From contig NZ_MSIF01000005.1 in NCBI RefSeq assembly GCF_001921215.1, positions 62,001 to 126,000 on the forward strand: DNA of 64,000 bases. The letters run 5' to 3'. Under the pieces are notes generated by a model. That model was not told the DNA's origin. It searched no databases and saw only the letters and a list, made by a program, of their open reading frames with translations. The position numbers and the translations under genes were made by a program. Below are positions 1-64,000 of this stretch, one piece after another. This DNA comes from Actinophytocola xinjiangensis (GTDB lineage Bacteria; Actinomycetota; Actinomycetes; Mycobacteriales; Pseudonocardiaceae). Each line of letters opens with the position of its first letter. Position 1 is the stretch's first letter.

Positions 1-239
1 GGGCGATCACCACCCCGACCGGCCGACTCGAACTGGCCCGACCGTCGATGTGGAAGTCGGCGTGGGAACTGGGTCGCGGTGGCCAGCCCGTCGGGCGGAT
101 CGCGTATGACGGAGTGTTCACGCGGACGTCGTACGCGGACCTGCCGAGCGACCTGCCGCTGGCCATTCGGGTGTTCGCGCACTACGTCGTGCTCATGATG
201 TGGGAGCGCGCGGCCGCCGCGGCCGCCGCCTCCTCGTGA
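1..239 (+). CDS. C-terminal part of a conserved hypothetical protein
   Basis: Only the last 78 residues are in the window; the frame is open from base 3 and ends with TGA at 237-239. The segment contains RPSMWKSAWELGR, then a short aromatic and hydrophobic tail (VFAHYVVLMMW) and ends in an alanine run. It has the look of a small beta-rich actinobacterial protein, but I do not recognise a family. The stop overlaps the GTG start of the next gene as GTGA, so the two are probably translationally coupled. Confidence 0.6.
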   Translation, partial: AITTPTGRLELARPSMWKSAWELGRGGQPVGRIAYDGVFTRTSYADLPSDLPLAIRVFAHYVVLMMWERAAAAAAASS

Positions 240-1090
240 ACCCGGCGAAGGTGCTGGTTACCGGGGCGGCGGGGTTTCTCGGGCGTGCCGTGGTTCGGGC
301 CTTGGCCGGGCGGGGGCATTCGGTGACGGCGTTCACCCGGGGGGACGGCGCGGTCCCGGAGGGTGCCGATCGGCATGTTCGGGGTGACGTCCGGGACGCC
401 CACCGGGTCGCCGAGGCGGTCGGTGGGGTGGACGCGGTGTGTCATCTCGCGGCGTTGACCGGGGTGCGGGCGTCGTTCGCCGAGCCGTTGGAGTACTGGC
501 TGACCAATGTCGGCGGCACGGTCAACGTGTTGGCGGCGCTGGGCGGCGACGGTGGACGGCTGGTGGTCGCGTCCACGGCCGCCGGGCGGGACAGCAGTCC
601 CTACGCGGCGACCAAGTGGGCCGCCGACCGGGCGTGCGCGGATGTCGCGGCCGCCGGTGGTCTCGGGGCGGTGAGCCTGCGCGCCTACAACCTGGCCGGA
701 CCGGGGGATCCCGACGAGCGGCGGTTGATCCCGAAGATCCTGGCGGTCGCGGCGGGGCGCGGGGAGTTCGTGGTCAACGGTGACGGGTCGGTGATCCGCG
801 ACTTCGTCCATGTCGAGGACATGGCCGACGCCGTCGTGCTGGCGTTGGACGCCTGCGCGGCGGGCGGGTGGCGGGGTTACGACATCGGGAGCGGGCGGCG
901 CACGTCGGTGCTGGAGGTCGTGCGGGTCGTCGAGGACGTCACGGGGCGGGCGGTGCCGGTTCAGCACGCTCCGGCGGTGGACGAGCCGGCGGTGCTGGTC
1001 GCCGATCCCACGTCGGCGCGGCGGGAGTTGGGGTGGCGGCCGGCGCGCTCCGACGTCCGCAGGATCGTGGAGGACGCCTGGCGGTCGTGA
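236..1090 (+). CDS. NAD-dependent epimerase/dehydratase (extended SDR)
   Basis: Predicted 284-residue cytoplasmic oxidoreductase of the extended short-chain dehydrogenase family, which acts on nucleotide sugars or similar substrates. The Rossmann motif TGAAGFLG lies at the N-terminus, followed by the acidic NAD-selecting region, VCHLAALTG, and the catalytic tyrosine/lysine pair in SPYAATKWAADR. The substrate-side part has FVHVEDMADAVVLAL, typical of UDP-sugar epimerases. The GTG at 236 is chosen because it overlaps the upstream TGA and directly precedes the Rossmann strand; an ATG at 200 would add a low-quality GARGRRGRR tail. The exact substrate cannot be read from the sequence. Confidence 0.85.
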   Translation: MNPAKVLVTGAAGFLGRAVVRALAGRGHSVTAFTRGDGAVPEGADRHVRGDVRDAHRVAEAVGGVDAVCHLAALTGVRASFAEPLEYWLTNVGGTVNVLAALGGDGGRLVVASTAAGRDSSPYAATKWAADRACADVAAAGGLGAVSLRAYNLAGPGDPDERRLIPKILAVAAGRGEFVVNGDGSVIRDFVHVEDMADAVVLALDACAAGGWRGYDIGSGRRTSVLEVVRVVEDVTGRAVPVQHAPAVDEPAVLVADPTSARRELGWRPARSDVRRIVEDAWRS

Positions 1091-1140
1091 CACCGGCGCA
1101 CCGGTTCCGATAGTTCACTGCTCGATGTACTGTTCTCCTC

Positions 1141-1743
1141 GTGCTGAACTCACAGAGGCAGGCCGTGCTGACGCGGCGGATCCGTTGGCTCGTCGCCGCG
1201 ACGATCGGGTACAACGTCGTCGAGGCCGTGGTGGCGATCAGCGCGGGAACGATCGCGTCATCGACGGCACTGGTGGGCTTCGGCCTGGACTCGGTGATCG
1301 AGGTGGCCTCGGCGGCGGCCGTGGCCTGGCAGTTCTCCGGCGCCGATCCGCACGCCAGGGAGCGGACGGCACTGCGCGTCATCGCGGTGTCGTTCTTCGC
1401 GCTGGCGGCCTTCGTCGGCGTGGAGTCGGTCCGGGCGCTGCTGGGCGGCGCGACGGCCGACCATTCCACCGTCGGGATCGTGCTGGCGGCGGTCTCGCTG
1501 GCGGTGATGCCGGGGCTGTCCTACGCGCAGCGACGGGCAGGCCGCGAACTCGGGTCGGCCAGCGCCGTGGCGGACTCCCAGCAGACCTTGCTGTGCACGT
1601 ACCTGTCCGGCGTGCTGCTCGCCGGCCTGCTGCTCAACAGCCTGTTCGGCTGGAGTTGGGCCGACCCGGTCGCCGCGCTGGTCATCGCGGGGGTGGCGGT
1701 GCGCGAAGGTCGGGAGGCCTGGCGCGGAGATCAGTGCTGCTGA
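1141..1743 (+). CDS. Short cation diffusion facilitator-like membrane protein
   Basis: A 200-residue integral membrane protein with about five hydrophobic segments. GFGLDSVIEVASAAAV resembles the metal-binding second helix of cation diffusion facilitators, and the C-terminal part (ADSQQTLLC...WADPVAALVIAG...EGREAWRG) matches their fifth and sixth helices, including the paired aspartates. Typical CDF exporters are about 300 residues and end in a cytoplasmic ferredoxin-like domain; this one stops right after the membrane domain. It is therefore either a minimal transporter or a specialised relative. GTG start. The 3' end overlaps the convergent DinB-like gene by 13 bases. Confidence 0.75.
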   Translation: MLNSQRQAVLTRRIRWLVAATIGYNVVEAVVAISAGTIASSTALVGFGLDSVIEVASAAAVAWQFSGADPHARERTALRVIAVSFFALAAFVGVESVRALLGGATADHSTVGIVLAAVSLAVMPGLSYAQRRAGRELGSASAVADSQQTLLCTYLSGVLLAGLLLNSLFGWSWADPVAALVIAGVAVREGREAWRGDQCC

Positions 1744-2207
1744 GACGGCGCGAGGATCTGTTCGCGCAGGATGTCGGCGTGGCCGCAGTGCTGGTGCAGT
1801 TCCCGCAGGACCTGGAGGTACACCCAGTGCAGGGTGCGCGGGCCGCCTCGGTGGCCGGTGACGACCGCGTCCAGCGGCAGGTCGGCGACCATCGTCCGCG
1901 CCGTCGCGCAGGCCGACCGGAACGCGGCGGTGACCGACTCGATGGTGTCGTGCGCCGCCAGCTGGAACGACTCGTCGGGAGAGTTCACCAGGCCCAGGTC
2001 CGCGCGGGGGCGGCCACCGACACACTCCTCGAACCAGATGCGCTGCATCCACGTGACGTGCTTGAGCAGCCCCAGCAACGTCGTCGCCGACGGGACCAGG
2101 CGGCGGCGGGCCTGGTCCTCGGTGAGACCGACCAGGGTCGCCTCGATGGCGGTGCGGCCCTGCTCGACGAACGTGTCCAGCTGGGTTCGGGTGTCGGCCA
2201 CGAGCAC
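1731..2207 (-). CDS. DinB/DUF664-like protein
   Basis: A 158-residue protein of the DinB-like four-helix bundle superfamily (DUF664 type). These often bind a metal through three histidines and include mycothiol-dependent enzymes. TTLLGLLKHVTWMQRIWFEE is the usual first-histidine helix (LxHxxxxxxxW), and LRELHQHCGHADILREQI is the C-terminal HxxHxGHxDxLRE signature. The GTG at 2207 is preferred over a longer frame because AAGGAG at 2216-2221 sits eight bases upstream and this start avoids overlapping the phosphatase gene. The substrate is unknown; mycothiol-linked chemistry is a family-level guess. Confidence 0.8.
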   Translation of the reverse strand: MLVADTRTQLDTFVEQGRTAIEATLVGLTEDQARRRLVPSATTLLGLLKHVTWMQRIWFEECVGGRPRADLGLVNSPDESFQLAAHDTIESVTAAFRSACATARTMVADLPLDAVVTGHRGGPRTLHWVYLQVLRELHQHCGHADILREQILAPSQQH

Positions 2208-2227
2208 CGGCGGAACTCCTTGCGGGA

Positions 2228-2647
2228 TCAGGCGAAGCGGCGAACCCAGCGGCGCTGCCACGGGGTCTCGACCGCTCGGCGGTGGTAGTGCTTCCTGGTC
2301 CAGGACACGGCATCACGCGCGGGCACGCCCGAGAGCACCGCCAGGCACGCGATCACCGTCCCGGTCCGGCCGATGCCACCCCCGCACGCCACCTCCACCC
2401 GCTCCCCCGCCCGCGCGGCGGCGTGCAGGGCGCGGATCGCCTCGGCGGCCCCGGCCGGGTCGGCGGGGAGGCGGAAATCGGGCCAGTCCAGCCATTCGTG
2501 GGGCCACGGCGGGCGGTGGTCGCGGTGTTTGGCGCCCAGGTACAGGGCCCGGTCGGGGGTGCCCGGCGGCGGCGGGTTGCGCAGGCCCCGGCCGCGGACC
2601 ACGCAGCCGTCGGGGAGGCTGATCGCCCCGGGGAGAACCTCAGGCAT
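2228..2647 (-). CDS. Dual-specificity-like protein tyrosine phosphatase
   Basis: A 139-residue cytoplasmic protein with the Cys-X5-Arg phosphatase loop written as ACGGGIGRTGT near residue 88. The general-acid region is probably around WLDWPDFRLPADP. Downstream SWTRKHYHRRAVETPWQRRWV is typical of small actinobacterial tyrosine/dual-specificity phosphatases. It likely removes phosphate from Tyr or Ser/Thr residues, or from a small phospho-substrate. Its start lies inside the last codons of nudC (eight-base overlap), so it is co-transcribed downstream of nudC. Confidence 0.85.
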   Translation of the reverse strand: MPEVLPGAISLPDGCVVRGRGLRNPPPPGTPDRALYLGAKHRDHRPPWPHEWLDWPDFRLPADPAGAAEAIRALHAAARAGERVEVACGGGIGRTGTVIACLAVLSGVPARDAVSWTRKHYHRRAVETPWQRRWVRRFA

Positions 2648-3614
2648 CGGCCCAGCCCTCCAGCATCATCCTGGCGATCGACGTCGGGCCGGGCAGGCGC
2701 AGGCCGGGCAGCTCGCCGCCGGCGGCGATCGCGGCGCGCAGGCGTTCGCGGGACACCCAGTGGGCCTCCTCGATCTCGCCGTCGGCCGGGGTGAGGGTCG
2801 CGCCGGCCGGCGCCACGGCCGCGAAGCCGATCATGACCGAGCGGGGGAACGGCCACGGTTGGCTTCCCAGGTAACGGATTCCGCTCACCTCCACGCCCAC
2901 CTCCTCGCCGATCTCGCGGCGCACGCACGCCTCCAGCGACTCGCCGGCCTCCACGAAACCGGCCAGGACCGAGTACCGCTGCGCCGGCCACACCGGCTGA
3001 CGCGCCAACAGCACGTGCTCGCCGTTCACGCCGACGTCGTCGTGCACCAGGCAGATGACGGCCGGGTCGGTGCGCGGGTACTCCTCCCGCCCACAGCCCG
3101 TGCACCGGGTCGCCCAGCCGGCGTTGATCCGCGCGGTCACGCTGCCGCAACGGGCACAGAAACCGGCCGCCGCGTGCCAGCTGGCCAGGGCCACCGCCGT
3201 GGTGTACAGGCCGGCGGACATGTCGTCGAGCAGGGCACCGACCGTGCGCAGGTCGTGCCACTGCTCGCCGTCCGGTGTCTCGGCGCCGCTCCACCGGCCC
3301 CAGGCGCTGTCCGGGGACGCCACGCCCTCCCGCAGGTCCGCCGCGTGCCGCAAGGCCCAGTGGCCGACGCCGCCGTGCTCCCCGAGGAACAACGCCTCGG
3401 GCGGAGCCTCGGGGCCGACGGCGGCGGCCGGGCGCAGGGCCAGGGCCGTGGCACCCGGCAGGACCGGGGTGCGGCCCCGGTCGTCCAACAGCAGGACCCT
3501 GCCGTTGGTCCACAGCGTCGCCAGGCGGGGCAGGTCGGTCCGCAGCACCTCCTCGCGGTCCACTGTGGACCGAGAGAGGGTCGGTAAGCCGGACAGGGCG
3601 AACGGCGTGCTCAT
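2640..3614 (-). CDS. nudC: NAD+ diphosphatase / NADH pyrophosphatase NudC
   Basis: A 324-residue NUDIX hydrolase that cleaves NAD(H) to NMN(H) and AMP and, in characterised homologues, removes NAD caps from RNA 5' ends. A four-cysteine zinc ribbon (CARCG ... CTGCG) lies near residues 152-175. The NUDIX box GFVEAGESLEACVRREIGEE follows near 217, and SQPWPFPRS, the motif diagnostic of NudC, near 254. Downstream and overlapping is a phosphatase gene. Upstream, its ATG overlaps the end of an M16 peptidase gene. The M. tuberculosis nudC is also next to the K+ channel/AdnB region, supporting conserved order. Confidence 0.95.
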   Translation of the reverse strand: MSTPFALSGLPTLSRSTVDREEVLRTDLPRLATLWTNGRVLLLDDRGRTPVLPGATALALRPAAAVGPEAPPEALFLGEHGGVGHWALRHAADLREGVASPDSAWGRWSGAETPDGEQWHDLRTVGALLDDMSAGLYTTAVALASWHAAAGFCARCGSVTARINAGWATRCTGCGREEYPRTDPAVICLVHDDVGVNGEHVLLARQPVWPAQRYSVLAGFVEAGESLEACVRREIGEEVGVEVSGIRYLGSQPWPFPRSVMIGFAAVAPAGATLTPADGEIEEAHWVSRERLRAAIAAGGELPGLRLPGPTSIARMMLEGWADA

Positions 3615-4972
3615 TCCGCTCGCACGCCGCCCAGTGCGCTCAGGTACGGCAGCTGCGCGACGTCGCCGACGATCACGCCGGTGTAGCGCGGTGGCGAGAA
3701 GAACCGGCGCGCCGCCTCGGCGATCTGGTCGGCGGTGACCTCCGCCAGCCGCGCCGGGTGGCCGACCAGCCAGTCCATTCCCAGGCCGTAGGCGGCAACG
3801 GCCGCCAGCTGGGAGGCGAGCCCGGTCTGCGAACCCGTCGAGATCAGCAGCGTGCCCACCGCGTACCGGCGCACGGTGTCCACTTCGGACTCCGTTGGCG
3901 GCACGACTCCCAGCCGGCCCAGCTCGTAGCGCATCTCCAGCAGCGCCGGCGCGGTCACGTCACTGGCCGTGTCGGACTCCACCAGCAGCGTCGCGCCGCT
4001 GGGCGTGAACTCCACCGACGACCGCGCGTGGTAGGTGTAGCCCTTGTCCTCACGGATGTTCTCCACCAGCCGCGAGGAGAAGAACCCGCCGTAGACCAGG
4101 TTCGCCAGCTGCAACGCCGGATACAGCTCGTCGGTGCGCGGGACCGCCTGCGCGGACAACCGCAGCTGCGACTGCACCGCCCCCGGCCGCGGCACGAACA
4201 GCAGATCGCCGCCGGACAGCTCCGGCAGCGGCGGCAGCTCGACCGCCGAGGCGTCCGACGCCCACCCGGCGAGGGCCGACGCGATCCGCGCCACCGCGTC
4301 CGCCGGCTCCACGTCACCGACCAGCACCAGCAGCGACCCGCGCGGCAGCACGGCGCCCGCGTGCAGCTCCCGCACCCGCTGCGCGGTGACCACCGCGACA
4401 TCGGCCGCGTCGGGCATCTCCCGGGTGAACGGGTGGTCGCCGTAACGGTGGCGCTGCAACGCCTCACGCGCGATCACGCTGGGCTGCGACCGGGCCACCG
4501 CGATCCGCTCGACCAGCCGGTCCCGCTCGCGGCCCACCTCGTCCTCGGAGTGCAACGCGCCGGTCAGGGTGTCCGCCAGCACGTCGAGCAGCGTGTCGAA
4601 ACCGCTGGCCAGGGCGTTGCCGGCGATCGCGAGCCGCTCCGGGTCGACGCTGGCGTCCAACTCGCCGCCGACCAGGGCCAGGTCGGTGTCGATGGCGAAC
4701 CGGTCGCGGCGCTCGGTGCCGGTCAGCAGCGTCGAGGCCAGCACCTCGGCCACCGCCGCGTGCAGCGGGTCGGTGCCGGCGAACGGGATCCGCAGCCGCA
4801 GCTCCACCATCGGCACGGTCGGCTGGTGGACGGCGATCACCCGCAGGCCGTTGTCCAGCACGGTGTCCTGGACCGACAGCCCGGTCGCCGAGCGCTGCAC
4901 GCCCAGGGCCGGCAGCGGACGCGGGCCGAGCTCGGTACGGCCGATCTCGGACGCGGTGCGAAAACTGGTCAC
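3611..4972 (-). CDS. M16 family peptidase-like subunit lacking the HXXEH motif
   Basis: A 453-residue member of the insulinase/processing-peptidase (M16) superfamily. At the position where the zinc motif HXXEH is expected it reads AGTDPLHAAVAEVL, so it probably cannot bind catalytic zinc. Its C-terminal half keeps M16 features such as LRLSAQAVPRTDELYPALQL and SRLVENIREDKGYTYHARSS. The start is the GTG at 4972, with AGGAGGAG just upstream, sharing GTGA with the stop of the catalytic M16 gene. The tight coupling suggests a heterodimer with that enzyme, like mitochondrial processing peptidase alpha/beta. The 3' end overlaps nudC by four bases. Confidence 0.88.
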   Translation of the reverse strand: MTSFRTASEIGRTELGPRPLPALGVQRSATGLSVQDTVLDNGLRVIAVHQPTVPMVELRLRIPFAGTDPLHAAVAEVLASTLLTGTERRDRFAIDTDLALVGGELDASVDPERLAIAGNALASGFDTLLDVLADTLTGALHSEDEVGRERDRLVERIAVARSQPSVIAREALQRHRYGDHPFTREMPDAADVAVVTAQRVRELHAGAVLPRGSLLVLVGDVEPADAVARIASALAGWASDASAVELPPLPELSGGDLLFVPRPGAVQSQLRLSAQAVPRTDELYPALQLANLVYGGFFSSRLVENIREDKGYTYHARSSVEFTPSGATLLVESDTASDVTAPALLEMRYELGRLGVVPPTESEVDTVRRYAVGTLLISTGSQTGLASQLAAVAAYGLGMDWLVGHPARLAEVTADQIAEAARRFFSPPRYTGVIVGDVAQLPYLSALGGVRAE

Positions 4973-6252
4973 TGGTCTCCTCCTGCCGGGGTCACGGTCA
5001 GCACCGCACGAGCGTCGGGGCGCAACGCCTTGGCCGCGGCGGCGACCGCGTCCGGGGTCACCGCCGAGATCCGCTCGGGCAGCTGGTGGACCAGGCCCGG
5101 GTCCCCGTAGAGCAGTTCGAGCGAGCCGAACGCGAGCGTGCGGGCGATCAGCCGGTCGTGCTCGCGGTGCAGGCCGGCGACCCAGCGGGCGGTGACCTTC
5201 GCCAGCTCCTGCTCGCTGGGCGGGGCGGCGGCGAGCTTGTCGAGCTCCTCGTCGACGGCGGTCAGCACCCGCTCCTGGGCGACCTCCGGCGAGTGCACGG
5301 CGGTGACGATGAACGTGTCCGGGTCGCGCGCCTCGAACGGGCCGAACAGCCCGCACGCGGCGTTGATGTCGGTGACCAGCGGCTCGCGGTGCAGCAGCCG
5401 CTGCTGCAGGCGCGACCCGTCACCCTCGGCGAGCACGGCGGCCAGCACCAGGTTGGCCAGGTACCCGTCGAGCTCGTTGATCGGGTCGGGCATCCGGTAG
5501 CCGACGGCGAAGGCCGGCAGCGGCGCGTGCGGGTCGAGGTGCTCCCCGCGCAGCTCGCTGGTCGGCACCGGCTCGGAGAACGAGGGCCGCACCGGCGCCG
5601 GGCGGTGCGGGACGTCGCCGAAGTGCCGGTCGATCAGCTCCCGCGCCTGGTCGACGGTCACGTCACCGGCGACGGTGAGCACCGCGTTGGCCGGCGCGTA
5701 GTAGGTGTCGAAGAACTGGGCGCAGTCGTCGAGGTCGGCCTGCTCCAGCTCGGAGAAGTCGCCGTAGCCGTTGTGCGCGTTGGGGAAGGTCTGGTAGAGC
5801 ACCGGAGGCAGCAGGATCCACGGGAACCCGCCGTAGGGCCGGTTCAGCACGTTGAGCCGGATCTCCTCCTTGACCACGTCGACCTGGTTGCGCAGGTTCT
5901 CCTCGGTGATCTTGGGGGCGCGCATCCGGTCGGCCTCGAGGAACAGCGCGCGCTCCAGCGCGGCCGAGGGCAGCACCTCGAAGTAGTCGGTGTAGTCCGG
6001 GTGGGTGGACCCGTTGAAGGTGCCACCGGAGGACTGCACGTGCCGAAAGTGCGCGAGCTTCTCCAGGCTTTCGCTGCCCTGGAACATCAGGTGCTCGAAC
6101 AGGTGCGCGAACCCGGTGCGGCCCTGCGGCTCGGAGCGGAACCCGACGTCGTAGTGCACGCTCACGCCCACCACCGGCGCGGTGGGGTCCGGTGCCACCA
6201 CCACCCGCAGCCCGTTGGGGAGCGTGAACCTGTTCAGCTCGGTTACTGGCAT
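4969..6252 (-). CDS. M16 family zinc metallopeptidase, catalytic subunit
   Basis: A 427-residue M16B-type peptidase. The inverted zinc motif HLFEH occurs in GFAHLFEHLMFQG near residue 49, and the third zinc ligand glutamate is expected in VDVVKEEIRLNV. The N-terminus PNGLRVVVAPDPTAPVVGVSV is typical of the family. No signal peptide is seen, so it probably works in the cytoplasm on peptides. It is the upstream member of a two-gene unit, and its partner lacks the active-site motif, so the complex is probably a heterodimer with one working site. Substrates are not indicated by context. Confidence 0.93.
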   Translation of the reverse strand: MPVTELNRFTLPNGLRVVVAPDPTAPVVGVSVHYDVGFRSEPQGRTGFAHLFEHLMFQGSESLEKLAHFRHVQSSGGTFNGSTHPDYTDYFEVLPSAALERALFLEADRMRAPKITEENLRNQVDVVKEEIRLNVLNRPYGGFPWILLPPVLYQTFPNAHNGYGDFSELEQADLDDCAQFFDTYYAPANAVLTVAGDVTVDQARELIDRHFGDVPHRPAPVRPSFSEPVPTSELRGEHLDPHAPLPAFAVGYRMPDPINELDGYLANLVLAAVLAEGDGSRLQQRLLHREPLVTDINAACGLFGPFEARDPDTFIVTAVHSPEVAQERVLTAVDEELDKLAAAPPSEQELAKVTARWVAGLHREHDRLIARTLAFGSLELLYGDPGLVHQLPERISAVTPDAVAAAAKALRPDARAVLTVTPAGGDQ

Positions 6253-6274
6253 GTCCGCAGCCTACGGGCAAACG

Positions 6275-7972
6275 TCACCGAAGCTGGCCCGAGGCGGCGA
6301 ACGCCGCGTCAAGCTCTCGGAGGAATTCGGGGAAGGCCGCGAGGTCGCCCTCGAACCAGTAGACGCGCTCCAGCCCGGCGAGGTGGGCCAGCCAGCGGGT
6401 CGACTCGCCGAGGACGACGGCGTAGGGCAGGGAGCGGGACAGCACCATCTCCCGGTCGGCCGCCGGGACAGCGGCGAGGTCGCCGCGCAGGAAGCCCCGC
6501 AGCCCCCGGACCTGCTGCACGAGCACGCTGCCGCGCGCGGTGCGGGCCGGCATCAGCCGGGCACCGACGGTGAGCCCGAGCCCGCCGGCGACGACCGCCA
6601 GCCCGAGCAGGGCGTGCCCGACGGTGAGCGCGAGGACGACGGTGGTGACCGCGCCGACCAGTGCCAGCAGCGCCCCGGCGACGGTCCAGCGGGTGCGTTC
6701 GCGGTCGGGCCGGCGGGTGAACCAGCCGTGGCGGACCATGCTGGCGTAGAGGTCCTCACGTACCGGGGCGAGGTCGACGCGCAGGCCGGCGAGGGCGACC
6801 TCGGGGCCGTCGCGGAACAGGGCGGTGTGCACGGCGGTCTCGTAGCCGGTGAGCGCGGCGTCGGCGGGGTTGCGGCGCACGAGCGTCCAGCCGGCGGCGG
6901 TGCGGCGGACGGCCAGGTAGTTGCGCACCGCGAGGTCCACGACGGTGGCGGTGACGTCGGCGACGTCGACGTGCTCGTCGATCACCGTGCCGACCTCGCC
7001 GGGCAGCACCCCGTCCGGCGAGGCGAACGCGACCCGGCCACCCTCCTCGACCAGCGGCTCGACCGAGCCGATGTCGGTGGCGGTGGCTCTGGTGTCGCGG
7101 CCCCTGGCCAGCCAGAGCAGCCCGAACCCGCCGACGAGGACCAGCGCGAGCACCCCCAGCCCGATCCCGGACACCGGGGTGATGGCGAACGCGCTTGGCC
7201 GGGCGACCTCGTCGAACCGGGCGTTCGCGCCGACCGTCCCGCCCGGCAGCGTGACCTGGAGGTCGACCCGCTCCCCGGCCGGCAGATCCGGCTGGACGAC
7301 CCGCAGAACCTGCCCGTGGTCGGTGATCGCCGACTCACAGGGCGTGTCCGAACCCTGTCGTCCGGCCCGGCACACGACGTTCTCCGGCGGGCTGGGCGCG
7401 GCGAACGAGGCCCGCACCTGACGCAGGTCGACGTCCCAGCCGCTGGCGAGTTGCCAGCGGACCTGTTGGTGTCCGCCGACGTCACCGACCGCGCCGTCCA
7501 CTGTGTACTTGACGGTGGTGACGCCCTCGCGCAGCCGCAGGATGAGCTCGTCGTCGGTGGTCTCGGCCGAGCCGTTCCCGTCGATGGCGAGATCGTCGAT
7601 GGTGAACACGCGGTCGCGGTCGCCGGCCCTGATCCGCAGGGCGGCGTGCCGGGTCATGCCCGCCACGCCGTGCACGAAGACCTGCTCGGTGACCGAGAGC
7701 CGCCCGTCCGGCTCGACCCGAAGCGCGAGGTTGACACTGCGCGGAACGATCTGACTCGGCGGTGCGCCTGGTCCGGTACCGGGTTCGCCACTGGGTTCGG
7801 TACTGGGTTCGCCGCTGGGCGGCACGGGGAAGTCGAGCGACGGCTGACCGGGTGTCGGACCTGGTGGCGGGCTCGGTTGCGCAGTTGGTTGCGCCACAGC
7901 GAGAACGCCCGCCACGAGGGCAGCGGCCCCCCACTTCGCCAACACGCCTGCGGAGGATAGTGCAGGGGCCAT
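6275..7972 (-). CDS. DUF2207-type membrane protein
   Basis: A 565-residue protein with an N-terminal hydrophobic segment (WGAAALVAGVLAVAQ), a Pro/Ser/Gly-rich linker and an extracytoplasmic beta domain of DUF2207 type (VNLALRVEPDGRLSVTEQV). A membrane helix follows (LGVLALVLVGGFGLLWLA), then a cytoplasmic domain containing two more adjacent helices and the tail LERVYWFEGDLAAFPEFL. Related proteins are widespread in Gram-positive bacteria and have no firm function. The ATG at 7972 is chosen because it begins the signal-like segment; the frame runs further upstream but into the divergent gene. Only 45 bases separate it from that gene, so the two probably share a promoter region. Confidence 0.85.
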   Translation of the reverse strand: MAPALSSAGVLAKWGAAALVAGVLAVAQPTAQPSPPPGPTPGQPSLDFPVPPSGEPSTEPSGEPGTGPGAPPSQIVPRSVNLALRVEPDGRLSVTEQVFVHGVAGMTRHAALRIRAGDRDRVFTIDDLAIDGNGSAETTDDELILRLREGVTTVKYTVDGAVGDVGGHQQVRWQLASGWDVDLRQVRASFAAPSPPENVVCRAGRQGSDTPCESAITDHGQVLRVVQPDLPAGERVDLQVTLPGGTVGANARFDEVARPSAFAITPVSGIGLGVLALVLVGGFGLLWLARGRDTRATATDIGSVEPLVEEGGRVAFASPDGVLPGEVGTVIDEHVDVADVTATVVDLAVRNYLAVRRTAAGWTLVRRNPADAALTGYETAVHTALFRDGPEVALAGLRVDLAPVREDLYASMVRHGWFTRRPDRERTRWTVAGALLALVGAVTTVVLALTVGHALLGLAVVAGGLGLTVGARLMPARTARGSVLVQQVRGLRGFLRGDLAAVPAADREMVLSRSLPYAVVLGESTRWLAHLAGLERVYWFEGDLAAFPEFLRELDAAFAASGQLR

Positions 7973-8017
7973 ATGCTCACCGCCAGTCAGGCCAGTCGGG
8001 TGTTGGGGGGACACGGG

Positions 8018-9457
8018 ATGACCGAGCCGTGGCAGCCGAGCGGCCCGCTGCCCCCACCACGGTCGCGCCCCCTGCCGCCGCGTCCCCTCACCGTGCGCCC
8101 CGGCGCCCACGCCGGCCCCCGCCCGCCGTTCGGCCCGACACCGCCGGCACCGGCCCCGGATTTCGGCCCGACACCAGGCCATCCACCCGCACCGCCGGGC
8201 CCGGCCTTCGGCCCAACCCCACCGCCAACCCCACCGCCAGGCCCAACCCCGCAGCCGGGCCCGGCCTTCGGCCCAGCGGGGCCGCCTGGCCAACCCCCAC
8301 CGCCAGGGTCGGCCCCCTGGCCGCCTGGTCCAGGCCACACGGGTCAGGCCCCCTGGCCAACCCACCACGGACCAGGCCAGGGCCAACGCTGGTTACCCAC
8401 TGCCCCCTCGCCCTGGCCGCAAACGTTTACGCCGACCGCCCCACCCTGGCTCGACTACCCGGGCCACGTCCCGCGCCCACGCCCGAAGTCCAACTCCGGC
8501 CCCCTGCTCGCCACCATCCTGGTCGGCGTCCTGCTGGTCACGGTCGGTCTCGTCGGGTTCCTCTCGGTCAGTGACCGGCGCGCCCCGGTGGCCGACGTGG
8601 GCTACGAACCGCCGGAGACCACCGCCGGCCCGCCGAGCAGCGCCGCCACCACGACAACCACGACCACCACCACGACAACCACGACCACCACCGCCGAGCG
8701 GACCGAACAGACCCAGCCCCCCACCCGAACCGACGGCCCGGTCCTCGCCCTCGGCGACAACCCCCTGTTCCTCGGCGAGAACGGCGCCCCGCGGGTCAGC
8801 TGCGACCTCCCGGCCTGGGACACCTCCCCCGACGGCGCCGCCCGGTTCTTCACCGCCGCCCTGCCGTGCCTGGACGCCGCCTGGGCCCCGGTCATGGACC
8901 GCGCCGGGCTGCCGTTCTTCCCGCCGGGACTCCAGTTCCCGGCCGGCACCGACTGGTCGAGCCCGTGTGGCTCGGTGGCCGGCGGCGCGGGCACGGTCGC
9001 CGCCTTCTACTGCGGCGAGAACAACACCCTCTACATGCCCTTCGCCGGGTTGCAGACCGACATGTACGGCCCGCACCCCGGCGTGTACCTCGCGGTCCTG
9101 TCCCACGAGTACGGCCACCACGTGCAGTCCATGAGCGGCGTGCTCGACGCCTACGCCAGGGCCCGCTACGACGCCGGGGTCGACAGCGAGGCCGGGCTGG
9201 AACTGTCGCGCCGGCTCGAACTCCAGGCGCAGTGCTTCTCCGGCATGTTCTTCGCCGCCGCCTACCCCCGGGGCTCGGTCGACGACGTCGTTCTCGGCGA
9301 GGCGCGGGGCTCCCAGGACCGGGGCGACCACAACCCGAACGCCCCGCGCGACCACGGCACCGACGCGCACACCTCGGCCTGGTGGGAGCAGGGCGCGCAG
9401 AAGAACCGCACCTATCAGTGCAACACCTGGCTCTCGCCGCCGGACGACGTCGGCTGA
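8018..9457 (+). CDS. Membrane-anchored neutral zinc metallopeptidase (YpfJ family)
   Basis: A 479-residue protein: a very proline-rich cytoplasmic N-terminus (about 150 residues), one membrane helix (LLATILVGVLLVTVGLVGFL), a run of 15 threonines, then the extracellular peptidase domain. The zinc motif is HEYGHH in AVLSHEYGHHVQSMSG, followed by ELQAQCFSGMFFAA, which carries the third-ligand region of the putative neutral zinc metallopeptidase family. The ATG at 8018 is used; an in-frame ATG at 7973 would add 15 unlikely residues and abut the divergent start. The cysteines in the outer domain may form disulphides. Substrate unknown. Confidence 0.88.
   Translation: MTEPWQPSGPLPPPRSRPLPPRPLTVRPGAHAGPRPPFGPTPPAPAPDFGPTPGHPPAPPGPAFGPTPPPTPPPGPTPQPGPAFGPAGPPGQPPPPGSAPWPPGPGHTGQAPWPTHHGPGQGQRWLPTAPSPWPQTFTPTAPPWLDYPGHVPRPRPKSNSGPLLATILVGVLLVTVGLVGFLSVSDRRAPVADVGYEPPETTAGPPSSAATTTTTTTTTTTTTTTAERTEQTQPPTRTDGPVLALGDNPLFLGENGAPRVSCDLPAWDTSPDGAARFFTAALPCLDAAWAPVMDRAGLPFFPPGLQFPAGTDWSSPCGSVAGGAGTVAAFYCGENNTLYMPFAGLQTDMYGPHPGVYLAVLSHEYGHHVQSMSGVLDAYARARYDAGVDSEAGLELSRRLELQAQCFSGMFFAAAYPRGSVDDVVLGEARGSQDRGDHNPNAPRDHGTDAHTSAWWEQGAQKNRTYQCNTWLSPPDDVG
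8648..8692 (+). repeat. 21-bp in-frame tandem repeat encoding a poly-threonine linker
   Basis: The unit ACC ACG ACA ACC ACG ACC ACC occurs twice without mismatch (8648-8668 and 8669-8689) and is followed by one more ACC. It encodes 15 threonines between the membrane helix and the peptidase domain. Such a stretch is probably an extended, possibly O-mannosylated, wall-spanning linker. Confidence 0.9.
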
Positions 9458-9891
9458 CGCCACCACCAGCGCGCGATCATCCCGCCGGCCACCGCGGCGC
9501 CGAACAGCAGCACCACGCCCGGCACTCCGCCGGAACCCCCGCTGTCGACGGCGTTGTGCGCGGCCTGCACGGTCAGGTCATCTCCTGTCGCCCCGTCGGG
9601 GACATTGATCTCGACCTGTTCACCCTCTGTGTGTCCGCAGCCGTCGAAGCGGGCTTCCCGGTCGCGGCCGTCCTGGGTGAAGGTGACGCGTTCGCCGCCG
9701 GAATCCGTGCAGGGCGCGGCGGCCGAGACGGTCGCCCTGACCCGGTTCACGGTCTCCTCCTCGGCGGTGAAACCCGTTAACCCCAACAGGTTCGCCAGGA
9801 GAGTGACCAGTGCCGCGAACACCGCGACCGCGGCGAGGAGCATCGCCGGCCGCACCTGTCCCGGTGTTGCCGGCACCCCGGGAATGCGCAC
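9415..9891 (-). CDS. Hypothetical membrane protein with two helices
   Basis: A 158-residue protein of unknown function. One hydrophobic helix lies near the N-terminus (AMLLAAVAVFAALVTLLANLLGL) and a second near the C-terminus (GVPGVVLLFGAAVAGGMIARWWW). The roughly 80 residues between them contain two cysteines (PCTDSGG and DGCGHTEG) and probably form an extracytoplasmic domain with a disulphide. The gene is convergent with the metallopeptidase and their 3' ends overlap by 43 bases. Related short proteins occur in other actinobacteria, but I cannot name a family. Confidence 0.65.
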   Translation of the reverse strand: MRIPGVPATPGQVRPAMLLAAVAVFAALVTLLANLLGLTGFTAEEETVNRVRATVSAAAPCTDSGGERVTFTQDGRDREARFDGCGHTEGEQVEINVPDGATGDDLTVQAAHNAVDSGGSGGVPGVVLLFGAAVAGGMIARWWWRQPTSSGGESQVLH

Positions 9892-9923
9892 CGGGAAATG
9901 GTCGCACCGAAAGCGACCGAAGC

Positions 9924-11033
9924 TCAGTCGGGGTCACTCGCCGGGGTGATCTTCTTGACGTAGAGGAGTCGGTCGCCGGCTTCCATGGCGTCCATGTCCG
10001 GGTGGTCGACGCGGTGCAGCTTCCCGCCGCGCACCACGCCGAGCACGATGTCGGGCAGGTGCCGGGGCGAGCCGCCGATCTCGGACCCCTCGACGTCGCG
10101 TTCGGCGATCGCGAGACCCGACTCGGGGGTGATCAGGTCCTCCACCATGTCCACGACCGTCGGCGTGTGCGTGGCCATGCCCAGCAGCCGCCCGGCCGTC
10201 TCACTGGAGACCACCACCGAGTCGGCACCGGACTGGCGCAGCAGGTGCACGTTCTCCGCCTCACGCACCGCCGACACGATCCTGGCCTTGGGCGCCAACT
10301 CGCGGGCGGTCAGGGTGACCAGCACGGCCGAGTCGTCCCGGTTGGCGGCCACGACCACCGCGCGCGCCCGGGGCACCCCGGCCACCCGCAGCACGTCCGA
10401 GCGGGTGCCGGAGCCGTGCACGGTCACCAGCCCGAGCGCCGAGGCCACCTCCAGCATCGCCTGGTCGGTGTCCACCACGACGATCCGCTCGGGCTCGACG
10501 CCGTCGCCGAGCACCGACCTGACCGCCGACCGCCCCTTGGTGCCGTAGCCGACGACCACCACGTGATCGCGCACCTTCGTCCTCCATCGTTGCAGCTTGA
10601 ACGTCTGGCGGGAGCGCTCGGTGAGCACCGCCAGGGTGGTGCCGACCAGCACGATCAGGAACATCACCCGCAGTGGCGTGATCACCAGGATGTTGACCAG
10701 CCTGGCGGTGTCGCTCACCGGGGTGATGTCACCGTAACCGGTGGTCGACAGGGACACCGTCGCGTAGTAGAAGGCGTCCAGCAGCGACAGGCCGTCGCCG
10801 TTGCCGTCGCGGTAGCCGTCGCGGTCCAGGTAGACCAGCAGCACGGCCACCAGCAGCGCGACGAACGCCCAGACCACCCGGCGCACGATCGAGGTCATCG
10901 GGCTGACCGAGCTCTCCGGCATGCGGATCACGCCGACCAGCGAGTGGTCGGGCCGGCCGGTCAGCGAGTCGGCACCCAGGCGCGCACCCAGCTTGCGCAC
11001 CAGCCGGCGCCCCCGCTCGTCAGGGCTCGTCAC
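9924..11033 (-). CDS. Voltage-independent potassium channel with RCK (TrkA-N) domain
   Basis: A 369-residue two-helix K+ channel. The first membrane helix is VWAFVALLVAVLLVYL, the pore contains the selectivity filter TTGYGD, and the second helix is LVNILVITPLRVMFLIVLVG. The cytoplasmic part is an RCK/TrkA-N domain with the dinucleotide loop VVVGYGTKGRSAV and a C-terminal TrkA-C-like segment. It should pass K+ under ligand control. Its position directly beside adnB matches M. tuberculosis Rv3200c. GTG start at 11033. Confidence 0.93.
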   Translation of the reverse strand: MTSPDERGRRLVRKLGARLGADSLTGRPDHSLVGVIRMPESSVSPMTSIVRRVVWAFVALLVAVLLVYLDRDGYRDGNGDGLSLLDAFYYATVSLSTTGYGDITPVSDTARLVNILVITPLRVMFLIVLVGTTLAVLTERSRQTFKLQRWRTKVRDHVVVVGYGTKGRSAVRSVLGDGVEPERIVVVDTDQAMLEVASALGLVTVHGSGTRSDVLRVAGVPRARAVVVAANRDDSAVLVTLTARELAPKARIVSAVREAENVHLLRQSGADSVVVSSETAGRLLGMATHTPTVVDMVEDLITPESGLAIAERDVEGSEIGGSPRHLPDIVLGVVRGGKLHRVDHPDMDAMEAGDRLLYVKKITPASDPD

Positions 11034-11070
11034 GGGCGGAGCGTAACCACGCGAGCGCCGGTGCGCGGCC

Positions 11071-14000
11071 TCAGGGTGCCGGGACGGTCGCCAGCAGGTC
11101 GCGGAGGCCCTCGCCGGTCAGCAGGTCCGCCGGGCGCAGGGTGTGGTCGAGGCGGACGTAGTGGAACGCGGCGCGCACGTCGTCGACGTCGGTGCCGCTC
11201 ATCGCGGCCCACGCCAGCCGGTAGGCGGCCAGCTGCACGGTCAGCGCCGGCAGGTCATCGTCGTCGGGCAGGGCGCCGGTCTTCCAGTCGACGACCGTCC
11301 AGCCGCCGCCGGGGTCGGCGAACACGGCGTCCATCCGGCCGCGCAACGCGATCCCGGCGACGTCGCAGGTGAACGAGACCTCGACCTCGTGCGGCACCCG
11401 GTCGGCCCAGGCGCTGGCGAGGAAGGACTCCTTGAGGCCGTCGAGGTCGGTGTCCGGGGCGGCGTCGGCGTCGGCGGAGCCGGGCAGTTCGTCGAGGTCG
11501 AGCAGGGCGCGGGCGCCGAAGCGTTGTTCCAGCCAGGCGTGGAAGGCGGTGCCCCGGCGGGCGGTCGGGTTGGGCGGGAAGGGCAGCGGGCGGCGCAGCC
11601 GGCGGGCCAGCGCGTCGGGGTCGCGGGCGAGTTCGACGAGCTGCACGACCGACAGCGACGCGGGCAGCGCGACCTGTTCGCGGCCGCGCGCGGCCTGGGC
11701 GCGTTCGGCGAGCAGGACGTCGGCGTCGGCCTCCCAGCCCTCCGGGTCCTCCTCCAGCATCGACAGCTGGGTGACCCCGGCGCGCAGCGCGGCGAGTTCG
11801 GCGCGGACCAGGACGGCGCCGGCGCGGACGTCGTCGCGGCCCAGGGCGAGCGGGTCGGACGGCCAGGTGGCGGCGCGGTCGGCGCCCACCAGCGGGTTCT
11901 CCTCGTCCTGCGCCGGCGGCGGGGCGAGCTGGTCGACCGAGGCCACCTGTTCGTCCATTGTGGACACAAGGTCGGCGACCTCGGTGAAGAAGTCCGACGG
12001 GCCCTTGGGTTTCGAGCCGGTGCGCCCCCACCAGTGCGCCGACACCAGCAGCGTGCGCTCGGCCCGGGTGAGCGCGACGTAACACAGCCGGCGCTCCTCG
12101 ACCAGGTCCCGCTCGGCGAAGGCCTCCGCGTGCCGGGTCAGCTCCAGCTCGACCTCCTTGCGGTTGGCCGCGCCCTCCAGGTTCAGCGTCGGCAGGTCGG
12201 CGACGTCGCCCCGCAGCGCGGCCGGCAGCTGGGTCACCGCGCGCAGCCACGACGAGGTCCGCTTGCGGCTGGGGAACACGTCGGTCACCAGGTGCGGCAC
12301 CGCCACGACCTGCCATTCCAGCCCCTTGGCCGAGTGCACGGTGAGGATCTGCACCCGGTCCTGCGCGACCTCAACCTCGCCCGGCTCCAGCCCGTCCTCG
12401 GCGGCCTCGGCGGCGGCCAGGTAGTCCAGCAGCGCCGACAGGCTCGCCGCCGGGCTGGTCTGGGCGTAGTCGGACACGACGTCGGCGAACTTGTTCAGGT
12501 GCGCCCGCCCGGCGCCACCCGGCCGCGCCTTGGCCTCCACGTCGAGCAGCATCACCCGCTCCACCTCGGCCACCAGCTCGGGCAGCGGCTGGTCGAGCCG
12601 GCGGCGCAACGCGCGCAGCTCGGCACCCAGCGCGCTGATCCGCCGGTGCCCCTCCGGCGAGTACCGGTCGGCCTCGCCCGGGTCGTCGATCGCGTCGACC
12701 AGCCCCGCCTGCTCGGCGCCCTCACCCGGCACGGTGTCCACCAGCGCGCCGGCCCCGTCGCCGGTCCGGAACGCCTGCCCCAGCTCGGCGGCGCGGCGCC
12801 ACAACGCCGCCAGGTCCGCCGCGCCCAGCCGCCAACGCGCCCCGGTCACCACCCGCGCGGCGGCCGTCCCGGCCAGCGGGTCGATCAACACCCGCAGCGC
12901 CGAGACCAGGTCCCGCACCTCCGGCTCGTCCAACAGCCCGCCGATGCCCACGACCTCCACCGGCAGCCCACGCACCCGCAACGCGGCGGCCAGATCGGTC
13001 ATGTCGGCGCGGCGGCGCACCAGCACCGCGGCCGTCGGCGGCCGGCCGGTCTCGGCGACCGCCTCCCGCCACCGCAGCGCGATCTGGTCGGCGACCCACT
13101 CGGTCTCCACCTCGGCGTCGGGCAGCAACGCGCACCGCACGTCGGCCGGCCCGGCGTGCTCGGGCGCCCGCAGCTCGTCGACCTCGATCCCGGCGGCCCG
13201 CAGCGGCGCGGAGATCGCGTTGGCCAACGCCAACACCTCGGGCGGATTGCGGAAGCTGGTGAGCAGCCCGTACCGGGTCGCCGGCCGTCGGTCAGGCCCC
13301 CGGGGGAAGTCGGTGGCGAACCGGGGCAGGTTGGCCGCGCTGGCGCCGCGCCAGCCGTAGATGGCCTGCACCGGGTCACCGACCGAGGTCACCGGCACCG
13401 GGTCGCCGTCGCCGCCGAACAGCGAACGCAGCAGGATCCGCTGGGCGTGGCCGGTGTCCTGGTACTCGTCGAGCAGCGCGGCGCCCCAGCGTTCCCGCTC
13501 GCCGCGCACAACCTCCGGATAGCCGGCCGCCAACCGCGCCGCCAGGGCCATCTGCTCGGCGAAGTCCAGCGCGCCGGCCCGCCGCTTCTGCTCGGCGTAG
13601 GCCGCGACCAACGGCCGCAACGCCAACCGGAACCGTTGCGTGGCAACAACCTCACGCAGATCCTGGGACAGCTCGGCGCGCTGACGCGGCCCGCGCGGCG
13701 CGTCCTCGATGGCCGCGCAGACCCGCTCGGTGTAGTCGGCCAACGCGTCCTCGTCGACCAGGTGCTCGGCCAGTTCGCCGGCCAGCTCCAGCAGGTAGCG
13801 GGTGACCGTCACCGGCACCCGGTCGGTGTCCAGGTCCCGGGTCCAGGTGGACACCACCCGGTGCGCGAGCTGCCAACAGGCGGTCTCGGTCAGCAGCCGC
13901 GCGCCGGGCTCGACCGGCAACCGCAGCCCGTGCTCGGCGACCAGCCGCCCGGCGTAGGCGTGATAGGTGAGCACCGTCGGCTCCCCCGCGTGCAGATCGG

Positions 14001-14328
14001 CCAGCCGGACCCCGGTCGGGTCCAGCCGCGCCAACAACCCCGAGCCGGCCAGGCGCCGCAGCCGGGCCCGCACCCGGTCGGCCAACTGCCGGGCCGCCTT
14101 ACGGGTGAACGTCAACCCCAGGACGCGGTCCGGCGTGACGATCCCGTTGGCCACCAGCCACACGACCCGCGCGGCCATCGTCTCCGTCTTCCCCGCGCCC
14201 GCCCCCGCCACCACCAACGCCGGCTCGACCGGCGCGGCGATCACCGCCACCTGCTCGTCGGTCGGCGCCGGCAAACCCAACTCGGCCGCCAACAACCGGG
14301 GACTGATCGACTCAGGCATACGGATCAC
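11071..14328 (-). CDS. adnB: AdnB subunit of the AdnAB helicase-nuclease
   Basis: A 1085-residue superfamily 1 (UvrD-like) motor with a C-terminal RecB-like nuclease. Walker A is AGAGAGKTETM near residue 42, motif II is LLDEYQDTGHAQ, and the QAIYGWRGA and TVHSAKGLEW motifs follow. The nuclease domain has VVDWKTG (the DxK site). In mycobacteria AdnAB resects double-strand breaks and AdnB is the lead motor. The gene lies downstream of adnA with a small coupled ORF between them. The start is GTG 14328, with an equally possible ATG three codons later at 14319. It has no C-terminal cysteine cluster, unlike AdnA. Confidence 0.95.
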   Translation of the reverse strand: MIRMPESISPRLLAAELGLPAPTDEQVAVIAAPVEPALVVAGAGAGKTETMAARVVWLVANGIVTPDRVLGLTFTRKAARQLADRVRARLRRLAGSGLLARLDPTGVRLADLHAGEPTVLTYHAYAGRLVAEHGLRLPVEPGARLLTETACWQLAHRVVSTWTRDLDTDRVPVTVTRYLLELAGELAEHLVDEDALADYTERVCAAIEDAPRGPRQRAELSQDLREVVATQRFRLALRPLVAAYAEQKRRAGALDFAEQMALAARLAAGYPEVVRGERERWGAALLDEYQDTGHAQRILLRSLFGGDGDPVPVTSVGDPVQAIYGWRGASAANLPRFATDFPRGPDRRPATRYGLLTSFRNPPEVLALANAISAPLRAAGIEVDELRAPEHAGPADVRCALLPDAEVETEWVADQIALRWREAVAETGRPPTAAVLVRRRADMTDLAAALRVRGLPVEVVGIGGLLDEPEVRDLVSALRVLIDPLAGTAAARVVTGARWRLGAADLAALWRRAAELGQAFRTGDGAGALVDTVPGEGAEQAGLVDAIDDPGEADRYSPEGHRRISALGAELRALRRRLDQPLPELVAEVERVMLLDVEAKARPGGAGRAHLNKFADVVSDYAQTSPAASLSALLDYLAAAEAAEDGLEPGEVEVAQDRVQILTVHSAKGLEWQVVAVPHLVTDVFPSRKRTSSWLRAVTQLPAALRGDVADLPTLNLEGAANRKEVELELTRHAEAFAERDLVEERRLCYVALTRAERTLLVSAHWWGRTGSKPKGPSDFFTEVADLVSTMDEQVASVDQLAPPPAQDEENPLVGADRAATWPSDPLALGRDDVRAGAVLVRAELAALRAGVTQLSMLEEDPEGWEADADVLLAERAQAARGREQVALPASLSVVQLVELARDPDALARRLRRPLPFPPNPTARRGTAFHAWLEQRFGARALLDLDELPGSADADAAPDTDLDGLKESFLASAWADRVPHEVEVSFTCDVAGIALRGRMDAVFADPGGGWTVVDWKTGALPDDDDLPALTVQLAAYRLAWAAMSGTDVDDVRAAFHYVRLDHTLRPADLLTGEGLRDLLATVPAP

Positions 14329-14545
14329 CGGCCACGGGAAACCGGCGATTCACCTCCTCGCGGACCTCGCCCGCCGCGTCCCGCAACCGCTGCGCCGGCC
14401 GGTAGCGGCGCCCACGCTTCTCGCCCTCCGGGTCGCGCCAGCCCACCCAGGGACGGGCGTCGCGCGTCGGGCTCCACCCACCAACGCCGACCTCGTCGAG
14501 TACCCGGCGGTCGCGGTCGTCCAGGGCGGAGCAGGTGTGGATCAC
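14312..14545 (-). CDS. Small hypothetical protein encoded between adnA and adnB
   Basis: A 77-residue ORF whose GTG start overlaps the adnA stop as GTGA and whose 3' end overlaps the adnB start. It begins VIHTCSALDDRDRR and contains the tryptophan/proline stretch RPWVGWRDPEGEKRGRR, ending FPVAGDPYA. Third codon positions are almost all G or C, as in its neighbours, and the tight overlaps on both sides argue that it is translated. I recognise no family. It is highly charged and has no membrane segment. By position it may be an accessory or chaperone-like peptide of AdnAB, but this is only inferred. Confidence 0.6.
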   Translation of the reverse strand: MIHTCSALDDRDRRVLDEVGVGGWSPTRDARPWVGWRDPEGEKRGRRYRPAQRLRDAAGEVREEVNRRFPVAGDPYA

Positions 14546-17500
14546 TCGGTCACCTGGCGGCCGCTGGGGTTGATGGGGCAGCTGAAGCGGACGGGGCAGC
14601 GGGGGCAGTCGGGGTTCTGGCGGGCGACGTAGTCGGGGCCGACGCTGGCGGCGGCGGCCTCGGCGACGACGCCGGTCCAGTGTTTGAGGCCGGTGTCGTC
14701 GAGGGGGTCCTGGCGGCGTTCGGTGGCGTGGGTCTTCTTGTTGGCCTTCGACACGTACAGCAGGCGGGCGCCGCCCGGGTCGCGGTCCAGGCCGAGGTCG
14801 ACGAACGCGCCGTAGGCGGCCGCGAGCTGGTAGACGGCCAGCTGGGGGTGTTCGCGGGCGTCGTCGGCGCTGACCGGGACCCGCGCCGTCTTCACGTCGA
14901 CGATCACGGGGCGGCCGTCGGGGTCGGACTCGAGGCGGTCGACCCGGCCCTTGAGGCGCACCGGGGGTTCGGTGGCTGGGACGTCGACGCCGAAGCCCTT
15001 CTCCACACCCACCTGGGTCAGGTCGGTGCGGGAGGCGCGCAGCCACCCCAGGAACGTGTCCATCATGGCGTGCAGGCGGGCCCGCTCCCGCCGCGAGAAC
15101 CACGGGGCGCCGGCGTCGACCGCGTCCCAGGCGCGGTCGAGCTCGGCCCGCAGGCGCACCTCGTCGGCGCCGTCGGCGGCGGCCTGGGCCAGGGCGTGCA
15201 CCAGCACGCCGGTGATCGACGCCAGCTCGGCCGGGTCGGAGCCGCCGTGGCGTTCGACCATCCAGCGCAGCGGGCACTTGGCCAGCACCTCGACCGTCGA
15301 CGGGGACACCACGACCCGCTCGCCCACCGGCATCACCGGGTCCAAGCTCGACAGCTCCGGCAGGCCGTACCAGGTGTCCGGGTCCGCGCCGGGCACACCG
15401 GCCTCGGCCAGGCGCGCCAGCTGACGGGCCGCCCGCCGCCGCCGGTCGGGCGCCGAGGTGCCGTCGCACACCGCGCGGCGCAGCTCGCCGACCAGGTCGG
15501 CCAGGACCAGCGCCCGGCGGGAACGATCGGGGCCGCCGGCCCGCGACGCCTCCTCGATGTCCCCACCGGCGAGTTCGGCCAGGAACCGGGACGGCTGCTC
15601 GTCCTCGCCGCGGATCGCCGAGAGCAGCAGGGTCTGGCGGGCGCGGCTCGCCGCCACCAGCAGCAGCCGGCGTTCCTCGGCCAGCAGCGGCGCCTTCTGC
15701 GACACCTCGCCCTCGTCGATGCCGGCGAGCAGGTCGGTCAGCCGCTCGACACCCAGCAGCGTGCCGCGCAGCCGCAGGTCCGGCCAGCTGCCCTCCTGCA
15801 CCCCCAACACCGCCACCACCGTCCACTCGCGACCGACGGCGGCGTGCGCGGTGAGCACCGACACCGCCTCGCCGCGCTGCGCCGACGGGGCCAGCGTGTC
15901 CCCCACGATCCGTTGCGCCGCAAGGAAATCCGCGAACCCGGTGACGCCGGCGCCGGGCAGCCGGTCGGCGTAGCGGGCGGCCGCGTGGAACAGCCCGACG
16001 ATCGCGTCGAGGTCGCGGTCGGCCTGCGCGCCGAGAGTCCCGCCGCGCTGGGACTGGGCGACCCACCGGCCCTCCAGCCCGCTCTGCTGCCACACCAGCC
16101 ACAGGATCTGCTCGATGCCGACGTTGTCGGCGATCGCCGCGCGGGCCGTCGCCAACAGCCCGGCGATCCGCCGCACGCTCGCCGCCTCCGCGTCCTCCAG
16201 CGCGGCGAGCGTGTCGTTGTCGTTGAGCACCTCGACCAGCAGCTCGTCGCTGGGCCGGTCCCGCCCGGCCGCCAGCTCCAGGCGCCGCAGACCCCGGCGC
16301 AACCGGCGCAGCGCCAACGGATCCGCCCCACCGAACTGGCAGGTCAACAACAGCTCGGCGCGCGCGGGATCGAGCAGCCGATGGTTCGCCGCCACCCGCA
16401 GCAGCTCCAGCAGCGGCCGCACCGCCGGCTGGCGGGCCAGCGGAAGCTCGTCGGCGTCGGTCGCCACCGGCACACCGGCGATCGACAGCGCGCGGTGCAG
16501 CACCGGGATCGCCAGGGTCGCCGAGCGCACCAGGATCGCCATCTCCGACCACGGCACACCGTCGACCAGATGCGCGCGGCGCAGCTGGTCGGCCGCCCAC
16601 GCGGCCTCCGCCGCGTCCGTGGCGTGCAGCCGGATCTCCACCCGCCCGTCTTCGGCCGGCGGCTCGTCCGGATCCAGCTGCGGACGCTGCGGCGCCACCC
16701 CCGGCAGCCGCGCCGCCAACCGGGCCACCGCCTGGTGCACGGCCGGCGCCTGCCGGTGCGGCGTGCGCAGCACGACCGTGCCGCCCTCGGGTCGGGTGTC
16801 GGCCAGCAGCCGGGGATCGGCGCCCCGGAAGGAGAAAACGGCCTGGTCGGGGTCCCCGGCGAGCACGAACTCCTTGGCCGCCAACCCCAGTCGCGCCAAC
16901 AGCCGGTACTGCAACGGGTCAAGGTGCTGGGCGTCGTCGACGAGCAGATAACGCACCCGGTCACGCTCGGCCGCCAACAGCCGCTCGTCGGTCTCGAACG
17001 CCAACAGCGCACTGGCCACCAGCTCGGCGGCGTCCAACGCCGGCGCCGACTCCTGCGCCAGCGCACTGTCCGCCGCCCCGGCCAGCAACGTCACCCGCTC
17101 GTACTGCCGCGCGAAGTACCCGGCCGCGACCCACTCCTCGCGCCGCGCCTGCCGCCCCACCCGAATCAGGTCCTCCGGCCCCAGCCCACGCTCGGCCGCC
17201 CGCAACATGAGGTCCCGCAGCTCCTCGGCGAACCCCGGCACCACCAGCGCCGGCCACAGCCGCTTCGGCCAGTGGCCCGCCCGGTCCTCCACGTCCCCGG
17301 CCAGCAGCTCCCGCACCACGGCGTCCTGCTCGGGCCCGGACAACAACCGGGGCCCCGGCGCATCCCGCTGCGCGGCGTGCAACCGCAACACCGCGAACGC
17401 GTACGAATGGACCGTGCGCACCAGCGGCTCACGGCTCGTGCGCATCCCATCACCTTCGGTCAACCGAGCCGTGATCGCCGCCCGAACCTCGACCGCCGCC

Positions 17501-17727
17501 CGCCGATTCGCGGTGATCACCAGCAGCTGTTCCGGATCGACCCCGCCCCGCAGGATCCGATCCGCCGCGACCTCGGTGAGCAACGTCGTCTTACCGGTGC
17601 CCGGACCACCCAGAACCCGCACGAACCCGTCCGCGCCGTCCAGCACGCGCTGGGCGGCCGTGTCCCACCGGGCAGGAGGCCGAGGTGGCGCCGGCCGGCG
17701 AACCAGCCGGGGAGCCTTGGTCACCAC
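14542..17727 (-). CDS. adnA: AdnA subunit of the AdnAB helicase-nuclease
   Basis: A 1061-residue UvrD-like motor plus nuclease. Walker A is LGGPGTGKTTLL near the N-terminus; motif II reads LLVDDAQHLDPLQ, that is DDAQ rather than the usual DExQ. LAGDPDQAVFSFRGA follows. The C-terminal nuclease has VIVDVKTARV (DxK) and cysteines in VLAKCPLRWM and NPDCPRCPVRFSC, the pattern of the AddB/AdnA-type iron-sulphur cluster. Known AdnA is the regulatory partner of AdnB in break resection. The start is placed at the tandem GTG GTG 17727/17724, which gives a length close to the mycobacterial protein. Divergent from a DNA-repair gene 62 bases away. Confidence 0.95.
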   Translation of the reverse strand: MVTKAPRLVRRPAPPRPPARWDTAAQRVLDGADGFVRVLGGPGTGKTTLLTEVAADRILRGGVDPEQLLVITANRRAAVEVRAAITARLTEGDGMRTSREPLVRTVHSYAFAVLRLHAAQRDAPGPRLLSGPEQDAVVRELLAGDVEDRAGHWPKRLWPALVVPGFAEELRDLMLRAAERGLGPEDLIRVGRQARREEWVAAGYFARQYERVTLLAGAADSALAQESAPALDAAELVASALLAFETDERLLAAERDRVRYLLVDDAQHLDPLQYRLLARLGLAAKEFVLAGDPDQAVFSFRGADPRLLADTRPEGGTVVLRTPHRQAPAVHQAVARLAARLPGVAPQRPQLDPDEPPAEDGRVEIRLHATDAAEAAWAADQLRRAHLVDGVPWSEMAILVRSATLAIPVLHRALSIAGVPVATDADELPLARQPAVRPLLELLRVAANHRLLDPARAELLLTCQFGGADPLALRRLRRGLRRLELAAGRDRPSDELLVEVLNDNDTLAALEDAEAASVRRIAGLLATARAAIADNVGIEQILWLVWQQSGLEGRWVAQSQRGGTLGAQADRDLDAIVGLFHAAARYADRLPGAGVTGFADFLAAQRIVGDTLAPSAQRGEAVSVLTAHAAVGREWTVVAVLGVQEGSWPDLRLRGTLLGVERLTDLLAGIDEGEVSQKAPLLAEERRLLLVAASRARQTLLLSAIRGEDEQPSRFLAELAGGDIEEASRAGGPDRSRRALVLADLVGELRRAVCDGTSAPDRRRRAARQLARLAEAGVPGADPDTWYGLPELSSLDPVMPVGERVVVSPSTVEVLAKCPLRWMVERHGGSDPAELASITGVLVHALAQAAADGADEVRLRAELDRAWDAVDAGAPWFSRRERARLHAMMDTFLGWLRASRTDLTQVGVEKGFGVDVPATEPPVRLKGRVDRLESDPDGRPVIVDVKTARVPVSADDAREHPQLAVYQLAAAYGAFVDLGLDRDPGGARLLYVSKANKKTHATERRQDPLDDTGLKHWTGVVAEAAAASVGPDYVARQNPDCPRCPVRFSCPINPSGRQVTE

Positions 17728-17789
17728 GCGGACGATGAAAACACGGCGGGGTGGACGCGGTCGCACCGGCACGCCGTCACAATGCGGAT

Positions 17790-18077
17790 GTGGACGAAGA
17801 GTTGCATGAGCGGGTGCGGGACGTGATCGCGTCGATCCCGGCCGGGCGGGTGGCGTCCTACGGCGACATCGCGGCCATCGCCGGGGCGTCGACGCCTCGG
17901 TTGGTCGGGCGCGTGTTGGGGGAGGACGGGCATGACCTGCCGTGGCATCGGGTGTTGAGGGCTGACGGGACGCCGGCGCCGCATCTTGTTCACAAGCAGT
18001 TGGAGTTGCTGCGGGGGGAGGGGGTGTTGGCTGACGGCAGTCGGGTGGACATGCGTGTTTACCGTTGGCGTCCTTGA
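17790..18077 (+). CDS. Alkyltransferase-like (ATL) protein
   Basis: A 95-residue homologue of the C-terminal domain of O6-alkylguanine-DNA alkyltransferase in which the PCHRV active site reads PWHRV (DLPWHRVLRADG). Lacking the acceptor cysteine, ATL proteins bind O6-alkylguanine and flag it for nucleotide excision repair instead of repairing it directly. Helix-turn-helix residues (GRVASYGDIAAIAG) and the arginine finger region are present. GTG 17790 is chosen over GTG 17751, which would add a non-conserved extension. It is divergent from adnA, as Rv3204 is near Rv3202c in M. tuberculosis, forming a small DNA-repair locus. Confidence 0.9.
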   Translation: MDEELHERVRDVIASIPAGRVASYGDIAAIAGASTPRLVGRVLGEDGHDLPWHRVLRADGTPAPHLVHKQLELLRGEGVLADGSRVDMRVYRWRP

Positions 18078-18245
18078 GTTTGTGGTTGTGGGTTGTGGGT
18101 TTGGGTCGTAGGGGCTTGGTGGTGGGTTGTGGGTTTCTGGGGTGCGGGTTTGGGTCGTGGGTGCGGGTTCGTGGGGGTGCGGGTTGTGGGTTCTTGGGGT
18201 GGGGGTTGTGGGTTTCCTTCGGGTGTGGGTTGTGGGGGGTTTTGT
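18078..18245 (+). repeat. G/T-rich low-complexity intergenic DNA
   Basis: The + strand consists of irregular repeats of GTGGGTT, GTTGTGGGTTT and GGGTCGTGG. It has no convincing reading frame and very few A or C bases. Many runs of three or more G make quadruplex formation plausible on this strand. The stretch lies between the ATL gene and the insertion sequence, and a similar G/T-rich stretch lies on the other side of the element at about 19980-20106. Confidence 0.8.
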
Positions 18246-18291
18246 CTGTCTTGCCCGGGTCTGGCGGTGGATTTTACGGGCGGCCACTCAC

Positions 18292-19821
18292 CTTGAGTTT
18301 TAACCTGTGCCGATGGGGTGGTGGGTGGCGGGGTGGTGGTTTCGGGTGCCGGGTGGGCGTCCTGGGCCGGGTCGGGTGGGTTTTGGTGCGCGGGTGGGGT
18401 GGGTGGTTTTCCGGTGGAGGTAGGGGAATCCGCGGCGGACTCTGTTGGGGGTGAGTGGGTGGGGGTGGGTGGGGGGTTTCTCCCAGGGGCGGCGTAGGTC
18501 GTGGGTGTGGTGGCGGGCGAGGCGGAGTTGGGTGTGGGCGGCGAGGATGAGCCAGGTCCAGCGGTCTGCTTGTTCGGGTGAGCGGGTGCGGGGGCGGGTC
18601 CAGCCGAGGGTGTGTTTGAGGAATCGGAAGGTGTGTTCGAGGTCGAACCGGCGTAGGAACGCTTGCCAGAGCCGGTTCATGCTGGTGGGGTCGAGGCTGG
18701 GGTGGGAGTGCCAGAGCCAGACGGGTTTCGGGGTTCGGGTGCCTGGCAACCGCTCCACGGTCAGGCGGATGATGGAGCCTGGGATGGTCGGCAGTGGGCC
18801 GGTGTGGTGTTTCCAGCCGTCCCGGCGGGCCAGGAGCGGGGAGAGCCGGGTCCAGCCGTCCGCGCGCGCCAGTCCGTAACGGTCGGTGACGGTGACGGTC
18901 GTGGTCTCGGGTTCGGGGTGAGTGGCCGGGTCAGGCAGTTTGAACGTCGGTCCGTGTTTGCGGGGTCGTCCGACGTCGCGGCCTGGTCCGCCGTCCCGAC
19001 GGCGTGGTGGCGGCGGCGGGAACCGGAACGTGCGGTCTGACCGCAACCGTCCCAGCACTTCGACCTGCTGGTCGGTGAGGAGATGAGCGAGTCGGGGCAG
19101 GTCATAGCCGGCGTCGCAGACCACCAGCACGGGCGGGTCACCCGCCCGCCAGTGCCCGGCCCGTTTCAGTCGTTCGAGCACGTCCCGGACCTGTCCGGCG
19201 GTCACCGCCGTCGTGTCATCACCCGGACGTAGTCGTTGAGCATCCAGCAGCCCGGTCCAGGACGTCCGGCCTGGTTCCAGCGCGGCGACAAACGAGTAGG
19301 GCCAGCCAGGGATCATCTGCGCTTGGCCTTTGCCCCGCGCGGAGACATGACAGTAAGACCGGTCCGGGCTGGTCGGAGCGTCCGGTCGTAACCACGCCGA
19401 CACGTCTACCGCCAACACGATCCGGCCCGCGTGGTCCCGCGGCACGCTCACACTCGTGACCGCCTGCCGTAACCGGGTGACGTCGACCCGACCCGAGGCC
19501 AGACCGTCATACAGAGCACCGTGACCACGTCGATGTTCCGCCGTCAACGACAACCCGACCAGCGTGGTCACCGGGCCCTCAGCGCATAACACCGCGTCAC
19601 ACAACTCGAACAACACATCACCACGACGTGGCAGACACCGATACAACTCCGTCCGGAACCCGGCCAACTCCCCGAACGCAGCACCCACCCCAGCATCGTG
19701 CACACTGACCACCGCAGCCCTTGAGTCGATCATCGTTCTGTCGCAAGACGAATGATCAACCAAGGGCTGCACCCATGATCACCCAGGGCCAGACACACCC
19801 ACCCCAACGTTAAAACTCAAG
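18292..19821. mobile_element. Complete insertion sequence, 1.53 kb, IS701-like
   Basis: Perfect 13-bp terminal inverted repeats bound the element: CTTGAGTTTTAAC at 18292-18304 and its complement at 19809-19821. The 5-bp direct repeats CTCAC at 18287-18291 and 19822-19826 look like the target-site duplication. One transposase gene fills almost the whole element and is intact. Because both the repeats and the duplication are undamaged, the insertion seems recent. It sits in intergenic G/T-rich DNA and disrupts no gene that I can see. Confidence 0.9.
18300..19772 (-). CDS. DDE transposase (IS701-like)
   Basis: A 490-residue transposase. Catalytic acidic residues are visible in an RNase H-like order: IVLAVDVSAWLRP, VLVVCDAGYD and RRFDLEHTFRFLKHTLGW. 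The N-terminal part has FRTELYRCL...ELCDAVLCAEGPV, and the C-terminal end is a Pro/Thr/His-rich basic tail that reads through the left inverted repeat. No frameshift or internal stop is present, so it is probably active. The start is drawn at 19772; an ATG at 19733 (MIDSRAAVV) is an alternative. The short space before the right terminal repeat must hold its promoter. Confidence 0.9.
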   Translation of the reverse strand: MQPLVDHSSCDRTMIDSRAAVVSVHDAGVGAAFGELAGFRTELYRCLPRRGDVLFELCDAVLCAEGPVTTLVGLSLTAEHRRGHGALYDGLASGRVDVTRLRQAVTSVSVPRDHAGRIVLAVDVSAWLRPDAPTSPDRSYCHVSARGKGQAQMIPGWPYSFVAALEPGRTSWTGLLDAQRLRPGDDTTAVTAGQVRDVLERLKRAGHWRAGDPPVLVVCDAGYDLPRLAHLLTDQQVEVLGRLRSDRTFRFPPPPPRRRDGGPGRDVGRPRKHGPTFKLPDPATHPEPETTTVTVTDRYGLARADGWTRLSPLLARRDGWKHHTGPLPTIPGSIIRLTVERLPGTRTPKPVWLWHSHPSLDPTSMNRLWQAFLRRFDLEHTFRFLKHTLGWTRPRTRSPEQADRWTWLILAAHTQLRLARHHTHDLRRPWEKPPTHPHPLTPNRVRRGFPYLHRKTTHPTRAPKPTRPGPGRPPGTRNHHPATHHPIGTG

Positions 19822-19922
19822 CTCACGCCTCAAGAGGCCCTGAGCTGGGCTTTGTCTGGGTTCGTGTTCACCTGTGGGCCTCTTGACCCGTGAGCCTCCG
19901 CCGCCCTGAGGCAGGGCCTTAA

Positions 19923-19963
19923 GGGGCAGGGCTGCGCCCTGCCCCTGGCGGTGTCCACCGCCA
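19923..19963. terminator. Double GC-rich hairpin, probable terminator for the cbiX operon
   Basis: GGGGCAGGGC at 19923-19932 pairs perfectly with GCCCTGCCCC at 19936-19945 across a three-base loop. A second hairpin TGGCGGTG/CACCGCCA follows immediately at 19946-19963. They lie downstream of the 3' end of the minus-strand nitrite operon. No clear U-tract follows on either strand, which is common for high-G+C terminators. Confidence 0.55.
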
Positions 19964-20044
19964 GACCCGGGTGGGCGGGGGCTCTGTGGTGGGGGGTTCT
20001 GGTTTGGCCTGTGTCTGTCCGTTGGAGGCTGGTTTGTGGGTGGA

Positions 20045-20100
20045 GGTCGTTGCTGGTCGTTGGTGGTCGTTGCTTGTCGTTGGTGGTCGTTGGTGGTTGT
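20045..20100 (+). repeat. 10-bp tandem repeat, about 5.6 copies
   Basis: Units of GGTCGTTGST follow one another at exact 10-base spacing from 20045 (GGTCGTTGCT, GGTCGTTGGT, GGTCGTTGCT, TGTCGTTGGT, GGTCGTTGGT, GGTTGT). The period does not fit codons, and the repeat is intergenic just past the end of cbiX. Confidence 0.85.
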
Positions 20101-20111
20101 GGGCGAGGTCG

Positions 20112-20726
20112 TCACGCCGACAGGAATCGCCGCACGATCAGGTCGGCTACTGCGGGGTGGTTGCCCAGCGGTGCGCCCACCACCGGTCCGTGCTCGGAAA
20201 CCATGCGGTGAAAGACTCCCGGTGCCAGCAGCCACGAGCCCACTGCCCAGCCCTTCTCCACCATCTCCCCGACGGTGGGTCGGCCCATGACGTATCCCAC
20301 CCGAACCTGGACCCCCAGCATCTCGCCCAGCAGGCCCGCGACCTTCTCGACCTCGGCGCGGACGCCGACCTCCCGCGACCCGGCGGCGGCCAGCACCACC
20401 GGTTCCCCGGTCCAGCCGGCCTCGACCAGGCGGTCACGCACGACCCCCACCAGGTCCGGGTCGGGGCCCAGCGCCGAGGTCACCCGCCCTCGCCCGCCTA
20501 CCTGGGCCGGCACGTCGACCCGCACGTGGTAGCCGTTGCCCAGGAAGGCCGGGACCACGATCGACCTCTCCTCCGTCACCTCCGCCACCGTGGGGCGGCG
20601 TACGTCGGCGTAGCCGACCACGACCGGCACCTCGGGCAGTCGGTGGCGCACGGCCCGGGCCAGGGACTCGACCGTCTCGGCGCCGGCGGGGTCGCGGGTT
20701 CCGTGCGCGGCCAAAACCAGTCTCAC
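20112..20726 (-). CDS. Sirohydrochlorin chelatase-like protein (CbiX family)
   Basis: A 204-residue class II chelatase of the CbiX/SirB type, which inserts Fe2+ into sirohydrochlorin to make sirohaem or Co2+ in cobalamin synthesis. The N-terminal metal-binding histidine is in LVLAAHGTRDPAG; other markers are VVVGYADVRRPTVAEV and VVPAFLGNGYHVRVDVP. As last gene of the nirB-nirD-hemD unit, with seven bases between it and hemD, iron insertion for the NirB sirohaem is the likely role. The fourth-enzyme partners (uroporphyrinogen methyltransferase, precorrin oxidase) are not in the window. Confidence 0.88.
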   Translation of the reverse strand: MRLVLAAHGTRDPAGAETVESLARAVRHRLPEVPVVVGYADVRRPTVAEVTEERSIVVPAFLGNGYHVRVDVPAQVGGRGRVTSALGPDPDLVGVVRDRLVEAGWTGEPVVLAAAGSREVGVRAEVEKVAGLLGEMLGVQVRVGYVMGRPTVGEMVEKGWAVGSWLLAPGVFHRMVSEHGPVVGAPLGNHPAVADLIVRRFLSA

Positions 20727-20733
20727 GACGACC

Positions 20734-21849
20734 TCATGTCGACGGCGCCAGGCGGTAGCCGCGCTTCACCACCGTCTGCACCAGGCCGGCCGCGCCCAGC
20801 GCCGAACGGAGCCTGCCGACCGTCGTCTCCACGGCGTGTTCGTCGACCGCGTCGGTTCGGCCGGAGTGCCGGCGCAGGACCGCCCCCAGGACCGGTCTGG
20901 GCAGTGTCGTCCCCGGGCTTTCGGCCAGCGCCCGCAGGACCGCCATCGGCGCCGGTGGGACCGGGCGCAGGTCACCGTCCACCAGGACGGCCTGGCCTCG
21001 CAGCTCCAACTCGCTCTGGCCGGCCCGGACGCGCAGCGCCCGTGCGGGCAGCGCCACCACCAGCTCGCGGACCAGGGCGCCGATGCGGGCGCGCTCCGGC
21101 TGCACCACCGGCACCCCCACCCTGGTCAGCGGGCCGGCCGTGATCGGGCCGACGCAGCCGGTCAACACCTTGCAGCGCAACGACTCCACCAGGGCCTCGG
21201 CTTTACCCCGGCGGCCGGCGGCGGCCAGCAGGCTCGCGGCCGCTGGCGCGCTGGTGAAGGTCAGCGCATCCACCCCGCCGGCCAGGACCACGTCCAGCAG
21301 GCGTTCCAGCGGCGCCGGATCGGCGGGCGTGGTCCAGCGGTACACCGGGATCTCCAGGACCGACGCGCCGGCCCCGCGCAGGGTGTCCACGAACTCGCGC
21401 AACGGTTCGCCGTGCAGCTGCACCGCTATCCGCCGGCCAGCCACCCCGGAGTCCAGCAGGTACTCCAGGACCTCGGCGTTCGACTCGGACTCCGGGGCCC
21501 AGCGTTCGACCAGGCCCGCCGCGCGGACCGCGCCCTTGGCCTTCGGGCCCCTGGTGAGCAGGGTCGTCGTGGACAGGGCCGCGCGGAGGTCGTCGCCGAG
21601 GCCCCAGCCCTCGGCGGCCTCCATCCAGCCTCGGAAGCCGATGCCGGTGGTGGCCACGACGACGTCCGCCGGGTCGGTGAGCAGGCTGCGGGTCGCGTGG
21701 GACAGGTCGGCGTCGTCGGCCAGCGGCACGATGCGGATGGCGGGGCCGTGGATGACGGTCGCGCCCCGCCGCTCCAGCAGCGCCCCCAGTTCGTCCGCGC
21801 GGCGGGCCGCCGTCACGCCGACGGTGTAGCCGGCCAGGGGTAACGTCAC
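20734..21849 (-). CDS. Uroporphyrinogen-III synthase fused to a winged-helix DNA-binding domain
   Basis: A 371-residue fusion. Residues about 1-260 are HemD-like (GYTVGVTAARRADELGALLERRG, DALTFTSAPAAASLLAAAG). Residues about 275-371 form an OmpR-type winged helix (GTTLPRPVLGAVLRRHSGRTDAVDEH, then VETTVGRLRSALG and VVKRGYRLA). Similar actinobacterial proteins (for example Rv0260c) lie beside nitrite reductase genes and have been annotated both as regulators and as HemD. Here the GTG start overlaps the nirD stop (GTGA). It could make uroporphyrinogen III for sirohaem, sense a tetrapyrrole and regulate the operon, or both. Confidence 0.9.
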   Translation of the reverse strand: MTLPLAGYTVGVTAARRADELGALLERRGATVIHGPAIRIVPLADDADLSHATRSLLTDPADVVVATTGIGFRGWMEAAEGWGLGDDLRAALSTTTLLTRGPKAKGAVRAAGLVERWAPESESNAEVLEYLLDSGVAGRRIAVQLHGEPLREFVDTLRGAGASVLEIPVYRWTTPADPAPLERLLDVVLAGGVDALTFTSAPAAASLLAAAGRRGKAEALVESLRCKVLTGCVGPITAGPLTRVGVPVVQPERARIGALVRELVVALPARALRVRAGQSELELRGQAVLVDGDLRPVPPAPMAVLRALAESPGTTLPRPVLGAVLRRHSGRTDAVDEHAVETTVGRLRSALGAAGLVQTVVKRGYRLAPST

Positions 21850-22166
21850 GGGTCCTCCACGACGACCTGGCCGGCGGCCACCCGCACCGGATACACCCGC
21901 ACGGTCACGGCACGGTCCTCGACGCACTCGCCGCTGTGCAGCTCGAAGTGCTGTTTGTGCATCGGGGACGCCACCACCGGCACGCCGCGCAGATCACCGA
22001 CGATGCCGCGCGAAAGGACCGCCGCGCCGCTGTACGGGTCGATGTTGGACAGGGCGAACAGCTCCCCCGCCCCGGTGTGGAAGACCGCGACCTGGGCGCC
22101 GTCGGGCAGCAGCGCCGCCACGCCACGGTCGGGGGGCAGGTCGGACAGGCGGCAGACGACGGTCAT
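21846..22166 (-). CDS. nirD: Nitrite reductase (NADH) small subunit NirD
   Basis: A 106-residue Rieske-like protein that partners NirB. It has the NirD fold markers GAQVAVFHTGAGELFALSNIDPY, GDLRGVPVVASPMHKQHFEL and a C-terminal VTVRVYPVRV. True Rieske proteins carry CxH...CxxH; here the region lacks those cysteines, as is usual for NirD, so no cluster is expected. The ATG at 22166 overlaps the nirB stop as ATGA; the longer upstream frame lies wholly within nirB and is rejected. Confidence 0.93.
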   Translation of the reverse strand: MTVVCRLSDLPPDRGVAALLPDGAQVAVFHTGAGELFALSNIDPYSGAAVLSRGIVGDLRGVPVVASPMHKQHFELHSGECVEDRAVTVRVYPVRVAAGQVVVEDP

Positions 22167-24649
22167 CGCGCGCTCACCTGCGGGACCCCCAGGGACACCG
22201 GCACCCGCTGGCCGCGTTCCTCGCGGAAGGCGACCGTCGGGTCGGGGGTGCCGGGGGCGTTGACGAACGAGGTGAACCTGGCCAGTTTCTCCGGGTCCTC
22301 CAGGACACCGCGCCACTCGTCGGCGTACGAGCCGACATGGGCGGTCATCGCCTCCTCCAGATCCGCGCAGATGCCGAGGGTGTCGTCGACGATCACCGCG
22401 CGCAGGTGGTCCAGGCCGCCGTCCATGGCCTCCACCCACGCCGCCGTGCGCTGCAACCGGTCGGCCGTGCGCACGTAGAAGATCAGGAAACGGTCGATCA
22501 GCCGGACCAGCGTCTCAGTGTCCACATCGGACGCCAGCAGGCGCGCGTGTCTCGGGCTGAAGCCGCCGTTCCCCGCCACGTAGAGGTTCCAGCCGTGTTC
22601 GGTGGCGATCACGCCGAAGTCCTTGCTCCGTGCCTCGGCACACTCCCTGGCACAGCCCGACACCCCGGCCTTGAGCTTGTGCGGCGAACGCAACCCCCGG
22701 TACCGCAGCTCCAGCTCGATCGCCAGCCGCACCGAGTCCTGCACGCCGTAGCGGCACCACGTGCTGCCCACGCACGACTTGACCGTGCGCAACGCCTTCC
22801 CGTACGCGTGCCCCGACTCGAACCCCGCGTCGACCAGCCGCCGCCAGATCGCCGGCAGGTCCTCGACGGTCGCGCCGAACAGGTCGATCCGCTGCCCGCC
22901 GGTGATCTTCGTGTACAGGTCGAAGTCCCGGGCCACCTCGGCGATCACCATCAGCTTGTGCGGGGTGATCTCGCCACCGGGGATCCGGGGCACCACCGAG
23001 TACGTCCCGTTGCGCTGGATGTTGGCCAGGAACTGGTCGTTGGTGTCCTGCAACGCCACCTGCTCGCGGTCCAGCACGTGCCCGCCCAGCGACGCCAGCA
23101 TCGACGCGACCGCCGGTTTGCACAGGTCACAGCCCCGGCCACGGCCATACCTCGCCACCAGCTCGCTGAACGTGCGGATGCCGGTGGAGCGCACGATCTC
23201 GAACAGCGCCACCCGGCTGTGGGTGAAGTGCTCGCACAGCGCGCTCGACTGCGCCACCCCCGCGCTGGCCAGCAGCTGCCTGAGCATCGGCACGCACGAC
23301 CCGCAGCCCGTGCCCGCCCTGGTGCACGCCTTGAGCGCCGGCACGTCCGCGCAGCCCTCGGCGATCGCGCCGTCGACCGCCGCCCTGGTCACCGCCTGGC
23401 ACGAACACACCTGCGCGTCGGGCGGCAGCGCGCCGGCGCCCAGGGTCTCGCCGGCCGGGGCGAGCAGCGCCGCCGGGTCGCCGGGCAGCGGGCGGCCGAC
23501 CATCGGCGCCAGCGCGGCGTAGGCCGACGCGTCGCCGACCAGGACGCCGCCGAGCAACGTGCTGGCGTCGTCGGAGAGCACGAGTTTCTTGTACGAGCCG
23601 GCGACCGCGTCGTTGAGCACCACCTCCAGCGCGCCCTCGGCGCGGGCGTGCGCGTCACCGAAGCTGGCGACGTCCACGCCCAGCAGCTTGAGCTTGGTGG
23701 CGGTGTCGGCCACGGTGAACGTCGCCGCGCCGCCCAGCAGCCGGTCGGCGACCACCTCGGCCATCGCGTACCCGGGGGCGACCAGGCCGTGCACCCGGCC
23801 GCCGACACAGGCGCACTCGCCGACGGCCCACACGTGCGGGTCGGCGGTGCGGCAGGCCTCGTCGACCAGCACGCCGCCGCGTTCCCCCAGGTCCAGGCCG
23901 GCCGCGCGGGCCAGGGCGTCGCGCGGGCGGATACCGGCGGCGAACACCACGAGGTCCACGTCCAGCTCGGTGCCGTTGCCCAGCCGGGCGAGCAGCCGGC
24001 CCCGGTCGCGTTCGATGGCGGTGGTGCCGGTGCCGGCGTGCACGGTGACGTCCAGGGCGGTGATCAACCGCCGTAACAGGGCGCCGCCGCCCTCGTCGAC
24101 CTGCAGCGGCATCAGCCACGGCGCCAGCTCGACGACGTGCGGGGACAGGCCGAGGTCACGCAGGGCCTTGGCGGCCTCCAGGCCGAGCAGCCCGCCGCCG
24201 ACGACCAGGGCCGCGCGCCGCCCGTGGGGCACCCTGGCGGCGTACTCGCGGATGCCGTCGAGGTCGTCGAGGGTGCGGTAGACGTGGCAGCCGGGCAGGT
24301 CGTGGCCGGGCACCGGCGGCACGAACGGGGACGAGCCGGTGGCCAGCACGAGCGCGTCGTACTCGCGGACCAGACCCGAGGCCGAGGTCACCGTGCGCGC
24401 GGCCCGGTCGATGGCCACGACCGGGTCGCCAAGGTGCACGGTGACGTCCGGGTCGTGCCCGGCCAGCAGCAGCGCCGAGTCGTCCCAGGTGTCCACATAG
24501 GACGTGAGGGCGACCCGGTCGTAGGCCGGGCGGCGCTCCTCGCCGAACACCTCGACCCGCCACCGGCCGGCACGGTCACGCTCGCGCACCGAGCTGACCA
24601 GGCGGTGCCCGACCATCCCGTTGCCGACCACGACGAGTGACGCTGTCAT
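22163..24649 (-). CDS. nirB: Assimilatory nitrite reductase (NAD(P)H) large subunit NirB
   Basis: An 828-residue cytoplasmic enzyme that reduces nitrite to ammonium with NAD(P)H. Order of domains: FAD-binding (VVVGNGMVGHRLV), NAD-binding (ALVVGGGLLGLEAAKAL), BFD-like [2Fe-2S] (CSCQAV...GTGCGSC near residue 420), ferredoxin-like half-domain, and the sirohaem/[4Fe-4S] site with cysteines in SCVGSTWC and GVSGCARECAEA. It is first in a four-gene unit with nirD, hemD-wHTH and cbiX, the last two feeding sirohaem synthesis. A GlnR-like operator lies 44 bases upstream. Confidence 0.96.
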   Translation of the reverse strand: MTASLVVVGNGMVGHRLVSSVRERDRAGRWRVEVFGEERRPAYDRVALTSYVDTWDDSALLLAGHDPDVTVHLGDPVVAIDRAARTVTSASGLVREYDALVLATGSSPFVPPVPGHDLPGCHVYRTLDDLDGIREYAARVPHGRRAALVVGGGLLGLEAAKALRDLGLSPHVVELAPWLMPLQVDEGGGALLRRLITALDVTVHAGTGTTAIERDRGRLLARLGNGTELDVDLVVFAAGIRPRDALARAAGLDLGERGGVLVDEACRTADPHVWAVGECACVGGRVHGLVAPGYAMAEVVADRLLGGAATFTVADTATKLKLLGVDVASFGDAHARAEGALEVVLNDAVAGSYKKLVLSDDASTLLGGVLVGDASAYAALAPMVGRPLPGDPAALLAPAGETLGAGALPPDAQVCSCQAVTRAAVDGAIAEGCADVPALKACTRAGTGCGSCVPMLRQLLASAGVAQSSALCEHFTHSRVALFEIVRSTGIRTFSELVARYGRGRGCDLCKPAVASMLASLGGHVLDREQVALQDTNDQFLANIQRNGTYSVVPRIPGGEITPHKLMVIAEVARDFDLYTKITGGQRIDLFGATVEDLPAIWRRLVDAGFESGHAYGKALRTVKSCVGSTWCRYGVQDSVRLAIELELRYRGLRSPHKLKAGVSGCARECAEARSKDFGVIATEHGWNLYVAGNGGFSPRHARLLASDVDTETLVRLIDRFLIFYVRTADRLQRTAAWVEAMDGGLDHLRAVIVDDTLGICADLEEAMTAHVGSYADEWRGVLEDPEKLARFTSFVNAPGTPDPTVAFREERGQRVPVSLGVPQVSAR

Positions 24650-24692
24650 CTGTCCGTGCCCCTTTCGAGTCGACCCATGCTCGGTGGCGGCC

Positions 24693-24730
24693 GTTTCACC
24701 GGCGCGTCACCACCGTTTCGCCGCTGTTAC
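24693..24730 (-). promoter_or_regulatory. GlnR-like operator upstream of nirB
   Basis: Read on the minus strand, GTAAC (24730-24726) is followed after exactly six bases by GAAAC (24719-24715), the actinobacterial GlnR pattern gTnAC-n6-GaAAC. A second GTGAC (24710-24706) and GAAAC (24697-24693) follow; the two GAAAC sites are 22 bp apart, two helical turns. The second half-pair has eight rather than six bases between its parts. The position 44 bases before the nirB start fits nitrogen control of nitrite reduction. Confidence 0.7.
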
Positions 24731-24737
24731 GCCCCGC

Positions 24738-26243
24738 TCACACCCCGGCCCCGGCCAGGCTCGGCACCCGCACCACCGCGAAGGACCGGCGCAGGTAGTA
24801 GAACCAGGTCAGGAACGCGAACACGACGTAGCCGACGAGGAACACCCACAGCGCGCTGGTCGACCAGTCCGCGTTCGCCCGCGCCACCTCGGTCTTCTCC
24901 GCCGCCGATCCGGCCGCCGCCACCGCCGAGGTGACCCCGAGGCTGGCCTCGCGGAACATCACCTGGATGAGGAACCCGCCGAAGGCGCCGATCGCCCCGG
25001 CGATGCCGATCACCGCGGCCGCCTCCCGCTTGAACCGCAGCGCGGTCCGCGCCCGGTCAAGGCCCTTCTCCTCGGCCTCCCGCCGGCCCAGCTCGCCGAA
25101 GATCACCGGGATCATCCGGTAGGTGGACCCGTTGCCGGCACCGGAAAGCAGGAAGATCACCATGTAGGAGGCGAAGAACAGCCCGAAGCTGTGCTCGTTC
25201 ACCCCGACGATCGCCAGCGCCGTGCACGCGATCATCCCGGTGAAGCACCACAACGTCACCCGCGCACCGCCGATCCGGTCCGACAGCCACCCGCCGAAGG
25301 GCCGCGACACCGACCCGATCAGCGCGCCGAGGAAACCCAGCCCGGCCAGGTAGGTCGCGATGAACGGGTTGGCCGCCAGGAACTCCGGGAAGGTGTTCTT
25401 GATGACCAGCGGCAACGCGAACGAGTACCCGATGAACGAGCCGAACGTGCCGATGTAGAGCACCGACATGATCCACGTCTGGCTGTGGCGCAGCGCCGCC
25501 ACGTAGGAGCGGGCGTCCGAGCGGGCCTGGGTGAGACTGTCCATGAACAGCCACGCGCACAGCGCCGCCGCCACCACGAACGGGATCCAGATCAGCCCCG
25601 CGTAGGCCAGGTGCACCTCGTGGCGGGGCAGCCGCGCGGCCGCCGCCGGCACGCCGATGATCACCACCAGCGGCACCACCAGCTGCACGACCGCGACGCC
25701 CAGGTTCCCGCCGGCCGCGTTGAGCCCGAGCGCGAAACCCTTGCGGCGCTCGGGGTAGAAGAACGAGATGTTGGCCATCGACGAGGAGAAGTTCCCGCCG
25801 CCGACCCCGGCCGTCGCCGCGCACACCAGCAGCACCAGGAACTGGGTGTCGTGGGTCTGGGCGGCCAGCCAGCCGCTGGGCACGACCACCGCCAGCAGCA
25901 GCGAGGGCACCAGCAGCAGCGCCGCGCTGACCGTCGTCCACAGCCGGCCGCCGAAACGCGGAACGGCGAAGGTGTAGGGGATCCGCAGCGCGGAGCCGAC
26001 CAGGTTGGGCAGGGCGGTCAGCCAGAACGTCTCCGACAGCGACATCGGCAGGCCGGCGTTGCCCAGGTTGAGCACCACCACCGACCACAGCACCCAGATC
26101 GCGAACCCCAGGTGCTCGGCGAAGATCGAGAAGACCAGGTTCCGGCGGGCGATCCGGCGGCCGGTGCGCTCCCAGAACCGCTCGTCGTCGGGGTTCCAGT
26201 CGTCGATCCAGCGCCCATTGCGCGCGGCGGTGTCTGTGGTCAT
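24738..26243 (-). CDS. narK: Nitrate/nitrite transporter NarK (MFS)
   Basis: A 501-residue major facilitator with about 12 membrane helices. The nitrate-signature-like glycine-rich region AATAGVGGGNFSSSMANISFFYP and FLLSGAGNGSTYRMIP are characteristic of NarK. The N-terminal cytoplasmic WIDDWNPDDERFWERTG is common in actinobacterial NarK. It imports nitrate and/or exports nitrite. Its ATG overlaps the stop of the flavoprotein gene (ATGA), so uptake and reduction are made together. An alternating helix/loop pattern continues to the basic C-terminus. Confidence 0.94.
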   Translation of the reverse strand: MTTDTAARNGRWIDDWNPDDERFWERTGRRIARRNLVFSIFAEHLGFAIWVLWSVVVLNLGNAGLPMSLSETFWLTALPNLVGSALRIPYTFAVPRFGGRLWTTVSAALLLVPSLLLAVVVPSGWLAAQTHDTQFLVLLVCAATAGVGGGNFSSSMANISFFYPERRKGFALGLNAAGGNLGVAVVQLVVPLVVIIGVPAAAARLPRHEVHLAYAGLIWIPFVVAAALCAWLFMDSLTQARSDARSYVAALRHSQTWIMSVLYIGTFGSFIGYSFALPLVIKNTFPEFLAANPFIATYLAGLGFLGALIGSVSRPFGGWLSDRIGGARVTLWCFTGMIACTALAIVGVNEHSFGLFFASYMVIFLLSGAGNGSTYRMIPVIFGELGRREAEEKGLDRARTALRFKREAAAVIGIAGAIGAFGGFLIQVMFREASLGVTSAVAAAGSAAEKTEVARANADWSTSALWVFLVGYVVFAFLTWFYYLRRSFAVVRVPSLAGAGV

Positions 26244-27682
26244 GTGCCCTCCGGGTCGGTGGTGGAAAGCCAGTCGGCGATGACGCGGACCGCGTCACGG
26301 CAGCCGCCGCAGCCGGTGGTGGCCCTGGTCGCGGTCGCCAGCTCGCCCGGCGACCGGGCGCCGCCGCGCCACGCGGCGACCAGCTGGCGTTTGCTCACGG
26401 TGTTGCAGCGGCAGACGGTGGCCGAGGCCGGCAGGTCGACCGGGCTCGCCGGCTGCCCGGTGCCCGCGCGGCCCAGCAGCAGCGCCAGCCGGTCGGCGGG
26501 GGCGGGGATGCCCCGGTCGTAGAGCTGGGTGATGGCCGCGGCGGCGTCCGGTGCGCCGAGCACGATCGCGCCGGTGACCCGGTCCTCGCGCAGCACGAGC
26601 TTGGCGTACCGGCCACGGGTGATGTCCTGCACGCACAGGACCTCGGCGTCCGGGGAGTCGACGTCGGTGTGCACGTCGCCCAGCGCCGCCAGGTCGACGT
26701 CGCGGGCCTTGAGCCGGGTGACCACCGGGGTGCCCCGGTAGCGGGCGGCCGGGTCGGTGCCGGTGAGCAGGTCGGCGAGCACGGCCGCCTGCTCCCAGGC
26801 CGGCGCCACCAGCCCGGACACCGTGCCCGGGTGGTGGGCGCAGTCGCCGATGGCGTGCACGCGCGGGTCGCTGGTGCGCAGCGCGTCGTCGACGACCACC
26901 CCCCGGTCGACGGTGAGCCCGGCGGCGACGGCCAGCGCGGTGTCCGGCCGGACCCCGGCGGAGACGACCACCTGGTCGGCCGGCACGTGGCTGCCGTCGG
27001 CGAGTTTGAGGCCGTCGCCGGGCAGGTGGCGGGCGGCGGTCACACCCAGGCGGGTCTCGATGCCCAGGGTGGCCAGGGTGGCGGCCAGTACCCGGCCGGC
27101 GGCCGGGTCGAGCTGGCGTTCCATCAGGTGCCCGACCGGGTGCACGACGGTGACCAGGCAGCCCCGGTGGGCCAGACCGCGCGCGGCTTCCAGCCCGAGC
27201 AGCCCGCCGCCGAGCACGGCGACCGGCGCGCCGGGGCGGGCGGCGTCGAGGATGGCCTGGCAGTCGTCGAGGGTGCGGAACGCGACCGCGCCGGGTGCGA
27301 GGCCCTCCTCGGTGGTCAGGCCCTCCACCGGCGGCAGCCACGGCCGGGCGCCGGTGGCCAGCACCAGCACGTCGTAGTCCACCGTCGACCCGTCGGACAG
27401 GGCGACGGTGCGCGCGGCGCGGTCCAGGGCGGTGACCGTCACCCCGGTCCGCAGGTCGACGCCGTGCTCGCGGGCCCAGTCGGAGTTCTGGAGCAGCACC
27501 GACTCCGGGCGCAGCGAGCCGCCGAGCACGGCCGAGAGCAGCACCCGGTTGTAGGCGGGATGGCGTTCCTCGCCGATGACGGTCAGCGCGACCCGTTCGC
27601 CGCCGGGATCCCGCCGGCGCAGTTGTTCGGCCAGCCGCGAACCGGCCATTCCGTACCCCACAACGACGACCCGGCGACTCAT
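26240..27682 (-). CDS. FAD/NAD-dependent oxidoreductase with C-terminal [2Fe-2S], nitrate reductase electron donor
   Basis: A 480-residue flavoprotein related to the N-terminal half of NirB and to NasB-type electron-transfer subunits. FAD motif VVVGYGMAGSRLAEQ, NAD motif VAVLGGGLLGLEAARGL and the flavin-contact IGDCAHHPG are present. The C-terminus has a BFD-like cluster site CRCNTVSK...TTGCGGC. It most likely passes electrons from NAD(P)H to the adjacent molybdenum nitrate reductase, whose stop it overlaps (ATGA). It lacks any sirohaem domain, so it is not itself a nitrite reductase. Confidence 0.88.
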   Translation of the reverse strand: MSRRVVVVGYGMAGSRLAEQLRRRDPGGERVALTVIGEERHPAYNRVLLSAVLGGSLRPESVLLQNSDWAREHGVDLRTGVTVTALDRAARTVALSDGSTVDYDVLVLATGARPWLPPVEGLTTEEGLAPGAVAFRTLDDCQAILDAARPGAPVAVLGGGLLGLEAARGLAHRGCLVTVVHPVGHLMERQLDPAAGRVLAATLATLGIETRLGVTAARHLPGDGLKLADGSHVPADQVVVSAGVRPDTALAVAAGLTVDRGVVVDDALRTSDPRVHAIGDCAHHPGTVSGLVAPAWEQAAVLADLLTGTDPAARYRGTPVVTRLKARDVDLAALGDVHTDVDSPDAEVLCVQDITRGRYAKLVLREDRVTGAIVLGAPDAAAAITQLYDRGIPAPADRLALLLGRAGTGQPASPVDLPASATVCRCNTVSKRQLVAAWRGGARSPGELATATRATTGCGGCRDAVRVIADWLSTTDPEGT

Positions 27683-29715
27683 TCAGCCTCCACAGTGGAC
27701 AAACGACCGGCGCAGACCTTGAACTCCGGCATCCGGCTGACCGGATCCAGCGCGGGATTGGTCACCAGGTTCGCCCGCCCCGCCCCCGGGAAGTGGAACG
27801 GCAGGAACAGCACGTCCAGCGGGAGCGAACCCACCGCCCGCACACGCGCCACCACCGACCCGCGCCGCGAGTCCACCCGCGCCAGGTCACCGTCGGCCAG
27901 ACCCGCGCGCGCGGCCGTGTCCGGATGCACCTCGACGAACGCCTCCGGCACCGCCGCCACCAGCTCGGCCACCAGCCGGGTCTGCGCCCCCGACTGGTAG
28001 TGCGCCAGCACCCGGCCCGTGGTGACCCGCAACGGGAACTCCGCGTCCGGCGGCTCGTCCGGCCCCCGGTGGTCGACCGCGACGAACTTCGCCAGCCCGT
28101 CCGGATGGGCGAAGGAATCCAGGAAGAGCCTCGGCGTGCCGGCGTGCGCGGTGTGGCGCACCGGCCAGTGCAGGGCCTCCCCCGCCGCCAGCCGCCCGTA
28201 GGTGACACCCGAGTAGTCGGCCGGCCCGCCGGCCGAGGCCGCCCGCAGCTCGTCGAACACCGTCGCCGCGTCCGAAGGGAACCGCCCGGCCGGCTGCCCG
28301 AGCAGACCGGCCAGCCCGGCCAACACCCCCAGGTCCGTCCGGACCCCCGGCGGCGGGTCGAGGGCCTTGCGGCGCAACAGGATCCGGCCCTCCAGGTTGG
28401 TCAGCGTGCCGTCCTCCTCGGCCCACTGGGTCACCGGCAGCACCACGTCGGCCAGCCGCGCGGTCTCCGAGTAGACGACGTCGGCCACCACCAGCAGGTC
28501 CAGCGCCGCGAGCCGCCGCGCGACGTGCGCCGAGCGCGGCGCCGACACCACCGGGTTCGACCCGAACACCAACAGCGCCCGGGTGGCGGCCCCCAGCGAG
28601 TCGAGCAGTTCGACCGCCGAGGGCCCCGGACCGGGCAGCGACGCCGGGTCCACGCCCCACACCCCGGCGACGTGCGCCCGCGCGGCCGGGTCGTCGATCC
28701 GGCGGTAGCCGGGCAGCTGGTCGGCCTTCTGCCCGTGCTCGCGCCCGCCCTGCCCGTTGCCCTGCCCGGTCAGGCAGCCGAAACCGGAGCCGGCGCGGCC
28801 GGGCAGGCCCAGCGCCAACGCCAGGTTGATCCACGCGCTGACCGTGTCGGTGCCGCTGGCGTGCTGCTCGGTGCCGCGCGCGGTCAGCACGTACGCCCCG
28901 CCGGCCTCGGCCAGCAGCGCGGCCGCCCGCCGCTGGTCGGCCGCCGCCACCCCGGTGACCCGCTCGGCCCGCTCCGGCCACCAGGCCGCCGCGACCCGCC
29001 ACGCCTCGTCGAACCCGGTGGTGCGCTCGGCGACGTACTCCTTGTCCAGGTGACCGTCGGCGACCACCGCGTGCAGGATGCCCAGCGCCAACGCCAGGTC
29101 GGTGCCCGGGACCGGCGCCAGGTGCAAGGTCGCCGCCTCGGCCGTCGGCGTGCGCCTCGGGTCCACCACGACCAGCTCCGCGCCGCTCAGGTGCTGGGTG
29201 AACGGCGGCATGGTCTCCGCCGGGTTCGCGCCGGCCAGCAGCACCGCGCCCGCGTCGTCCAGGTCGGACACCGGGAACGGCAGGCCCCGGTCAAGGCCGA
29301 ACGCCCGTGTCCCCGCCGCGGCCGCCGAGGACATGCAGAACCGGCCGTTGTAGTCGATCGTCGACGTGCCCAGCGCGACCCTGGCGAACTTGCCCAGCAG
29401 GTAGGCCTTCTCGTTGGTCAGCCCACCGCCGCCGAACACCCCGACCGCGTCCCGCCCGTGGCGGGCCTGGACGTCCCCGATCCGCGCGGCCACCACCCCC
29501 AGCGCCTCGTCCCAGGACGCCGGCCGCAGTTCACCGCCGGCGCGGACCAGCGGCCGCGTCAACCGCCCCGGCGAGTCCAGCAGCGCGGCGGCCGTCCACC
29601 CCTTCTGACACAGCCCACCCCGGTTGGTGGGAAAATCGCGCGGCCCCACCACGCCCCCGGACAGCCGCAGGCCGCACTGGAGGGCGCAGTAGGGGCAGTG
29701 CGTGTCGACCGGCAT
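27679..29715 (-). CDS. Assimilatory nitrate reductase catalytic subunit (molybdopterin)
   Basis: A 678-residue bis-MGD molybdoenzyme that reduces nitrate to nitrite. The N-terminal [4Fe-4S] ligands are CPYCALQC and LCQKGW, and YNGRFCMSS contains the probable molybdenum-ligating cysteine. Cofactor-binding segments LLAGANPAETMPPF, LALGLPGRAGSGFGCLTGQGN and the C-terminal VTTGRVLAHYQSGAQT are typical of NasA/NarB. No twin-arginine signal is visible, so it is cytoplasmic and assimilatory. First gene of the nitrate unit; followed by its flavoprotein partner and NarK. It depends on molybdopterin synthesis. Confidence 0.94.
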   Translation of the reverse strand: MPVDTHCPYCALQCGLRLSGGVVGPRDFPTNRGGLCQKGWTAAALLDSPGRLTRPLVRAGGELRPASWDEALGVVAARIGDVQARHGRDAVGVFGGGGLTNEKAYLLGKFARVALGTSTIDYNGRFCMSSAAAAGTRAFGLDRGLPFPVSDLDDAGAVLLAGANPAETMPPFTQHLSGAELVVVDPRRTPTAEAATLHLAPVPGTDLALALGILHAVVADGHLDKEYVAERTTGFDEAWRVAAAWWPERAERVTGVAAADQRRAAALLAEAGGAYVLTARGTEQHASGTDTVSAWINLALALGLPGRAGSGFGCLTGQGNGQGGREHGQKADQLPGYRRIDDPAARAHVAGVWGVDPASLPGPGPSAVELLDSLGAATRALLVFGSNPVVSAPRSAHVARRLAALDLLVVADVVYSETARLADVVLPVTQWAEEDGTLTNLEGRILLRRKALDPPPGVRTDLGVLAGLAGLLGQPAGRFPSDAATVFDELRAASAGGPADYSGVTYGRLAAGEALHWPVRHTAHAGTPRLFLDSFAHPDGLAKFVAVDHRGPDEPPDAEFPLRVTTGRVLAHYQSGAQTRLVAELVAAVPEAFVEVHPDTAARAGLADGDLARVDSRRGSVVARVRAVGSLPLDVLFLPFHFPGAGRANLVTNPALDPVSRMPEFKVCAGRLSTVEAE

Positions 29716-29805
29716 GGCCCGAAACGCTAGGGAGCCCGTGTTACCTCAGGATGCGGTCATGTTTCCGGCACGCGACATTGCCTGCCGACGAGGACGAGGT
29801 GCGCG

Positions 29806-30327
29806 GTGAGCCCGACACCCAGACAGCTGCTCGGGGTGTGGGTCATCGGCTCGGTGCTCACCGGCACGCTGGCGGTGCTGCTGACCGTCCACCGGGGCCC
29901 GCGCCGCCTCCAGCCGCTGGCCGACCTGTCGACACTGTCCCTGGCCGGGGTGATCGGGGTCCTGGTCGCGCTGGTCGCCGCGCTCGGCCTGCTGGCCTGG
30001 GGCACCCCCGGCACGACGTGGCTGCCCGACACCGCCCGGGGCCGGGCGCTGTGGGTGGTCCTGGTCGCCGCCGCCGGCCTGGCCGGCTGGTCCTACGCGG
30101 CCGCCGCGACGTTCGTCGTCGACCTGCCGCTGGACGTGCAGCTCATGATGGCCTTCACCGTCGGCGGCCTCCCGTTCACCGTCGTGGCGACGGTGCTGCT
30201 GCGGCCCGTGGCCGCGTCCGGCGCCGGCCTGGTACTGGCCGTCGCGCTGCTGGTCACCGGGTTCGCCGTGGCGCCGGAGACGCTGCGCGAGGGCGTGCGG
30301 CTGCTGGTGGTGCTCACAGCTCCGTGA
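29806..30327 (+). CDS. Hypothetical multi-pass membrane protein
   Basis: A 173-residue protein with five likely membrane helices (for example LLGVWVIGSVLTGTLAVLLTV, LAGVIGVLVALVAALGLLAWG and LVLAVALLVTGFAVA). It has a GTG start and is divergent from the nitrate reductase gene. Its 3' end overlaps the convergent TIGR02569 gene by 14 bases. No family is recognised, and no charged residues inside helices suggest a transport path. Function unknown. Confidence 0.65.
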   Translation: MSPTPRQLLGVWVIGSVLTGTLAVLLTVHRGPRRLQPLADLSTLSLAGVIGVLVALVAALGLLAWGTPGTTWLPDTARGRALWVVLVAAAGLAGWSYAAAATFVVDLPLDVQLMMAFTVGGLPFTVVATVLLRPVAASGAGLVLAVALLVTGFAVAPETLREGVRLLVVLTAP

Positions 30328-31102
30328 TCTGGTGGGCCGCCCGCTCCAGGCCACGCATCGACCGCTCGTCCGAGTGCGGGTGCAGGGCGTGCACGGCCAG
30401 CCGGAACAGCAGGGCGTGCAGCAGCGCCTGCGGCCACTCCGGCAGGTGACCCCACCGGCGCAGGATCCCCGGGTCGGCCCCGCCCCAGGCCAGCGCGTCG
30501 ACCACGATCACCGCCGCCGCCCACTCGGCCGGCCGGTGGAACGCGGTGAAGTCGACGATCCCCGGCGAGGACGCGCCGGCGAACAGCACGTTGCCGAACA
30601 GGTCGCCGTGCACGACCTGCGGGCGCAGGCTCAGCGGCTTGCGTGAGCCGGTGAGCACGTCGAACAGCCGCCCGCCCAGCGCCGGGTTCAGCGGCGCCTC
30701 GTCGACGCCGGCCGCGACCCGGTCGGCCACGGCGAACACGTCGTCGCGCGAGGTCAGGAACCGGGGAACGGCCAGGCCGCCGGTGGCGTGGTGCAGCCGC
30801 AGCGACGCGCTGACCATCTCGTCGTAGCGGGGCTCCGGCCGGCCCTCGACGAACCGGAACGCCGCCCACCCGCCGACCACCCAGCGCCCGTCGGACGCGC
30901 GGGCCGGTCTGGCCACTCTCAGGTCGGCGACATGCAGGTCACCCAGGGTCTGCGCGACCCAGGAGGACTCGGCGGGGTTGGGTGCCGGCCGCAGGGCGAG
31001 GTCGCCGCAGCGCCACTGCGTCCCGACCTCGACCAGCTCCGGCTCGATCTCCTTGACACCGAACGCCGCACGCACGTGCAGGGGTGGTGGGGGCGAACTC
31101 AC
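30314..31102 (-). CDS. TIGR02569 family protein (aminoglycoside-phosphotransferase-like)
   Basis: A 262-residue cytoplasmic protein restricted to actinobacteria, found next to moeZ as Rv3205c is in M. tuberculosis. It has the kinase-like catalytic loop VVHGDLFGNVLF followed by SPGIVDFTAFHRPAEW, comparable with HGDxxxxN and the metal-binding IDF of aminoglycoside/choline kinases. The N-terminal lobe (ALRPAPNPAESSWVAQTLGDL) is short. A phosphotransfer activity is possible but unproven. It lies 54 bases downstream of moeZ on the same strand. Confidence 0.85.
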   Translation of the reverse strand: MSSPPPPLHVRAAFGVKEIEPELVEVGTQWRCGDLALRPAPNPAESSWVAQTLGDLHVADLRVARPARASDGRWVVGGWAAFRFVEGRPEPRYDEMVSASLRLHHATGGLAVPRFLTSRDDVFAVADRVAAGVDEAPLNPALGGRLFDVLTGSRKPLSLRPQVVHGDLFGNVLFAGASSPGIVDFTAFHRPAEWAAAVIVVDALAWGGADPGILRRWGHLPEWPQALLHALLFRLAVHALHPHSDERSMRGLERAAHQITEL

Positions 31103-31156
31103 GACCCCGCACGCTACCCGCGCGCGCGGCGAACCCGTCGGTGGACTCGCGGGGCG

Positions 31157-32335
31157 TCAGTAGGTGGGCAGGCTGGTGTCGACCTCCCGCGCCCAGCCGA
31201 GCACACCCCCGCCGACGTGCACCGCGTCCGCGAAACCGGCCTTGTGCAGCGCGGCGAGCGCCTCGGCCGACCGGCCACCGGACTTGCAGTGCAACACGAT
31301 CGGCTTGTCCTGCGGCAGTTCCGCCAGCGCCTCCCCGGTCAGGATGCGGTCCTTGGGGATCAGCACCGCGCCCGGGATGGAGACGATCTCGTACTCGTGC
31401 GGCTCCCGGACGTCGATCAGCGCGAAGTCCTCGCCCCGGTCGATCTTCTGCTTCAGCTCGATCGGGGTGATCGTGTGCCCGGCGGCGGCGCTCTGGGCGT
31501 CGTCGGAGACCACCCCGCAGAACGCGTCGTAGTCGATGAGCCCCTCGATCGGCTTGGTCTCCGGGTCCTTGCGGATCCTGATGGTCCGGTACGACATCTC
31601 CAGGGCGTCGTACACCATCAGCCGGCCGAGCAGCGGCTCGCCGATGCCCGTGAGCAGCTTGATCGCCTCGGTGACCATGACCGACCCGATGGAGGCGCAC
31701 AGCACACCGAGCACACCGCCCTCGGCGCACGAGGGCACCATCCCCGGCGGCGGCGGCTCCGGGTAGAGATCCCGGTAGTTGAGGCCCTGGCCGTTGGGCG
31801 CGTCCTCCCAGAACACGCTGACCTGGCCCTCGAACCGGAAGATCGACCCCCACACGTACGGCTTGCCCAGCAGGACGGCCGCGTCGTTCACGAGGTAACG
31901 CGTGGCGAAGTTGTCGGTGCCGTCCAGGATCAGGTCGTAGTCCCGGAACACGTCCAGCGCGTTCTCCGAGGTCAGCTGCTGGGTGTGCAGGTTGACCGTG
32001 ACGAACGGGTTGATCTCGGCCACCGACTCCTTGGCCGACTGCGCCTTGAGCTTGCCGATGTCGGACTGCCCGTGGATCACCTGCCGCTGCAGGTTCGACT
32101 CGTCCACCACATCGAAGTCGATCACGCCCAACGTCCCGACCCCGGCCGCCGCGAGGTAGAGCAGGGCCGGACTACCCAGCCCACCCGCCCCCACCACCAG
32201 GACCTTCGCGTTCTTGAGGCGCTTCTGACCATCAACCCCGACATCCGGGATGATGAGGTGACGGCTGTAACGAGCCACCTCGTCCTTGGTCAACTCCTCA
32301 GCTGGCTCGACAAGCGGCGGCAAGGTGCCTGCCAT
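31157..32335 (-). CDS. moeZ: Adenylyltransferase/sulphurtransferase MoeZ
   Basis: A 392-residue E1-like protein that adenylates and thiocarboxylates sulphur-carrier proteins for molybdopterin, cysteine and some natural products. The ThiF/MoeB domain has the nucleotide loop VVGAGGLGSPALLYLAAAG and DGTDNFATRYLVND. The C-terminal rhodanese domain carries the persulphide cysteine in VLHCKSGGRSAEALA. SD GAGGAGGG lies just before the ATG. Its product supports the molybdopterin cofactor of the nitrate reductase encoded 2 kb away, although the gene belongs to the conserved chromosomal block. Confidence 0.96.
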   Translation of the reverse strand: MAGTLPPLVEPAEELTKDEVARYSRHLIIPDVGVDGQKRLKNAKVLVVGAGGLGSPALLYLAAAGVGTLGVIDFDVVDESNLQRQVIHGQSDIGKLKAQSAKESVAEINPFVTVNLHTQQLTSENALDVFRDYDLILDGTDNFATRYLVNDAAVLLGKPYVWGSIFRFEGQVSVFWEDAPNGQGLNYRDLYPEPPPPGMVPSCAEGGVLGVLCASIGSVMVTEAIKLLTGIGEPLLGRLMVYDALEMSYRTIRIRKDPETKPIEGLIDYDAFCGVVSDDAQSAAAGHTITPIELKQKIDRGEDFALIDVREPHEYEIVSIPGAVLIPKDRILTGEALAELPQDKPIVLHCKSGGRSAEALAALHKAGFADAVHVGGGVLGWAREVDTSLPTY

Positions 32336-32569
32336 GAGTCCCTCCTCGGTCTACCGTCCCCCCAGTCTGGTCGGTTCAACGCTCCGGTCCCATCAGGGCT
32401 TCCGCATTCCCATATTCCGGGACGGGTTCACCCGATGGCCGGGAGCGAGTGGCCCGGCTTTGCCCGATGGCGTGGTGGCCGTCACCGACGGTCCGGCCGC
32501 AAGCCCCAGCCGTTACGCGATCGCCGGTGTACCGACACGTTGGGTGGACCTACGGGCGAGATGGCCAGG

Positions 32570-33049
32570 TCAGGCTCGGGTTTGCCAGTGCCCGGCCAAC
32601 GCCGGCCCCGCGGTGGGTAGCCAGCCGTGCAGGCCGAATGGTTCGCCTCGGCCGAACAGCTCGATGCCGGCCTGGGTGTAGGGCACGGTGTTGGTGGGGA
32701 GCTGGTCGAGGGGGAACCATTCGAGCTGCGAGCACTTGTGCGGCTCGGCGTTACGGGGTTCGCCGCGCCACTGGCGGGCGTGGAAGAAGAAGCCGACACG
32801 GCCTTCACCTTCCGGGTTGCGGCAGTGGAGCGCGGTGGCCATGTCGAGGTCGCCGCGGTCCAGGTCGATGGCGATCTCTTCGCGGGCTTCGCGGATGACG
32901 GCGGCGACCACATCTTCGCCGTCTTCGAGCTTGCCGGAGGGCAGGTTCCATTGACCGTCGGCGTAGCCGGTGTTGTGGCGTTGGGCCAGCAGGACATGCC
33001 CATCGCGGACCAGGAGGAGCAGGACGTCAACGACGCTGGTGTAAGGCAC
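32570..33049 (-). CDS. NUDIX hydrolase
   Basis: A 159-residue NUDIX protein. The box is complete: GKLEDGEDVVAAVIREAREE, with the substrate-side elements VLLAQRHNTGYADGQWNLPS before it. Size and architecture match small MutT-like house-cleaning or signalling nucleotide diphosphatases; the substrate cannot be told. It is the last gene of a minus-strand array with a kinase-like protein 45 bases upstream, two RNase H-like candidates and a radical SAM enzyme. It may therefore act on a nucleotide made or modified by that set. GTG start at 33049. Confidence 0.88.
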   Translation of the reverse strand: MPYTSVVDVLLLLVRDGHVLLAQRHNTGYADGQWNLPSGKLEDGEDVVAAVIREAREEIAIDLDRGDLDMATALHCRNPEGEGRVGFFFHARQWRGEPRNAEPHKCSQLEWFPLDQLPTNTVPYTQAGIELFGRGEPFGLHGWLPTAGPALAGHWQTRA

Positions 33050-33094
33050 GCGCGAGGTTCTTCCTGGGCTGAGTGTCGGTGTGGACGCCGCAGG

Positions 33095-33703
33095 TTATCG
33101 AGTGGAGACCAGCCCGGACTCGGCGACTCGCCCGGCGACCCATTCGACGCGCTGATCGGTTTCGAGCCCGAGCGGGACATCGATCACAGCGACACCGAGC
33201 TGGTCGTAGAGGGTGCGGAGGGTGGTCGCCGCAGTGTCCTGGAGGCCGGCGACCTTGGCGCGGAAGCCGTCGCTGGGCTGGTCGTAGTGGTCGTGGGTGA
33301 AGAACACGAGGTCGTAGGTAGGTGCCCAGGCGCGGCAGAAGTGCTCCATCGCGTCGAGCACCGTGGCATCGTTGCTGCCGGGCGCGATGTCCAGCAGCAT
33401 CCGAGCGTAGGCGAGCACGTTGACGATGGTCTTGTCGGCGATGAGGAGCTGGTGGTTGCGCGCGGTGCGGAGCTGGTAGCGGAGGTGGGCGGCGAACACG
33501 TCGACCTCGGCGACGAGGTCGAAGCTGCCGCGACCGTGGATGACGATCTCCTCCATGAAGGGGCTGGACCGGGCGGGTTCGCCCATGGCGGCGACGTTGA
33601 CGCCCTGACGCCGATAATGCGCGGTCAAGGCATGGATGAGGGTGGTCTTGCCCGAGGCATGCGTGCCGTCAATGGCGACGGTCGGGCAGTCGCGGATGGT
33701 CAT
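33095..33703 (-). CDS. P-loop nucleoside/nucleotide kinase-like protein
   Basis: A 202-residue protein with an N-terminal Walker A GTHASGKTTLIHAL in the form used by deoxynucleoside and thymidylate kinases (VAIDGTHASGKT). Further kinase-like elements are AAMGEPARSSPF (compare EP in dTMP kinase), LLIADKTIVNVLAYAR (a DR/DK-like position) and DLVFFTHDHYDQPSDGFR. Its ATG overlaps the stop of the upstream gene (ATGA), so it is translationally coupled in the radical SAM array. A thymidylate-kinase-type fold is likely; the phosphate acceptor is unknown. Confidence 0.75.
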   Translation of the reverse strand: MTIRDCPTVAIDGTHASGKTTLIHALTAHYRRQGVNVAAMGEPARSSPFMEEIVIHGRGSFDLVAEVDVFAAHLRYQLRTARNHQLLIADKTIVNVLAYARMLLDIAPGSNDATVLDAMEHFCRAWAPTYDLVFFTHDHYDQPSDGFRAKVAGLQDTAATTLRTLYDQLGVAVIDVPLGLETDQRVEWVAGRVAESGLVSTR

Positions 33704-34482
33704 GGAGCCTCGCGCAGCAGGTCGGTGAACGTGGGGTGCGAGAGCCAGGCAAAGGAGCCGTCGAGTTGGTCGGCGAGCAGCTGGTTCACGTTGAGGGTGC
33801 CGCGCCAGCGAGCCCGGCCGGTGGCGCGCAACGCGACCAGCGCGGTGGACACGCTGTGGCGCAGGTTCAGGACGCTGATGCGTTCGCGCGCCTCGACCGA
33901 GCCGTCTTCGAGGTAGGCGCGATGCAACGCGGTCATGGAAGCGCGGCGCAGCTCGGGTTGGGTGACATCGAGATCGAGGTCGGCACACACGTCAACCAGG
34001 CGACGGGACGTGCAGGTCAGGACGTGATCGGTGTCGTAGCGGGTATCGATGACCCTGCGGTCGGCCAACTCGCCGACGCGACGGGACAGCCAATTCTCGC
34101 GGGCGGCGGCCACGTGATGCAGTGGCTCGGCGCTCGCGTTGGCCAGCACGCCGAGATCGCTGGTGAACTGGTGGCCAGTGACGTGATCGGCAGCGGCGAA
34201 CGCTGCGCGCACCGCGTCGTTGGCCGAGGCGAGCAGTACGCCGGTCTCGTCGGGTTCTTCGACGTACATGCTCGTGTAGGAGAAGGGCAGCTCGGTCAGC
34301 TCGACAGGCTGGTCCATATCGGGCAGCGCGGCGTACACCACCGAGTAGCAGAAGGGCCGGTTGCCATTCTTGATCCGGTAGTTCTTCGTCCACTCCACGT
34401 CGATGCTGGCCCACAACGTCGATCCGGCCGGGCGGTGCGGCGCCGCGCGGCGCCGCGCGGGAAGGTTGGTCGTGACGATCAT
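33700..34482 (-). CDS. Unknown protein, possible RNase H-fold/DnaQ-like; paralogue of the next gene
   Basis: A 260-residue protein. The N-terminal STLWASIDVEWTKNY resembles the DxE motif I of DEDD exonucleases, and DHVTGHQFTSDLGVL resembles motif II. VIDTRYDTDHVL and LVDVCADLDLDV follow in the right order, but a clear motif III aspartate is missing (LNLRHSVSTALVAL). Its C-terminal ATGRARWRGTLNVNQLLAD aligns with STGRYRWASPIDVDQLVTD of the upstream neighbour. The start is ATG 34482, with AGGAAG five bases upstream; a longer frame to 34572 has no such site. Exonuclease activity is a hypothesis; homology to the neighbour is well supported. Confidence 0.6.
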   Translation of the reverse strand: MIVTTNLPARRRAAPHRPAGSTLWASIDVEWTKNYRIKNGNRPFCYSVVYAALPDMDQPVELTELPFSYTSMYVEEPDETGVLLASANDAVRAAFAAADHVTGHQFTSDLGVLANASAEPLHHVAAARENWLSRRVGELADRRVIDTRYDTDHVLTCTSRRLVDVCADLDLDVTQPELRRASMTALHRAYLEDGSVEARERISVLNLRHSVSTALVALRATGRARWRGTLNVNQLLADQLDGSFAWLSHPTFTDLLREAP

Positions 34483-34549
34483 GTCCGCTTCCTGAACGAG
34501 TCGGTGGTGATGGCCCAGCCATCCTGCCGGGCCACCATCGTGGGATGGT

Positions 34550-35269
34550 TCAGGACACGGGTGGGCTCTCACCGAGTTCAGCGAGACGGTCCCACGCGGC
34601 GTCAGTCACCAGTTGGTCGACGTCGATCGGCGATGCCCAGCGGTAGCGGCCGGTGCTGCGAGCCGCTATCAGAGCGACCGCAAGGATGCGGGTGAGGGCT
34701 CGGCGAACGGTGGCGGCCACACCGTCATTCCCGGGATCGGCATCGGCGTGAACGCCGACGGCGACCTTGAGGTCGGCGTGTTCGCACACGGCGGCGAGCG
34801 CGGCCGGGCCGGGGAAGTCGCCATCGTGCGCCGTGTCGATCATCCTGGCCATACCCCGCCCCTTGTCCGCGCGGTCGGTCCACTGTTGACGCACGCCATC
34901 CACACCGCGAAGCCGGCCACCAACGGTGGCCAGACGTTGCAGGTCGACGACGAAGTCATGCCCGGCCAGGAACTTCGCCTGTCTACGACAGGCCACCAGC
35001 AAATGATCCATCCGTTCGGCGAGCGCGCCAGGCCCGTCGCCGGGATCGGGGGTAAGCACCTGGTAGCCGAAGTTCAGCTGGTGGTCGTCGAGCACGAGCG
35101 TGCGCGTGCTCTCGACCGTGAGGTAGACCGTGCAACCCCATGTCGGTCGGGGCACGTAGTCCGACCAGGCCAGACCGACCGCCGCGAGCATCGGCCGGTC
35201 CTTGCCGAACGGTCGCTGTCCCGCTCCAAACGGCACGGTCGGCCACGCGAGGTTGGTGGTGCTACGCAT
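34550..35269 (-). CDS. Unknown protein, degenerate paralogue of the 33700-34482 product
   Basis: A 239-residue protein sharing ordered motifs with the next gene downstream: FLAGHDFVVDLQRLATV against HVTGHQFTSDLGVLANA, RMIDTAHDGDFPG against RVIDTRYDTDHVL, LAAVCEHADLKVAV against LVDVCADLDLDVTQ, and the shared TGRxRW segment near the end. The DxE position of the partner reads AAVGLAWSDY here, so if the fold is DnaQ-like this copy has lost motif I. ATG 35269 is chosen; it overlaps the radical SAM stop by eight bases. Possibly a non-catalytic partner or substrate-recognition subunit. Confidence 0.6.
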   Translation of the reverse strand: MRSTTNLAWPTVPFGAGQRPFGKDRPMLAAVGLAWSDYVPRPTWGCTVYLTVESTRTLVLDDHQLNFGYQVLTPDPGDGPGALAERMDHLLVACRRQAKFLAGHDFVVDLQRLATVGGRLRGVDGVRQQWTDRADKGRGMARMIDTAHDGDFPGPAALAAVCEHADLKVAVGVHADADPGNDGVAATVRRALTRILAVALIAARSTGRYRWASPIDVDQLVTDAAWDRLAELGESPPVS

Positions 35270-36251
35270 GGCCACCGCCGTGCGGGGTGGTGTAGATGCT
35301 GCTGCCCAGGTACTTGGCGACGTGGTTGCGCTGGAAGCGATAGCGCGCCCAGATCTCGCTGATCGACTCCTCCAACACGTTACCCAACGGCTCGAACAGG
35401 TCGGGCGCGTCGTAGACCGGCCACGCATTGGCCACCCCGTGCGGCTCGATACAGATCATGTGGCCCTCGGTCTCCGGCGTCCAAGCCGTCAGTCGCAGCG
35501 CGGGACGCCAGGCATAGGTGGCGGCCATGCTGCGCAGTTCGGCGAACTTGGCCTCCGCTTCGGCGTTGCTGATGAACTCGTGCTCGGCGAGGTCCAATGC
35601 GTTGCCTTTTCGCAACGGCATGATCAGTTTTAGCTTGCCCGCGTCGATGGTGTCGGCGATCTGGTAGGTGAACGGCAGACCGTGCAGGTCACTGCGCAGC
35701 ACCACGCACGACAGCGACAGCGGCAGACCGTGCTCCTGGAACACGCGGATGCCGGCCATCACCTTGTCGTAGTCACCCCGGACCCGCGCGGTGATCGCCC
35801 GCGGCCCCTCCAACCCAACGTTGACGTAACCGACCTTCCCGACCATTCGAGGCGCGTGCTGGAGCGCCCTGGTGGCGTTCGTGGGTATGCCCAGGATGAA
35901 GTCGGGCGAGTACATGTCCACGATGTCGCCGAAGTCGCGGCGCATCAATGGTTCCCCGCCGGACAGGAACACCCGGCCCACGCCGGCGAGATTGGCGCGC
36001 ATGGTGTCGAGCTGGTCCAGCGTCGGGTCCGGCCGTTGCAGGATCTCCGAACAGAAGTTGCAGTCGAAGTCGCACCGCTTCGTCACCTGCAAGATCACCG
36101 ACAACGGCGCGGTCAGGCCACCCAGCACCTCGTCCAGCGACGCCCCGCCAGCGAGCTGGAAATGATGCCCCCCGGTGAACACGACCGGACCTGAGGACTG
36201 CCCAGACATGCTCAACGCGGCGGGCATGGTCGGCATACCAAGATCAGTCAC
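35262..36251 (-). CDS. Radical SAM enzyme with SPASM-like C-terminus
   Basis: A 329-residue radical SAM protein. The cluster motif CxxxCxxC is CDFDCNFC near residue 60, the SAM-contact GGEP is in VFLSGGEPLMRRDF, and the central barrel continues with YVNVGLEGPRAITARVRGDYDKV. The C-terminal part (HMICIEPHGVANAWPVYD...LGNVLEESISEIW) resembles a SPASM/twitch domain but has only one cysteine, so an extra cluster is doubtful. GTG 36251 is chosen with GGGAG five bases upstream. It lies between three small genes and two paralogous unknown proteins. A peptide or a nucleotide-type substrate is possible; the sequence alone does not decide. Confidence 0.85.
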   Translation of the reverse strand: MTDLGMPTMPAALSMSGQSSGPVVFTGGHHFQLAGGASLDEVLGGLTAPLSVILQVTKRCDFDCNFCSEILQRPDPTLDQLDTMRANLAGVGRVFLSGGEPLMRRDFGDIVDMYSPDFILGIPTNATRALQHAPRMVGKVGYVNVGLEGPRAITARVRGDYDKVMAGIRVFQEHGLPLSLSCVVLRSDLHGLPFTYQIADTIDAGKLKLIMPLRKGNALDLAEHEFISNAEAEAKFAELRSMAATYAWRPALRLTAWTPETEGHMICIEPHGVANAWPVYDAPDLFEPLGNVLEESISEIWARYRFQRNHVAKYLGSSIYTTPHGGGHA

Positions 36252-36279
36252 GTGAACTCCCTGTTTCTCGTTGCCAGAA

Positions 36280-36585
36280 CTACAAATCTGAGTCTTCTGC
36301 GCGTCGCCCGTTGACGACCGGTCCAGTCCGCTGGCCCCGAGCCGATACACCACTTCGGCGATTGGTGTCGTCGCACCATTCGATGCGCAGTGGGGTGACC
36401 ATGCTGTGGAGGCGGAGGGCTCGTTCGGGGCTGTCGGAGATTCCGAGCATGGGATGTCCGTCGGTTCCTCGGCGGAAGACGACGACTTCTGAGTCACCGT
36501 TGTCCGAGGTGATCCACATGCAGGCGGCGTAGACGCCGTTGGCGGTGTCCTCGGTGGAGCTGAGGGTGAAGGGGACGATGTTCAT
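36280..36585 (-). CDS. Small unknown protein in the radical SAM array
   Basis: A 101-residue protein of no known family, starting at ATG 36585 with GGAGA seven bases upstream. It has ANGVYAACMWITSDNGDSE in the first third and HPMLGISDSPERALRLHSM in the middle, then a polar, arginine-rich tail. No signal peptide or membrane helix. It is 28 bases upstream of the radical SAM gene. The xYxACxxxT pattern recurs in the product of the next gene (GWYIACLVTV), so the two may be distantly related. A role as substrate or partner of the radical SAM enzyme is conceivable only from position. Confidence 0.55.
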   Translation of the reverse strand: MNIVPFTLSSTEDTANGVYAACMWITSDNGDSEVVVFRRGTDGHPMLGISDSPERALRLHSMVTPLRIEWCDDTNRRSGVSARGQRTGPVVNGRRAEDSDL

Positions 36586-36601
36586 CGCGGGTTCTCCGTT
36601 G

Positions 36602-36949
36602 TCAGGACTGGTGGTTGCGGGTCATCTGTCGGGCCTGCGATATCGGCACGCATTCCTCGTCCCAGAACCACAGGGTGCTTTCCATCGCGAGGGACAGGTA
36701 GGTGTCGTAGGTTCGGTCGTGGTTGACGGTGACCAGGCAGGCGATGTACCAGCCGTTGGTGTGTTCCTTGGACCGGAGCGTCGCGAGCAGCCACGGCCGG
36801 AGACCGACGGTCAGTTCACCGACGGTGCCGGTCACGTCGAGGGTCGTGACGGTCTCGTCGGTTCCATTGACAGCCCCAGCGAGAAGCAACACGTACTTCA
36901 GTTCTGTTTCCGCCGTCACGGGTGGTTCATCGTCGGTAATCAGGGTCAT
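36602..36949 (-). CDS. Small unknown protein in the radical SAM array
   Basis: A 115-residue cytoplasmic protein of unknown family. The ATG at 36949 follows GGAG by six bases. It begins with an acidic segment (MTLITDDEPPVTAETE), then YVLLLAGAVNGTDETVTTLDV, and ends STLWFWDEECVPISQARQM. The LAGAV-(D/N) segment is also found in the product of the upstream gene (PVLAGAVDSMDRTISLVV). It is spaced 16 bases from the following gene. Base composition is less G+C-rich than the conserved flanks. Confidence 0.55.
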   Translation of the reverse strand: MTLITDDEPPVTAETELKYVLLLAGAVNGTDETVTTLDVTGTVGELTVGLRPWLLATLRSKEHTNGWYIACLVTVNHDRTYDTYLSLAMESTLWFWDEECVPISQARQMTRNHQS

Positions 36950-36992
36950 ACCGGGGCTCCTTTGTGGAATTTGTATTGAGGGTTGATGGCGG

Positions 36993-37226
36993 TCATGCCC
37001 GCCGCTCCAACTCCCGTATCGCCGTACGGGCCGCCTTCATCAGCCATACGCACTCATCGACAGAGCTGACATACCAGCGATACGAGGGGTACCGATCGAC
37101 TTCAGGCCGCCACCAGGCGAACTCGACGCGTCCGTCGTCCATGACGGTCACGACGAGGCTGATCGTGCGGTCCATGGAGTCGACCGCACCGGCCAGGACG
37201 GGCCGAAGTGTGTCGTGAGCAGTCAT
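36993..37226 (-). CDS. Small unknown protein, first gene of the radical SAM array
   Basis: A 77-residue protein starting at ATG 37226 (MTAHDTLRPVLAGAVDSMD). It contains aromatic-rich VEFAWWRPEVDRYPSYRWYV and a basic C-terminal helix (MKAARTAIRELERRA). No known domain. GGGAG lies ten bases before the start. The longer frame to 37292 would run into the intergenic region and has no better start. As first gene it lies nearest the two palindromes of the divergent regulatory region. Confidence 0.5.
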   Translation of the reverse strand: MTAHDTLRPVLAGAVDSMDRTISLVVTVMDDGRVEFAWWRPEVDRYPSYRWYVSSVDECVWLMKAARTAIRELERRA

Positions 37227-37332
37227 GGTGCAGTCACTCCCTTGTAGCGCTCTCCCAGACAGGAACCGGCGAGCGAGCGCGAACCCGCCCACCGGCCCAG
37301 GTCGGCCACCGCTGGCACATCAGCTCCGGAGG

Positions 37333-37352
37333 AGTCGACTACGGCGTCGACT
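37333..37352. promoter_or_regulatory. Inverted repeat AGTCGAC-n6-GTCGACT
   Basis: AGTCGAC at 37333-37339 and GTCGACT at 37346-37352 are exact complements around TACGGC. The repeat lies in the 248-base divergent region between the small-gene array and the Scr1-type regulator gene. Symmetry and position suggest a binding site for a dimeric regulator; the regulator has not been shown. Confidence 0.5.
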
Positions 37353-37364
37353 ATTGAGACAGTA

Positions 37365-37384
37365 CAACTGTGCATGCACAGTTG
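37365..37384. promoter_or_regulatory. Perfect 20-bp palindrome in the divergent region
   Basis: CAACTGTGCATGCACAGTTG is a complete palindrome, 12 bases from the previous inverted repeat. A half-site-like ACAGTTGG also occurs at about 37452-37459, shortly before the TTG start of the HTH gene. It is A+T-richer than its surroundings. The most likely reader is the adjacent Scr1-type HTH protein, giving auto-control and control of the array. Confidence 0.6.
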
Positions 37385-37474
37385 GCTATGGCCGAAATGG
37401 GTGATGCGCGGGGCGACCGGATTGCGGCAGGATGTACTCCGGCGTGGCCAGACAGTTGGACATGAGGAGCGCGG

Positions 37475-38290
37475 TTGGCGACGAAGAACCCACAGCGAGT
37501 CGCACTCGGCGAAGCGCTCAACCGCGCACGCCTGAAAGCAGGACTGGCCGCGTCAGAGGTCGCCGCCGAACTCGGCTGGTACGAAGGCAAGGTTTCGAGA
37601 GTCGAGAGCGGAGTGCGCGCGATCGCCCGCGCAGAGGCTGACAAGCTCGCCGACCTGTACGACCTTGACGAGGAAGGGCGCAAGCGGCTGCACCTGCTCG
37701 CGGACGCCGCCCGCAAGAAGGAGTCGCCGGCAAGGGTCGCCGACTTCGCGCAGTCCTACATCACGATGGAACGTGCCGCCGTCGCGGTCAGCTACTACGC
37801 CCCCGACCTGGTGTGGGGACCGATGCAGCACCACGACTACGCGCGGGCGCTGCTCACGTGGGCCAGGACGCAGGACATCGAGGGAAGCGTCGCGGACCGG
37901 ATCGCACGACGGCTGCTGATCACCCGCGATGAAGGCCCAGAGGTTCGGTTGATGCTCGGTGAGGCTGCCGTCTGGCAACAGATCGGCGGCCCACGCACGA
38001 TGCGGTCGCAGCTTGAACTACTCCTCGAACTCGGTCAGCTACCGAACGTGCGGCTCAGGATCTTGCCGTTCACCGTCGGCGCACACCGCCTCCTCGGCGT
38101 GCCGTTCACACATCTGCGGCTCACGTCCCCAGACATCAGCCGCGTGTACCTGGAAGGCCAGACACACGCCACCTACATCGCAGATCCAGACGAGGTCGCC
38201 GTGTACGTCGAAGACTTCGAAAGCGACTGGTCAACGGCGCTCGACGAGGAGGAGTCTGCGACGATCCTCCGCAGGCACATCGGCAACTGA
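37475..38290 (+). CDS. Scr1-type helix-turn-helix regulator (XRE/DUF5753)
   Basis: A 271-residue protein with an N-terminal XRE helix-turn-helix (LGEALNRARLKAGLAASEVAAELGW...KVSRVESGVRAI) and a DUF5753 domain (VSYYAPDLVWGPMQHHDYARALL, QLPNVRLRILPFTVGAH, VYLEGQTHATYI). NCBI calls such proteins Scr1-type toxin-antitoxin antitoxin-like regulators, found in many copies in streptomycetes and relatives beside DUF397 genes. The start is TTG 37475, six bases after GAGGAG. The DUF397 gene follows 11 bases after the stop. It is divergent from the radical SAM array and probably controls it. Confidence 0.9.
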   Translation: MATKNPQRVALGEALNRARLKAGLAASEVAAELGWYEGKVSRVESGVRAIARAEADKLADLYDLDEEGRKRLHLLADAARKKESPARVADFAQSYITMERAAVAVSYYAPDLVWGPMQHHDYARALLTWARTQDIEGSVADRIARRLLITRDEGPEVRLMLGEAAVWQQIGGPRTMRSQLELLLELGQLPNVRLRILPFTVGAHRLLGVPFTHLRLTSPDISRVYLEGQTHATYIADPDEVAVYVEDFESDWSTALDEEESATILRRHIGN

Positions 38291-38301
38291 CGGAGGAAGA
38301 A

Positions 38302-38475
38302 GTGGAGGAGTGGCGTAAGTCATCGCGGACTCAAGGGCAGACGAACTGCGTCGAGATCCACCCACAGGGGCTGGTCCGCGACAGCAAGCAGCGGTCTGGC
38401 CCGCACCTTCGGGTTGATCTTGCGACCCTGACGGCCGCCATCAAGGCCGGCAGGGTGGACTCACGAGGCGAGTAG
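38302..38475 (+). CDS. DUF397 small protein
   Basis: A 57-residue protein with the DUF397 signature: WRKSSRTQGQTNCVEI, then LVRDSKQRSGPHL and the closing hydrophobic helix (LATLTAAIKAGRV). GTG start directly after GGAGGAAGAA. DUF397 proteins pair with Scr1-type HTH regulators; in the studied Streptomyces pairs the two form a toxin-antitoxin-like or regulatory couple. No other partner is present, so it is part of the control module of this island. Confidence 0.88.
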   Translation: MEEWRKSSRTQGQTNCVEIHPQGLVRDSKQRSGPHLRVDLATLTAAIKAGRVDSRGE

Positions 38476-38493
38476 CCAGAGACCAACGGAGCT

Positions 38494-38537
38494 CAGTGGC
38501 CCCCGGCGCCTCCGCAGAATGAGCGCTGGGGCCGCTG
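38494..38537. terminator. Stem-loop between convergent genes, possible bidirectional terminator
   Basis: CAGTGGCCCC (38494-38503) pairs with GGGGCCGCTG (38528-38537) with one G-U pair and a 24-base loop. It lies between the ends of the DUF397 gene and the convergent DUF3152 gene. There is no U-tract. Confidence 0.4.
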
Positions 38538-38559
38538 ACCTCCGCACTCGCCTGGGGAC

Positions 38560-39576
38560 TCACTGGGCCTGCGGATTGGGCCAGGGGTTGTACCGGCACG
38601 TCTTGCCGTCGGCCTGGACCGGGTCCGAGTTCCCCACCTGGTCGTTGAGCCGGGCGACGTAGTCGTTGGCCACCCCGAAGCTCTGCTGCATCATCACCGG
38701 CGCCAGCTCACCGGACTTCGCGCACCCGACGTGCCCGTTGCCGAACGCGTGCCCGATCTCGTGGTTGATCGCGTACGCCCGGTAGTTGCCCATGTCGCCG
38801 CCGAACGCGACCGCCCCGCGCACCCAGCGCGCCAGGTTGATCATCACCCGGCCCTCGCTGCGTCGCCAGCAGGACGTCTCGTAGCGGATCGAGTACCCGC
38901 AGTACTCCGCCTTGTGCACGGTCTCCGGTGTCGCCAGCGTGATCCGGATGTCGGGCTCGCCCTGCGAACCGTCGACCCGCTGCACCGACACCTGACCGGT
39001 CGCCGCCCACCCGCGCGGCTCGGCCAGGGTCCCGTCGACCAGGGACGCGAAGGTGCCTTCGCCGCCCTGGGAGCGCAGGTCGATGCCGCGTTCGATCTCG
39101 ATGGTGTAGGTGAACAGTTCACCGCCGCTGCCCAGGCGTTTGCCCTTCCCGGGCAGGATGTCGAACTCGCCCTGGCCGGCCTGGGCGAACGGCGCGCCCT
39201 TCGGCAGTTCGGCGGTGGGGATGTTCAGGTCCGGCGGAACAGCCGGCTTCTCCGTGGCTTTCGGCTCCTCGACGACTTCCTCGCCGGAGGCCGGTGGCTG
39301 CTCGCTGCGCACCCCGGCCAGCCCGGCGTCCTCGGCCGGATCGCCGCCGCGCCGGATGTCCATGAACACCAGCACGGTGATGGCGATCAGCACGGGGACG
39401 GCGTAGATCCGCCACCCGTAGGCCGACAGGAAGCCACGGACCCCCCGTCTCCGGGGCCTGCGCTTTCGCCGCTGTCCGCGTGGAGTCTCACCATCGGGCT
39501 GCCATGAGGCCGCCAGTGGTTGCGCCGAGGTGCGGCGCGCTCCCGCGCGGTACCGATCCTGGACGCGCTTCGTCAC
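38560..39576 (-). CDS. DUF3152 membrane-anchored metzincin-like protein
   Basis: A 338-residue protein: a basic N-terminus (RGQRRKRRPRRRGVRG), one membrane helix (WRIYAVPVLIAITVLVFM), a Pro/Glu-rich linker, and a C-terminal DUF3152 domain outside the cell. That domain contains NHEIGHAFGNGH, an extended HExxHxxGxxH zinc motif. The conserved cysteines in EYCGYSIRYETSCW and VGCAKSG may be disulphide-bonded. This is the counterpart of Rv3207c, next to moeZ and a TetR gene in M. tuberculosis. Proteolytic activity is inferred from the motif only. Confidence 0.9.
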   Translation of the reverse strand: MTKRVQDRYRAGARRTSAQPLAASWQPDGETPRGQRRKRRPRRRGVRGFLSAYGWRIYAVPVLIAITVLVFMDIRRGGDPAEDAGLAGVRSEQPPASGEEVVEEPKATEKPAVPPDLNIPTAELPKGAPFAQAGQGEFDILPGKGKRLGSGGELFTYTIEIERGIDLRSQGGEGTFASLVDGTLAEPRGWAATGQVSVQRVDGSQGEPDIRITLATPETVHKAEYCGYSIRYETSCWRRSEGRVMINLARWVRGAVAFGGDMGNYRAYAINHEIGHAFGNGHVGCAKSGELAPVMMQQSFGVANDYVARLNDQVGNSDPVQADGKTCRYNPWPNPQAQ

Positions 39577-39639
39577 GCGACCACCATGCCACAGCTTGAT
39601 AACGACGTGTGGATGTACCGCCGAGGTGGGTGACTCCGT

Positions 39640-40626
39640 TCACCACGTCCCGGCCGCCACCTGCTCCCACATTCCCAGCGTTGCCCTGGCAACTGTCGCC
39701 GGGCGCTCCATCTGCGCGACATGACCCGTCCGGGGCAATACGAGCAGCCGCCCACGCGGCAGCAGCTCGGCCGTGCGGGGGGCCTTGCGCACGGTGACCA
39801 GTTTGTCCTCGGTCCCCCAGACCACCAGGGTCGGCACGTCGATCCTGGGCGTGAGCGTCCACAGCGACCGCGACGGCGGGACCAGCCAACTGCGGATCAG
39901 GCCGACCGTGCTGCGGGCCAGCGCCGGGTTGGCCCAGGCCATCGCCTCCCGCTCGACGATCTCCCTGGCCGCCTCCTCGCGCCGCGACAGCGGGATCCGG
40001 TCCGGCTCGGCGAAGCACAGGCGCAGCAGGCGCATCACCCGCACCTGGGTGTCCTCGGCGGCCAGGCGCCGGCGCACGAACGTCCCGACCAGCGGCAGGT
40101 AGGCCAGCGGCAGCCGGGGATCGGAGATCCGCGACAGCCACGGCCGCAGGTCCGGCATGGCCGGCGACACCAGCACCAGGTCGCGGACCAGTTCGGGGTG
40201 GCGGGCGGCGACCAGGACCGAGATCGCGCCGCCCATCGAGTTGCCGAACAGGTGCACCGGGCCCACGCCCAGACCTCGGATGTATCGGGCGACGACGTCG
40301 GCGTGCGCCGGGATCGTGTAGTCGAATCCGGGCGGTGGCTCGGTGTGGCCGAAGCCGGGCAGGTCCAGCGCGACGCCGGGAACGTGACCCGCCAGCTGGC
40401 CGGCCAGGTCGGTCCAGTTGGTCGCCGAGCCGCCCAGCCCGTGCACGTACACGGCCGTCGTGTCCGCGTCGGCCGGGCCGGGGGTGCGGCGAACGTGCAG
40501 CGTGACGCCACCAACGGTCTCGTCTCGGCCCGGCCATGGTGGCGTCGACATGTCCACCGGCGGGAGCATGGCGTCGGACAGCGGGACTCGGGTGACCGGA
40601 GGCCTGGTGGCGGCGCTGGTGCTCAT
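39640..40626 (-). CDS. Alpha/beta hydrolase
   Basis: A 328-residue alpha/beta hydrolase with oxyanion region YVHGLGGSATNW, nucleophile elbow FGNSMGGAI, acid in VVWGTEDKLV and histidine in RTGHVAQMERP, a full catalytic triad. The small cap contains SRISDPRLPLAYLPLVG. No signal peptide. The start is ATG 40626; a longer open frame crosses the promoter of the divergent TetR gene. Esterase or lipase activity is likely; the substrate is unknown. The TetR gene 117 bases away is divergent and may control it. Confidence 0.88.
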   Translation of the reverse strand: MSTSAATRPPVTRVPLSDAMLPPVDMSTPPWPGRDETVGGVTLHVRRTPGPADADTTAVYVHGLGGSATNWTDLAGQLAGHVPGVALDLPGFGHTEPPPGFDYTIPAHADVVARYIRGLGVGPVHLFGNSMGGAISVLVAARHPELVRDLVLVSPAMPDLRPWLSRISDPRLPLAYLPLVGTFVRRRLAAEDTQVRVMRLLRLCFAEPDRIPLSRREEAAREIVEREAMAWANPALARSTVGLIRSWLVPPSRSLWTLTPRIDVPTLVVWGTEDKLVTVRKAPRTAELLPRGRLLVLPRTGHVAQMERPATVARATLGMWEQVAAGTW

Positions 40627-40743
40627 GGGGACCAGTGTCCCTCCCCGGGTACCCCGGTTGTCCATAACACTGGCGGACGATCGCGGCCGACCGTTACCCA
40701 CGAGTAAGGTCGTATCACCCGCACGGGTTGGTTGGGAGGCGGC

Positions 40744-41394
40744 ATGTCGGAGATGGTGCAACAGGGCGGCCTGGCCAGCGGAGGCCAGGTCAACCGGGCA
40801 GCCAGGCTGCCCAGAACCGCGCGGCGGGCCCAGTTGCTGGCCGCGGCGCAGGACGTGTTCGCCAGGAACGGCTACCACGCCGCCGCCATGGACGAGATCG
40901 CCGAGCGCGCCGGGGTCAGCAAGCCCGTGCTCTACCAGCACTTCCCCGGCAAGCTTGAGCTGTACATGGCGCTGCTGGAGATGCACGTCGACGAGCTGAT
41001 CACGCGCGTCAACGACGCCATGGAGTCCAGCAGCGACAACAAGGCTCGGGTGCGCAACGCGGTCAGCGCGTACTTCGACTTCGTCGACGGCGAGAGCCAG
41101 GCCTACCGGCTGGTCTTCGAGTCCGACCTGCGGGGCGAGCCGGCCGTCCAGGCCGCCATCGACCGCGGCACCGACGCGTGCACGGCGGCCATCACCACCA
41201 CCATCACCGCCGACGCCGGCCTCGACGAGGAACGCGCCCAGCTGCTGGCCGTCGGCCTGGTCGGGATCAGCCAGGTCGCCGCCCGCTCCTGGCTGGCCAA
41301 CAACCGGTCCATGCCCAAGGAGGAGGCCGTCGCGCTGATCTCCACGCTGGCCTGGAAGGGCATCGGCGGCGGCTACCCGTTGCAGAGCACGTAG
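40744..41394 (+). CDS. TetR family transcriptional regulator
   Basis: A 216-residue TetR protein. The helix-turn-helix is FARNGYHAAAMDEIAERAGVSKPVLYQHFPGKLELY, near residues 40-75. The ligand domain (AYFDFVDGESQAYRLVFESD) and the gene position match Rv3208 of M. tuberculosis, next to the DUF3107 gene. The ATG 40744 is preceded by GGGAGG. It is divergent from the hydrolase and followed by a second TetR gene 28 bases later. Ligand unknown. Confidence 0.92.
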   Translation: MSEMVQQGGLASGGQVNRAARLPRTARRAQLLAAAQDVFARNGYHAAAMDEIAERAGVSKPVLYQHFPGKLELYMALLEMHVDELITRVNDAMESSSDNKARVRNAVSAYFDFVDGESQAYRLVFESDLRGEPAVQAAIDRGTDACTAAITTTITADAGLDEERAQLLAVGLVGISQVAARSWLANNRSMPKEEAVALISTLAWKGIGGGYPLQST

Positions 41395-41422
41395 CGCCCC
41401 CGGGACGGGTAACCTCTACGGA

Positions 41423-42136
41423 ATGCCCGAGCACAGCACCGGGGACGCCAGACGGGACCGCTGGCGCTCACACCGGGCCGCCCGCCGGGCCGAGTTCGTC
41501 GAGGCCGCCATGCGCGCCCTCACCGAACACGGCCCCGATGTCGGCATGGAACACATCGCCGCCGAGGCCGGGGTCACCAAACCCGTGCTCTACCGGCACT
41601 TCGCCGACAAGGCCGACCTGTTCGTCGCCCTCGGCCAGCGAGGCACCGAGATCCTGTTCGAGCGGCTCATCCCGGCGCTGAACAACGAGGAGGCGCCGGT
41701 CCCGCGCATCCGCAAGAGCCTGGACGCCTTCTTCACCACGGTCGAGGAGCACCCGCACCTGTACCGGGTGCTGGTCCGCCGCAGCTTCGCCAAGACCCAG
41801 CTCGAACAGGACATCGTCGGCGAGGACAAGGAGCTGATCGCCAACGCGATCGCCGCCCTGCTCGGCGACTACCTGCGCGCGCTGAACATGGACTCCGGCG
41901 GGGCCGAGCCGTGGGCGCACGGCATCGTCGGCATGGTCCAGAACGTGAGCGAGTGGTGGCTGGAACGGCGGACGATGAGCCGTGACGCGGTCGTCGAGTA
42001 CCTGACCCAGATCATCTGGTCGGCGATCGACGGGTTCACCCGCGCCAACGGCATCGTCCTCGACCCGAACAAGCCGCTGGAGGTCAACAAGGTGGTCAAG
42101 CTCACCGAGGTCGACCGGACCAGCGACGCGGGCTGA
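41423..42136 (+). CDS. TetR family transcriptional regulator
   Basis: A 237-residue TetR protein, DNA-binding part RALTEHGPDVGMEHIAAEAGVTKPVLYRHFADKADLF. The second domain has FFTTVEEHPHLYRVLVRRSF and ALNMDSGGAEPWAHGIVGMVQ and is unlike that of the preceding TetR, so this is not a recent duplication. It ends two bases before the convergent DUF3107 gene. Targets and ligand unknown; fatty-acid or lipid-type regulators of actinobacteria share this architecture. Confidence 0.9.
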   Translation: MPEHSTGDARRDRWRSHRAARRAEFVEAAMRALTEHGPDVGMEHIAAEAGVTKPVLYRHFADKADLFVALGQRGTEILFERLIPALNNEEAPVPRIRKSLDAFFTTVEEHPHLYRVLVRRSFAKTQLEQDIVGEDKELIANAIAALLGDYLRALNMDSGGAEPWAHGIVGMVQNVSEWWLERRTMSRDAVVEYLTQIIWSAIDGFTRANGIVLDPNKPLEVNKVVKLTEVDRTSDAG

Positions 42137-42137
42137 C

Positions 42138-42362
42138 CTACGTCGCGAAACCGACCCGGCGGCTGTCGGCCGTGCCGATCTCCACGTACGCGACCCGGCC
42201 GGCCGGCACGACGTAGCGGCGCCCCTTGTCGTCGACCAGGCTCAGGGTCCCGGAGGAGTCCTTCAAAGCGGCCGCCACCAGCGACTCGATCTCGTCGGGC
42301 GACTGGTCGCTGTTGAGCACCAGTTCCCGTGCGGTGTCCGCGACTCCGACCTTGACCTCCAC
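42138..42362 (-). CDS. DUF3107 small protein
   Basis: A 74-residue protein of the DUF3107 family, equivalent to Rv3208A (TB9.4). It has VEVKVGVADTARELVLNSDQ at the N-terminus and the conserved end VPAGRVAYVEIGTADSRRVGF. The GTG at 42362 is preferred over one 13 codons upstream because GGAGG (42368-42372) lies five bases before it and family members begin at this VEVKVGV. Function unknown; it is part of the conserved TetR-DUF3107-ferritin-like-rhlE order. Confidence 0.88.
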   Translation of the reverse strand: MEVKVGVADTARELVLNSDQSPDEIESLVAAALKDSSGTLSLVDDKGRRYVVPAGRVAYVEIGTADSRRVGFAT

Positions 42363-42403
42363 GCTGACCTCCGCCTCGTCCCCGAAATGTTGACCTGCCA
42401 AGG

Positions 42404-43054
42404 CTAGCCGAGACCGAGAGCGGTCATCCGCTTGCCATGTGCCTGCTGCAACCGCCGGAACAGCGCCGCGATTCCCGCCAGGTCCCCGGTGCCGGTGACG
42501 ATCAGCTCGGCGAGCCCGTCACGTTCGGCCACCACGTACTGCGCCTGGGTGAGCGCCTCGCCGAGCAGCCGCCGGCCCCACAGCGTCAGCCGGTCACGCA
42601 CGGTCCGGTCCCGCTCGATGGCCGCCAGCACCTCCCGCTGCGCGAACGCCGAGTGTCCGGTGTCACCCAGCACCTCGGTCACCAGCTCGCGCGGCGCCGG
42701 CTCCAGCCAGGTCCCGATCTCCCGGTACAGGTCGGCCGCCAGCCCGTCGCCGACGTAGGCCTTGACCAGCGACTCCAGCCACGACCTCGGCGCGGTGGAG
42801 GCGTGCCAGGTGTCGAAGTGCCCGATGAACGGCCGCATCGCCTCCTGCACGTCCAGGTCGTAGCCGGCGAGGAAGGTCTCGATCAGCGTGTAGTGCGCGA
42901 TCTCGGCCGCGGCCATGGCCGACAGCGCCGCCCGGCCCGACAGCGTCGGCGCCTGCCGGGCGTCCTCGGCGAGGCGGTCGAAGGCCGAGAGCTCGCCGTA
43001 GGCCAGCACGCCCAGAAGATCGACCGTCCCGGGGTCGAGTGACGACTCGCTCAT
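42404..43054 (-). CDS. Ferritin-like fold protein (Rv3210c type)
   Basis: A 216-residue helical protein. Metal-ligand-like positions occur in [32 protein letters not shown] (ExxH) and [15 protein letters not shown], as expected for a ferritin-like four-helix bundle with a possible di-iron centre. It is divergent from the DEAD-box helicase gene, matching Rv3210c/Rv3211. Relatedness to tRNA hydroxylase MiaE-type proteins has been suggested for this fold, but the reaction is not known. Confidence 0.8.
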
Positions 43055-43227
43055 GGGGCAGAGGGTATCGGCACGCCGACGCAGGTAGACTGGCCAGGAC
43101 GTGAGCTGTCACCGGCCGCGTCCACAAGAGGGTGTGCGCGCCTCGCCGGCCCTCCCGCACCGATTTTCGCGCGTGCGGTCGAGCGGCCCGTCCAGGGCGG
43201 AGCGCGCTGGACCAAGAGGAGAATCTC

Positions 43228-44910
43228 ATCACCGTCACAACCGACAACCACGACAACCAACAGGACACCGACACCGACGCCGTCACGCTGGAGCACAGCG
43301 AGGCAGGGCTTCCGGAGTCGGACACCTCACACCCGCTGCAGGCCGGCGCGCCGGTGCGCGACGACTCCCCCACCTTCGCCGAGTTCGGCGTCCGCGAGGA
43401 GATCGTCCGGGCGCTCACCGAGGCCGGGATCGAGCGGACCTTCGCCATCCAGGAGCTGACCCTGCCGCTGGCGCTGGCCGGCGAGGACGTCATCGGCCAG
43501 GCCCGTACGGGCACCGGCAAGACGCTGGGCTTCGGCGTCCCGCTGCTCCAGCGGCTCACCACCCCCGGCGACGGCACCCCCCAGGTCCTGGTGGTCGTGC
43601 CGACCCGCGAGCTGTGCCTGCAGGTCACCCACGACCTCACCGACGCCGGCAAGCACCTCGGCGTGCGGGTGCTGTCCATCTACGGCGGCCGTCCCTACGA
43701 GCCGCAGATCGAGGCGCTGCGCAAGGGCGTCGACATCGTCGTCGGCACACCGGGCCGGCTGCTCGACCTGGCCGAACAGCGCCACCTGGTGCTCGGCAAG
43801 GTCGCCGCGCTGGTGCTCGACGAGGCCGACCGGATGCTCGACCTCGGCTTCCTGCCCGACATCGAGCGGATCCTGCGGATGGTCCCCGACGAGCGGCAGA
43901 CGATGCTGTTCTCGGCGACCATGCCCGGCCCGATCATCACGCTGGCCCGCACGTTCCTGCACCAGCCGACGCACATCCGGGCCGAGGAGACCGACGCGGG
44001 CGCCATCCACGAGCGCACCCGCCAGTTCGTCTACCGGGCCCACTCGCTGGACAAGATCGAGGTCGTCGCCCGTGCGCTGCAGGCCGAGGGCCGCGGCCTG
44101 ACGATGATCTTCAGCCGCACCAAGCGGACCGCCCAGAAGGTCGCCGACGACCTCACCGAGCGCGGCTTCGCGGTCGCCGCGGTGCACGGTGACCTGGGTC
44201 AGGGCGCCCGCGAGCAGGCGCTGCGCGCGTTCCGCGCCGGCAAGGTCGACGTGCTGATCGCCACCGACGTCGCCGGTCGCGGCATCGACATCGAGGGCGT
44301 CACGCACGTGATCAACTTCCAGTGCCCGGAGGACGACGGCTCCTACGTGCACCGGATCGGCCGCACCGGCCGCGCCGGGCGCGAGGGCGTCGCGATCACC
44401 CTGGTCGACTGGGACGAGGAGCCGCGCTGGAAGCTGATCAGCGACACCCTCGGCCTGGGCATTCCGGAGCCGGTGGAGACCTACTCCACCTCCGAGCACC
44501 TGTTCTCCGACCTGGGCATCCCGGAAGGCTCGACCGGCCGGCTGCCGCTGTCCAAGCGGACCCGCGCCGGCCTGTCCGCCGAGCCGGAGGAGGACCTGGG
44601 CGGCAAGACCAAGGGGGGCCGGGGCCGGGGTGGCCGTTCGCGGACCCGCCGGCGCGCCGGTGAGACCAAGGCCACCGGCGGCGGCGAGCGTCAGCACACC
44701 ACCGACGGCGAGGGCGGCGGCGAGCGTCCCCGGCGGCGGCGTCGCCGGGGCGGTGCGGAGACCGGCCAGCAGTCCGAGGCGGCGGCCGAGACCACCTCGC
44801 CCAGCGGCCGCACCGACGGCCCCCGCCGGCGGCGTCGCCGTCGCGCGGGCGTCGAGGTGGCCGGTGGCGAGGCACCGAACGCGAGCGAAACAGCGTCTTC
44901 GGCAGACTGA
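43228..44910 (+). CDS. rhlE: DEAD-box RNA helicase RhlE-like
   Basis: About 560 residues. The helicase core has the Q motif (FAEFGV...FAIQELTLP), motif I ARTGTGKT, PTRELCLQV, the DEAD motif VLDEADRMLDLGF, SAT motif FSATMPG and motif VI HRIGRTGRAGREG. A long Arg/Gly-rich C-terminus (GGRGRGGRSRTRRRAG, RPRRRRRRGG) should bind RNA. It unwinds structured RNA in ribosome assembly or mRNA decay. The start is unusual: SD AAGAGGAG (43214-43221) lies six bases before ATC 43228, and no ATG/GTG/TTG is in that place. The nearest upstream canonical start is GTG 43132, without SD. Confidence 0.93.
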   Translation: MTVTTDNHDNQQDTDTDAVTLEHSEAGLPESDTSHPLQAGAPVRDDSPTFAEFGVREEIVRALTEAGIERTFAIQELTLPLALAGEDVIGQARTGTGKTLGFGVPLLQRLTTPGDGTPQVLVVVPTRELCLQVTHDLTDAGKHLGVRVLSIYGGRPYEPQIEALRKGVDIVVGTPGRLLDLAEQRHLVLGKVAALVLDEADRMLDLGFLPDIERILRMVPDERQTMLFSATMPGPIITLARTFLHQPTHIRAEETDAGAIHERTRQFVYRAHSLDKIEVVARALQAEGRGLTMIFSRTKRTAQKVADDLTERGFAVAAVHGDLGQGAREQALRAFRAGKVDVLIATDVAGRGIDIEGVTHVINFQCPEDDGSYVHRIGRTGRAGREGVAITLVDWDEEPRWKLISDTLGLGIPEPVETYSTSEHLFSDLGIPEGSTGRLPLSKRTRAGLSAEPEEDLGGKTKGGRGRGGRSRTRRRAGETKATGGGERQHTTDGEGGGERPRRRRRRGGAETGQQSEAAAETTSPSGRTDGPRRRRRRRAGVEVAGGEAPNASETASSAD

Positions 44911-44916
44911 CCCCTC

Positions 44917-46305
44917 GTGAGAGGTTACGGGGACGAGGACGTGCTCGACGGTCCTGAGCCGGAGTCCGCGGGTGAACGCACCCGTTTCCGGCGCAGGCGG
45001 GACGTGGCGACGGCGGCGGTGATCGCCGCCGTCGCGGTGGCCGCCGGCCTGCTCGTGTGGCAGTCCAGCGACGTTCGCGCCACCACGTCGACCACCTACT
45101 CCGGCCCGGCGCCGTCCCCGGCCCTGCCGACCACGTTCCCGCCCTCGCTGGGCGAGTCCTGGCGGGCGAACAGCCCCGCGACGCCGGAGCCGGTCACGGT
45201 CGGCCCGGCGGTGGTCACCGGCGACGGCGGCGACGTCGTGGGCCGGGACCCGATCACCGGCGAGGAACGCTGGCGCTACAGCCGTGACCTGCCGCTGTGC
45301 ACGGTCACCAGTGCCTGGTCGCTGTCGATCGCGGTGTACGAGAAGAAGTCGGACCTGCTACCGGCCGGCGATCCGCGCCGCGCGGGCGGGTGCAGCGAGG
45401 TCACCGCGCTGGACCCGGCCACCGGCCAGCGCGGCAAGCCGGCGCAGCCCGACGACCAGCGGACCCGCCCCGACCTGGGCCAACGCAACTCCGATGCCGA
45501 ACTGGGCACGCGGCTGCTGTTCGACGGCAACTACGTGACCACCACCGGCAGCCGGCTGCTCACCACGTGGCGTTCGGACCTGGTGCAGACCATGGAGTAC
45601 GGCCGGGTCCCGGCGCTGCAGAACCCGGACAAGCAGCCGCGTACCGACTGCGAGTACGGCACGGTCGCCGTCGACGAGGGTCGGGTCGGCGTGATCGAAC
45701 GCTGCCCGGACGAGCAGGCCGACCGGCTGACGGTCTACCGCGCCACCGGCAACGACGGCTCCGACAAGCCGGAGGAAGTCTCCAGCAAGATCATCGGTAC
45801 TCATGGTTCCCGACTGATCGCCCTGAGTGACGAGTGCAAGATCGGCGCCGAGGACGAGAACTCCACCCAGCAGTGCTCGGTGGTCGTGGTCCCGAACCCG
45901 GCGCGGCTGCTGGTGTTCGACGAGGAGGGCGAGCAGGTCGGCGAGCACCCGCTGTCGCTGTCGCCCGGTGACCTGCCCGACGAGGATCCGCCCGGCCACG
46001 CCGTGGCGACCTACGAGGCCCCCGGCGCCATCTACTGGTTCACCGGCTCCCGCACGATCGCCCTGTCCAAGGCCGACCTCCGTCCCCTGTGGACGGTCGA
46101 GAACGCGGTCGGCCCCGGCACGCTGTTCGCCAACCGGATGCTGGTGCCGGTGGTCGACGGGATCGTCGTCCTGAACCCGGTCGACGGCGAGGTCCGGGGC
46201 CGGATCCCGGTGGACCGGGGCGGCTCGCGCGAGCTGGTGACGATGTCGGCCACCGGCCCGATGGTCCTGGAGCAGCGCGGTGACGTGTTGGTAGCGCTTC
46301 GCTGA
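44917..46305 (+). CDS. Membrane-anchored PQQ-like beta-propeller protein (Rv3212 type)
   Basis: A 462-residue protein. After a short cytoplasmic N-terminus rich in Arg there is one membrane helix (VATAAVIAAVAVAAGLLVW), then a Thr/Pro linker and an extracytoplasmic domain with repeated quinoprotein-like strands (VVGRDPITGEERWRYSRD, VTALDPATGQRG, TIALSKADLRPLWTVE). Cysteines occur in pairs and may be disulphide-bonded. It follows the DEAD-box gene by six bases, as Rv3212 follows rhlE. A role in the cell envelope is likely, but its ligand is unknown. GTG start. Confidence 0.87.
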   Translation: MRGYGDEDVLDGPEPESAGERTRFRRRRDVATAAVIAAVAVAAGLLVWQSSDVRATTSTTYSGPAPSPALPTTFPPSLGESWRANSPATPEPVTVGPAVVTGDGGDVVGRDPITGEERWRYSRDLPLCTVTSAWSLSIAVYEKKSDLLPAGDPRRAGGCSEVTALDPATGQRGKPAQPDDQRTRPDLGQRNSDAELGTRLLFDGNYVTTTGSRLLTTWRSDLVQTMEYGRVPALQNPDKQPRTDCEYGTVAVDEGRVGVIERCPDEQADRLTVYRATGNDGSDKPEEVSSKIIGTHGSRLIALSDECKIGAEDENSTQQCSVVVVPNPARLLVFDEEGEQVGEHPLSLSPGDLPDEDPPGHAVATYEAPGAIYWFTGSRTIALSKADLRPLWTVENAVGPGTLFANRMLVPVVDGIVVLNPVDGEVRGRIPVDRGGSRELVTMSATGPMVLEQRGDVLVALR

Positions 46306-46313
46306 TTTCAACG

Positions 46314-46341
46314 ACCCTCTACGGCGCTTCGAGGGTTTCTG
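46314..46341 (+). terminator. Probable intrinsic terminator
   Basis: ACCCTC (46314-46319) pairs with GAGGGT (46331-46336) and is followed by TTTCT. It lies just after the stop of the beta-propeller gene and before the hydrolase gene. The stem is only six bases, so termination may be weak. Confidence 0.45.
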
Positions 46342-46356
46342 CTGCACACTCGAGAG

Positions 46357-47241
46357 GTGAGCCAGCTACCGCCGTCGCAGATCAGCCCGCACCGTGGGCT
46401 GCGCGTCGAGCTGCCGGGCCGCTACGGCCCGATCGCCGCGCTGCGCGCCAGGACCCCCGAGATCCACGGGCACCCGGCGCCGATCGCGCTGCTGGTCCCC
46501 GGCTACACCGGTTCCAAGGAGGACTTCGCACCGCTGCTGGACCCGATCACCGACGCCGGGATGCACGCGGTCGCGATCGACCTGCCCGGCCAGTACGAGT
46601 CCGACGGCCCGGCCGAGGAGTCGGCCTACCTGCCGGCCGCGCTGGGGGCGGTGTTGGCCGAGCTGGCCGGCAAGCTGTCCGCCGAGGGCAACCGGGTGGT
46701 CCTGCTCGGCCACTCGTTCGGCGGTCTGGTCGCCCGCGCCGCCGTCCTGGCCGGGGCGCCGGTCGTCGGCCTCACCCTGCTGGACTCCGGCCCGTCCGAG
46801 CTGCCCGACGGCCAGCGCCGCAGGGCCCTCGACGCCGGCGACCCGATGTTGCGCCGCCACGGCATCGCCGCGGCCCAGCGGCTTCAGGAGGAGCTGGCCC
46901 GCAACGCCCCCGCCAAGGATCCGGCGCTCGCGGCGTTCCTGCGGGAACGGTTCCTGCGCACCAGGCCCGAGGCGCTGCTGGGCATGGGCCAGGCGCTGCG
47001 CACCGAACCGGACCAGGTCTCGACGCTGGCCAGGCAGCTGCACACCCAGGGCATCCCGTGCCTGGTCACCTGTGGCGAGTACGACGACGCCTGGTCGGTG
47101 CCGGCCCAGCGGGACATGGCCGACCGGCTGGACGCGGACTTCGCCGTCATCCCGGACGCGGGACACTCGCCGAACACCGAGAACCCGCCGATGCTGCTGG
47201 CGACCCTGCTGCCGACCTGGCGGTCCTGGCTCAACGCCTGA
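46357..47241 (+). CDS. Alpha/beta hydrolase
   Basis: A 294-residue alpha/beta hydrolase: LLVPGYTGSKEDFAPLL near the N-terminus, nucleophile in LLGHSFGGLVARAAV, acid in CGEYDDAWSV, and histidine in PDAGHSPNTENP. Lid residues between 150 and 200 are rich in Arg and Glu. It is cytoplasmic. GTG start with GAGAGG immediately upstream. The 3' end is three bases from a convergent membrane protein gene. Esterase or lipase type, substrate unknown. Confidence 0.87.
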   Translation: MSQLPPSQISPHRGLRVELPGRYGPIAALRARTPEIHGHPAPIALLVPGYTGSKEDFAPLLDPITDAGMHAVAIDLPGQYESDGPAEESAYLPAALGAVLAELAGKLSAEGNRVVLLGHSFGGLVARAAVLAGAPVVGLTLLDSGPSELPDGQRRRALDAGDPMLRRHGIAAAQRLQEELARNAPAKDPALAAFLRERFLRTRPEALLGMGQALRTEPDQVSTLARQLHTQGIPCLVTCGEYDDAWSVPAQRDMADRLDADFAVIPDAGHSPNTENPPMLLATLLPTWRSWLNA

Positions 47242-47244
47242 CGA

Positions 47245-47610
47245 TCAGGCCCACCACAGCAGCCACAGCGTCAGCCCGGTGACGAGCACGACGGCCAGCG
47301 ACGCGAGGGTCACCCGCAGGCCGCTGGCCCGGTCGGCGACCCGCTGGACCACCACCGCGATCATCGCCGCGCCGACGTGGCCGAGGACCATCGCCGCGCC
47401 GGGGCCTGGCATGCCCCGGACCCAGGCCAGGACCTGGAAGACCACGACCACGACCGCCAGCACGCACAGGCCGACGGTCAGCGCGCCGGCCAGCTCCCGG
47501 CCGAATCCGCCCCGGGCGGCGCGGGTCCGATCGGGGTGCTGGGCGTCGAGGGCGACCGTGGTGGCGCCCGGCGACGCCAGCGGGACCGTCGGTGAGTTGT
47601 CCTGAGCCAC
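47245..47610 (-). CDS. Small hypothetical membrane protein
   Basis: A 121-residue protein with three hydrophobic helices (LAGALTVGLCVLAVVVVVFQVLAWV, AAMVLGHVGAAMIAVVVQ, LRVTLASLAVVLVTGLTLWLLWW). GTG 47610 is chosen; AAGGGG lies upstream, partly inside the preceding gene, and only two bases separate the genes. The cytoplasmic N-terminus is polar. Family unknown, although similar three-helix proteins accompany the RecB-type gene in related genomes by my recollection. Function unknown. Confidence 0.7.
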   Translation of the reverse strand: MAQDNSPTVPLASPGATTVALDAQHPDRTRAARGGFGRELAGALTVGLCVLAVVVVVFQVLAWVRGMPGPGAAMVLGHVGAAMIAVVVQRVADRASGLRVTLASLAVVLVTGLTLWLLWWA

Positions 47611-47612
47611 GC

Positions 47613-48461
47613 CTACCCCTTCGTCACCTCGTCCGTGCGGGCGAGCAGCGCCCACGGCTCCACCTGCGGACCCGCGGCCTGGCCCTCGGGACAGCTGCGC
47701 CGGAAGTCGCACCACGAACACTGCCGCCCCACGTTCGGCGGGAACAACACGTCCTGGTCGCCGCCGGCGTGGAGGGTATCCGTCGCGAGGTTGAACTCCT
47801 CGGCCGCCTCCTCCGCCCTGGTGCGATGCCTGGTCAGCGACTCCTCGGAGTGCTCCCAGACCGCCACGGTCCCGCTCGGTAGGTGATGCAGCTCAACACG
47901 CCGGCACGGCCGGCGCAAGGTCCGCCGCGCGGCCAGTACGTAGAGTGCCAGCGCCTGTGACGCTCTGGCGTCGTCGGTGGTGAGCACCGAACGGCCGGTC
48001 TTGTAGTCGACGATGACCAGTTCGCCGTCGCGCTCGTCGATGCGGTCGACCCGGCCCTCGGCCACGATCGTGCCGATCGGCGCGGACACCCAGCGCTCCA
48101 GGCCGATCGGGTCCTGCGACACGTCGGTCTCGGCGACGTAGCCGGCGACCCAGTCGCCGGCGAGCTCCCGGTAGGTGGCGGCCTGCGTCGGGCCGGCGAA
48201 GCCGTCGTCCTTCCAGTGCCGGCCGACCAGCGCGGCGGCGGCGTCGGGGGTGCGGTCGCGGGCGGGCAGGTCGAACAGCGCGCGCAACGCGTTGTGCACC
48301 ACGGCGCCGAGGGTGCTGTGCGCGAACGCGCCGCCGCGCGGCGGCGTCGGCCGGTCGACGTAGGCCATGCGGTACCGGCGGGGGCAGTCCATCCAGGTCG
48401 CGATGCGCGACGGCGTGACCTTGATGAGCTTGCGCGGCATGGCATCGAACCCGAGTTGCAC
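47613..48461 (-). CDS. RecB-family PD-(D/E)XK exonuclease
   Basis: A 282-residue single-domain nuclease related to the C-terminal domain of RecB/AddB. The active site is VEGRVDR-like AEGRVDRIDERDGELVIVDYKTG (D...DxK), followed by a QxxxY-type helix (ASQALALYVLAAR). Four cysteines, one in WMDCPRRYR and three in QCSWCDFRRSC, form the pattern of an iron-sulphur cluster clasp. It has no helicase part. Probably acts on single-strand ends in repair. GTG 48461 is used; ATG 48440 is possible (MPRKLIKVTPSRI). Confidence 0.88.
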   Translation of the reverse strand: MQLGFDAMPRKLIKVTPSRIATWMDCPRRYRMAYVDRPTPPRGGAFAHSTLGAVVHNALRALFDLPARDRTPDAAAALVGRHWKDDGFAGPTQAATYRELAGDWVAGYVAETDVSQDPIGLERWVSAPIGTIVAEGRVDRIDERDGELVIVDYKTGRSVLTTDDARASQALALYVLAARRTLRRPCRRVELHHLPSGTVAVWEHSEESLTRHRTRAEEAAEEFNLATDTLHAGGDQDVLFPPNVGRQCSWCDFRRSCPEGQAAGPQVEPWALLARTDEVTKG

Positions 48462-48516
48462 CCCACAACGGTAGAGCAGCGCACCGACAGTCCCGCGACC
48501 CGTTGTGCCGCGAGGA

Positions 48517-49125
48517 CTACCCGGCGATGAACCCGCGCACCGAGTCGGCGATCAGCTGGACCGCGATGGCGGCCAGCAGCAGACCGGCGATCTTGGCGAG
48601 CAGGGTGATCCCGCTGTCCTTGATGACCCGGATGACCGCGCCGGAGTACCGCAGGCACAGCCACAGCACCAGGTGCACCGCGACGATCGCGGAGGCCAAC
48701 GCCAGGTAGGACCCGAACGAGCCCTCGGCCTGGCGCACGAACACGATCGTGGCCGCGATGGCGCCCGGCCCGGCGAGCAGCGGGGTTCCCAACGGCACCA
48801 GCGCGACGTTGACGTCGTCCACGACCTGCGGCTCGGTGGTCCCCCGCCCGGTGAGCAGGTCGAGCGCGATCAGCAGCAGCAGCAACCCGCCGGCGCCCTG
48901 CAGGGCGGGGATCCCGATGTGCAGGTAGGACAGGATCACCTCCCCGCCGATGGCGAACAGGCTGATCACCGACAGCGACACCAGTACCGCCTGCCGGGCC
49001 GCCCGCGTCCGCGCCGCCTTCGGCCGCCGCCCCACCAGGCTGAGGAACACCGGCACGGTCCCCGGCGGATCCATGATCACCACCAGGGTGATCGTCACCT
49101 CCGCGAACAACCGCAGGTCGAACAT
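48517..49125 (-). CDS. MarC family integral membrane protein
   Basis: A 202-residue protein with six likely membrane helices. Family markers are VIMDPPGTVPVFLSL near the N-terminus and VPLGTPLLAGPGAIAATIVF in the centre, with a repeated Pro/Gly motif in both halves. MarC proteins were once linked to multiple antibiotic resistance, but that was not confirmed and no transport substrate is known. Stands alone between a nuclease gene and a 169-base gap that holds nothing recognisable. Confidence 0.92.
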   Translation of the reverse strand: MFDLRLFAEVTITLVVIMDPPGTVPVFLSLVGRRPKAARTRAARQAVLVSLSVISLFAIGGEVILSYLHIGIPALQGAGGLLLLLIALDLLTGRGTTEPQVVDDVNVALVPLGTPLLAGPGAIAATIVFVRQAEGSFGSYLALASAIVAVHLVLWLCLRYSGAVIRVIKDSGITLLAKIAGLLLAAIAVQLIADSVRGFIAG

Positions 49126-49294
49126 CAGCCCACCTCACCAGCTCCCACACCACGCCTCGACACCACGCCGCGACACCACGGCCCGCACACCCTCACCCGG
49201 CCCCGCCAGCGCACACAAGCCCGTCCGCACGAGCCGACCAGCGCGGACCGGCCTGTCACCCGTCGGTGCGACCGACGCGCGCGGACGGGTCCGG

Positions 49295-50158
49295 TCAGGT
49301 GCCGGTGACCACGTCCACGCCGGTGGCGCGGGCGGTGATGGCGTCCAGCTGGGTGGGGTCGGTGGTTTCCTGGCCGAGACGGATCACCTTGTTGGTGCCG
49401 TGGTAATCACTCGATCCGGTCATGATCAGGTCGAGGTCGGCGGCCAGGGCGCGGAGTTCGGCGCGGGCCGTCTCGTCGTGGTCAGGGTGGTCGACCTCGA
49501 CGCCGGCCAGGCCAACGCCGGCCAGGTCCTTGATGACCTCGGCGGTGACCGTGGGGCCCCGGCGGTGGGCGAACGCGTGGGCCAGCACCGTGACCCCGCC
49601 GGCCAGGCTGATCATCTCGATCTGGTCCTCGACCGGGGTCCGGGAGCTGGGCACGTAGTAGCGGCCCCGGTCGTTCAGGTACTTCGCGAACGCCTCGTCC
49701 ACTGTGGACACCACACCCGCCTTGACCAGGGCCATCGCGATGTGCGGGCGCCCGGCTGTCGAGTCCTCTGGGACGCCGGCCAGCAGGGTCTCGGCGTCGA
49801 CCGGCAGACCGTCGGCGGCCATCCGGCCGGCGATCGTGGTCAGGCGGACCCGTCTCGCGGCCCTGGTCCTGGCGTGTTCGGCCACCACGGCCTCGGCCTG
49901 CGGGTCGAACAGGTACGCCAGCAGATGCACGGTGCAGAACCCGCCCCGGCCGTCCTGGCTGACGCACGACAGCTCCGCCCCGCGCACCAGCCGCAGGCCG
50001 GGCGGCAGCGCGGCGACGGCCTCCGCCCAGCCGGCGGTGGTGTCGTGGTCGGTGATGGCCAGCGCCGACAGGCCCGCGGCGGCCGCGTTGGCGACCAACT
50101 CGGCCGGGGTGTCGGTGCCGTCGGACGCTGTCGAGTGGGTGTGCAGATCGATCCTCAC
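49295..50158 (-). CDS. PHP domain phosphoesterase
   Basis: A 287-residue PHP protein. The four metal-binding motifs are visible: DLHTHSTASDG at the N-terminus, AITDHD near residue 37, VLAHAFAHRRGP in the middle and SSDYHG near residue 255. The size and the insert between motifs match nucleoside 3',5'-bisphosphate phosphatases and similar enzymes (TrpH/YciV-like). It probably hydrolyses 3'-phosphoadenosine phosphate or short oligonucleotides. ATG start; 60 bases from the PH-domain gene upstream. Confidence 0.9.
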   Translation of the reverse strand: MRIDLHTHSTASDGTDTPAELVANAAAAGLSALAITDHDTTAGWAEAVAALPPGLRLVRGAELSCVSQDGRGGFCTVHLLAYLFDPQAEAVVAEHARTRAARRVRLTTIAGRMAADGLPVDAETLLAGVPEDSTAGRPHIAMALVKAGVVSTVDEAFAKYLNDRGRYYVPSSRTPVEDQIEMISLAGGVTVLAHAFAHRRGPTVTAEVIKDLAGVGLAGVEVDHPDHDETARAELRALAADLDLIMTGSSDYHGTNKVIRLGQETTDPTQLDAITARATGVDVVTGT

Positions 50159-50218
50159 ACCGCCATTGAACGTGACCGGCCCGCCGGCGTCCCGCCGAGG
50201 TGACCGGTCACGCCCCGC

Positions 50219-50776
50219 TCACGCCTTGGCGCGGCGTTTGGCCAGCTTCTGGGCCCGGACCATCGAGAACCGTTTGGCCTGGGCGTCCTTGTCCCCGAAG
50301 ACGAGTTCGGAGATGGCGTCGTAGACCTGTTCGGCCTTGGGCAGGTAGTCCAGACGGTTCAGCGCCTGGATCTGACCGGCCGACTCGACGATCATGGTTC
50401 CGTAGCCGAGGATGCGGCCCATCACCGGCCGCTCGTAGGTGAGGTCGGTCACCTTGCCGATCGGCATCATCAGGACCTTGGTGGTGATGATGCCGGTCGT
50501 CATCATCATGCGTTTGTCCGTGACCACGATGCGCTCGACCCACCACATCAGCACGACGTAGGCCAGGCGCAACACCACGAACAACGCGGCGTACCAGAGC
50601 ACGTTCTGCAGCAGCCACAGCGACGGCGGCAGCAGGTAGGAGACCATCACCGCGACGGCGAGCAGTGCCACCGCCTCGAAGAGGTCCCAGGTGAGGCACG
50701 CCCAGTGCAGGCGCACCCGGATCACCCGTCGTTCGGTGTCCAACAGGTACTCGTCTGAATCCCGTGGCGCGAACAT
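50219..50776 (-). CDS. Bacterial PH domain membrane protein
   Basis: A 185-residue protein with two close membrane helices (LFEAVALLAVAVMVSYLLP and LLQNVLWYAALFVVLRLAYVVLMWW) followed by a bacterial PH (bPH2/YdbS-like) domain: RIVVTDKRMMMTTGIITTKVLMMPIGKVTDLTYERP. The end is a basic helix (KRFSMVRAQKLAKRRAKA). Such proteins are common in actinobacteria and lack a defined role. The next gene upstream, a 54-residue membrane peptide, is only 17 bases away and on the same strand. Confidence 0.88.
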   Translation of the reverse strand: MFAPRDSDEYLLDTERRVIRVRLHWACLTWDLFEAVALLAVAVMVSYLLPPSLWLLQNVLWYAALFVVLRLAYVVLMWWVERIVVTDKRMMMTTGIITTKVLMMPIGKVTDLTYERPVMGRILGYGTMIVESAGQIQALNRLDYLPKAEQVYDAISELVFGDKDAQAKRFSMVRAQKLAKRRAKA

Positions 50777-50793
50777 GTTCGAACGGTACCGGC

Positions 50794-50958
50794 TCAGGTC
50801 GCGAAGACCGAGCGAACGAACATGATCACAGCTTCGGCGGCATCCTTGAGGGTGTTCAGGATCGAGGTCACCAGCGCGGCCGACTGGACCGGTTGGGTCA
50901 CCAGGAAGAACACCACCAACGCAGCGCCGGAAATAATCAGAACCTTCTTGACATTCAC
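50794..50958 (-). CDS. 54-residue hydrophobic peptide
   Basis: GTG 50958, seven bases after GGAG, opens a 54-codon frame. It starts VNVKKVLIISGAALVVFFLVTQP, a single membrane or signal-like helix with two lysines before it, and continues TSILNTLKDAAEAVIMFVRSVFAT, an amphipathic helix. It lies 17 bases before the PH-domain gene and is probably co-transcribed. Similar short proteins precede PH-domain genes in relatives by general recollection, but I cannot name the family. Confidence 0.7.
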   Translation of the reverse strand: MNVKKVLIISGAALVVFFLVTQPVQSAALVTSILNTLKDAAEAVIMFVRSVFAT

Positions 50959-51146
50959 GCGGCTACTCCGTGTCCTACGCGATCCGTGCTAGGCGATCCG
51001 TGATCGTCGGTTGGTTGACTACTGACATGACTGACATGACATAGCTTGAAACACTTGTACCGCACCGCGCAGCCAAACGGGAGCCTAGTCCCGCTCTTGG
51101 GGCAGTGGCATGGTGTGGTAGCTCGATTCGGCTACGCTCGGTACCC

Positions 51147-51572
51147 GTGACGGGTGCCGATCTTCCGATGATCAGGTGTGTCGGGGCGGTTGTTCATGAC
51201 GCAGCGGGACGATTGCTGATGGTCCGGCGGGGAACCTCGCCCGGACGGGGTCTCTGGACCCTGCCCGGTGGCCGGGTGGAGTCGGGCGAAACGGACCACG
51301 ACGCACTTGTTCGCGAGTTGCTTGAAGAAACCGGACTGCGTGTGAAACCAGGGAATCTGGTGGGTCGCGTGGAACGGGCCGCCCCCGCCGGGGTGTACGA
51401 GATCTTCGACTACGCGGCAACGGCCCTGTCAGGGGAACCCCGTCCCGGTGACGACGCCGCGGCCGTCGCCTGGATTGACTTCGACGATTTTCACTCCATG
51501 GAGCGAAAAGGCCAGCTTGTCGAGCAGCTAGCGGTCACATTACGTGAATGGAACGTGCTTCCCGCCGCTTGA
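51147..51572 (+). CDS. NUDIX hydrolase (MutT-like)
   Basis: A 141-residue MutT-like NUDIX enzyme. The box is GGRVESGETDHDALVRELLEE, complete with the REXXEE glutamates, preceded by LLMVRRGTSPGRGLWTLP. It probably sanitises oxidised or non-standard nucleotides. GTG 51147 (VTGADLPMIRCVGAV) is preferred over an upstream ATG. No Shine-Dalgarno is visible, and a TACGCT hexamer at 51132-51137 lies at the distance of a -10 box, so the mRNA may be leaderless. It is convergent with the DUF2332 gene. Confidence 0.88.
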   Translation: MTGADLPMIRCVGAVVHDAAGRLLMVRRGTSPGRGLWTLPGGRVESGETDHDALVRELLEETGLRVKPGNLVGRVERAAPAGVYEIFDYAATALSGEPRPGDDAAAVAWIDFDDFHSMERKGQLVEQLAVTLREWNVLPAA

Positions 51573-51596
51573 GCCAGACGCCAGCGGCGAACCAGT

Positions 51597-52712
51597 TCAG
51601 ACAAGCCATTCCATGCGTTCGCCGTGCCAGGCGGTCCTGGCCAGCGCGGTGGCCCTCGGGGCACCATCGACCCAACGGACCAACCCCAGTACTCCGAACG
51701 TGCGCTCCCCCGGCGCCGAGGTCAGGTCGTCGCGGTCGGGCAGCAACCGGTGGAACGCGGCGCGGTAGCCCTCCATGCTCACCCACCACACCGGGCGGCG
51801 GGCGGCCAGCCGGCCCAGCTCGGCGATGAACTCGCCGCGCCGCTGTTCGGACAGCAGCCACAGCACGTTCGACGTGAGGACCACGATCGGCTCATCGGCG
51901 GGCACCCGCCCGGCGACCGCCGCCAGGTCGCCGACGGCGTCGCCCCGGACCAGCTCCGGCGGCGACTTGCGCTGGGCGGCGGCCGCCGCCCCGAACAGCC
52001 GCAGCCGCTCGGGCTGGTCGGGCCAGATGCACGCCTCCAGCCACGCGTACTGGTCCTCGTCGGCCAGGTCCACCGGGTTGGGGTCCAGGCCGATCCTGGT
52101 CGCCACCGTCAGCTTCTTCGGGATCGTGGGCAGTGTCGCGCCGGGGGCCACCGCCAGGGCACAGTGCACGCCGACCGTCGAGCGCGCCGGGCCGGCGACC
52201 AGCTGGCCGGCCTGCTCGGTCTGGTACCGGTAGGAGTAGCTCGCCATCCCCAGCAGCAGACCGGCGCTCGTGCCGACCTCCAGCAGGGCCACCGGCGCCC
52301 TGGCCTGTTTGGCGGCCAGCGCCACCGCCGGGTAGAGCATCGCCGCGCGCCGGACCTCGTTGGTCTGGGTCACGTGGGTGGCGATGAGGTCCTTCACCCG
52401 ATCAGCGCGGTCCAACACGAACGTGCGGAAAAGTGGCCACGTCCCGTTGTCGGGCCCGTAGCTGCCGCCGAGGGACGGGTAGTAGTTCGCCAGCTCGTGG
52501 AACGGCTCGGCCTGCAACACCCGCTGCACGGCGGCGAACAGCAGCGTCGGGTGCGCGGACTCGGCGGAGGTCGCCGTCAGCAGCCCGGCGATCTCCGGCT
52601 CGTCGGCGACGTGACCAGCCAGATGGCTGTACAGCGGGGAGATCGCGGCGGTGTCGTCGGCGGCGAAGCGCCGCAACCGTTCCTGGATCTGGTCGAGCGT
52701 GGCCGCTGGCAT
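51597..52712 (-). CDS. DUF2332 family protein
   Basis: A 371-residue protein of the actinobacterial DUF2332 family. Conserved segments are AISPLYSHLAGHVADEPEIAGLL, PFHELANYYPSLGG, NEVRRAAMLYPAV and LLEVGTSAGLLLGM. The last resembles the SAM-binding glycine motif of methyltransferases, and ADEPIVVLTSNVLWLL continues in Rossmann-like fashion. Methyltransferase ancestry is possible but activity is unproven. It is five bases downstream of the MaoC gene on the same strand. Confidence 0.85.
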   Translation of the reverse strand: MPAATLDQIQERLRRFAADDTAAISPLYSHLAGHVADEPEIAGLLTATSAESAHPTLLFAAVQRVLQAEPFHELANYYPSLGGSYGPDNGTWPLFRTFVLDRADRVKDLIATHVTQTNEVRRAAMLYPAVALAAKQARAPVALLEVGTSAGLLLGMASYSYRYQTEQAGQLVAGPARSTVGVHCALAVAPGATLPTIPKKLTVATRIGLDPNPVDLADEDQYAWLEACIWPDQPERLRLFGAAAAAQRKSPPELVRGDAVGDLAAVAGRVPADEPIVVLTSNVLWLLSEQRRGEFIAELGRLAARRPVWWVSMEGYRAAFHRLLPDRDDLTSAPGERTFGVLGLVRWVDGAPRATALARTAWHGERMEWLV

Positions 52713-52717
52713 GACGA

Positions 52718-53224
52718 TCAGTCTGCCCGAGGCTCCGGCCGGCCCGGCTGTTCGCCGCCCCGCGCCTCACCGTAGGAACGCTTGGGGATCATCACCTTCC
52801 GGCGGAAGATGCACACGATCGTGCCGTCCTGCTTGTAACCGCGTGTCTCCACGTACACGACGCCCCGGTCGTCCTTCGACTTCGACGGCGTCTTGTCCAG
52901 CACCTCGGTCTCGCCGTAGATGGTGTCGCCGTGGAAGGTCGGCTTGACGTGCCGCAGCGACTCGATCTCCAGGTTCGCGATCGCCTTGCCGGACACGTCG
53001 GGCACCGACATGCCCAGCAGCAGCGAGTACACGTAGTTGCCGACGACGACGTTCTTGCCGAAGTCGGTGGTGTTCTCCGCGTAGTTCGTGTCCAGGTGCA
53101 GCGGATGGTGGTTCATCGTCAACAGGCAGAACAGATGGTCGTCGTACTCGGTGACCGTCTTGCCAGGCCAGTGCTTGTACACCGCACCGACCTCGAACTC
53201 CTCGTAGTACCGGCCGAACTGCAC
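52718..53224 (-). CDS. MaoC-like (R)-specific hydratase
   Basis: A 168-residue hot-dog fold protein. It begins VQFGRYYEEFEVGAVYKHWPG, then TVTEYDDHLFCLLTMNHHPLHLD, the MaoC catalytic stretch (D...N/HxxH), and SLLLGMSVPDVSGKAIANLEIE. Close relatives hydrate enoyl-CoA or mesaconyl-type C4 acids. GTG 53224 is used with GGGAGG seven bases upstream; an open frame continues to 53410 but runs through the divergent corA promoter. The 3' end is five bases before the DUF2332 gene. Confidence 0.88.
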   Translation of the reverse strand: MQFGRYYEEFEVGAVYKHWPGKTVTEYDDHLFCLLTMNHHPLHLDTNYAENTTDFGKNVVVGNYVYSLLLGMSVPDVSGKAIANLEIESLRHVKPTFHGDTIYGETEVLDKTPSKSKDDRGVVYVETRGYKQDGTIVCIFRRKVMIPKRSYGEARGGEQPGRPEPRAD

Positions 53225-53277
53225 AGTTGCCTCCCCGGACCGTCCGAACTCAACGCAGTCTGCCAGGTGGAGTACCC

Positions 53278-53307
53278 TTGACAACTGGTGTGTGAGACAG
53301 CTACCAC
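53278..53307 (+). promoter_or_regulatory. Probable promoter of the corA leader
   Basis: TTGACA at 53278-53283 is a consensus -35 box. TACCAC at 53302-53307 is a weak -10 candidate, 18 bases later. Transcription would start near 53314, ten bases before the Shine-Dalgarno of the leader ORF. No other good promoter was found between the MaoC start and corA. Confidence 0.5.
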
Positions 53308-53328
53308 CACCATCGCCGACCCTGAGGA

Positions 53329-53399
53329 GGTGAGGACGCGTGAGCGACCCGCATAACCATGACGGTGCGACCGGTTGCAGTACGACCCGCGTCCTCGCC
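53329..53399 (+). ncRNA. Leader stem enclosing the start of a small ORF, possible cis-regulatory RNA
   Basis: GGTGAGGACGCG (53329-53340) pairs with CGCGTCCTCGCC (53388-53399), giving 12 base pairs with one G-U. The stem covers the last bases of the Shine-Dalgarno and the first base of the leader ORF, so folding would hide its start. The 47-base loop also holds the sub-hairpin TGCG-ACCGGT-TGCA. I could not match it to the M-box or another known riboswitch by eye. A regulatory role in corA expression is inferred. Confidence 0.45.
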
Positions 53400-53417
53400 G
53401 GAGGGTTCACCCACTAG
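53340..53417 (+). CDS. 25-residue leader peptide upstream of corA
   Basis: GTG 53340 follows the very strong Shine-Dalgarno GAGGAGGTGAG by five bases and opens 25 codons ending in TAG. The peptide starts MSDPHNHDGATGC and ends LAGGFTH; it is His/Asp-rich and soluble. It lies 83 bases upstream of corA. Because its start is in a long stem and a palindrome follows, it may act as a regulatory upstream ORF for Mg2+ control. Conservation is not known. Confidence 0.5.
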   Translation: MSDPHNHDGATGCSTTRVLAGGFTH

Positions 53418-53449
53418 GGCAGGCCCGAGGTTTCCGGCCGGACGCTCCG

Positions 53450-53469
53450 GCGCCGGAGTACTCCGGCGC
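53450..53469 (+). promoter_or_regulatory. Perfect 20-bp palindrome before the corA ribosome site
   Basis: GCGCCGGAGTACTCCGGCGC is fully self-complementary. In RNA it could form a short strong hairpin between the leader ORF and the corA Shine-Dalgarno (GGAGG at 53491-53495). It could equally be an operator in DNA. Confidence 0.5.
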
Positions 53470-53500
53470 GTCGTGATCGACGTCCATCGCTGGAGGAAAC

Positions 53501-54580
53501 ATGCCTGCCATCCCTTCGCTCGGCCTGCGGGGCCGCGCCAACCGGCGTGCCGCCGCCTCGGTCCTGGACCGGGTCTCGTCCAGTACGCACGTCATCGACT
53601 GTGCCGTCTACGTGGACGGAAAGCGTTTGCCCGGCCAGTTCTCGTACGCGGCGGCGATCGCCGAGGTCCGCCGCCGGCGCGACGGCTTCGTCTGGATCGG
53701 CCTGTTCGAGCCGGCGGAGGAACAGATCCAGGGCATCGCCGAGACCTTCGGCCTGCACGAGCTGGCGGTCGAGGACGCGGTCACCGCGCACCAGCGCCCC
53801 AAGCTCGACCGCTACGAGGAAAACCTGTTCATGGTCCTCAAGACGGTCCGCTACATCGACCACGAGTCGCCGACCAGCGCCAGCGAACTGGTCGACACCG
53901 GCGAGATCATGGCCTTCCTCGGCCGCGACTACATCGTCACCGTCCGGCACGGCCGGCATTCGGGCCTCGGTCAGCTGCGCGAGGAGATGGAGGCCGCGCC
54001 GGAGCGGCTGCGGGTCGGCCCGGCCGCCGTGCTGCACGGCATCGCCGACCGCGTCGTCGACAGCTACCTGGCCGTCGCCGACGACTTCGAGAACGACATC
54101 GACGTGATCGAGACCAGCGTGTTCGCCCCGCGCAGTCCGGTCAGCGCCGAGCAGATGTACCTGATGAAGCGCGAGATCCTGGAGCTGCGCCGCGCGGTCG
54201 TGCCGCTGGCCGTCCCGTTGCGCCGGCTCGCCGAGGGCTACACCCCGCTGATCCCCGAGCAGGCCCGCTCCTACTTCCGTGACGTCGACGACCACCTCAC
54301 GACGGTCTCCGAGCGGGTGGCGAGCTTCGACGAACTGCTCACCACCCTGGTCGACGCCACCCTCGCGAAGATCAACCTCCAGCAGGCCGCCGACATGCGC
54401 AAGATCACCTCGTGGGCGGCGATCATCGCCGTGCCGACGATGGCGGTCGGCGTCTACGGCATGAACTTCGACTACATGCCCGAGCTGCACTGGCGCTTCG
54501 GCTATCCCGGCGTGCTGCTGGTGATCCTGGGCGCCTGCCTCATCCTGTACCGAATATTCCGTCGGAACCGATGGCTGTGA
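53501..54580 (+). CDS. corA: CorA family magnesium transporter
   Basis: A 359-residue CorA protein. The cytoplasmic funnel contains FGLHELAVEDAVTAHQRPKLDRYEEN-type sequence (positions about 85-110) and IETSVFAPRSP. Two C-terminal membrane helices flank the selectivity motif GMN in VGVYGMNFDYMPELHW. As in all CorA proteins the C-terminus is basic (RIFRRNRWL). It takes up Mg2+ (or Co2+/Ni2+) as a pentamer. The ATG is preceded by GGAGGAAAC. The long, structured leader suggests post-transcriptional control. Confidence 0.95.
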   Translation: MPAIPSLGLRGRANRRAAASVLDRVSSSTHVIDCAVYVDGKRLPGQFSYAAAIAEVRRRRDGFVWIGLFEPAEEQIQGIAETFGLHELAVEDAVTAHQRPKLDRYEENLFMVLKTVRYIDHESPTSASELVDTGEIMAFLGRDYIVTVRHGRHSGLGQLREEMEAAPERLRVGPAAVLHGIADRVVDSYLAVADDFENDIDVIETSVFAPRSPVSAEQMYLMKREILELRRAVVPLAVPLRRLAEGYTPLIPEQARSYFRDVDDHLTTVSERVASFDELLTTLVDATLAKINLQQAADMRKITSWAAIIAVPTMAVGVYGMNFDYMPELHWRFGYPGVLLVILGACLILYRIFRRNRWL

Positions 54581-54652
54581 CCGGGTTCCCCCCGGTCGCC
54601 GCCCTCACCGTGGCCCCGCTTCTCCGCCCGACTCCGACGGGAGGTCCCCCCG

Positions 54653-54781
54653 ATGAACCGGCTGCTGACCAACTCACGTTTCTGGATGCTCGCCTTCGTC
54701 GTGACCTGGCTCATCCTCGTGACCGTGCTGATCGCCCTCAGCCCGACGATCGCGCCGACCGACGCCGCGCCACCCCGCTGA
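54653..54781 (+). CDS. 42-residue single-helix membrane peptide
   Basis: ATG 54653, eight bases after GGAGG, gives 42 residues: MNRLLTNSRFW, then a 20-residue helix (MLAFVVTWLILVTVLIALSP) and a short polar end. It is 72 bases downstream of corA on the same strand. The strong ribosome site and clean membrane helix suggest that it is expressed, perhaps as a CorA-associated peptide. No family recognised. Confidence 0.6.
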   Translation: MNRLLTNSRFWMLAFVVTWLILVTVLIALSPTIAPTDAAPPR

Positions 54782-54840
54782 CGACCCTGACCCAGCTCCC
54801 GGCGGGGCCGCTGTCCGGCCGGACAGCGGCCCCCGGGCAC

Positions 54841-55902
54841 CTAGTCCTCGTCGCCGATGACCGGCGCGGAGGCCTTGTCCGGCTTGCCGAACACGTCGAC
54901 CGGGTCGGCCATCACCCGGACCCGGCTCTTGTGGTCGCCGGCCCCGTTCTGGCCGCCCATGCCGCCCATCATCGGCGCCATCGGCATCATGCCCATGCCC
55001 CGCCCGCCGGCGCCGGCGGGCGTCGTCGACGCCGGCGCGGCTCCCCCGGGCTGCTTGGGCGCCGGCGGCTGCTCGGTGGCCGAGGTGAACCCGCCGGGCG
55101 CGGCCGGACCGGACGCGGCCGCCGCGCCGGCACCGCCACCCATTCCGCCGCCGCCACCACCGCCGACACCGCCGGCCCCTGACTTGCCGGTCTCCGCCGG
55201 GGTGTCCGGGGTCGCCACCGCCGGCGGCTTGGGCGCCTCGAACGTCCAGTTGTTCTCCGGGAACGTGTGCGCCATGGTGATCTGCTCGAACGCCTTGGCC
55301 CCGTCGACGCCCTCGCACAGGCGCACGAACGCCTCCAGGATCTGGCGCACCGCCTCGAACAGTTCCTTGGTCGGGCGGCGCATCTCGTCCAGGTACAGCC
55401 GGGTGCGGTCATCGCCCTGCACCGGCATCACCATCGCCTGGGAGGCCGACTCGGCGGTCTCGCCGAGGATCGACGCCAGCTGCATGACGACCTCGCGGAT
55501 GCCCTCGCCGGTGATGTCCAGGACGTCGGCGATGCCCAGCATCGCGTCGGACAGATCCTGGCCGGCGAGACCGAACTTCTGCATGTAGTCGATGAACGAG
55601 TCGGCCGCCTTGCCGTCCCACGCCGCGTCCAGCCCGCCCAGCGGCGAGCCGAGCGAGGTGGTGACGTCCTGGGCCGCGTCGCCGACCAGCCGCCAGCGGT
55701 CGGCCTCGGCGTGCAGGTCGCTCCACCGGCCGACGACCGGCGAGAAGTACTCCTCGACCGGGTCGGACACCCCGAGGTCGGCCGAGAGCCGGGACAGGTA
55801 CTCCAGGTGCCCGGCCCACCCGTCGGCGACGTCGCGGCCGTCGGGCCCGCAGCGCGGCGCCGTCTCCTCCGGGAGGGTCGCCGCGAGGGTCTGGTCGCTC
55901 AT
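54841..55902 (-). CDS. Type VII secretion-associated WXG100-like protein with Gly-rich C-terminus
   Basis: A 353-residue protein. The first 200 residues are helical and contain GLDAAWDGKAADSFIDYMQKF, the WXG-type turn with helix, typical of WXG100/PPE-like secreted proteins. The C-terminal half is Gly/Ala/Pro-rich (GAGGVGGGGGGGMGGGAG) and ends in DPVDVFGKPDKASAPVIGDED. The ATG at 55902 overlaps the stop of the EspC-like gene (TGATG) after AAGGAGG. The two are probably secreted as a pair by the EccB/EccE system encoded next door. Confidence 0.82.
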   Translation of the reverse strand: MSDQTLAATLPEETAPRCGPDGRDVADGWAGHLEYLSRLSADLGVSDPVEEYFSPVVGRWSDLHAEADRWRLVGDAAQDVTTSLGSPLGGLDAAWDGKAADSFIDYMQKFGLAGQDLSDAMLGIADVLDITGEGIREVVMQLASILGETAESASQAMVMPVQGDDRTRLYLDEMRRPTKELFEAVRQILEAFVRLCEGVDGAKAFEQITMAHTFPENNWTFEAPKPPAVATPDTPAETGKSGAGGVGGGGGGGMGGGAGAAAASGPAAPGGFTSATEQPPAPKQPGGAAPASTTPAGAGGRGMGMMPMAPMMGGMGGQNGAGDHKSRVRVMADPVDVFGKPDKASAPVIGDED

Positions 55903-56216
55903 CACGCCTCCTTGCCGCGGACCACCGTCACCGCGCCCTCGTCGTCGGTGTCCTGGTAGACCTTGCTGACCTCGCCCAGGCCGGTCGACGCCGACCGCAG
56001 CGCCTCGACGGCCCGGTCCAGCTGGTCACGCAGGGCCTGTGCGGCGCGCCCGTAGGCCTCGGTGCTGCGCGTGGTCCGGCCGAGCTGGCCGAACGACTCG
56101 TCGGTCAGCGGATCGGTGGCCATGGTCCGCACGCCCTCGTCGAGTGCGGACGCGCTGGCGTCGGTGAGCTTCGCGTAGCCGCCGACCCAGTCGGCGTCGA
56201 ACTTGATCCCGGTCAC
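55902..56216 (-). CDS. EspC-like type VII secretion target
   Basis: A 104-residue helical protein starting at GTG 56216 (VTGIKFDADWVGGYAKLTDA). Two long helices (ALDEGVRTMATD... and STEAYGRAAQALRDQLDRAVEAL) are joined by a turn, and the C-terminus VYQDTDDEGAVTVVRG carries a YxxxD/E-like signal (YQDTD), the secretion signal of ESX substrates. It is coupled to the larger WXG-like gene. Substrate or chaperone partner of the local type VII system; the precise role is inferred. Confidence 0.8.
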   Translation of the reverse strand: MTGIKFDADWVGGYAKLTDASASALDEGVRTMATDPLTDESFGQLGRTTRSTEAYGRAAQALRDQLDRAVEALRSASTGLGEVSKVYQDTDDEGAVTVVRGKEA

Positions 56217-56329
56217 GGGCGGCCCCTCTCGGCAGGCGGGGTCGAAAGACACGTCGAGTGTTCCGACGATAGGCCCCTCGAGAGGGTTCCCGTACCCGCG
56301 AAAGTTGGGCCGCCCGGCCCAAGGTGCCG

Positions 56330-57976
56330 TCAACCGCCGGCGGCACCCTGCTGTTCGTCCTCGCCCGGGTACTCGCCCTGGCCGTAGCGCAACGCGTCGT
56401 AGCTCTGCTGGGCCTTCTCGACCGACAGCGTCTCGCCGTCGGGCAGCAGGCTCAGGATGTTGCGCGGCGCCGGTTTCTGGTCGTTGAGACCGAGGATCGC
56501 GGCCGTGCCGGCGTCCGGGATGCCGTACTTGACGCCCCGGTCGGACACCAGCGTGATCTGCCCGGTGTCGAAGTCGGCCTTGGAGGTGGCCTGGCGCACG
56601 ACCGCGCCCCGGTGCGCGGGCATGTAGAAGTAGTCGATGCGCACGCCGTCGGCGCCGGGCGTGGAGATGGCGACCGGCTTGGGGTTGCCGGGAACCTTCT
56701 TGCCGATGTAGACGGCCGTCCGCTCCTCGCGGTTGTCGCCCTCGCCGATCGTCTTCCAGCTCAGGCAGGCGACCGGCCAGTTCTTGGCCAGCAGCACCTC
56801 GGTCTGCTGCTCGGGGAAGGTCGTGTCCGGGATCTTGTCGTCGGTCTCGGACCGGGTGACCACCTCGGGGCTGACCGCCTCCATCTCGCTGTTGGGGCTG
56901 TGCCGGAAGCGCAGCATGTCGGCGGTGGTCTTCTTGATCCGCTCGATCGCGTCGCGGTGCACCACGTAGTACTCCGCGGCACTGCCGGCACGCTGCACCT
57001 CGAACACCGCGCCGACCTTGTTCAGCTCGGAGTTGCCGGTGTCGACGCTGGAGTCCCCGCCCTGGCCGGAGATCTGCGGCACGGCCAGTGCCTGCTTCTC
57101 CGGGATGGCGTTGAGCAGGCCGACGCTGATCTCACGCGGCTCGATGCCCTCCAGGGCGAGCGCCTCGGTCACCGCCGGGTCGGACAGGTCGACCCTGGCG
57201 CGCACCGCGCTGGTGTTGGGCAGGTTGGCCGAACCGGGCGTGCGGTACACCAGGTAGGCCGGCTGGTCCTCCGGATTCTGGTCCGGCGACTCGACGTCCA
57301 GGCGCACCAGCAGCGACTCGTTCTGCCTGAGCTCGGCGCCGAGCTGGTCGACCCCGGCCATCACGGTGGTCTCGGAGTTCTTCTCGGTCGCCACGTTCTT
57401 GTCGACCTCGTCCTCCGCGGCGTCACGGTTGAGCGTGGTCTCGTCACACACCGTCCACGGTGGACCGATCCGCTGGTCGGCGCTGGGCAGCAGTTCCGGT
57501 GCCTCGGGGATGCCGGCCTTGCGGTCGGTGGGGATGTCGCGCAGCTCGTTGTCGTCGATGATCTTCGGCGCGACGACCTCGGCGCTGCCCGCAGTCGGCT
57601 TCTGCGCCTGACCGCCCTGCTCCGCCTGGGCCTGCTGCTGCTGGGCCTGGAGCAGCAACCGCGCCGAGGCGAGGTTGAACACCGGGATCAGCTTCTTCTC
57701 CGGCTTGGCGATCAGCACGTAGACCTGGCCCGACGGCTTGGCGATGATGATGCCGTCCTCGTTGGGCGCTTTCGGCTTGGGCGACAGGATGCCCCAGATG
57801 AGAAAGCCGATCAGGCCGATGCCGGCCAGGCAGACGCCGACGATCGTCGCACGACTGTGCGTGCGCATCGGGTCGTGCAGCATCACCGCGTCCTTGCGGA
57901 CCAGCGCTGACTGCATCCGGCGCAGCACGAAGCGATACGCCTGAACTTGGGACTTCGTAGTCGGTGTCGATGGCAT
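56330..57976 (-). CDS. eccB: Type VII secretion protein EccB
   Basis: A 548-residue EccB. The N-terminal cytoplasmic segment TTKSQVQAYRFVLRRMQSALV and the following membrane helix (ATIVGVCLAGIGLIGFLIWGIL) are family signatures. The large periplasmic domain (repeat-type) contains CDETTLN and VACLSWK, cysteines that in EccB1 form a disulphide. EccB is a core membrane subunit of ESX systems. It is divergent from eccE by 131 bases. EccC and EccD are not in this window. Confidence 0.93.
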   Translation of the reverse strand: MPSTPTTKSQVQAYRFVLRRMQSALVRKDAVMLHDPMRTHSRATIVGVCLAGIGLIGFLIWGILSPKPKAPNEDGIIIAKPSGQVYVLIAKPEKKLIPVFNLASARLLLQAQQQQAQAEQGGQAQKPTAGSAEVVAPKIIDDNELRDIPTDRKAGIPEAPELLPSADQRIGPPWTVCDETTLNRDAAEDEVDKNVATEKNSETTVMAGVDQLGAELRQNESLLVRLDVESPDQNPEDQPAYLVYRTPGSANLPNTSAVRARVDLSDPAVTEALALEGIEPREISVGLLNAIPEKQALAVPQISGQGGDSSVDTGNSELNKVGAVFEVQRAGSAAEYYVVHRDAIERIKKTTADMLRFRHSPNSEMEAVSPEVVTRSETDDKIPDTTFPEQQTEVLLAKNWPVACLSWKTIGEGDNREERTAVYIGKKVPGNPKPVAISTPGADGVRIDYFYMPAHRGAVVRQATSKADFDTGQITLVSDRGVKYGIPDAGTAAILGLNDQKPAPRNILSLLPDGETLSVEKAQQSYDALRYGQGEYPGEDEQQGAAGG

Positions 57977-58107
57977 TCCGGCCTCTACAGCTCCCCACTC
58001 GCGGTACCGTTCCGCAGGATAGACCTACCGGCGTCGGTTGCAGGCGGGTTCGCACGGATCGGCACAATCGTGCGCCGGGAGCACACACGAGGGGAAGATT
58101 CGAGCGG

Positions 58108-59547
58108 ATGTCGGTGAGCACTCCTCCACGTCAGGGCAGGACGCCTCCACCGGGCCAACCGCCGAGACCGCCGGGACCTGGTGGTCCGGGCGGCAATGGC
58201 CCGAACGGCCCGAACGGCCCGAACGGGCCGGGCGGCCCACGTCCTCCGCAGGGCCCCCCGCCCGGCGCCGGACCGGCGGGTCCCCCCGCCCAGCCGCCGC
58301 GCCAGCCGGTGACCGCCCGCCGCCGCACCAGCGGCGCGAGCCTGGGCGCGCTGCCGGTGTCCAACCTCGTTGTGGTGGAGATCGCAGTCGCCGTCGGGCT
58401 GGTGCTGCTGGCCATCGACAACACCGCCGTCATGGCCTACGTGGCGATCGTCATAGCGCTGATCGGTCTGGTGATCGCCGCGATCCGCTGGCGCGGCCGC
58501 TGGTTCACCCAGTGGATCAAGCTGACGGTCCGCTACGCGTTCCGCCAGCACGCCAGGGTCTCCCGGCCCACCAACACGATCAGCATGGAGCAGATCGCCG
58601 CCGACGAGGGCACCCAGGTCACCGGCCCGGACGACCCGAGGGTCAGTCTGCTGCGCCTGGCCGTGCCCGACCTGGTCGTCGCGCACGGCAGTGACCACGA
58701 GCGCCGCCCGCTCGGCCTGGCCTGGCACGACGGCACCTGGACCGCCGTCCTGCTGGTCGACCCGGCGCCCGCGCTGGTCACCCAGGTCGGCGGCTCGCCG
58801 AACCTGCCGCTCGGCGCGCTCGCCCCCTGCCTGGAGGACCGCGGCGTGGTGCTCGACGCCATCCAGGTCATCTGGCACTGCTACCCGGGCAGCGCCGCGC
58901 TGCCCCCGAACTCCCCCGCGCTGGCCTCCTACATGGAGGTGCTCGGCCCGCTGCCGGCCGCCGCGCGGCGCACCACCTGGGTCGCCGTCCGGCTGGACCC
59001 GCGCCGCTGCCCGGCGGCCGTGCGGGAACGCGGCGGCGGCGTGCTCGGCGCGCACCGCGCGCTGATCGGCGCGCTGTCCCGGGTGCGCAACGCCCTGGAG
59101 TCCCGGGGCGTGACCACCCGCCCGCTCGACCCGGACGAGCTGCTCAAGGCCGGTATCTCGGCCGCCGAACTGACCGCCGTCGCCGGCTCCAACCAGCGGG
59201 TGGCGCTGCGCGAACGCTGGACGGGCGTCACCGCCGCCGGGGTCGGCCACGCCAGCTACGCGATCACCGGCTGGTCGCGCGGCAAGGTCGCGCAGAACCT
59301 CAACGCGCTGACCGGTGTGCGCGCGCTGTCCTCCACCGTGGCGGTGTCGATCTCGCCGGGTGCCGAGGACAACAAGGTCGGCCTGCGCGGCCTGGTCCGC
59401 GTCAGCGCCCGCACCCCCGCCGAGCTGGAGTACGCCGACGGGCGCCTGTCGTCGATCTCCGACCGCCTCGGCGTGACGCTCACCCCGTTGCGCGGCCTCC
59501 AGGTCAGCGGCCTGGCCGCCACACTGCCGCTGGGAGGTAGGGCATGA
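58108..59547 (+). CDS. eccE: Type VII secretion protein EccE
   Basis: A 479-residue EccE-like protein. It has a Pro/Gly/Asn-rich N-terminus (GNGPNGPNGPNGPGGPRPP), two membrane helices (LVVVEIAVAVGLVLLAI and VMAYVAIVIALIGLVIAAIRW) and a C-terminal cytoplasmic domain with TTWVAVRLDPRRCPAAV and LRGLVRVSARTPAELEYAD. EccE is the outer-rim subunit of ESX membrane complexes and is not present in the ESX-4 locus of M. tuberculosis. The ATG 58108 is used; the open frame extends to 57964 but lacks a ribosome site. The next gene overlaps by ATGA. Confidence 0.88.
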   Translation: MSVSTPPRQGRTPPPGQPPRPPGPGGPGGNGPNGPNGPNGPGGPRPPQGPPPGAGPAGPPAQPPRQPVTARRRTSGASLGALPVSNLVVVEIAVAVGLVLLAIDNTAVMAYVAIVIALIGLVIAAIRWRGRWFTQWIKLTVRYAFRQHARVSRPTNTISMEQIAADEGTQVTGPDDPRVSLLRLAVPDLVVAHGSDHERRPLGLAWHDGTWTAVLLVDPAPALVTQVGGSPNLPLGALAPCLEDRGVVLDAIQVIWHCYPGSAALPPNSPALASYMEVLGPLPAAARRTTWVAVRLDPRRCPAAVRERGGGVLGAHRALIGALSRVRNALESRGVTTRPLDPDELLKAGISAAELTAVAGSNQRVALRERWTGVTAAGVGHASYAITGWSRGKVAQNLNALTGVRALSSTVAVSISPGAEDNKVGLRGLVRVSARTPAELEYADGRLSSISDRLGVTLTPLRGLQVSGLAATLPLGGRA

Positions 59548-60281
59548 CCACGGGCGGTGGCTCCAGCCGGTTGATGGACACCCAGAACGGCACCGGGCTG
59601 AGCCAGGAGTACCTGGTCGACGCGGCCATGCTGGACGCCATCAGCCCCAGCGGCGACCGCGGCGGCATGATGCTGGGCTCGGGCCTCCAGGGCGAGCCGC
59701 TGACGATCTCCGCGCTGCGCCCGGCGCCGACCAGGATCGTGCTGGTCGGCGGCCTGTACATGGCGCGGCAGGTGGCGTTGCGGGCGATGGCGGTCGGCGC
59801 GTGGGTGGTCGTGGCCACCGGGCGCCCGGCGGCCTGGCAGGTGCTGCAGAAGGCCGCCGGCAACGGGCCGGACGGCCGGCCGGCGCCGCTGGTGCAGATC
59901 CGCCGGCTCTCCCCGGTCGAGCTGCCCCGCCCGTCCGAGGACGGGCCGCTGCTGGTCGTGCACGACGGCGGGCCGACCCCGCAGGAGCTGTTCCCGCCGC
60001 GTTCGCCGTGGCAGACCACCGTGTACGTGCTGCCCTACATGCACCCGCAGGCCGGTGCGACGGCCAACGCCGCCGACCTGGTGCTGTTGCAGCGCCTGCC
60101 GGTCGGCCAGGCGCAGCTGGCGGCGCGGATCTGGCGGCTGCCGCCGCCGATGGTCCACCAGCTCACCACGCTGGCCGACGACCAGGTCGTGGCGCTGGGC
60201 CGCAACCTGTGGAAGCCGCTGCGGCTGGTCACCACGCAGAAGGAGCAGGCGATCCTCGGCCCGGTGCGCCGGGGCGACTGA
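59544..60281 (+). CDS. Type VII secretion-associated hypothetical protein
   Basis: A 245-residue protein, translationally coupled to eccE (ATGA). It contains PTRIVLVGGLYMARQVALRAMAVGAWVVVATGRP, a hydrophobic Rossmann-like strand/helix, and the tail TTVYVLPYMHPQAGATANAADLVLLQRLP. No membrane helix is certain. Homologues beside eccE occur in other non-mycobacterial actinobacteria by general recollection, but no function is assigned. It probably serves the secretion complex from the cytoplasmic side. Confidence 0.72.
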   Translation: MTTGGGSSRLMDTQNGTGLSQEYLVDAAMLDAISPSGDRGGMMLGSGLQGEPLTISALRPAPTRIVLVGGLYMARQVALRAMAVGAWVVVATGRPAAWQVLQKAAGNGPDGRPAPLVQIRRLSPVELPRPSEDGPLLVVHDGGPTPQELFPPRSPWQTTVYVLPYMHPQAGATANAADLVLLQRLPVGQAQLAARIWRLPPPMVHQLTTLADDQVVALGRNLWKPLRLVTTQKEQAILGPVRRGD

Positions 60282-60432
60282 CCTCGTCAGGGCACGGGAC
60301 GCGGCAGACGGACGAATCAGCAGGTCCGGTCGGTCCAACTTCTTCCCACGGCTTGTGGATTTGTTCATAAGTCGCGGAGCGAACGCGCTTGGTTCCCTTG
60401 CGTCACCGGGATCGGCGGACAAGTGTTGAGCT

Positions 60433-60448
60433 TGTTCGCTCGCGAACA
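60433..60448. promoter_or_regulatory. Inverted repeat TGTTCGC-TC-GCGAACA
   Basis: TGTTCGC (60433-60439) and GCGAACA (60442-60448) are exact complements, 65 bases upstream of the subtilisin start. The symmetry suggests an operator. It does not match the mycobacterial SOS box (TCGAAC-n4-GTTCGA). Confidence 0.5.
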
Positions 60449-60459
60449 TCCCCTCCCAC

Positions 60460-60495
60460 CACGACCGAACCCGCGAGGGCAGAGGTTCGGTCGTG
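60460..60495 (+). promoter_or_regulatory. Perfect 12-bp stem-loop in the subtilisin leader
   Basis: CACGACCGAACC (60460-60471) pairs completely with GGTTCGGTCGTG (60484-60495) across 12 bases. It ends seven bases before the Shine-Dalgarno AAAGGAGA (60502-60509). A 5' stem here could stabilise the message or control ribosome access. Confidence 0.6.
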
Positions 60496-60513
60496 CCCTG
60501 CAAAGGAGACAAG

Positions 60514-62097
60514 GTGACGAGCAAGTCCCGCGTCATCACGAAACGACGCATTGTCGGGGCCTCACTCGCCGCGGCCACCGCCGCGATGATGAGTGTCAGC
60601 CTCGGGACCACGGCGCAGGCCGCCGTGGGTCAGGTCCTCTACGCCGGATCGGCGGACGCCATCGAGGGCAGCTACGTCGTCGTGTTCAAGGACTCGACGA
60701 TGTCGACGCAGAGCGTCGAGGACCAGGTAGCGACCACCGCCGCCAAGTACGGCAGCGAGGTCGACTACACCTACACCGCCGCGCTGCGCGGCTTCGCGGG
60801 CACGATGAGCGAGCAGGACGCCCAGCGTCTGGCCGCCGACCCGGCCGTCGACTACGTCCAGCAGAACCGGACCGTCACGGTCCTGGCCGACCAGCCCAAC
60901 CCGCCGTCGTGGGGTCTGGACCGGGTCGACCAGCGTGACCTGCCGCTGAACAACAACTACTCGTACTCGAACACGGCGGGCAACGTCACCTCGTACGTGA
61001 TCGACACGGGTATCCGCACCAGCCACGGTGACTTCGGTGGCCGCGCCACGTGGGGCACCAACACCACCGGCGACGGCAACAACACCGACTGCAACGGCCA
61101 CGGCACGCACGTCGCCGGCACCATCGGCGGCACGGCCCACGGTCTGGCCAAGGACGTCAAGCTGATCGCGGTCAAGGTGCTCAACTGCGCCGGCTCCGGC
61201 TCGTTCGCCGGTGTCGCCGCGGGCATCGACTGGGTGACCAGCCACCACACCTCCGGCCCGGCCACGGCGAACATGAGCCTGGGTGCCTCGGGTTCGGACG
61301 CCGCGACGGAGAACGCGGTGCGCAACTCGATCGCCGACGGCGTCACCTACGCCCTGGCGTCGGGCAACTCGAACTCCGACGCGTGCAACTTCACCCCGGC
61401 CCGCGTGGCCGAGGCGATCACGGTGAACGCGTCGACCAACACCGACGCGCGTGCCTCGTTCTCGAACTACGGCACCTGCTCGGACATCTTCGCGCCTGGT
61501 CAGAACATCACCTCGGCGTGGAACACCAGCGACTCGGCCACCAACACCATCAGCGGCACCTCGATGGCCGCGCCGCACGTGGCCGGCGCCGCGTCGCTGT
61601 ACCTGGGCGCCAACCCGTCGGCGACCCCGGCGCAGGTCCAGGCCGCGCTGAAGTCGAGCGGCACCCCCGGCAAGATCACCAGCCCGGGCACCGGCTCGCC
61701 GAACACCCTGCTGTACACCGGTGCCGGTGGCACCGACCCCGATCCGCCGACCGGCTGTGAGGCCGCGACCAACGGCAACAACGTCACCATCAGCGACAAC
61801 GCCACCGTGAACAGCCCGATCACCATCTCCGGCTGCGAGGGCAACGGCGGCGCGTCGTCCACCGTGTCGGTGCAGATCGTGCACACCTACATCGGTGACC
61901 TGGTCGTCGACCTGGTGGCTCCGGACGGCTCCGTGTACAACCTGCACAACCGTTCCGGTGGCAGCACCGACAACATCAACCAGACCTACACCCGCAACCT
62001 GTCGGGTGAGGTCGCCAACGGCACCTGGAACCTGCGTGTTCGCGACGCGGCGTACCTGGACACCGGCTACATCAACAGCTGGACGCTCGACCTCTGA
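60514..62097 (+). CDS. Secreted subtilisin-like serine protease with P-domain
   Basis: A 527-residue preproprotease of the aqualysin/proteinase K type. Signal peptide (RRIVGASLAAATAAMMSVS...AQA), an inhibitor I9 propeptide (YVVVFKDSTMSTQ to QNRTV), then the S8 domain with Asp in VIDTGIRTSHGDFGG, His in GHGTHVAGTIGG and Ser in SGTSMAAPHVAGA. A Pro/Asp linker leads to a C-terminal P/Homo B domain (VQIVHTYIGDLVVDLVAPDG). GTG 60514 follows AAAGGAGA. It has no C-terminal membrane helix and so is not a mycosin, despite the neighbouring type VII genes. Confidence 0.95.
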   Translation: MTSKSRVITKRRIVGASLAAATAAMMSVSLGTTAQAAVGQVLYAGSADAIEGSYVVVFKDSTMSTQSVEDQVATTAAKYGSEVDYTYTAALRGFAGTMSEQDAQRLAADPAVDYVQQNRTVTVLADQPNPPSWGLDRVDQRDLPLNNNYSYSNTAGNVTSYVIDTGIRTSHGDFGGRATWGTNTTGDGNNTDCNGHGTHVAGTIGGTAHGLAKDVKLIAVKVLNCAGSGSFAGVAAGIDWVTSHHTSGPATANMSLGASGSDAATENAVRNSIADGVTYALASGNSNSDACNFTPARVAEAITVNASTNTDARASFSNYGTCSDIFAPGQNITSAWNTSDSATNTISGTSMAAPHVAGAASLYLGANPSATPAQVQAALKSSGTPGKITSPGTGSPNTLLYTGAGGTDPDPPTGCEAATNGNNVTISDNATVNSPITISGCEGNGGASSTVSVQIVHTYIGDLVVDLVAPDGSVYNLHNRSGGSTDNINQTYTRNLSGEVANGTWNLRVRDAAYLDTGYINSWTLDL

Positions 62098-62130
62098 GCA
62101 GCCTCCTGTACGGTCTGACTGGATGAAGTG

Positions 62131-62174
62131 ACCGAGCGGCGCGTTCCCCCGGAGCGCGTCGCTCGGCTCTTTCT
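62131..62174 (+). terminator. Intrinsic terminator after the subtilisin gene
   Basis: ACCGAGCGgCGCG and CGCGtCGCTCGGC... form a stem of about 12 pairs with a short loop at 62131-62167, followed by TCTTTCT. It is 34 bases after the stop codon. Confidence 0.75.
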
Positions 62175-62297
62175 CACCACGTTTTGCCTGGTCAAGCCGT
62201 GGGGATCCCCCCGTTTTCCAGTCTAGCGACGAGCACCGACAGTTCTCGTCGACGACCGGGGCGCCTGGGGACAACCACCGGTGGTGGGACGGCGGAG

Positions 62298-63140
62298 CTA
62301 GCTCAGGGTTCGGACGTTGCGGGTGATCGCGGCGCGGGCGGCGAGGGCCTCGTCGGGTGGGTAGTCGACGGCGGCGAGGGTCAGGCCGTGGGCGGGGGCG
62401 ACGGTGACCTCGCTGGAGCGGGCGGCGGCGGTCAGGAGTGTGGCCGGCCAGTCGGGTGGGCGGCGGCCTTCGCCCACCGACAGGAGGGCGCCGACGAGGC
62501 TGCGGACCATCGAGTGGCAGAACGCGTCGGCCGACACCCTCGCCTCCAGGACGCCGGCGGCGTCCCGGGTCCACTCCAGACGCTGGAGTTCGCGGATCGT
62601 GGTGGCGCCGTCGCGGCGTTTGCAGAACGCGACGAAGTCGTGCTCCCCCAACAGTGTCGCCGACGCGTCGGTGAGGGCCGCCAGGTCCAGGCGACGCGGC
62701 CAGTTCACGGTGTCGTTGCGGCGCAACGGGTTCGCCGCCCACGGGTGGTCGCAGACGCGGTAGACGTAGTGCCTGCGCAGCGCCGAGAAGCGGGCGTCGA
62801 ACGCGGCGGGGGCCGGGACGGCCGAGTGCACTCGGACGTCGCCGGGCAGCGCGCGGGCGAGGCGTTCGACCAGTGTCGGCGGCGCGTCGGCGAGGTCGCA
62901 GTGGGCGACCTGGCCGGTGGCGTGCACCCCGGCGTCGGTGCGGCCGGCGACGGTGAGGCGCACGTCCTGGCGCAGGACCATCGACAGGGTGTCCTCGATG
63001 ACCCCGCACACCGTGCGCCGTTCGGGTTGGCGGGCCCAGCCGGAGAAGTCGGTGCCGTCGTAGGCGATGCCCAGCCGGAACCGGACGAGCCCGTCACCCC
63101 TGGGGGCAACGGGCTCGTCGGGTGTCGAACCGGAAATCAG
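62298..63140 (-). CDS. truA: tRNA pseudouridine(38-40) synthase TruA
   Basis: A 280-residue TruA that forms pseudouridine in the anticodon stem-loop. Motifs: [20 protein letters not shown] near residue 20, the catalytic aspartate in [14 protein letters not shown], and DFVAFCKR and [14 protein letters not shown] later. The family N-terminus ([10 protein letters not shown]) lies upstream of the first canonical start in frame (GTG 63011), so translation must begin earlier. No ATG, GTG or TTG exists between there and rplQ. CTG 63140 overlaps the rplQ stop as CTGA, after GGAGGA six bases upstream, and gives the expected length. Confidence 0.9.
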
Positions 63141-63865
63141 GACTCGTCCTCCGAAGCGGACTCCTGCGACGGCGGCTTGCTGAAGCCGGCCGCCTCCGCG
63201 TCCTCCTCGGTCCGGAACCAGACCTCGGCGACCGTGCGGTCGTAGAAGGCACTGCCGGGGGTGTGGAACAGCATCGAGTCGGCGTTGCCCTTGATCGGGA
63301 AGCCCTCCGGCTCGGAGCCGTCCTCCAGCGCGGCACGGCTGCCGGCGCCGTAGGGGTGCTCGTCGTCGGACTCGCTCTCCTCGACCACCACGTCGGCGGC
63401 CGGCTCGGCGACGTCAGCCGAAGCCGACGCGGCGGCGGCCGGCTCGGCCGGGGTCTCGTCCTTGGCGAAGCGGGTCTTGCGCGCGGCCTCGGCCTCGGCG
63501 GTGACCGTCTTCTCCTGGATGAGTTCGATGATCGCCATCGGAGCGTTGTCGCCCTTGCGCGGCAACGTCTTCAGGATCCGCGTGTACCCACCGTTGCGGT
63601 CGGAGTAGAACGGGCCGATCTCGGTGCAGAGGCGGTGCACGACCTCCTTGTCCCGGATCACCTTCATGATCATCCGGCGGTTGTGGAGGTCACCCACCTT
63701 CGCCTTGGTGATCAGGCGCTCGGCGTAGGGCCGCAGCTTCTTCGCCTTGGCCTGGGTGGTGGTGATCCGGCCGTGCGCGAACAGCGACGTGGCGAGGTTC
63801 GCCAGCATCAGCCGCTCGTGCGCCGGAGAGCCGCCCAGGCGGGCGCCCTTGGTTGGCGTGGGCAT
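63137..63865 (-). CDS. rplQ: 50S ribosomal protein L17 with C-terminal extension
   Basis: A 242-residue L17. The first 120 residues are canonical ([64 protein letters not shown]). An Ala/Glu/Asp-rich acidic linker ([19 protein letters not shown]) follows, then an extra small domain with [19 protein letters not shown] and [18 protein letters not shown]. This segment resembles short actinobacterial domains with the GNxxSxxYH...AExWF pattern. The ATG overlaps the rpoA stop (TAATG). Classical L17 is about 120-180 residues. Confidence 0.96.
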
Positions 63866-64000
63866 TACAACTGCTCCGTCTCCGCGTAGTCCTGGCCATC
63901 GTCGTTGCCGGCATCGCCGCTCACCGAGTCGGACCAACCCTCGCTCGCGTAGTCGGTCGCGGCGGTGGTGGGGTCGAACCCGGGGGGGCTGTCCTTCAGC
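63865..64000 (-). CDS. rpoA: RNA polymerase alpha subunit, C-terminal end (partial)
   Basis: Only the last 44 codons are inside the window. The frame reads [10 protein letters not shown], then an acidic tail ending YAETEQL, typical of actinobacterial alpha subunits; TAA overlaps the L17 ATG. The rest of the gene lies beyond base 64000. The rpoA-rplQ-truA order is the usual bacterial arrangement. Confidence 0.93.

Follow-up and report, generated by a model that had tools for sequence, protein, structure and literature searches.

The window analysed here is a 64,000-nucleotide stretch of the Actinophytocola xinjiangensis genome (contig NZ_MSIF01000005.1). It contains an array of eight open reading frames, all on the minus strand between positions 32570 and 37226, which lies opposite a divergent plus-strand HTH/DUF397 pair (Table 1). 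From g1 to the NUDIX gene the intergenic gaps are 43, 16, 28, -8, 67, -4 and 45 bases, in agreement with the sequence-only reading of this DNA, which had described eight tightly spaced or overlapping genes and a divergent Scr1-type pair; the families and the plus strand of the latter are confirmed.

Table 1. Features of the locus, numbered from the first base of the window.
Feature	Position	Strand	Remarks
ThiF/rhodanese (moeZ-like) gene	31157-32335		flanks the insert
Inserted segment	32423..38562		site empty in 5/5 congeners
NUDIX hydrolase, core gene 5	32570..33049	-	159 aa; PF00293, E 4.7e-21
Nucleotide-kinase-like P-loop protein, core gene 4	33095..33703	-	202 aa; AAA_28, E 2.6e-12
g6, core gene 3	33700..34482	-	260 aa; DEDD 3'-5' exonuclease fold
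g5, core gene 2	34550..35269	-	239 aa; degenerate paralogue of g6
Radical SAM enzyme, core gene 1	35262..36251	-	329 aa; PF04055, E 1.8e-13
g3	36280..36585	-	family not recognised; no Pfam, NCBIfam, PADLOC or PHROG match
g2	36602..36949	-	family not recognised; best NCBIfam match insignificant (E 0.088)
g1	36993..37226	-	family not recognised; best Pfam match insignificant (E 0.11)
Perfect 20-base palindrome, candidate operator	37365..37384		divergent intergenic region
HTH_31/DUF5753 regulator	37475..38290	+	DUF5753, E 1.3e-42; HTH_31, E 8e-9
DUF397 protein	38302..38475	+	57 aa; PF04149, E 4.3e-13; CxE and RDS motifs
DUF3152 gene	38560-39576		flanks the insert on the other side

The genus is represented by six genomes, the source genome of the window among them. 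In all five others the ThiF/rhodanese and DUF3152 genes are adjacent and the cassette is absent, and DNA similarity to these congeners ends at 32348-32422 and restarts at 38563-38567. The empty site supports the earlier suggestion that the set was acquired, and the lower G+C content suspected at that time is also real, at 0.661 for the insert versus 0.724 for the remainder of the window, none of the 183 other stretches of this size in the window falling below 0.687. No mobility gene was recognised among the genes of the inserted segment, and no direct repeat of at least 9 bases was found between its end regions. A target-site duplication was considered and rejected, there being no exact word of 9-14 bases common to 32330-32600 and 38440-38640.

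The array had originally been taken as one eight-gene system. This is rejected, and the unit is corrected to five genes in the order radical SAM-g5-g6-kinase-NUDIX, since g1, g2 and g3 have no relatives in 119 loci (tblastn, E 0.01). Phages and actinobacterial chromosomal islands both carry the five genes as one unit, which is also found close to genes of conjugative elements, a distribution that suggests that the five move as a block; Actinokineospora enzanensis is one of the carriers. For these five, the proposal of an undescribed set maintained in unrelated hosts with variable flanks is supported, and the opposite outcome, homologues scattered with no shared neighbourhood, was not seen. The cassette genes are under purifying selection. 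A full-text literature search, in which coverage of subscription papers is limited, returned no paper describing the cassette.

Viral carriage comprises five IMG/VR viral contigs and Streptomyces phage Gilgamesh (MN234216), in which genes 39-43 form the identical set in the same order, with identities to the window proteins of 64% for the radical SAM enzyme, 51% for g6 and 50% for the kinase. These phage genes are annotated merely as hypothetical proteins, a thymidylate kinase and a MutT-like hydrolase; they have the integrase/regulator region on one side and the portal gene on the other, and their neighbouring regulators differ from those of the window. In the phage search, g6 and the kinase matched only Gilgamesh (two records), while the radical SAM enzyme also gave partial matches of 30.5% to two records of phage Success. 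The plasmid search returned no match to g6 and, for the radical SAM enzyme, only pqqE-type matches of 29.9% identity in three Thioclava records. A MazG-like gene lies beside the cassette at one locus (L042) and a second NUDIX-like gene at another (L041).

The radical SAM enzyme carries the cluster motif CxxxCxxC (C60/C64/C67) and a GGEP motif, followed by a C-terminal part that is twitch-like and has no additional conserved cysteines. Its alignment has three conserved cysteine columns, present in 17 of the 17 sequences counted, and no fourth. With viperins, its best global fold matches, it shares a single cluster motif with no auxiliary cluster and a fold that stays viperin-like through the C-terminal part. 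The statement in the sequence-only reading that the enzyme is not a viperin holds by sequence, the score against the viperin family NF038283 being 22.2 bits with a cut-off of 180, but in overall fold viperins are the nearest matches. The PADLOC pVip profile gives 29.6 bits and covers residues 52-143 only, and a sub-profile of residues 90-322 finds no match in the PDB below E 0.01. No viperin above the cut-off was detected in 198 actinobacterial genomes. Ranked by Foldseek E-value, SkfB comes first, with SuiB and PqqE also structurally close, and the PDB relatives include BlsE, a cytosylglucuronate decarboxylase, and AbmM. BlsE, AbmM and MoaA, radical SAM enzymes acting on nucleosides or nucleotides, are less similar in fold to the enzyme than viperin is, and their genes have neighbourhoods unlike that of the cassette.

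The likeness to prokaryotic viperins (pVips) extends from the radical SAM fold, the single cluster motif and the global fold match to the kinase-like gene in the operon, which recalls the PADLOC class of viperins associated with kinases. The viperin-plus-kinase analogy drawn earlier is supported, and the fold comparison strengthens it. The cassette differs from pVips in a sequence far under the viperin cut-off and in its regular partners g5, g6 and NUDIX, and any ddhNTP activity here is putative.

The kinase-like protein has a GTHASGKTT P-loop and a D-K-T motif and matches the thymidylate kinase family phrog_2107 with E 1e-16, while its score against the dTMP kinase profile TIGR00041 is 17.7 bits versus a cut-off of 83.25. 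The NUDIX protein contains the full Nudix box GX5EX7REUXEEXGU, in which G39, E45, R53, E54, E57 and E58 are invariant in all 16 sequences counted.

Proteins g5 and g6, previously described as related, are indeed paralogues, with 27% identity (BLASTP E 1e-12) and a profile-profile probability of 98.5% (hhalign, E 3.7e-15). No Pfam family is found above cut-off for either, the g6 profile returns only chance matches among PDB sequences, and Pfam matches of g6 up to E 10 are confined to RNase_H_2 (E 0.2) and DUF3459 (E 0.37), each in one of six members. The fold of g6 is that of DEDD 3'-5' exonucleases, and like RNase T, TREX and the proofreading domains of family-B polymerases it has the D-x-E (D28-x-E30) and GHQxxxD (D109) motifs, together with D146/D150. 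D28, E30 and D109 are conserved, but the fourth metal-binding acid was not found in the alignments and a conserved R208-H209 motif lies in that part of the protein. In g5 the alignments show the D-x-E motif to be missing. Actinomycete diDNases likewise occur in mobile islands adjoining HTH genes (PMC11706625). The pair differs further from DEDD exonucleases and these diDNases in that g6 has a degenerate paralogue as partner, and in its linkage to a radical SAM enzyme, a kinase and a NUDIX hydrolase.

The five-gene set looks like an undescribed nucleotide-modifying system, probably an antiviral one. On present evidence the cassette may well be a mobile unit beneficial to its host, most likely directed against phages (or other mobile elements) by means of a modified nucleotide, a reading that is held tentatively. 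The roles of the enzymes are assigned from their families and folds. The viperin-like enzyme would alter a nucleotide by 5'-deoxyadenosyl radical chemistry, the kinase-like protein would supply or charge that nucleotide, and the NUDIX enzyme would hydrolyse stray or surplus di- and triphosphates. The exonuclease-fold protein g6 and its degenerate partner g5 would, as a pair, act on nucleic acid, whether to release nucleotides for the pathway, to trim analogue-bearing ends or to sense invader DNA or RNA.

A more detailed model is possible, if somewhat doubtful, in which actinobacteria and temperate phages share a nucleotide-based immune system. A viperin-fold enzyme from outside the viperin family, with its own kinase and NUDIX, would make the analogue, the heteromeric exonuclease-like pair (one member degenerate) would sense or process nucleic acid bearing it, and a lysogen would be shielded from competing phages. 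If the antiviral nucleotide reading is correct, bacterial viperin-type nucleotide chemistry reaches past the viperin sequence family and has a dedicated partner set carried by phages themselves, and the five genes of a phage that was isolated on a laboratory Streptomyces would form a defined unit for finding a new antiviral nucleotide. Whatever its function, the cassette clearly exemplifies an unannotated unit that phages, conjugative-type elements and chromosomes have in common.

Presence of the cassette in Gilgamesh and the five viral contigs would also suit an auxiliary phage pathway producing or removing modified nucleotides for the DNA or RNA of the element itself, in modification or counter-defence, and kept in chromosomes after capture. 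Nucleotide remodelling typically involves a thymidylate-kinase-like protein and a MutT-like NUDIX, and the MazG-like and second NUDIX-like genes of L042 and L041 point the same way. This explanation is unlikely: the cassette is also found in chromosomes and near conjugative-element genes, where it is under purifying selection, the unit includes no transferase or known DNA-modifying enzyme, and in Gilgamesh its place is between integrase/regulator and portal genes.

The structural closeness of SkfB, SuiB and PqqE, with SkfB leading by E-value, and the small ORFs ahead of the radical SAM gene at several loci are what would be expected of a RiPP-like cassette for maturing a small encoded peptide, the substrate of the radical SAM enzyme. 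The auxiliary-cluster cysteines of SPASM/twitch maturases are, however, lacking from the C-terminal domain in all 17 sequences counted, and the SPASM Pfam match is insignificant (E 0.098; 13.4 bits versus a cut-off of 21.5). Within 2.5 kb of the cassette at 17 loci, no small ORF is common to at least three unrelated loci, in a comparison that listed only matches at three or more loci and that peptides too short for BLASTP escape. A peptide-modifying role on one of g1-g3, the alternative put forward earlier, is unlikely because they fall outside the conserved set. None of the five genes was recognised as encoding a transporter, a protease or a leader-binding domain, and the kinase and NUDIX would have no obvious role; overall, peptide maturation is quite unlikely. 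A small BlsE-type pathway to a nucleoside natural product that acts extracellularly would fit the actinobacterial hosts and the kinship to BlsE and AbmM, but it is improbable for a unit of few genes with no export, tailoring or resistance gene, found in phages, where antibiotic pathways are unusual.

The HTH/DUF397 pair consists of an HTH_31/DUF5753 regulator adjoining a DUF397 protein that has the CxE and RDS motifs given for this family in PMC7159879, where HTH and DUF397 are proposed to form a toxin-antitoxin pair. The pair of the window differs from others of this composition in adjoining a five-gene enzyme cassette, and its role is putative. It could be a toxin-antitoxin or regulatory passenger unrelated to a stress or DNA-damage module of nucleotide sanitation and exonuclease action, which the MutT-type NUDIX and the exonuclease fold fit. 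According to PMC11706625, actinomycete conjugative elements usually have NUDIX genes too. Such a module is hardly probable, as it leaves the radical SAM enzyme and the five-gene linkage unexplained.

For a nucleotide-based antiviral cassette, switching in the window is probably by the HTH/DUF397 pair via the candidate operator, which is the single palindrome of at least 14 bases in 36901-37600; the longest in 13 other upstream regions has 16 bases. The 10-base core of the window palindrome is absent from the 13 other loci checked. The Scr1/DUF397 control proposed earlier holds in part: regulators of other kinds occur at other loci and would replace the pair there, but among the chosen neighbours scanned a DUF5753 regulator gene is confirmed at eight loci, where its distance to the cassette ranges from 0.2 to about 6 kb.

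The radical SAM-g5-g6-kinase-NUDIX cassette is complete and in order at 15 of the 22 loci examined (that of the window, L009–L012, L014, L040–L042, L047–L051 and L089), a count that overstates their independence, since several belong to related phages. The sequence-only reading had proposed a unit of eight genes; the five core genes hold together at these loci, while the small ORFs g1–g3 gave no tblastn match at E 0.01 in the 119 loci other than that of the window. The dN/dS ratio, by a crude Nei-Gojobori estimate, is 0.12–0.57 in all 40 comparisons from 8 locus pairs.

Seven loci emerged when GTDB contigs were scanned with the radical SAM protein, and five of them (L009–L012 and L014) contain all five genes in the order of the window; L013 is cut by a contig end and L015 is a partial match. 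The paralogue with the DEDD exonuclease fold, g6, searched alone, occurs in 4 of the 297 genomes scanned from the window's family and in 1 of the 396 scanned from the phylum. Its profile, with counts that take in centre genomes and repeats, matched at the family level 5 of 394 genomes for a Streptomyces and 4 of 250 for an Actinomadura; at the order level it matched 1 of 200 genomes for the window and 2 of 200 for the Actinomadura. The g6 and kinase scans of IMG/VR returned the identical five contigs, which the radical SAM scan recovered near full length together with 33 partial matches of 21–37% identity. The match among GenBank phages is Streptomyces phage Gilgamesh, genes 39–43.

In Gilgamesh the cassette has an integrase/HTH region on one side and the portal gene on the other, and from this integrase we infer that the phage is temperate. 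In L010 (Streptomyces sp. H27-C3) the cassette separates the portal/major head genes from those for tail sheath/tube; a relaxase gene is present at L012, FtsK and integrase genes at L043 and an integrase gene at L039. In the stretches compared, the phage contig L048 shares 74–77% DNA identity with L047, L050, L051, Gilgamesh and L011 over the five genes only; L048 and L049 have one additional upstream stretch in common.

The eight minus-strand genes and the divergent plus-strand HTH/DUF397 pair of the window lie where they had been placed from sequence, and the lower G+C content is borne out (66.1% versus 72.4% in the remaining window; none of 183 other stretches of the same size is below 68.7%). 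The DUF3152 neighbour is present in all six genomes of the genus that were compared, the window's own counted. In the five others it adjoins the ThiF/rhodanese gene and the cassette is absent, so that about 6.1 kb was either gained here or lost in the others. Congener DNA similarity ends at window 32348–32422 and restarts at 38563–38567. None of the genes in the insert was recognised as a mobility gene, and no exact word of 9–14 bases is common to its two end regions. A perfect 20-base palindrome separates g1 from the HTH gene.

The partial radical SAM gene of L015 is probably a remnant; g6 is absent from that genome. The arrangement in L044 perhaps represents a minimal or ancestral form.

Features at incomplete or divergent loci, beside the cassette and elsewhere in the window
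Locus	Positions	Feature	Remarks
L013		cut by contig end; stop inside g5	remainder of g6, kinase and NUDIX on L021, same genome
L015 (Nocardia amamiensis)	4881-5540	partial radical SAM only	70-residue segment, 77% identical; 220-codon open frame
L039		g5-g6-kinase-NUDIX	no radical SAM gene on 8.9-kb contig
L039	7501-8454	integrase gene	in expected place of radical SAM gene
L043		NUDIX not found	
L044	8038-10533	kinase-radical SAM-g6	g5 and NUDIX not found; divergent relative
L045		g6 fragment	
L046		decayed	
L042	8253-8594	MazG-like pyrophosphohydrolase gene	after cassette; Pfam above cut-off
L041	10685-11230	second NUDIX-like gene	after cassette; weak profile match only
L048	7085-8005	endonuclease/exonuclease/phosphatase-family gene	immediately upstream of cassette
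L048 / L049	within 6135-8005 / 74-805	gene preceding the above	common to both, similar-looking
Window	18080-19772	GT-biased low-complexity stretch with the ORF next to it	
Window	18080-18236	period-7 array, TTGTGGG-like	
Window	18300-19772	490-aa ORF, minus strand	putative DDE transposase by appearance

Among the chosen neighbours scanned, DUF5753 regulator genes were confirmed at eight loci (window, L009, L010, L012, L040, L046, L048 and L051), at distances that range from 0.2 to about 6 kb; in the gene-called part of those of L012, L046 and L051 an HTH domain was not found. A BLASTP group including histidine-kinase-like ATPases occurs at 8 of the 17 loci compared, with the family verified at L012 and L040 only. 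Beyond the regulators, related-phage genes and one larger upstream protein, no other ORF recurs at three or more of the 17 loci. This larger protein, which has a PYITAWS motif, is found at the Actinocorallia locus (L014, upstream of 10001) and the phage-type loci L011, L047, L050, L051 and L089, and is a possible optional member of the cassette. The MazG-like and NUDIX-like genes that follow the cassette in L042 and L041 indicate that extra nucleotide pyrophosphatases can join it.

The cassette, a group of nucleotide-type enzymes that occurs in phage genomes, in the vicinity of conjugative genes and within chromosomal islands, is best read as serving defence or competition. Viperin, whose products are chain-terminating nucleotides (PMC12926258, PMC10732462), is the nearest working model; the chemistry, substrate and any phage phenotype of the cassette are inferred. 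The radical SAM enzyme, already judged from sequence not to be a viperin, was not recognised by the viperin profile test and is therefore not filed as one, though viperin-like in its proposed working. The diDNases (PMC11706625), a group to which g6 may belong, provide a precedent for DEDD enzymes in actinomycete islands. In the text covered by a full-text literature search, no published description of the five-gene system was found.

Elsewhere in the window, the GT-biased stretch and the 490-aa ORF that adjoins it coincide with extreme skew at 18–19 kb.
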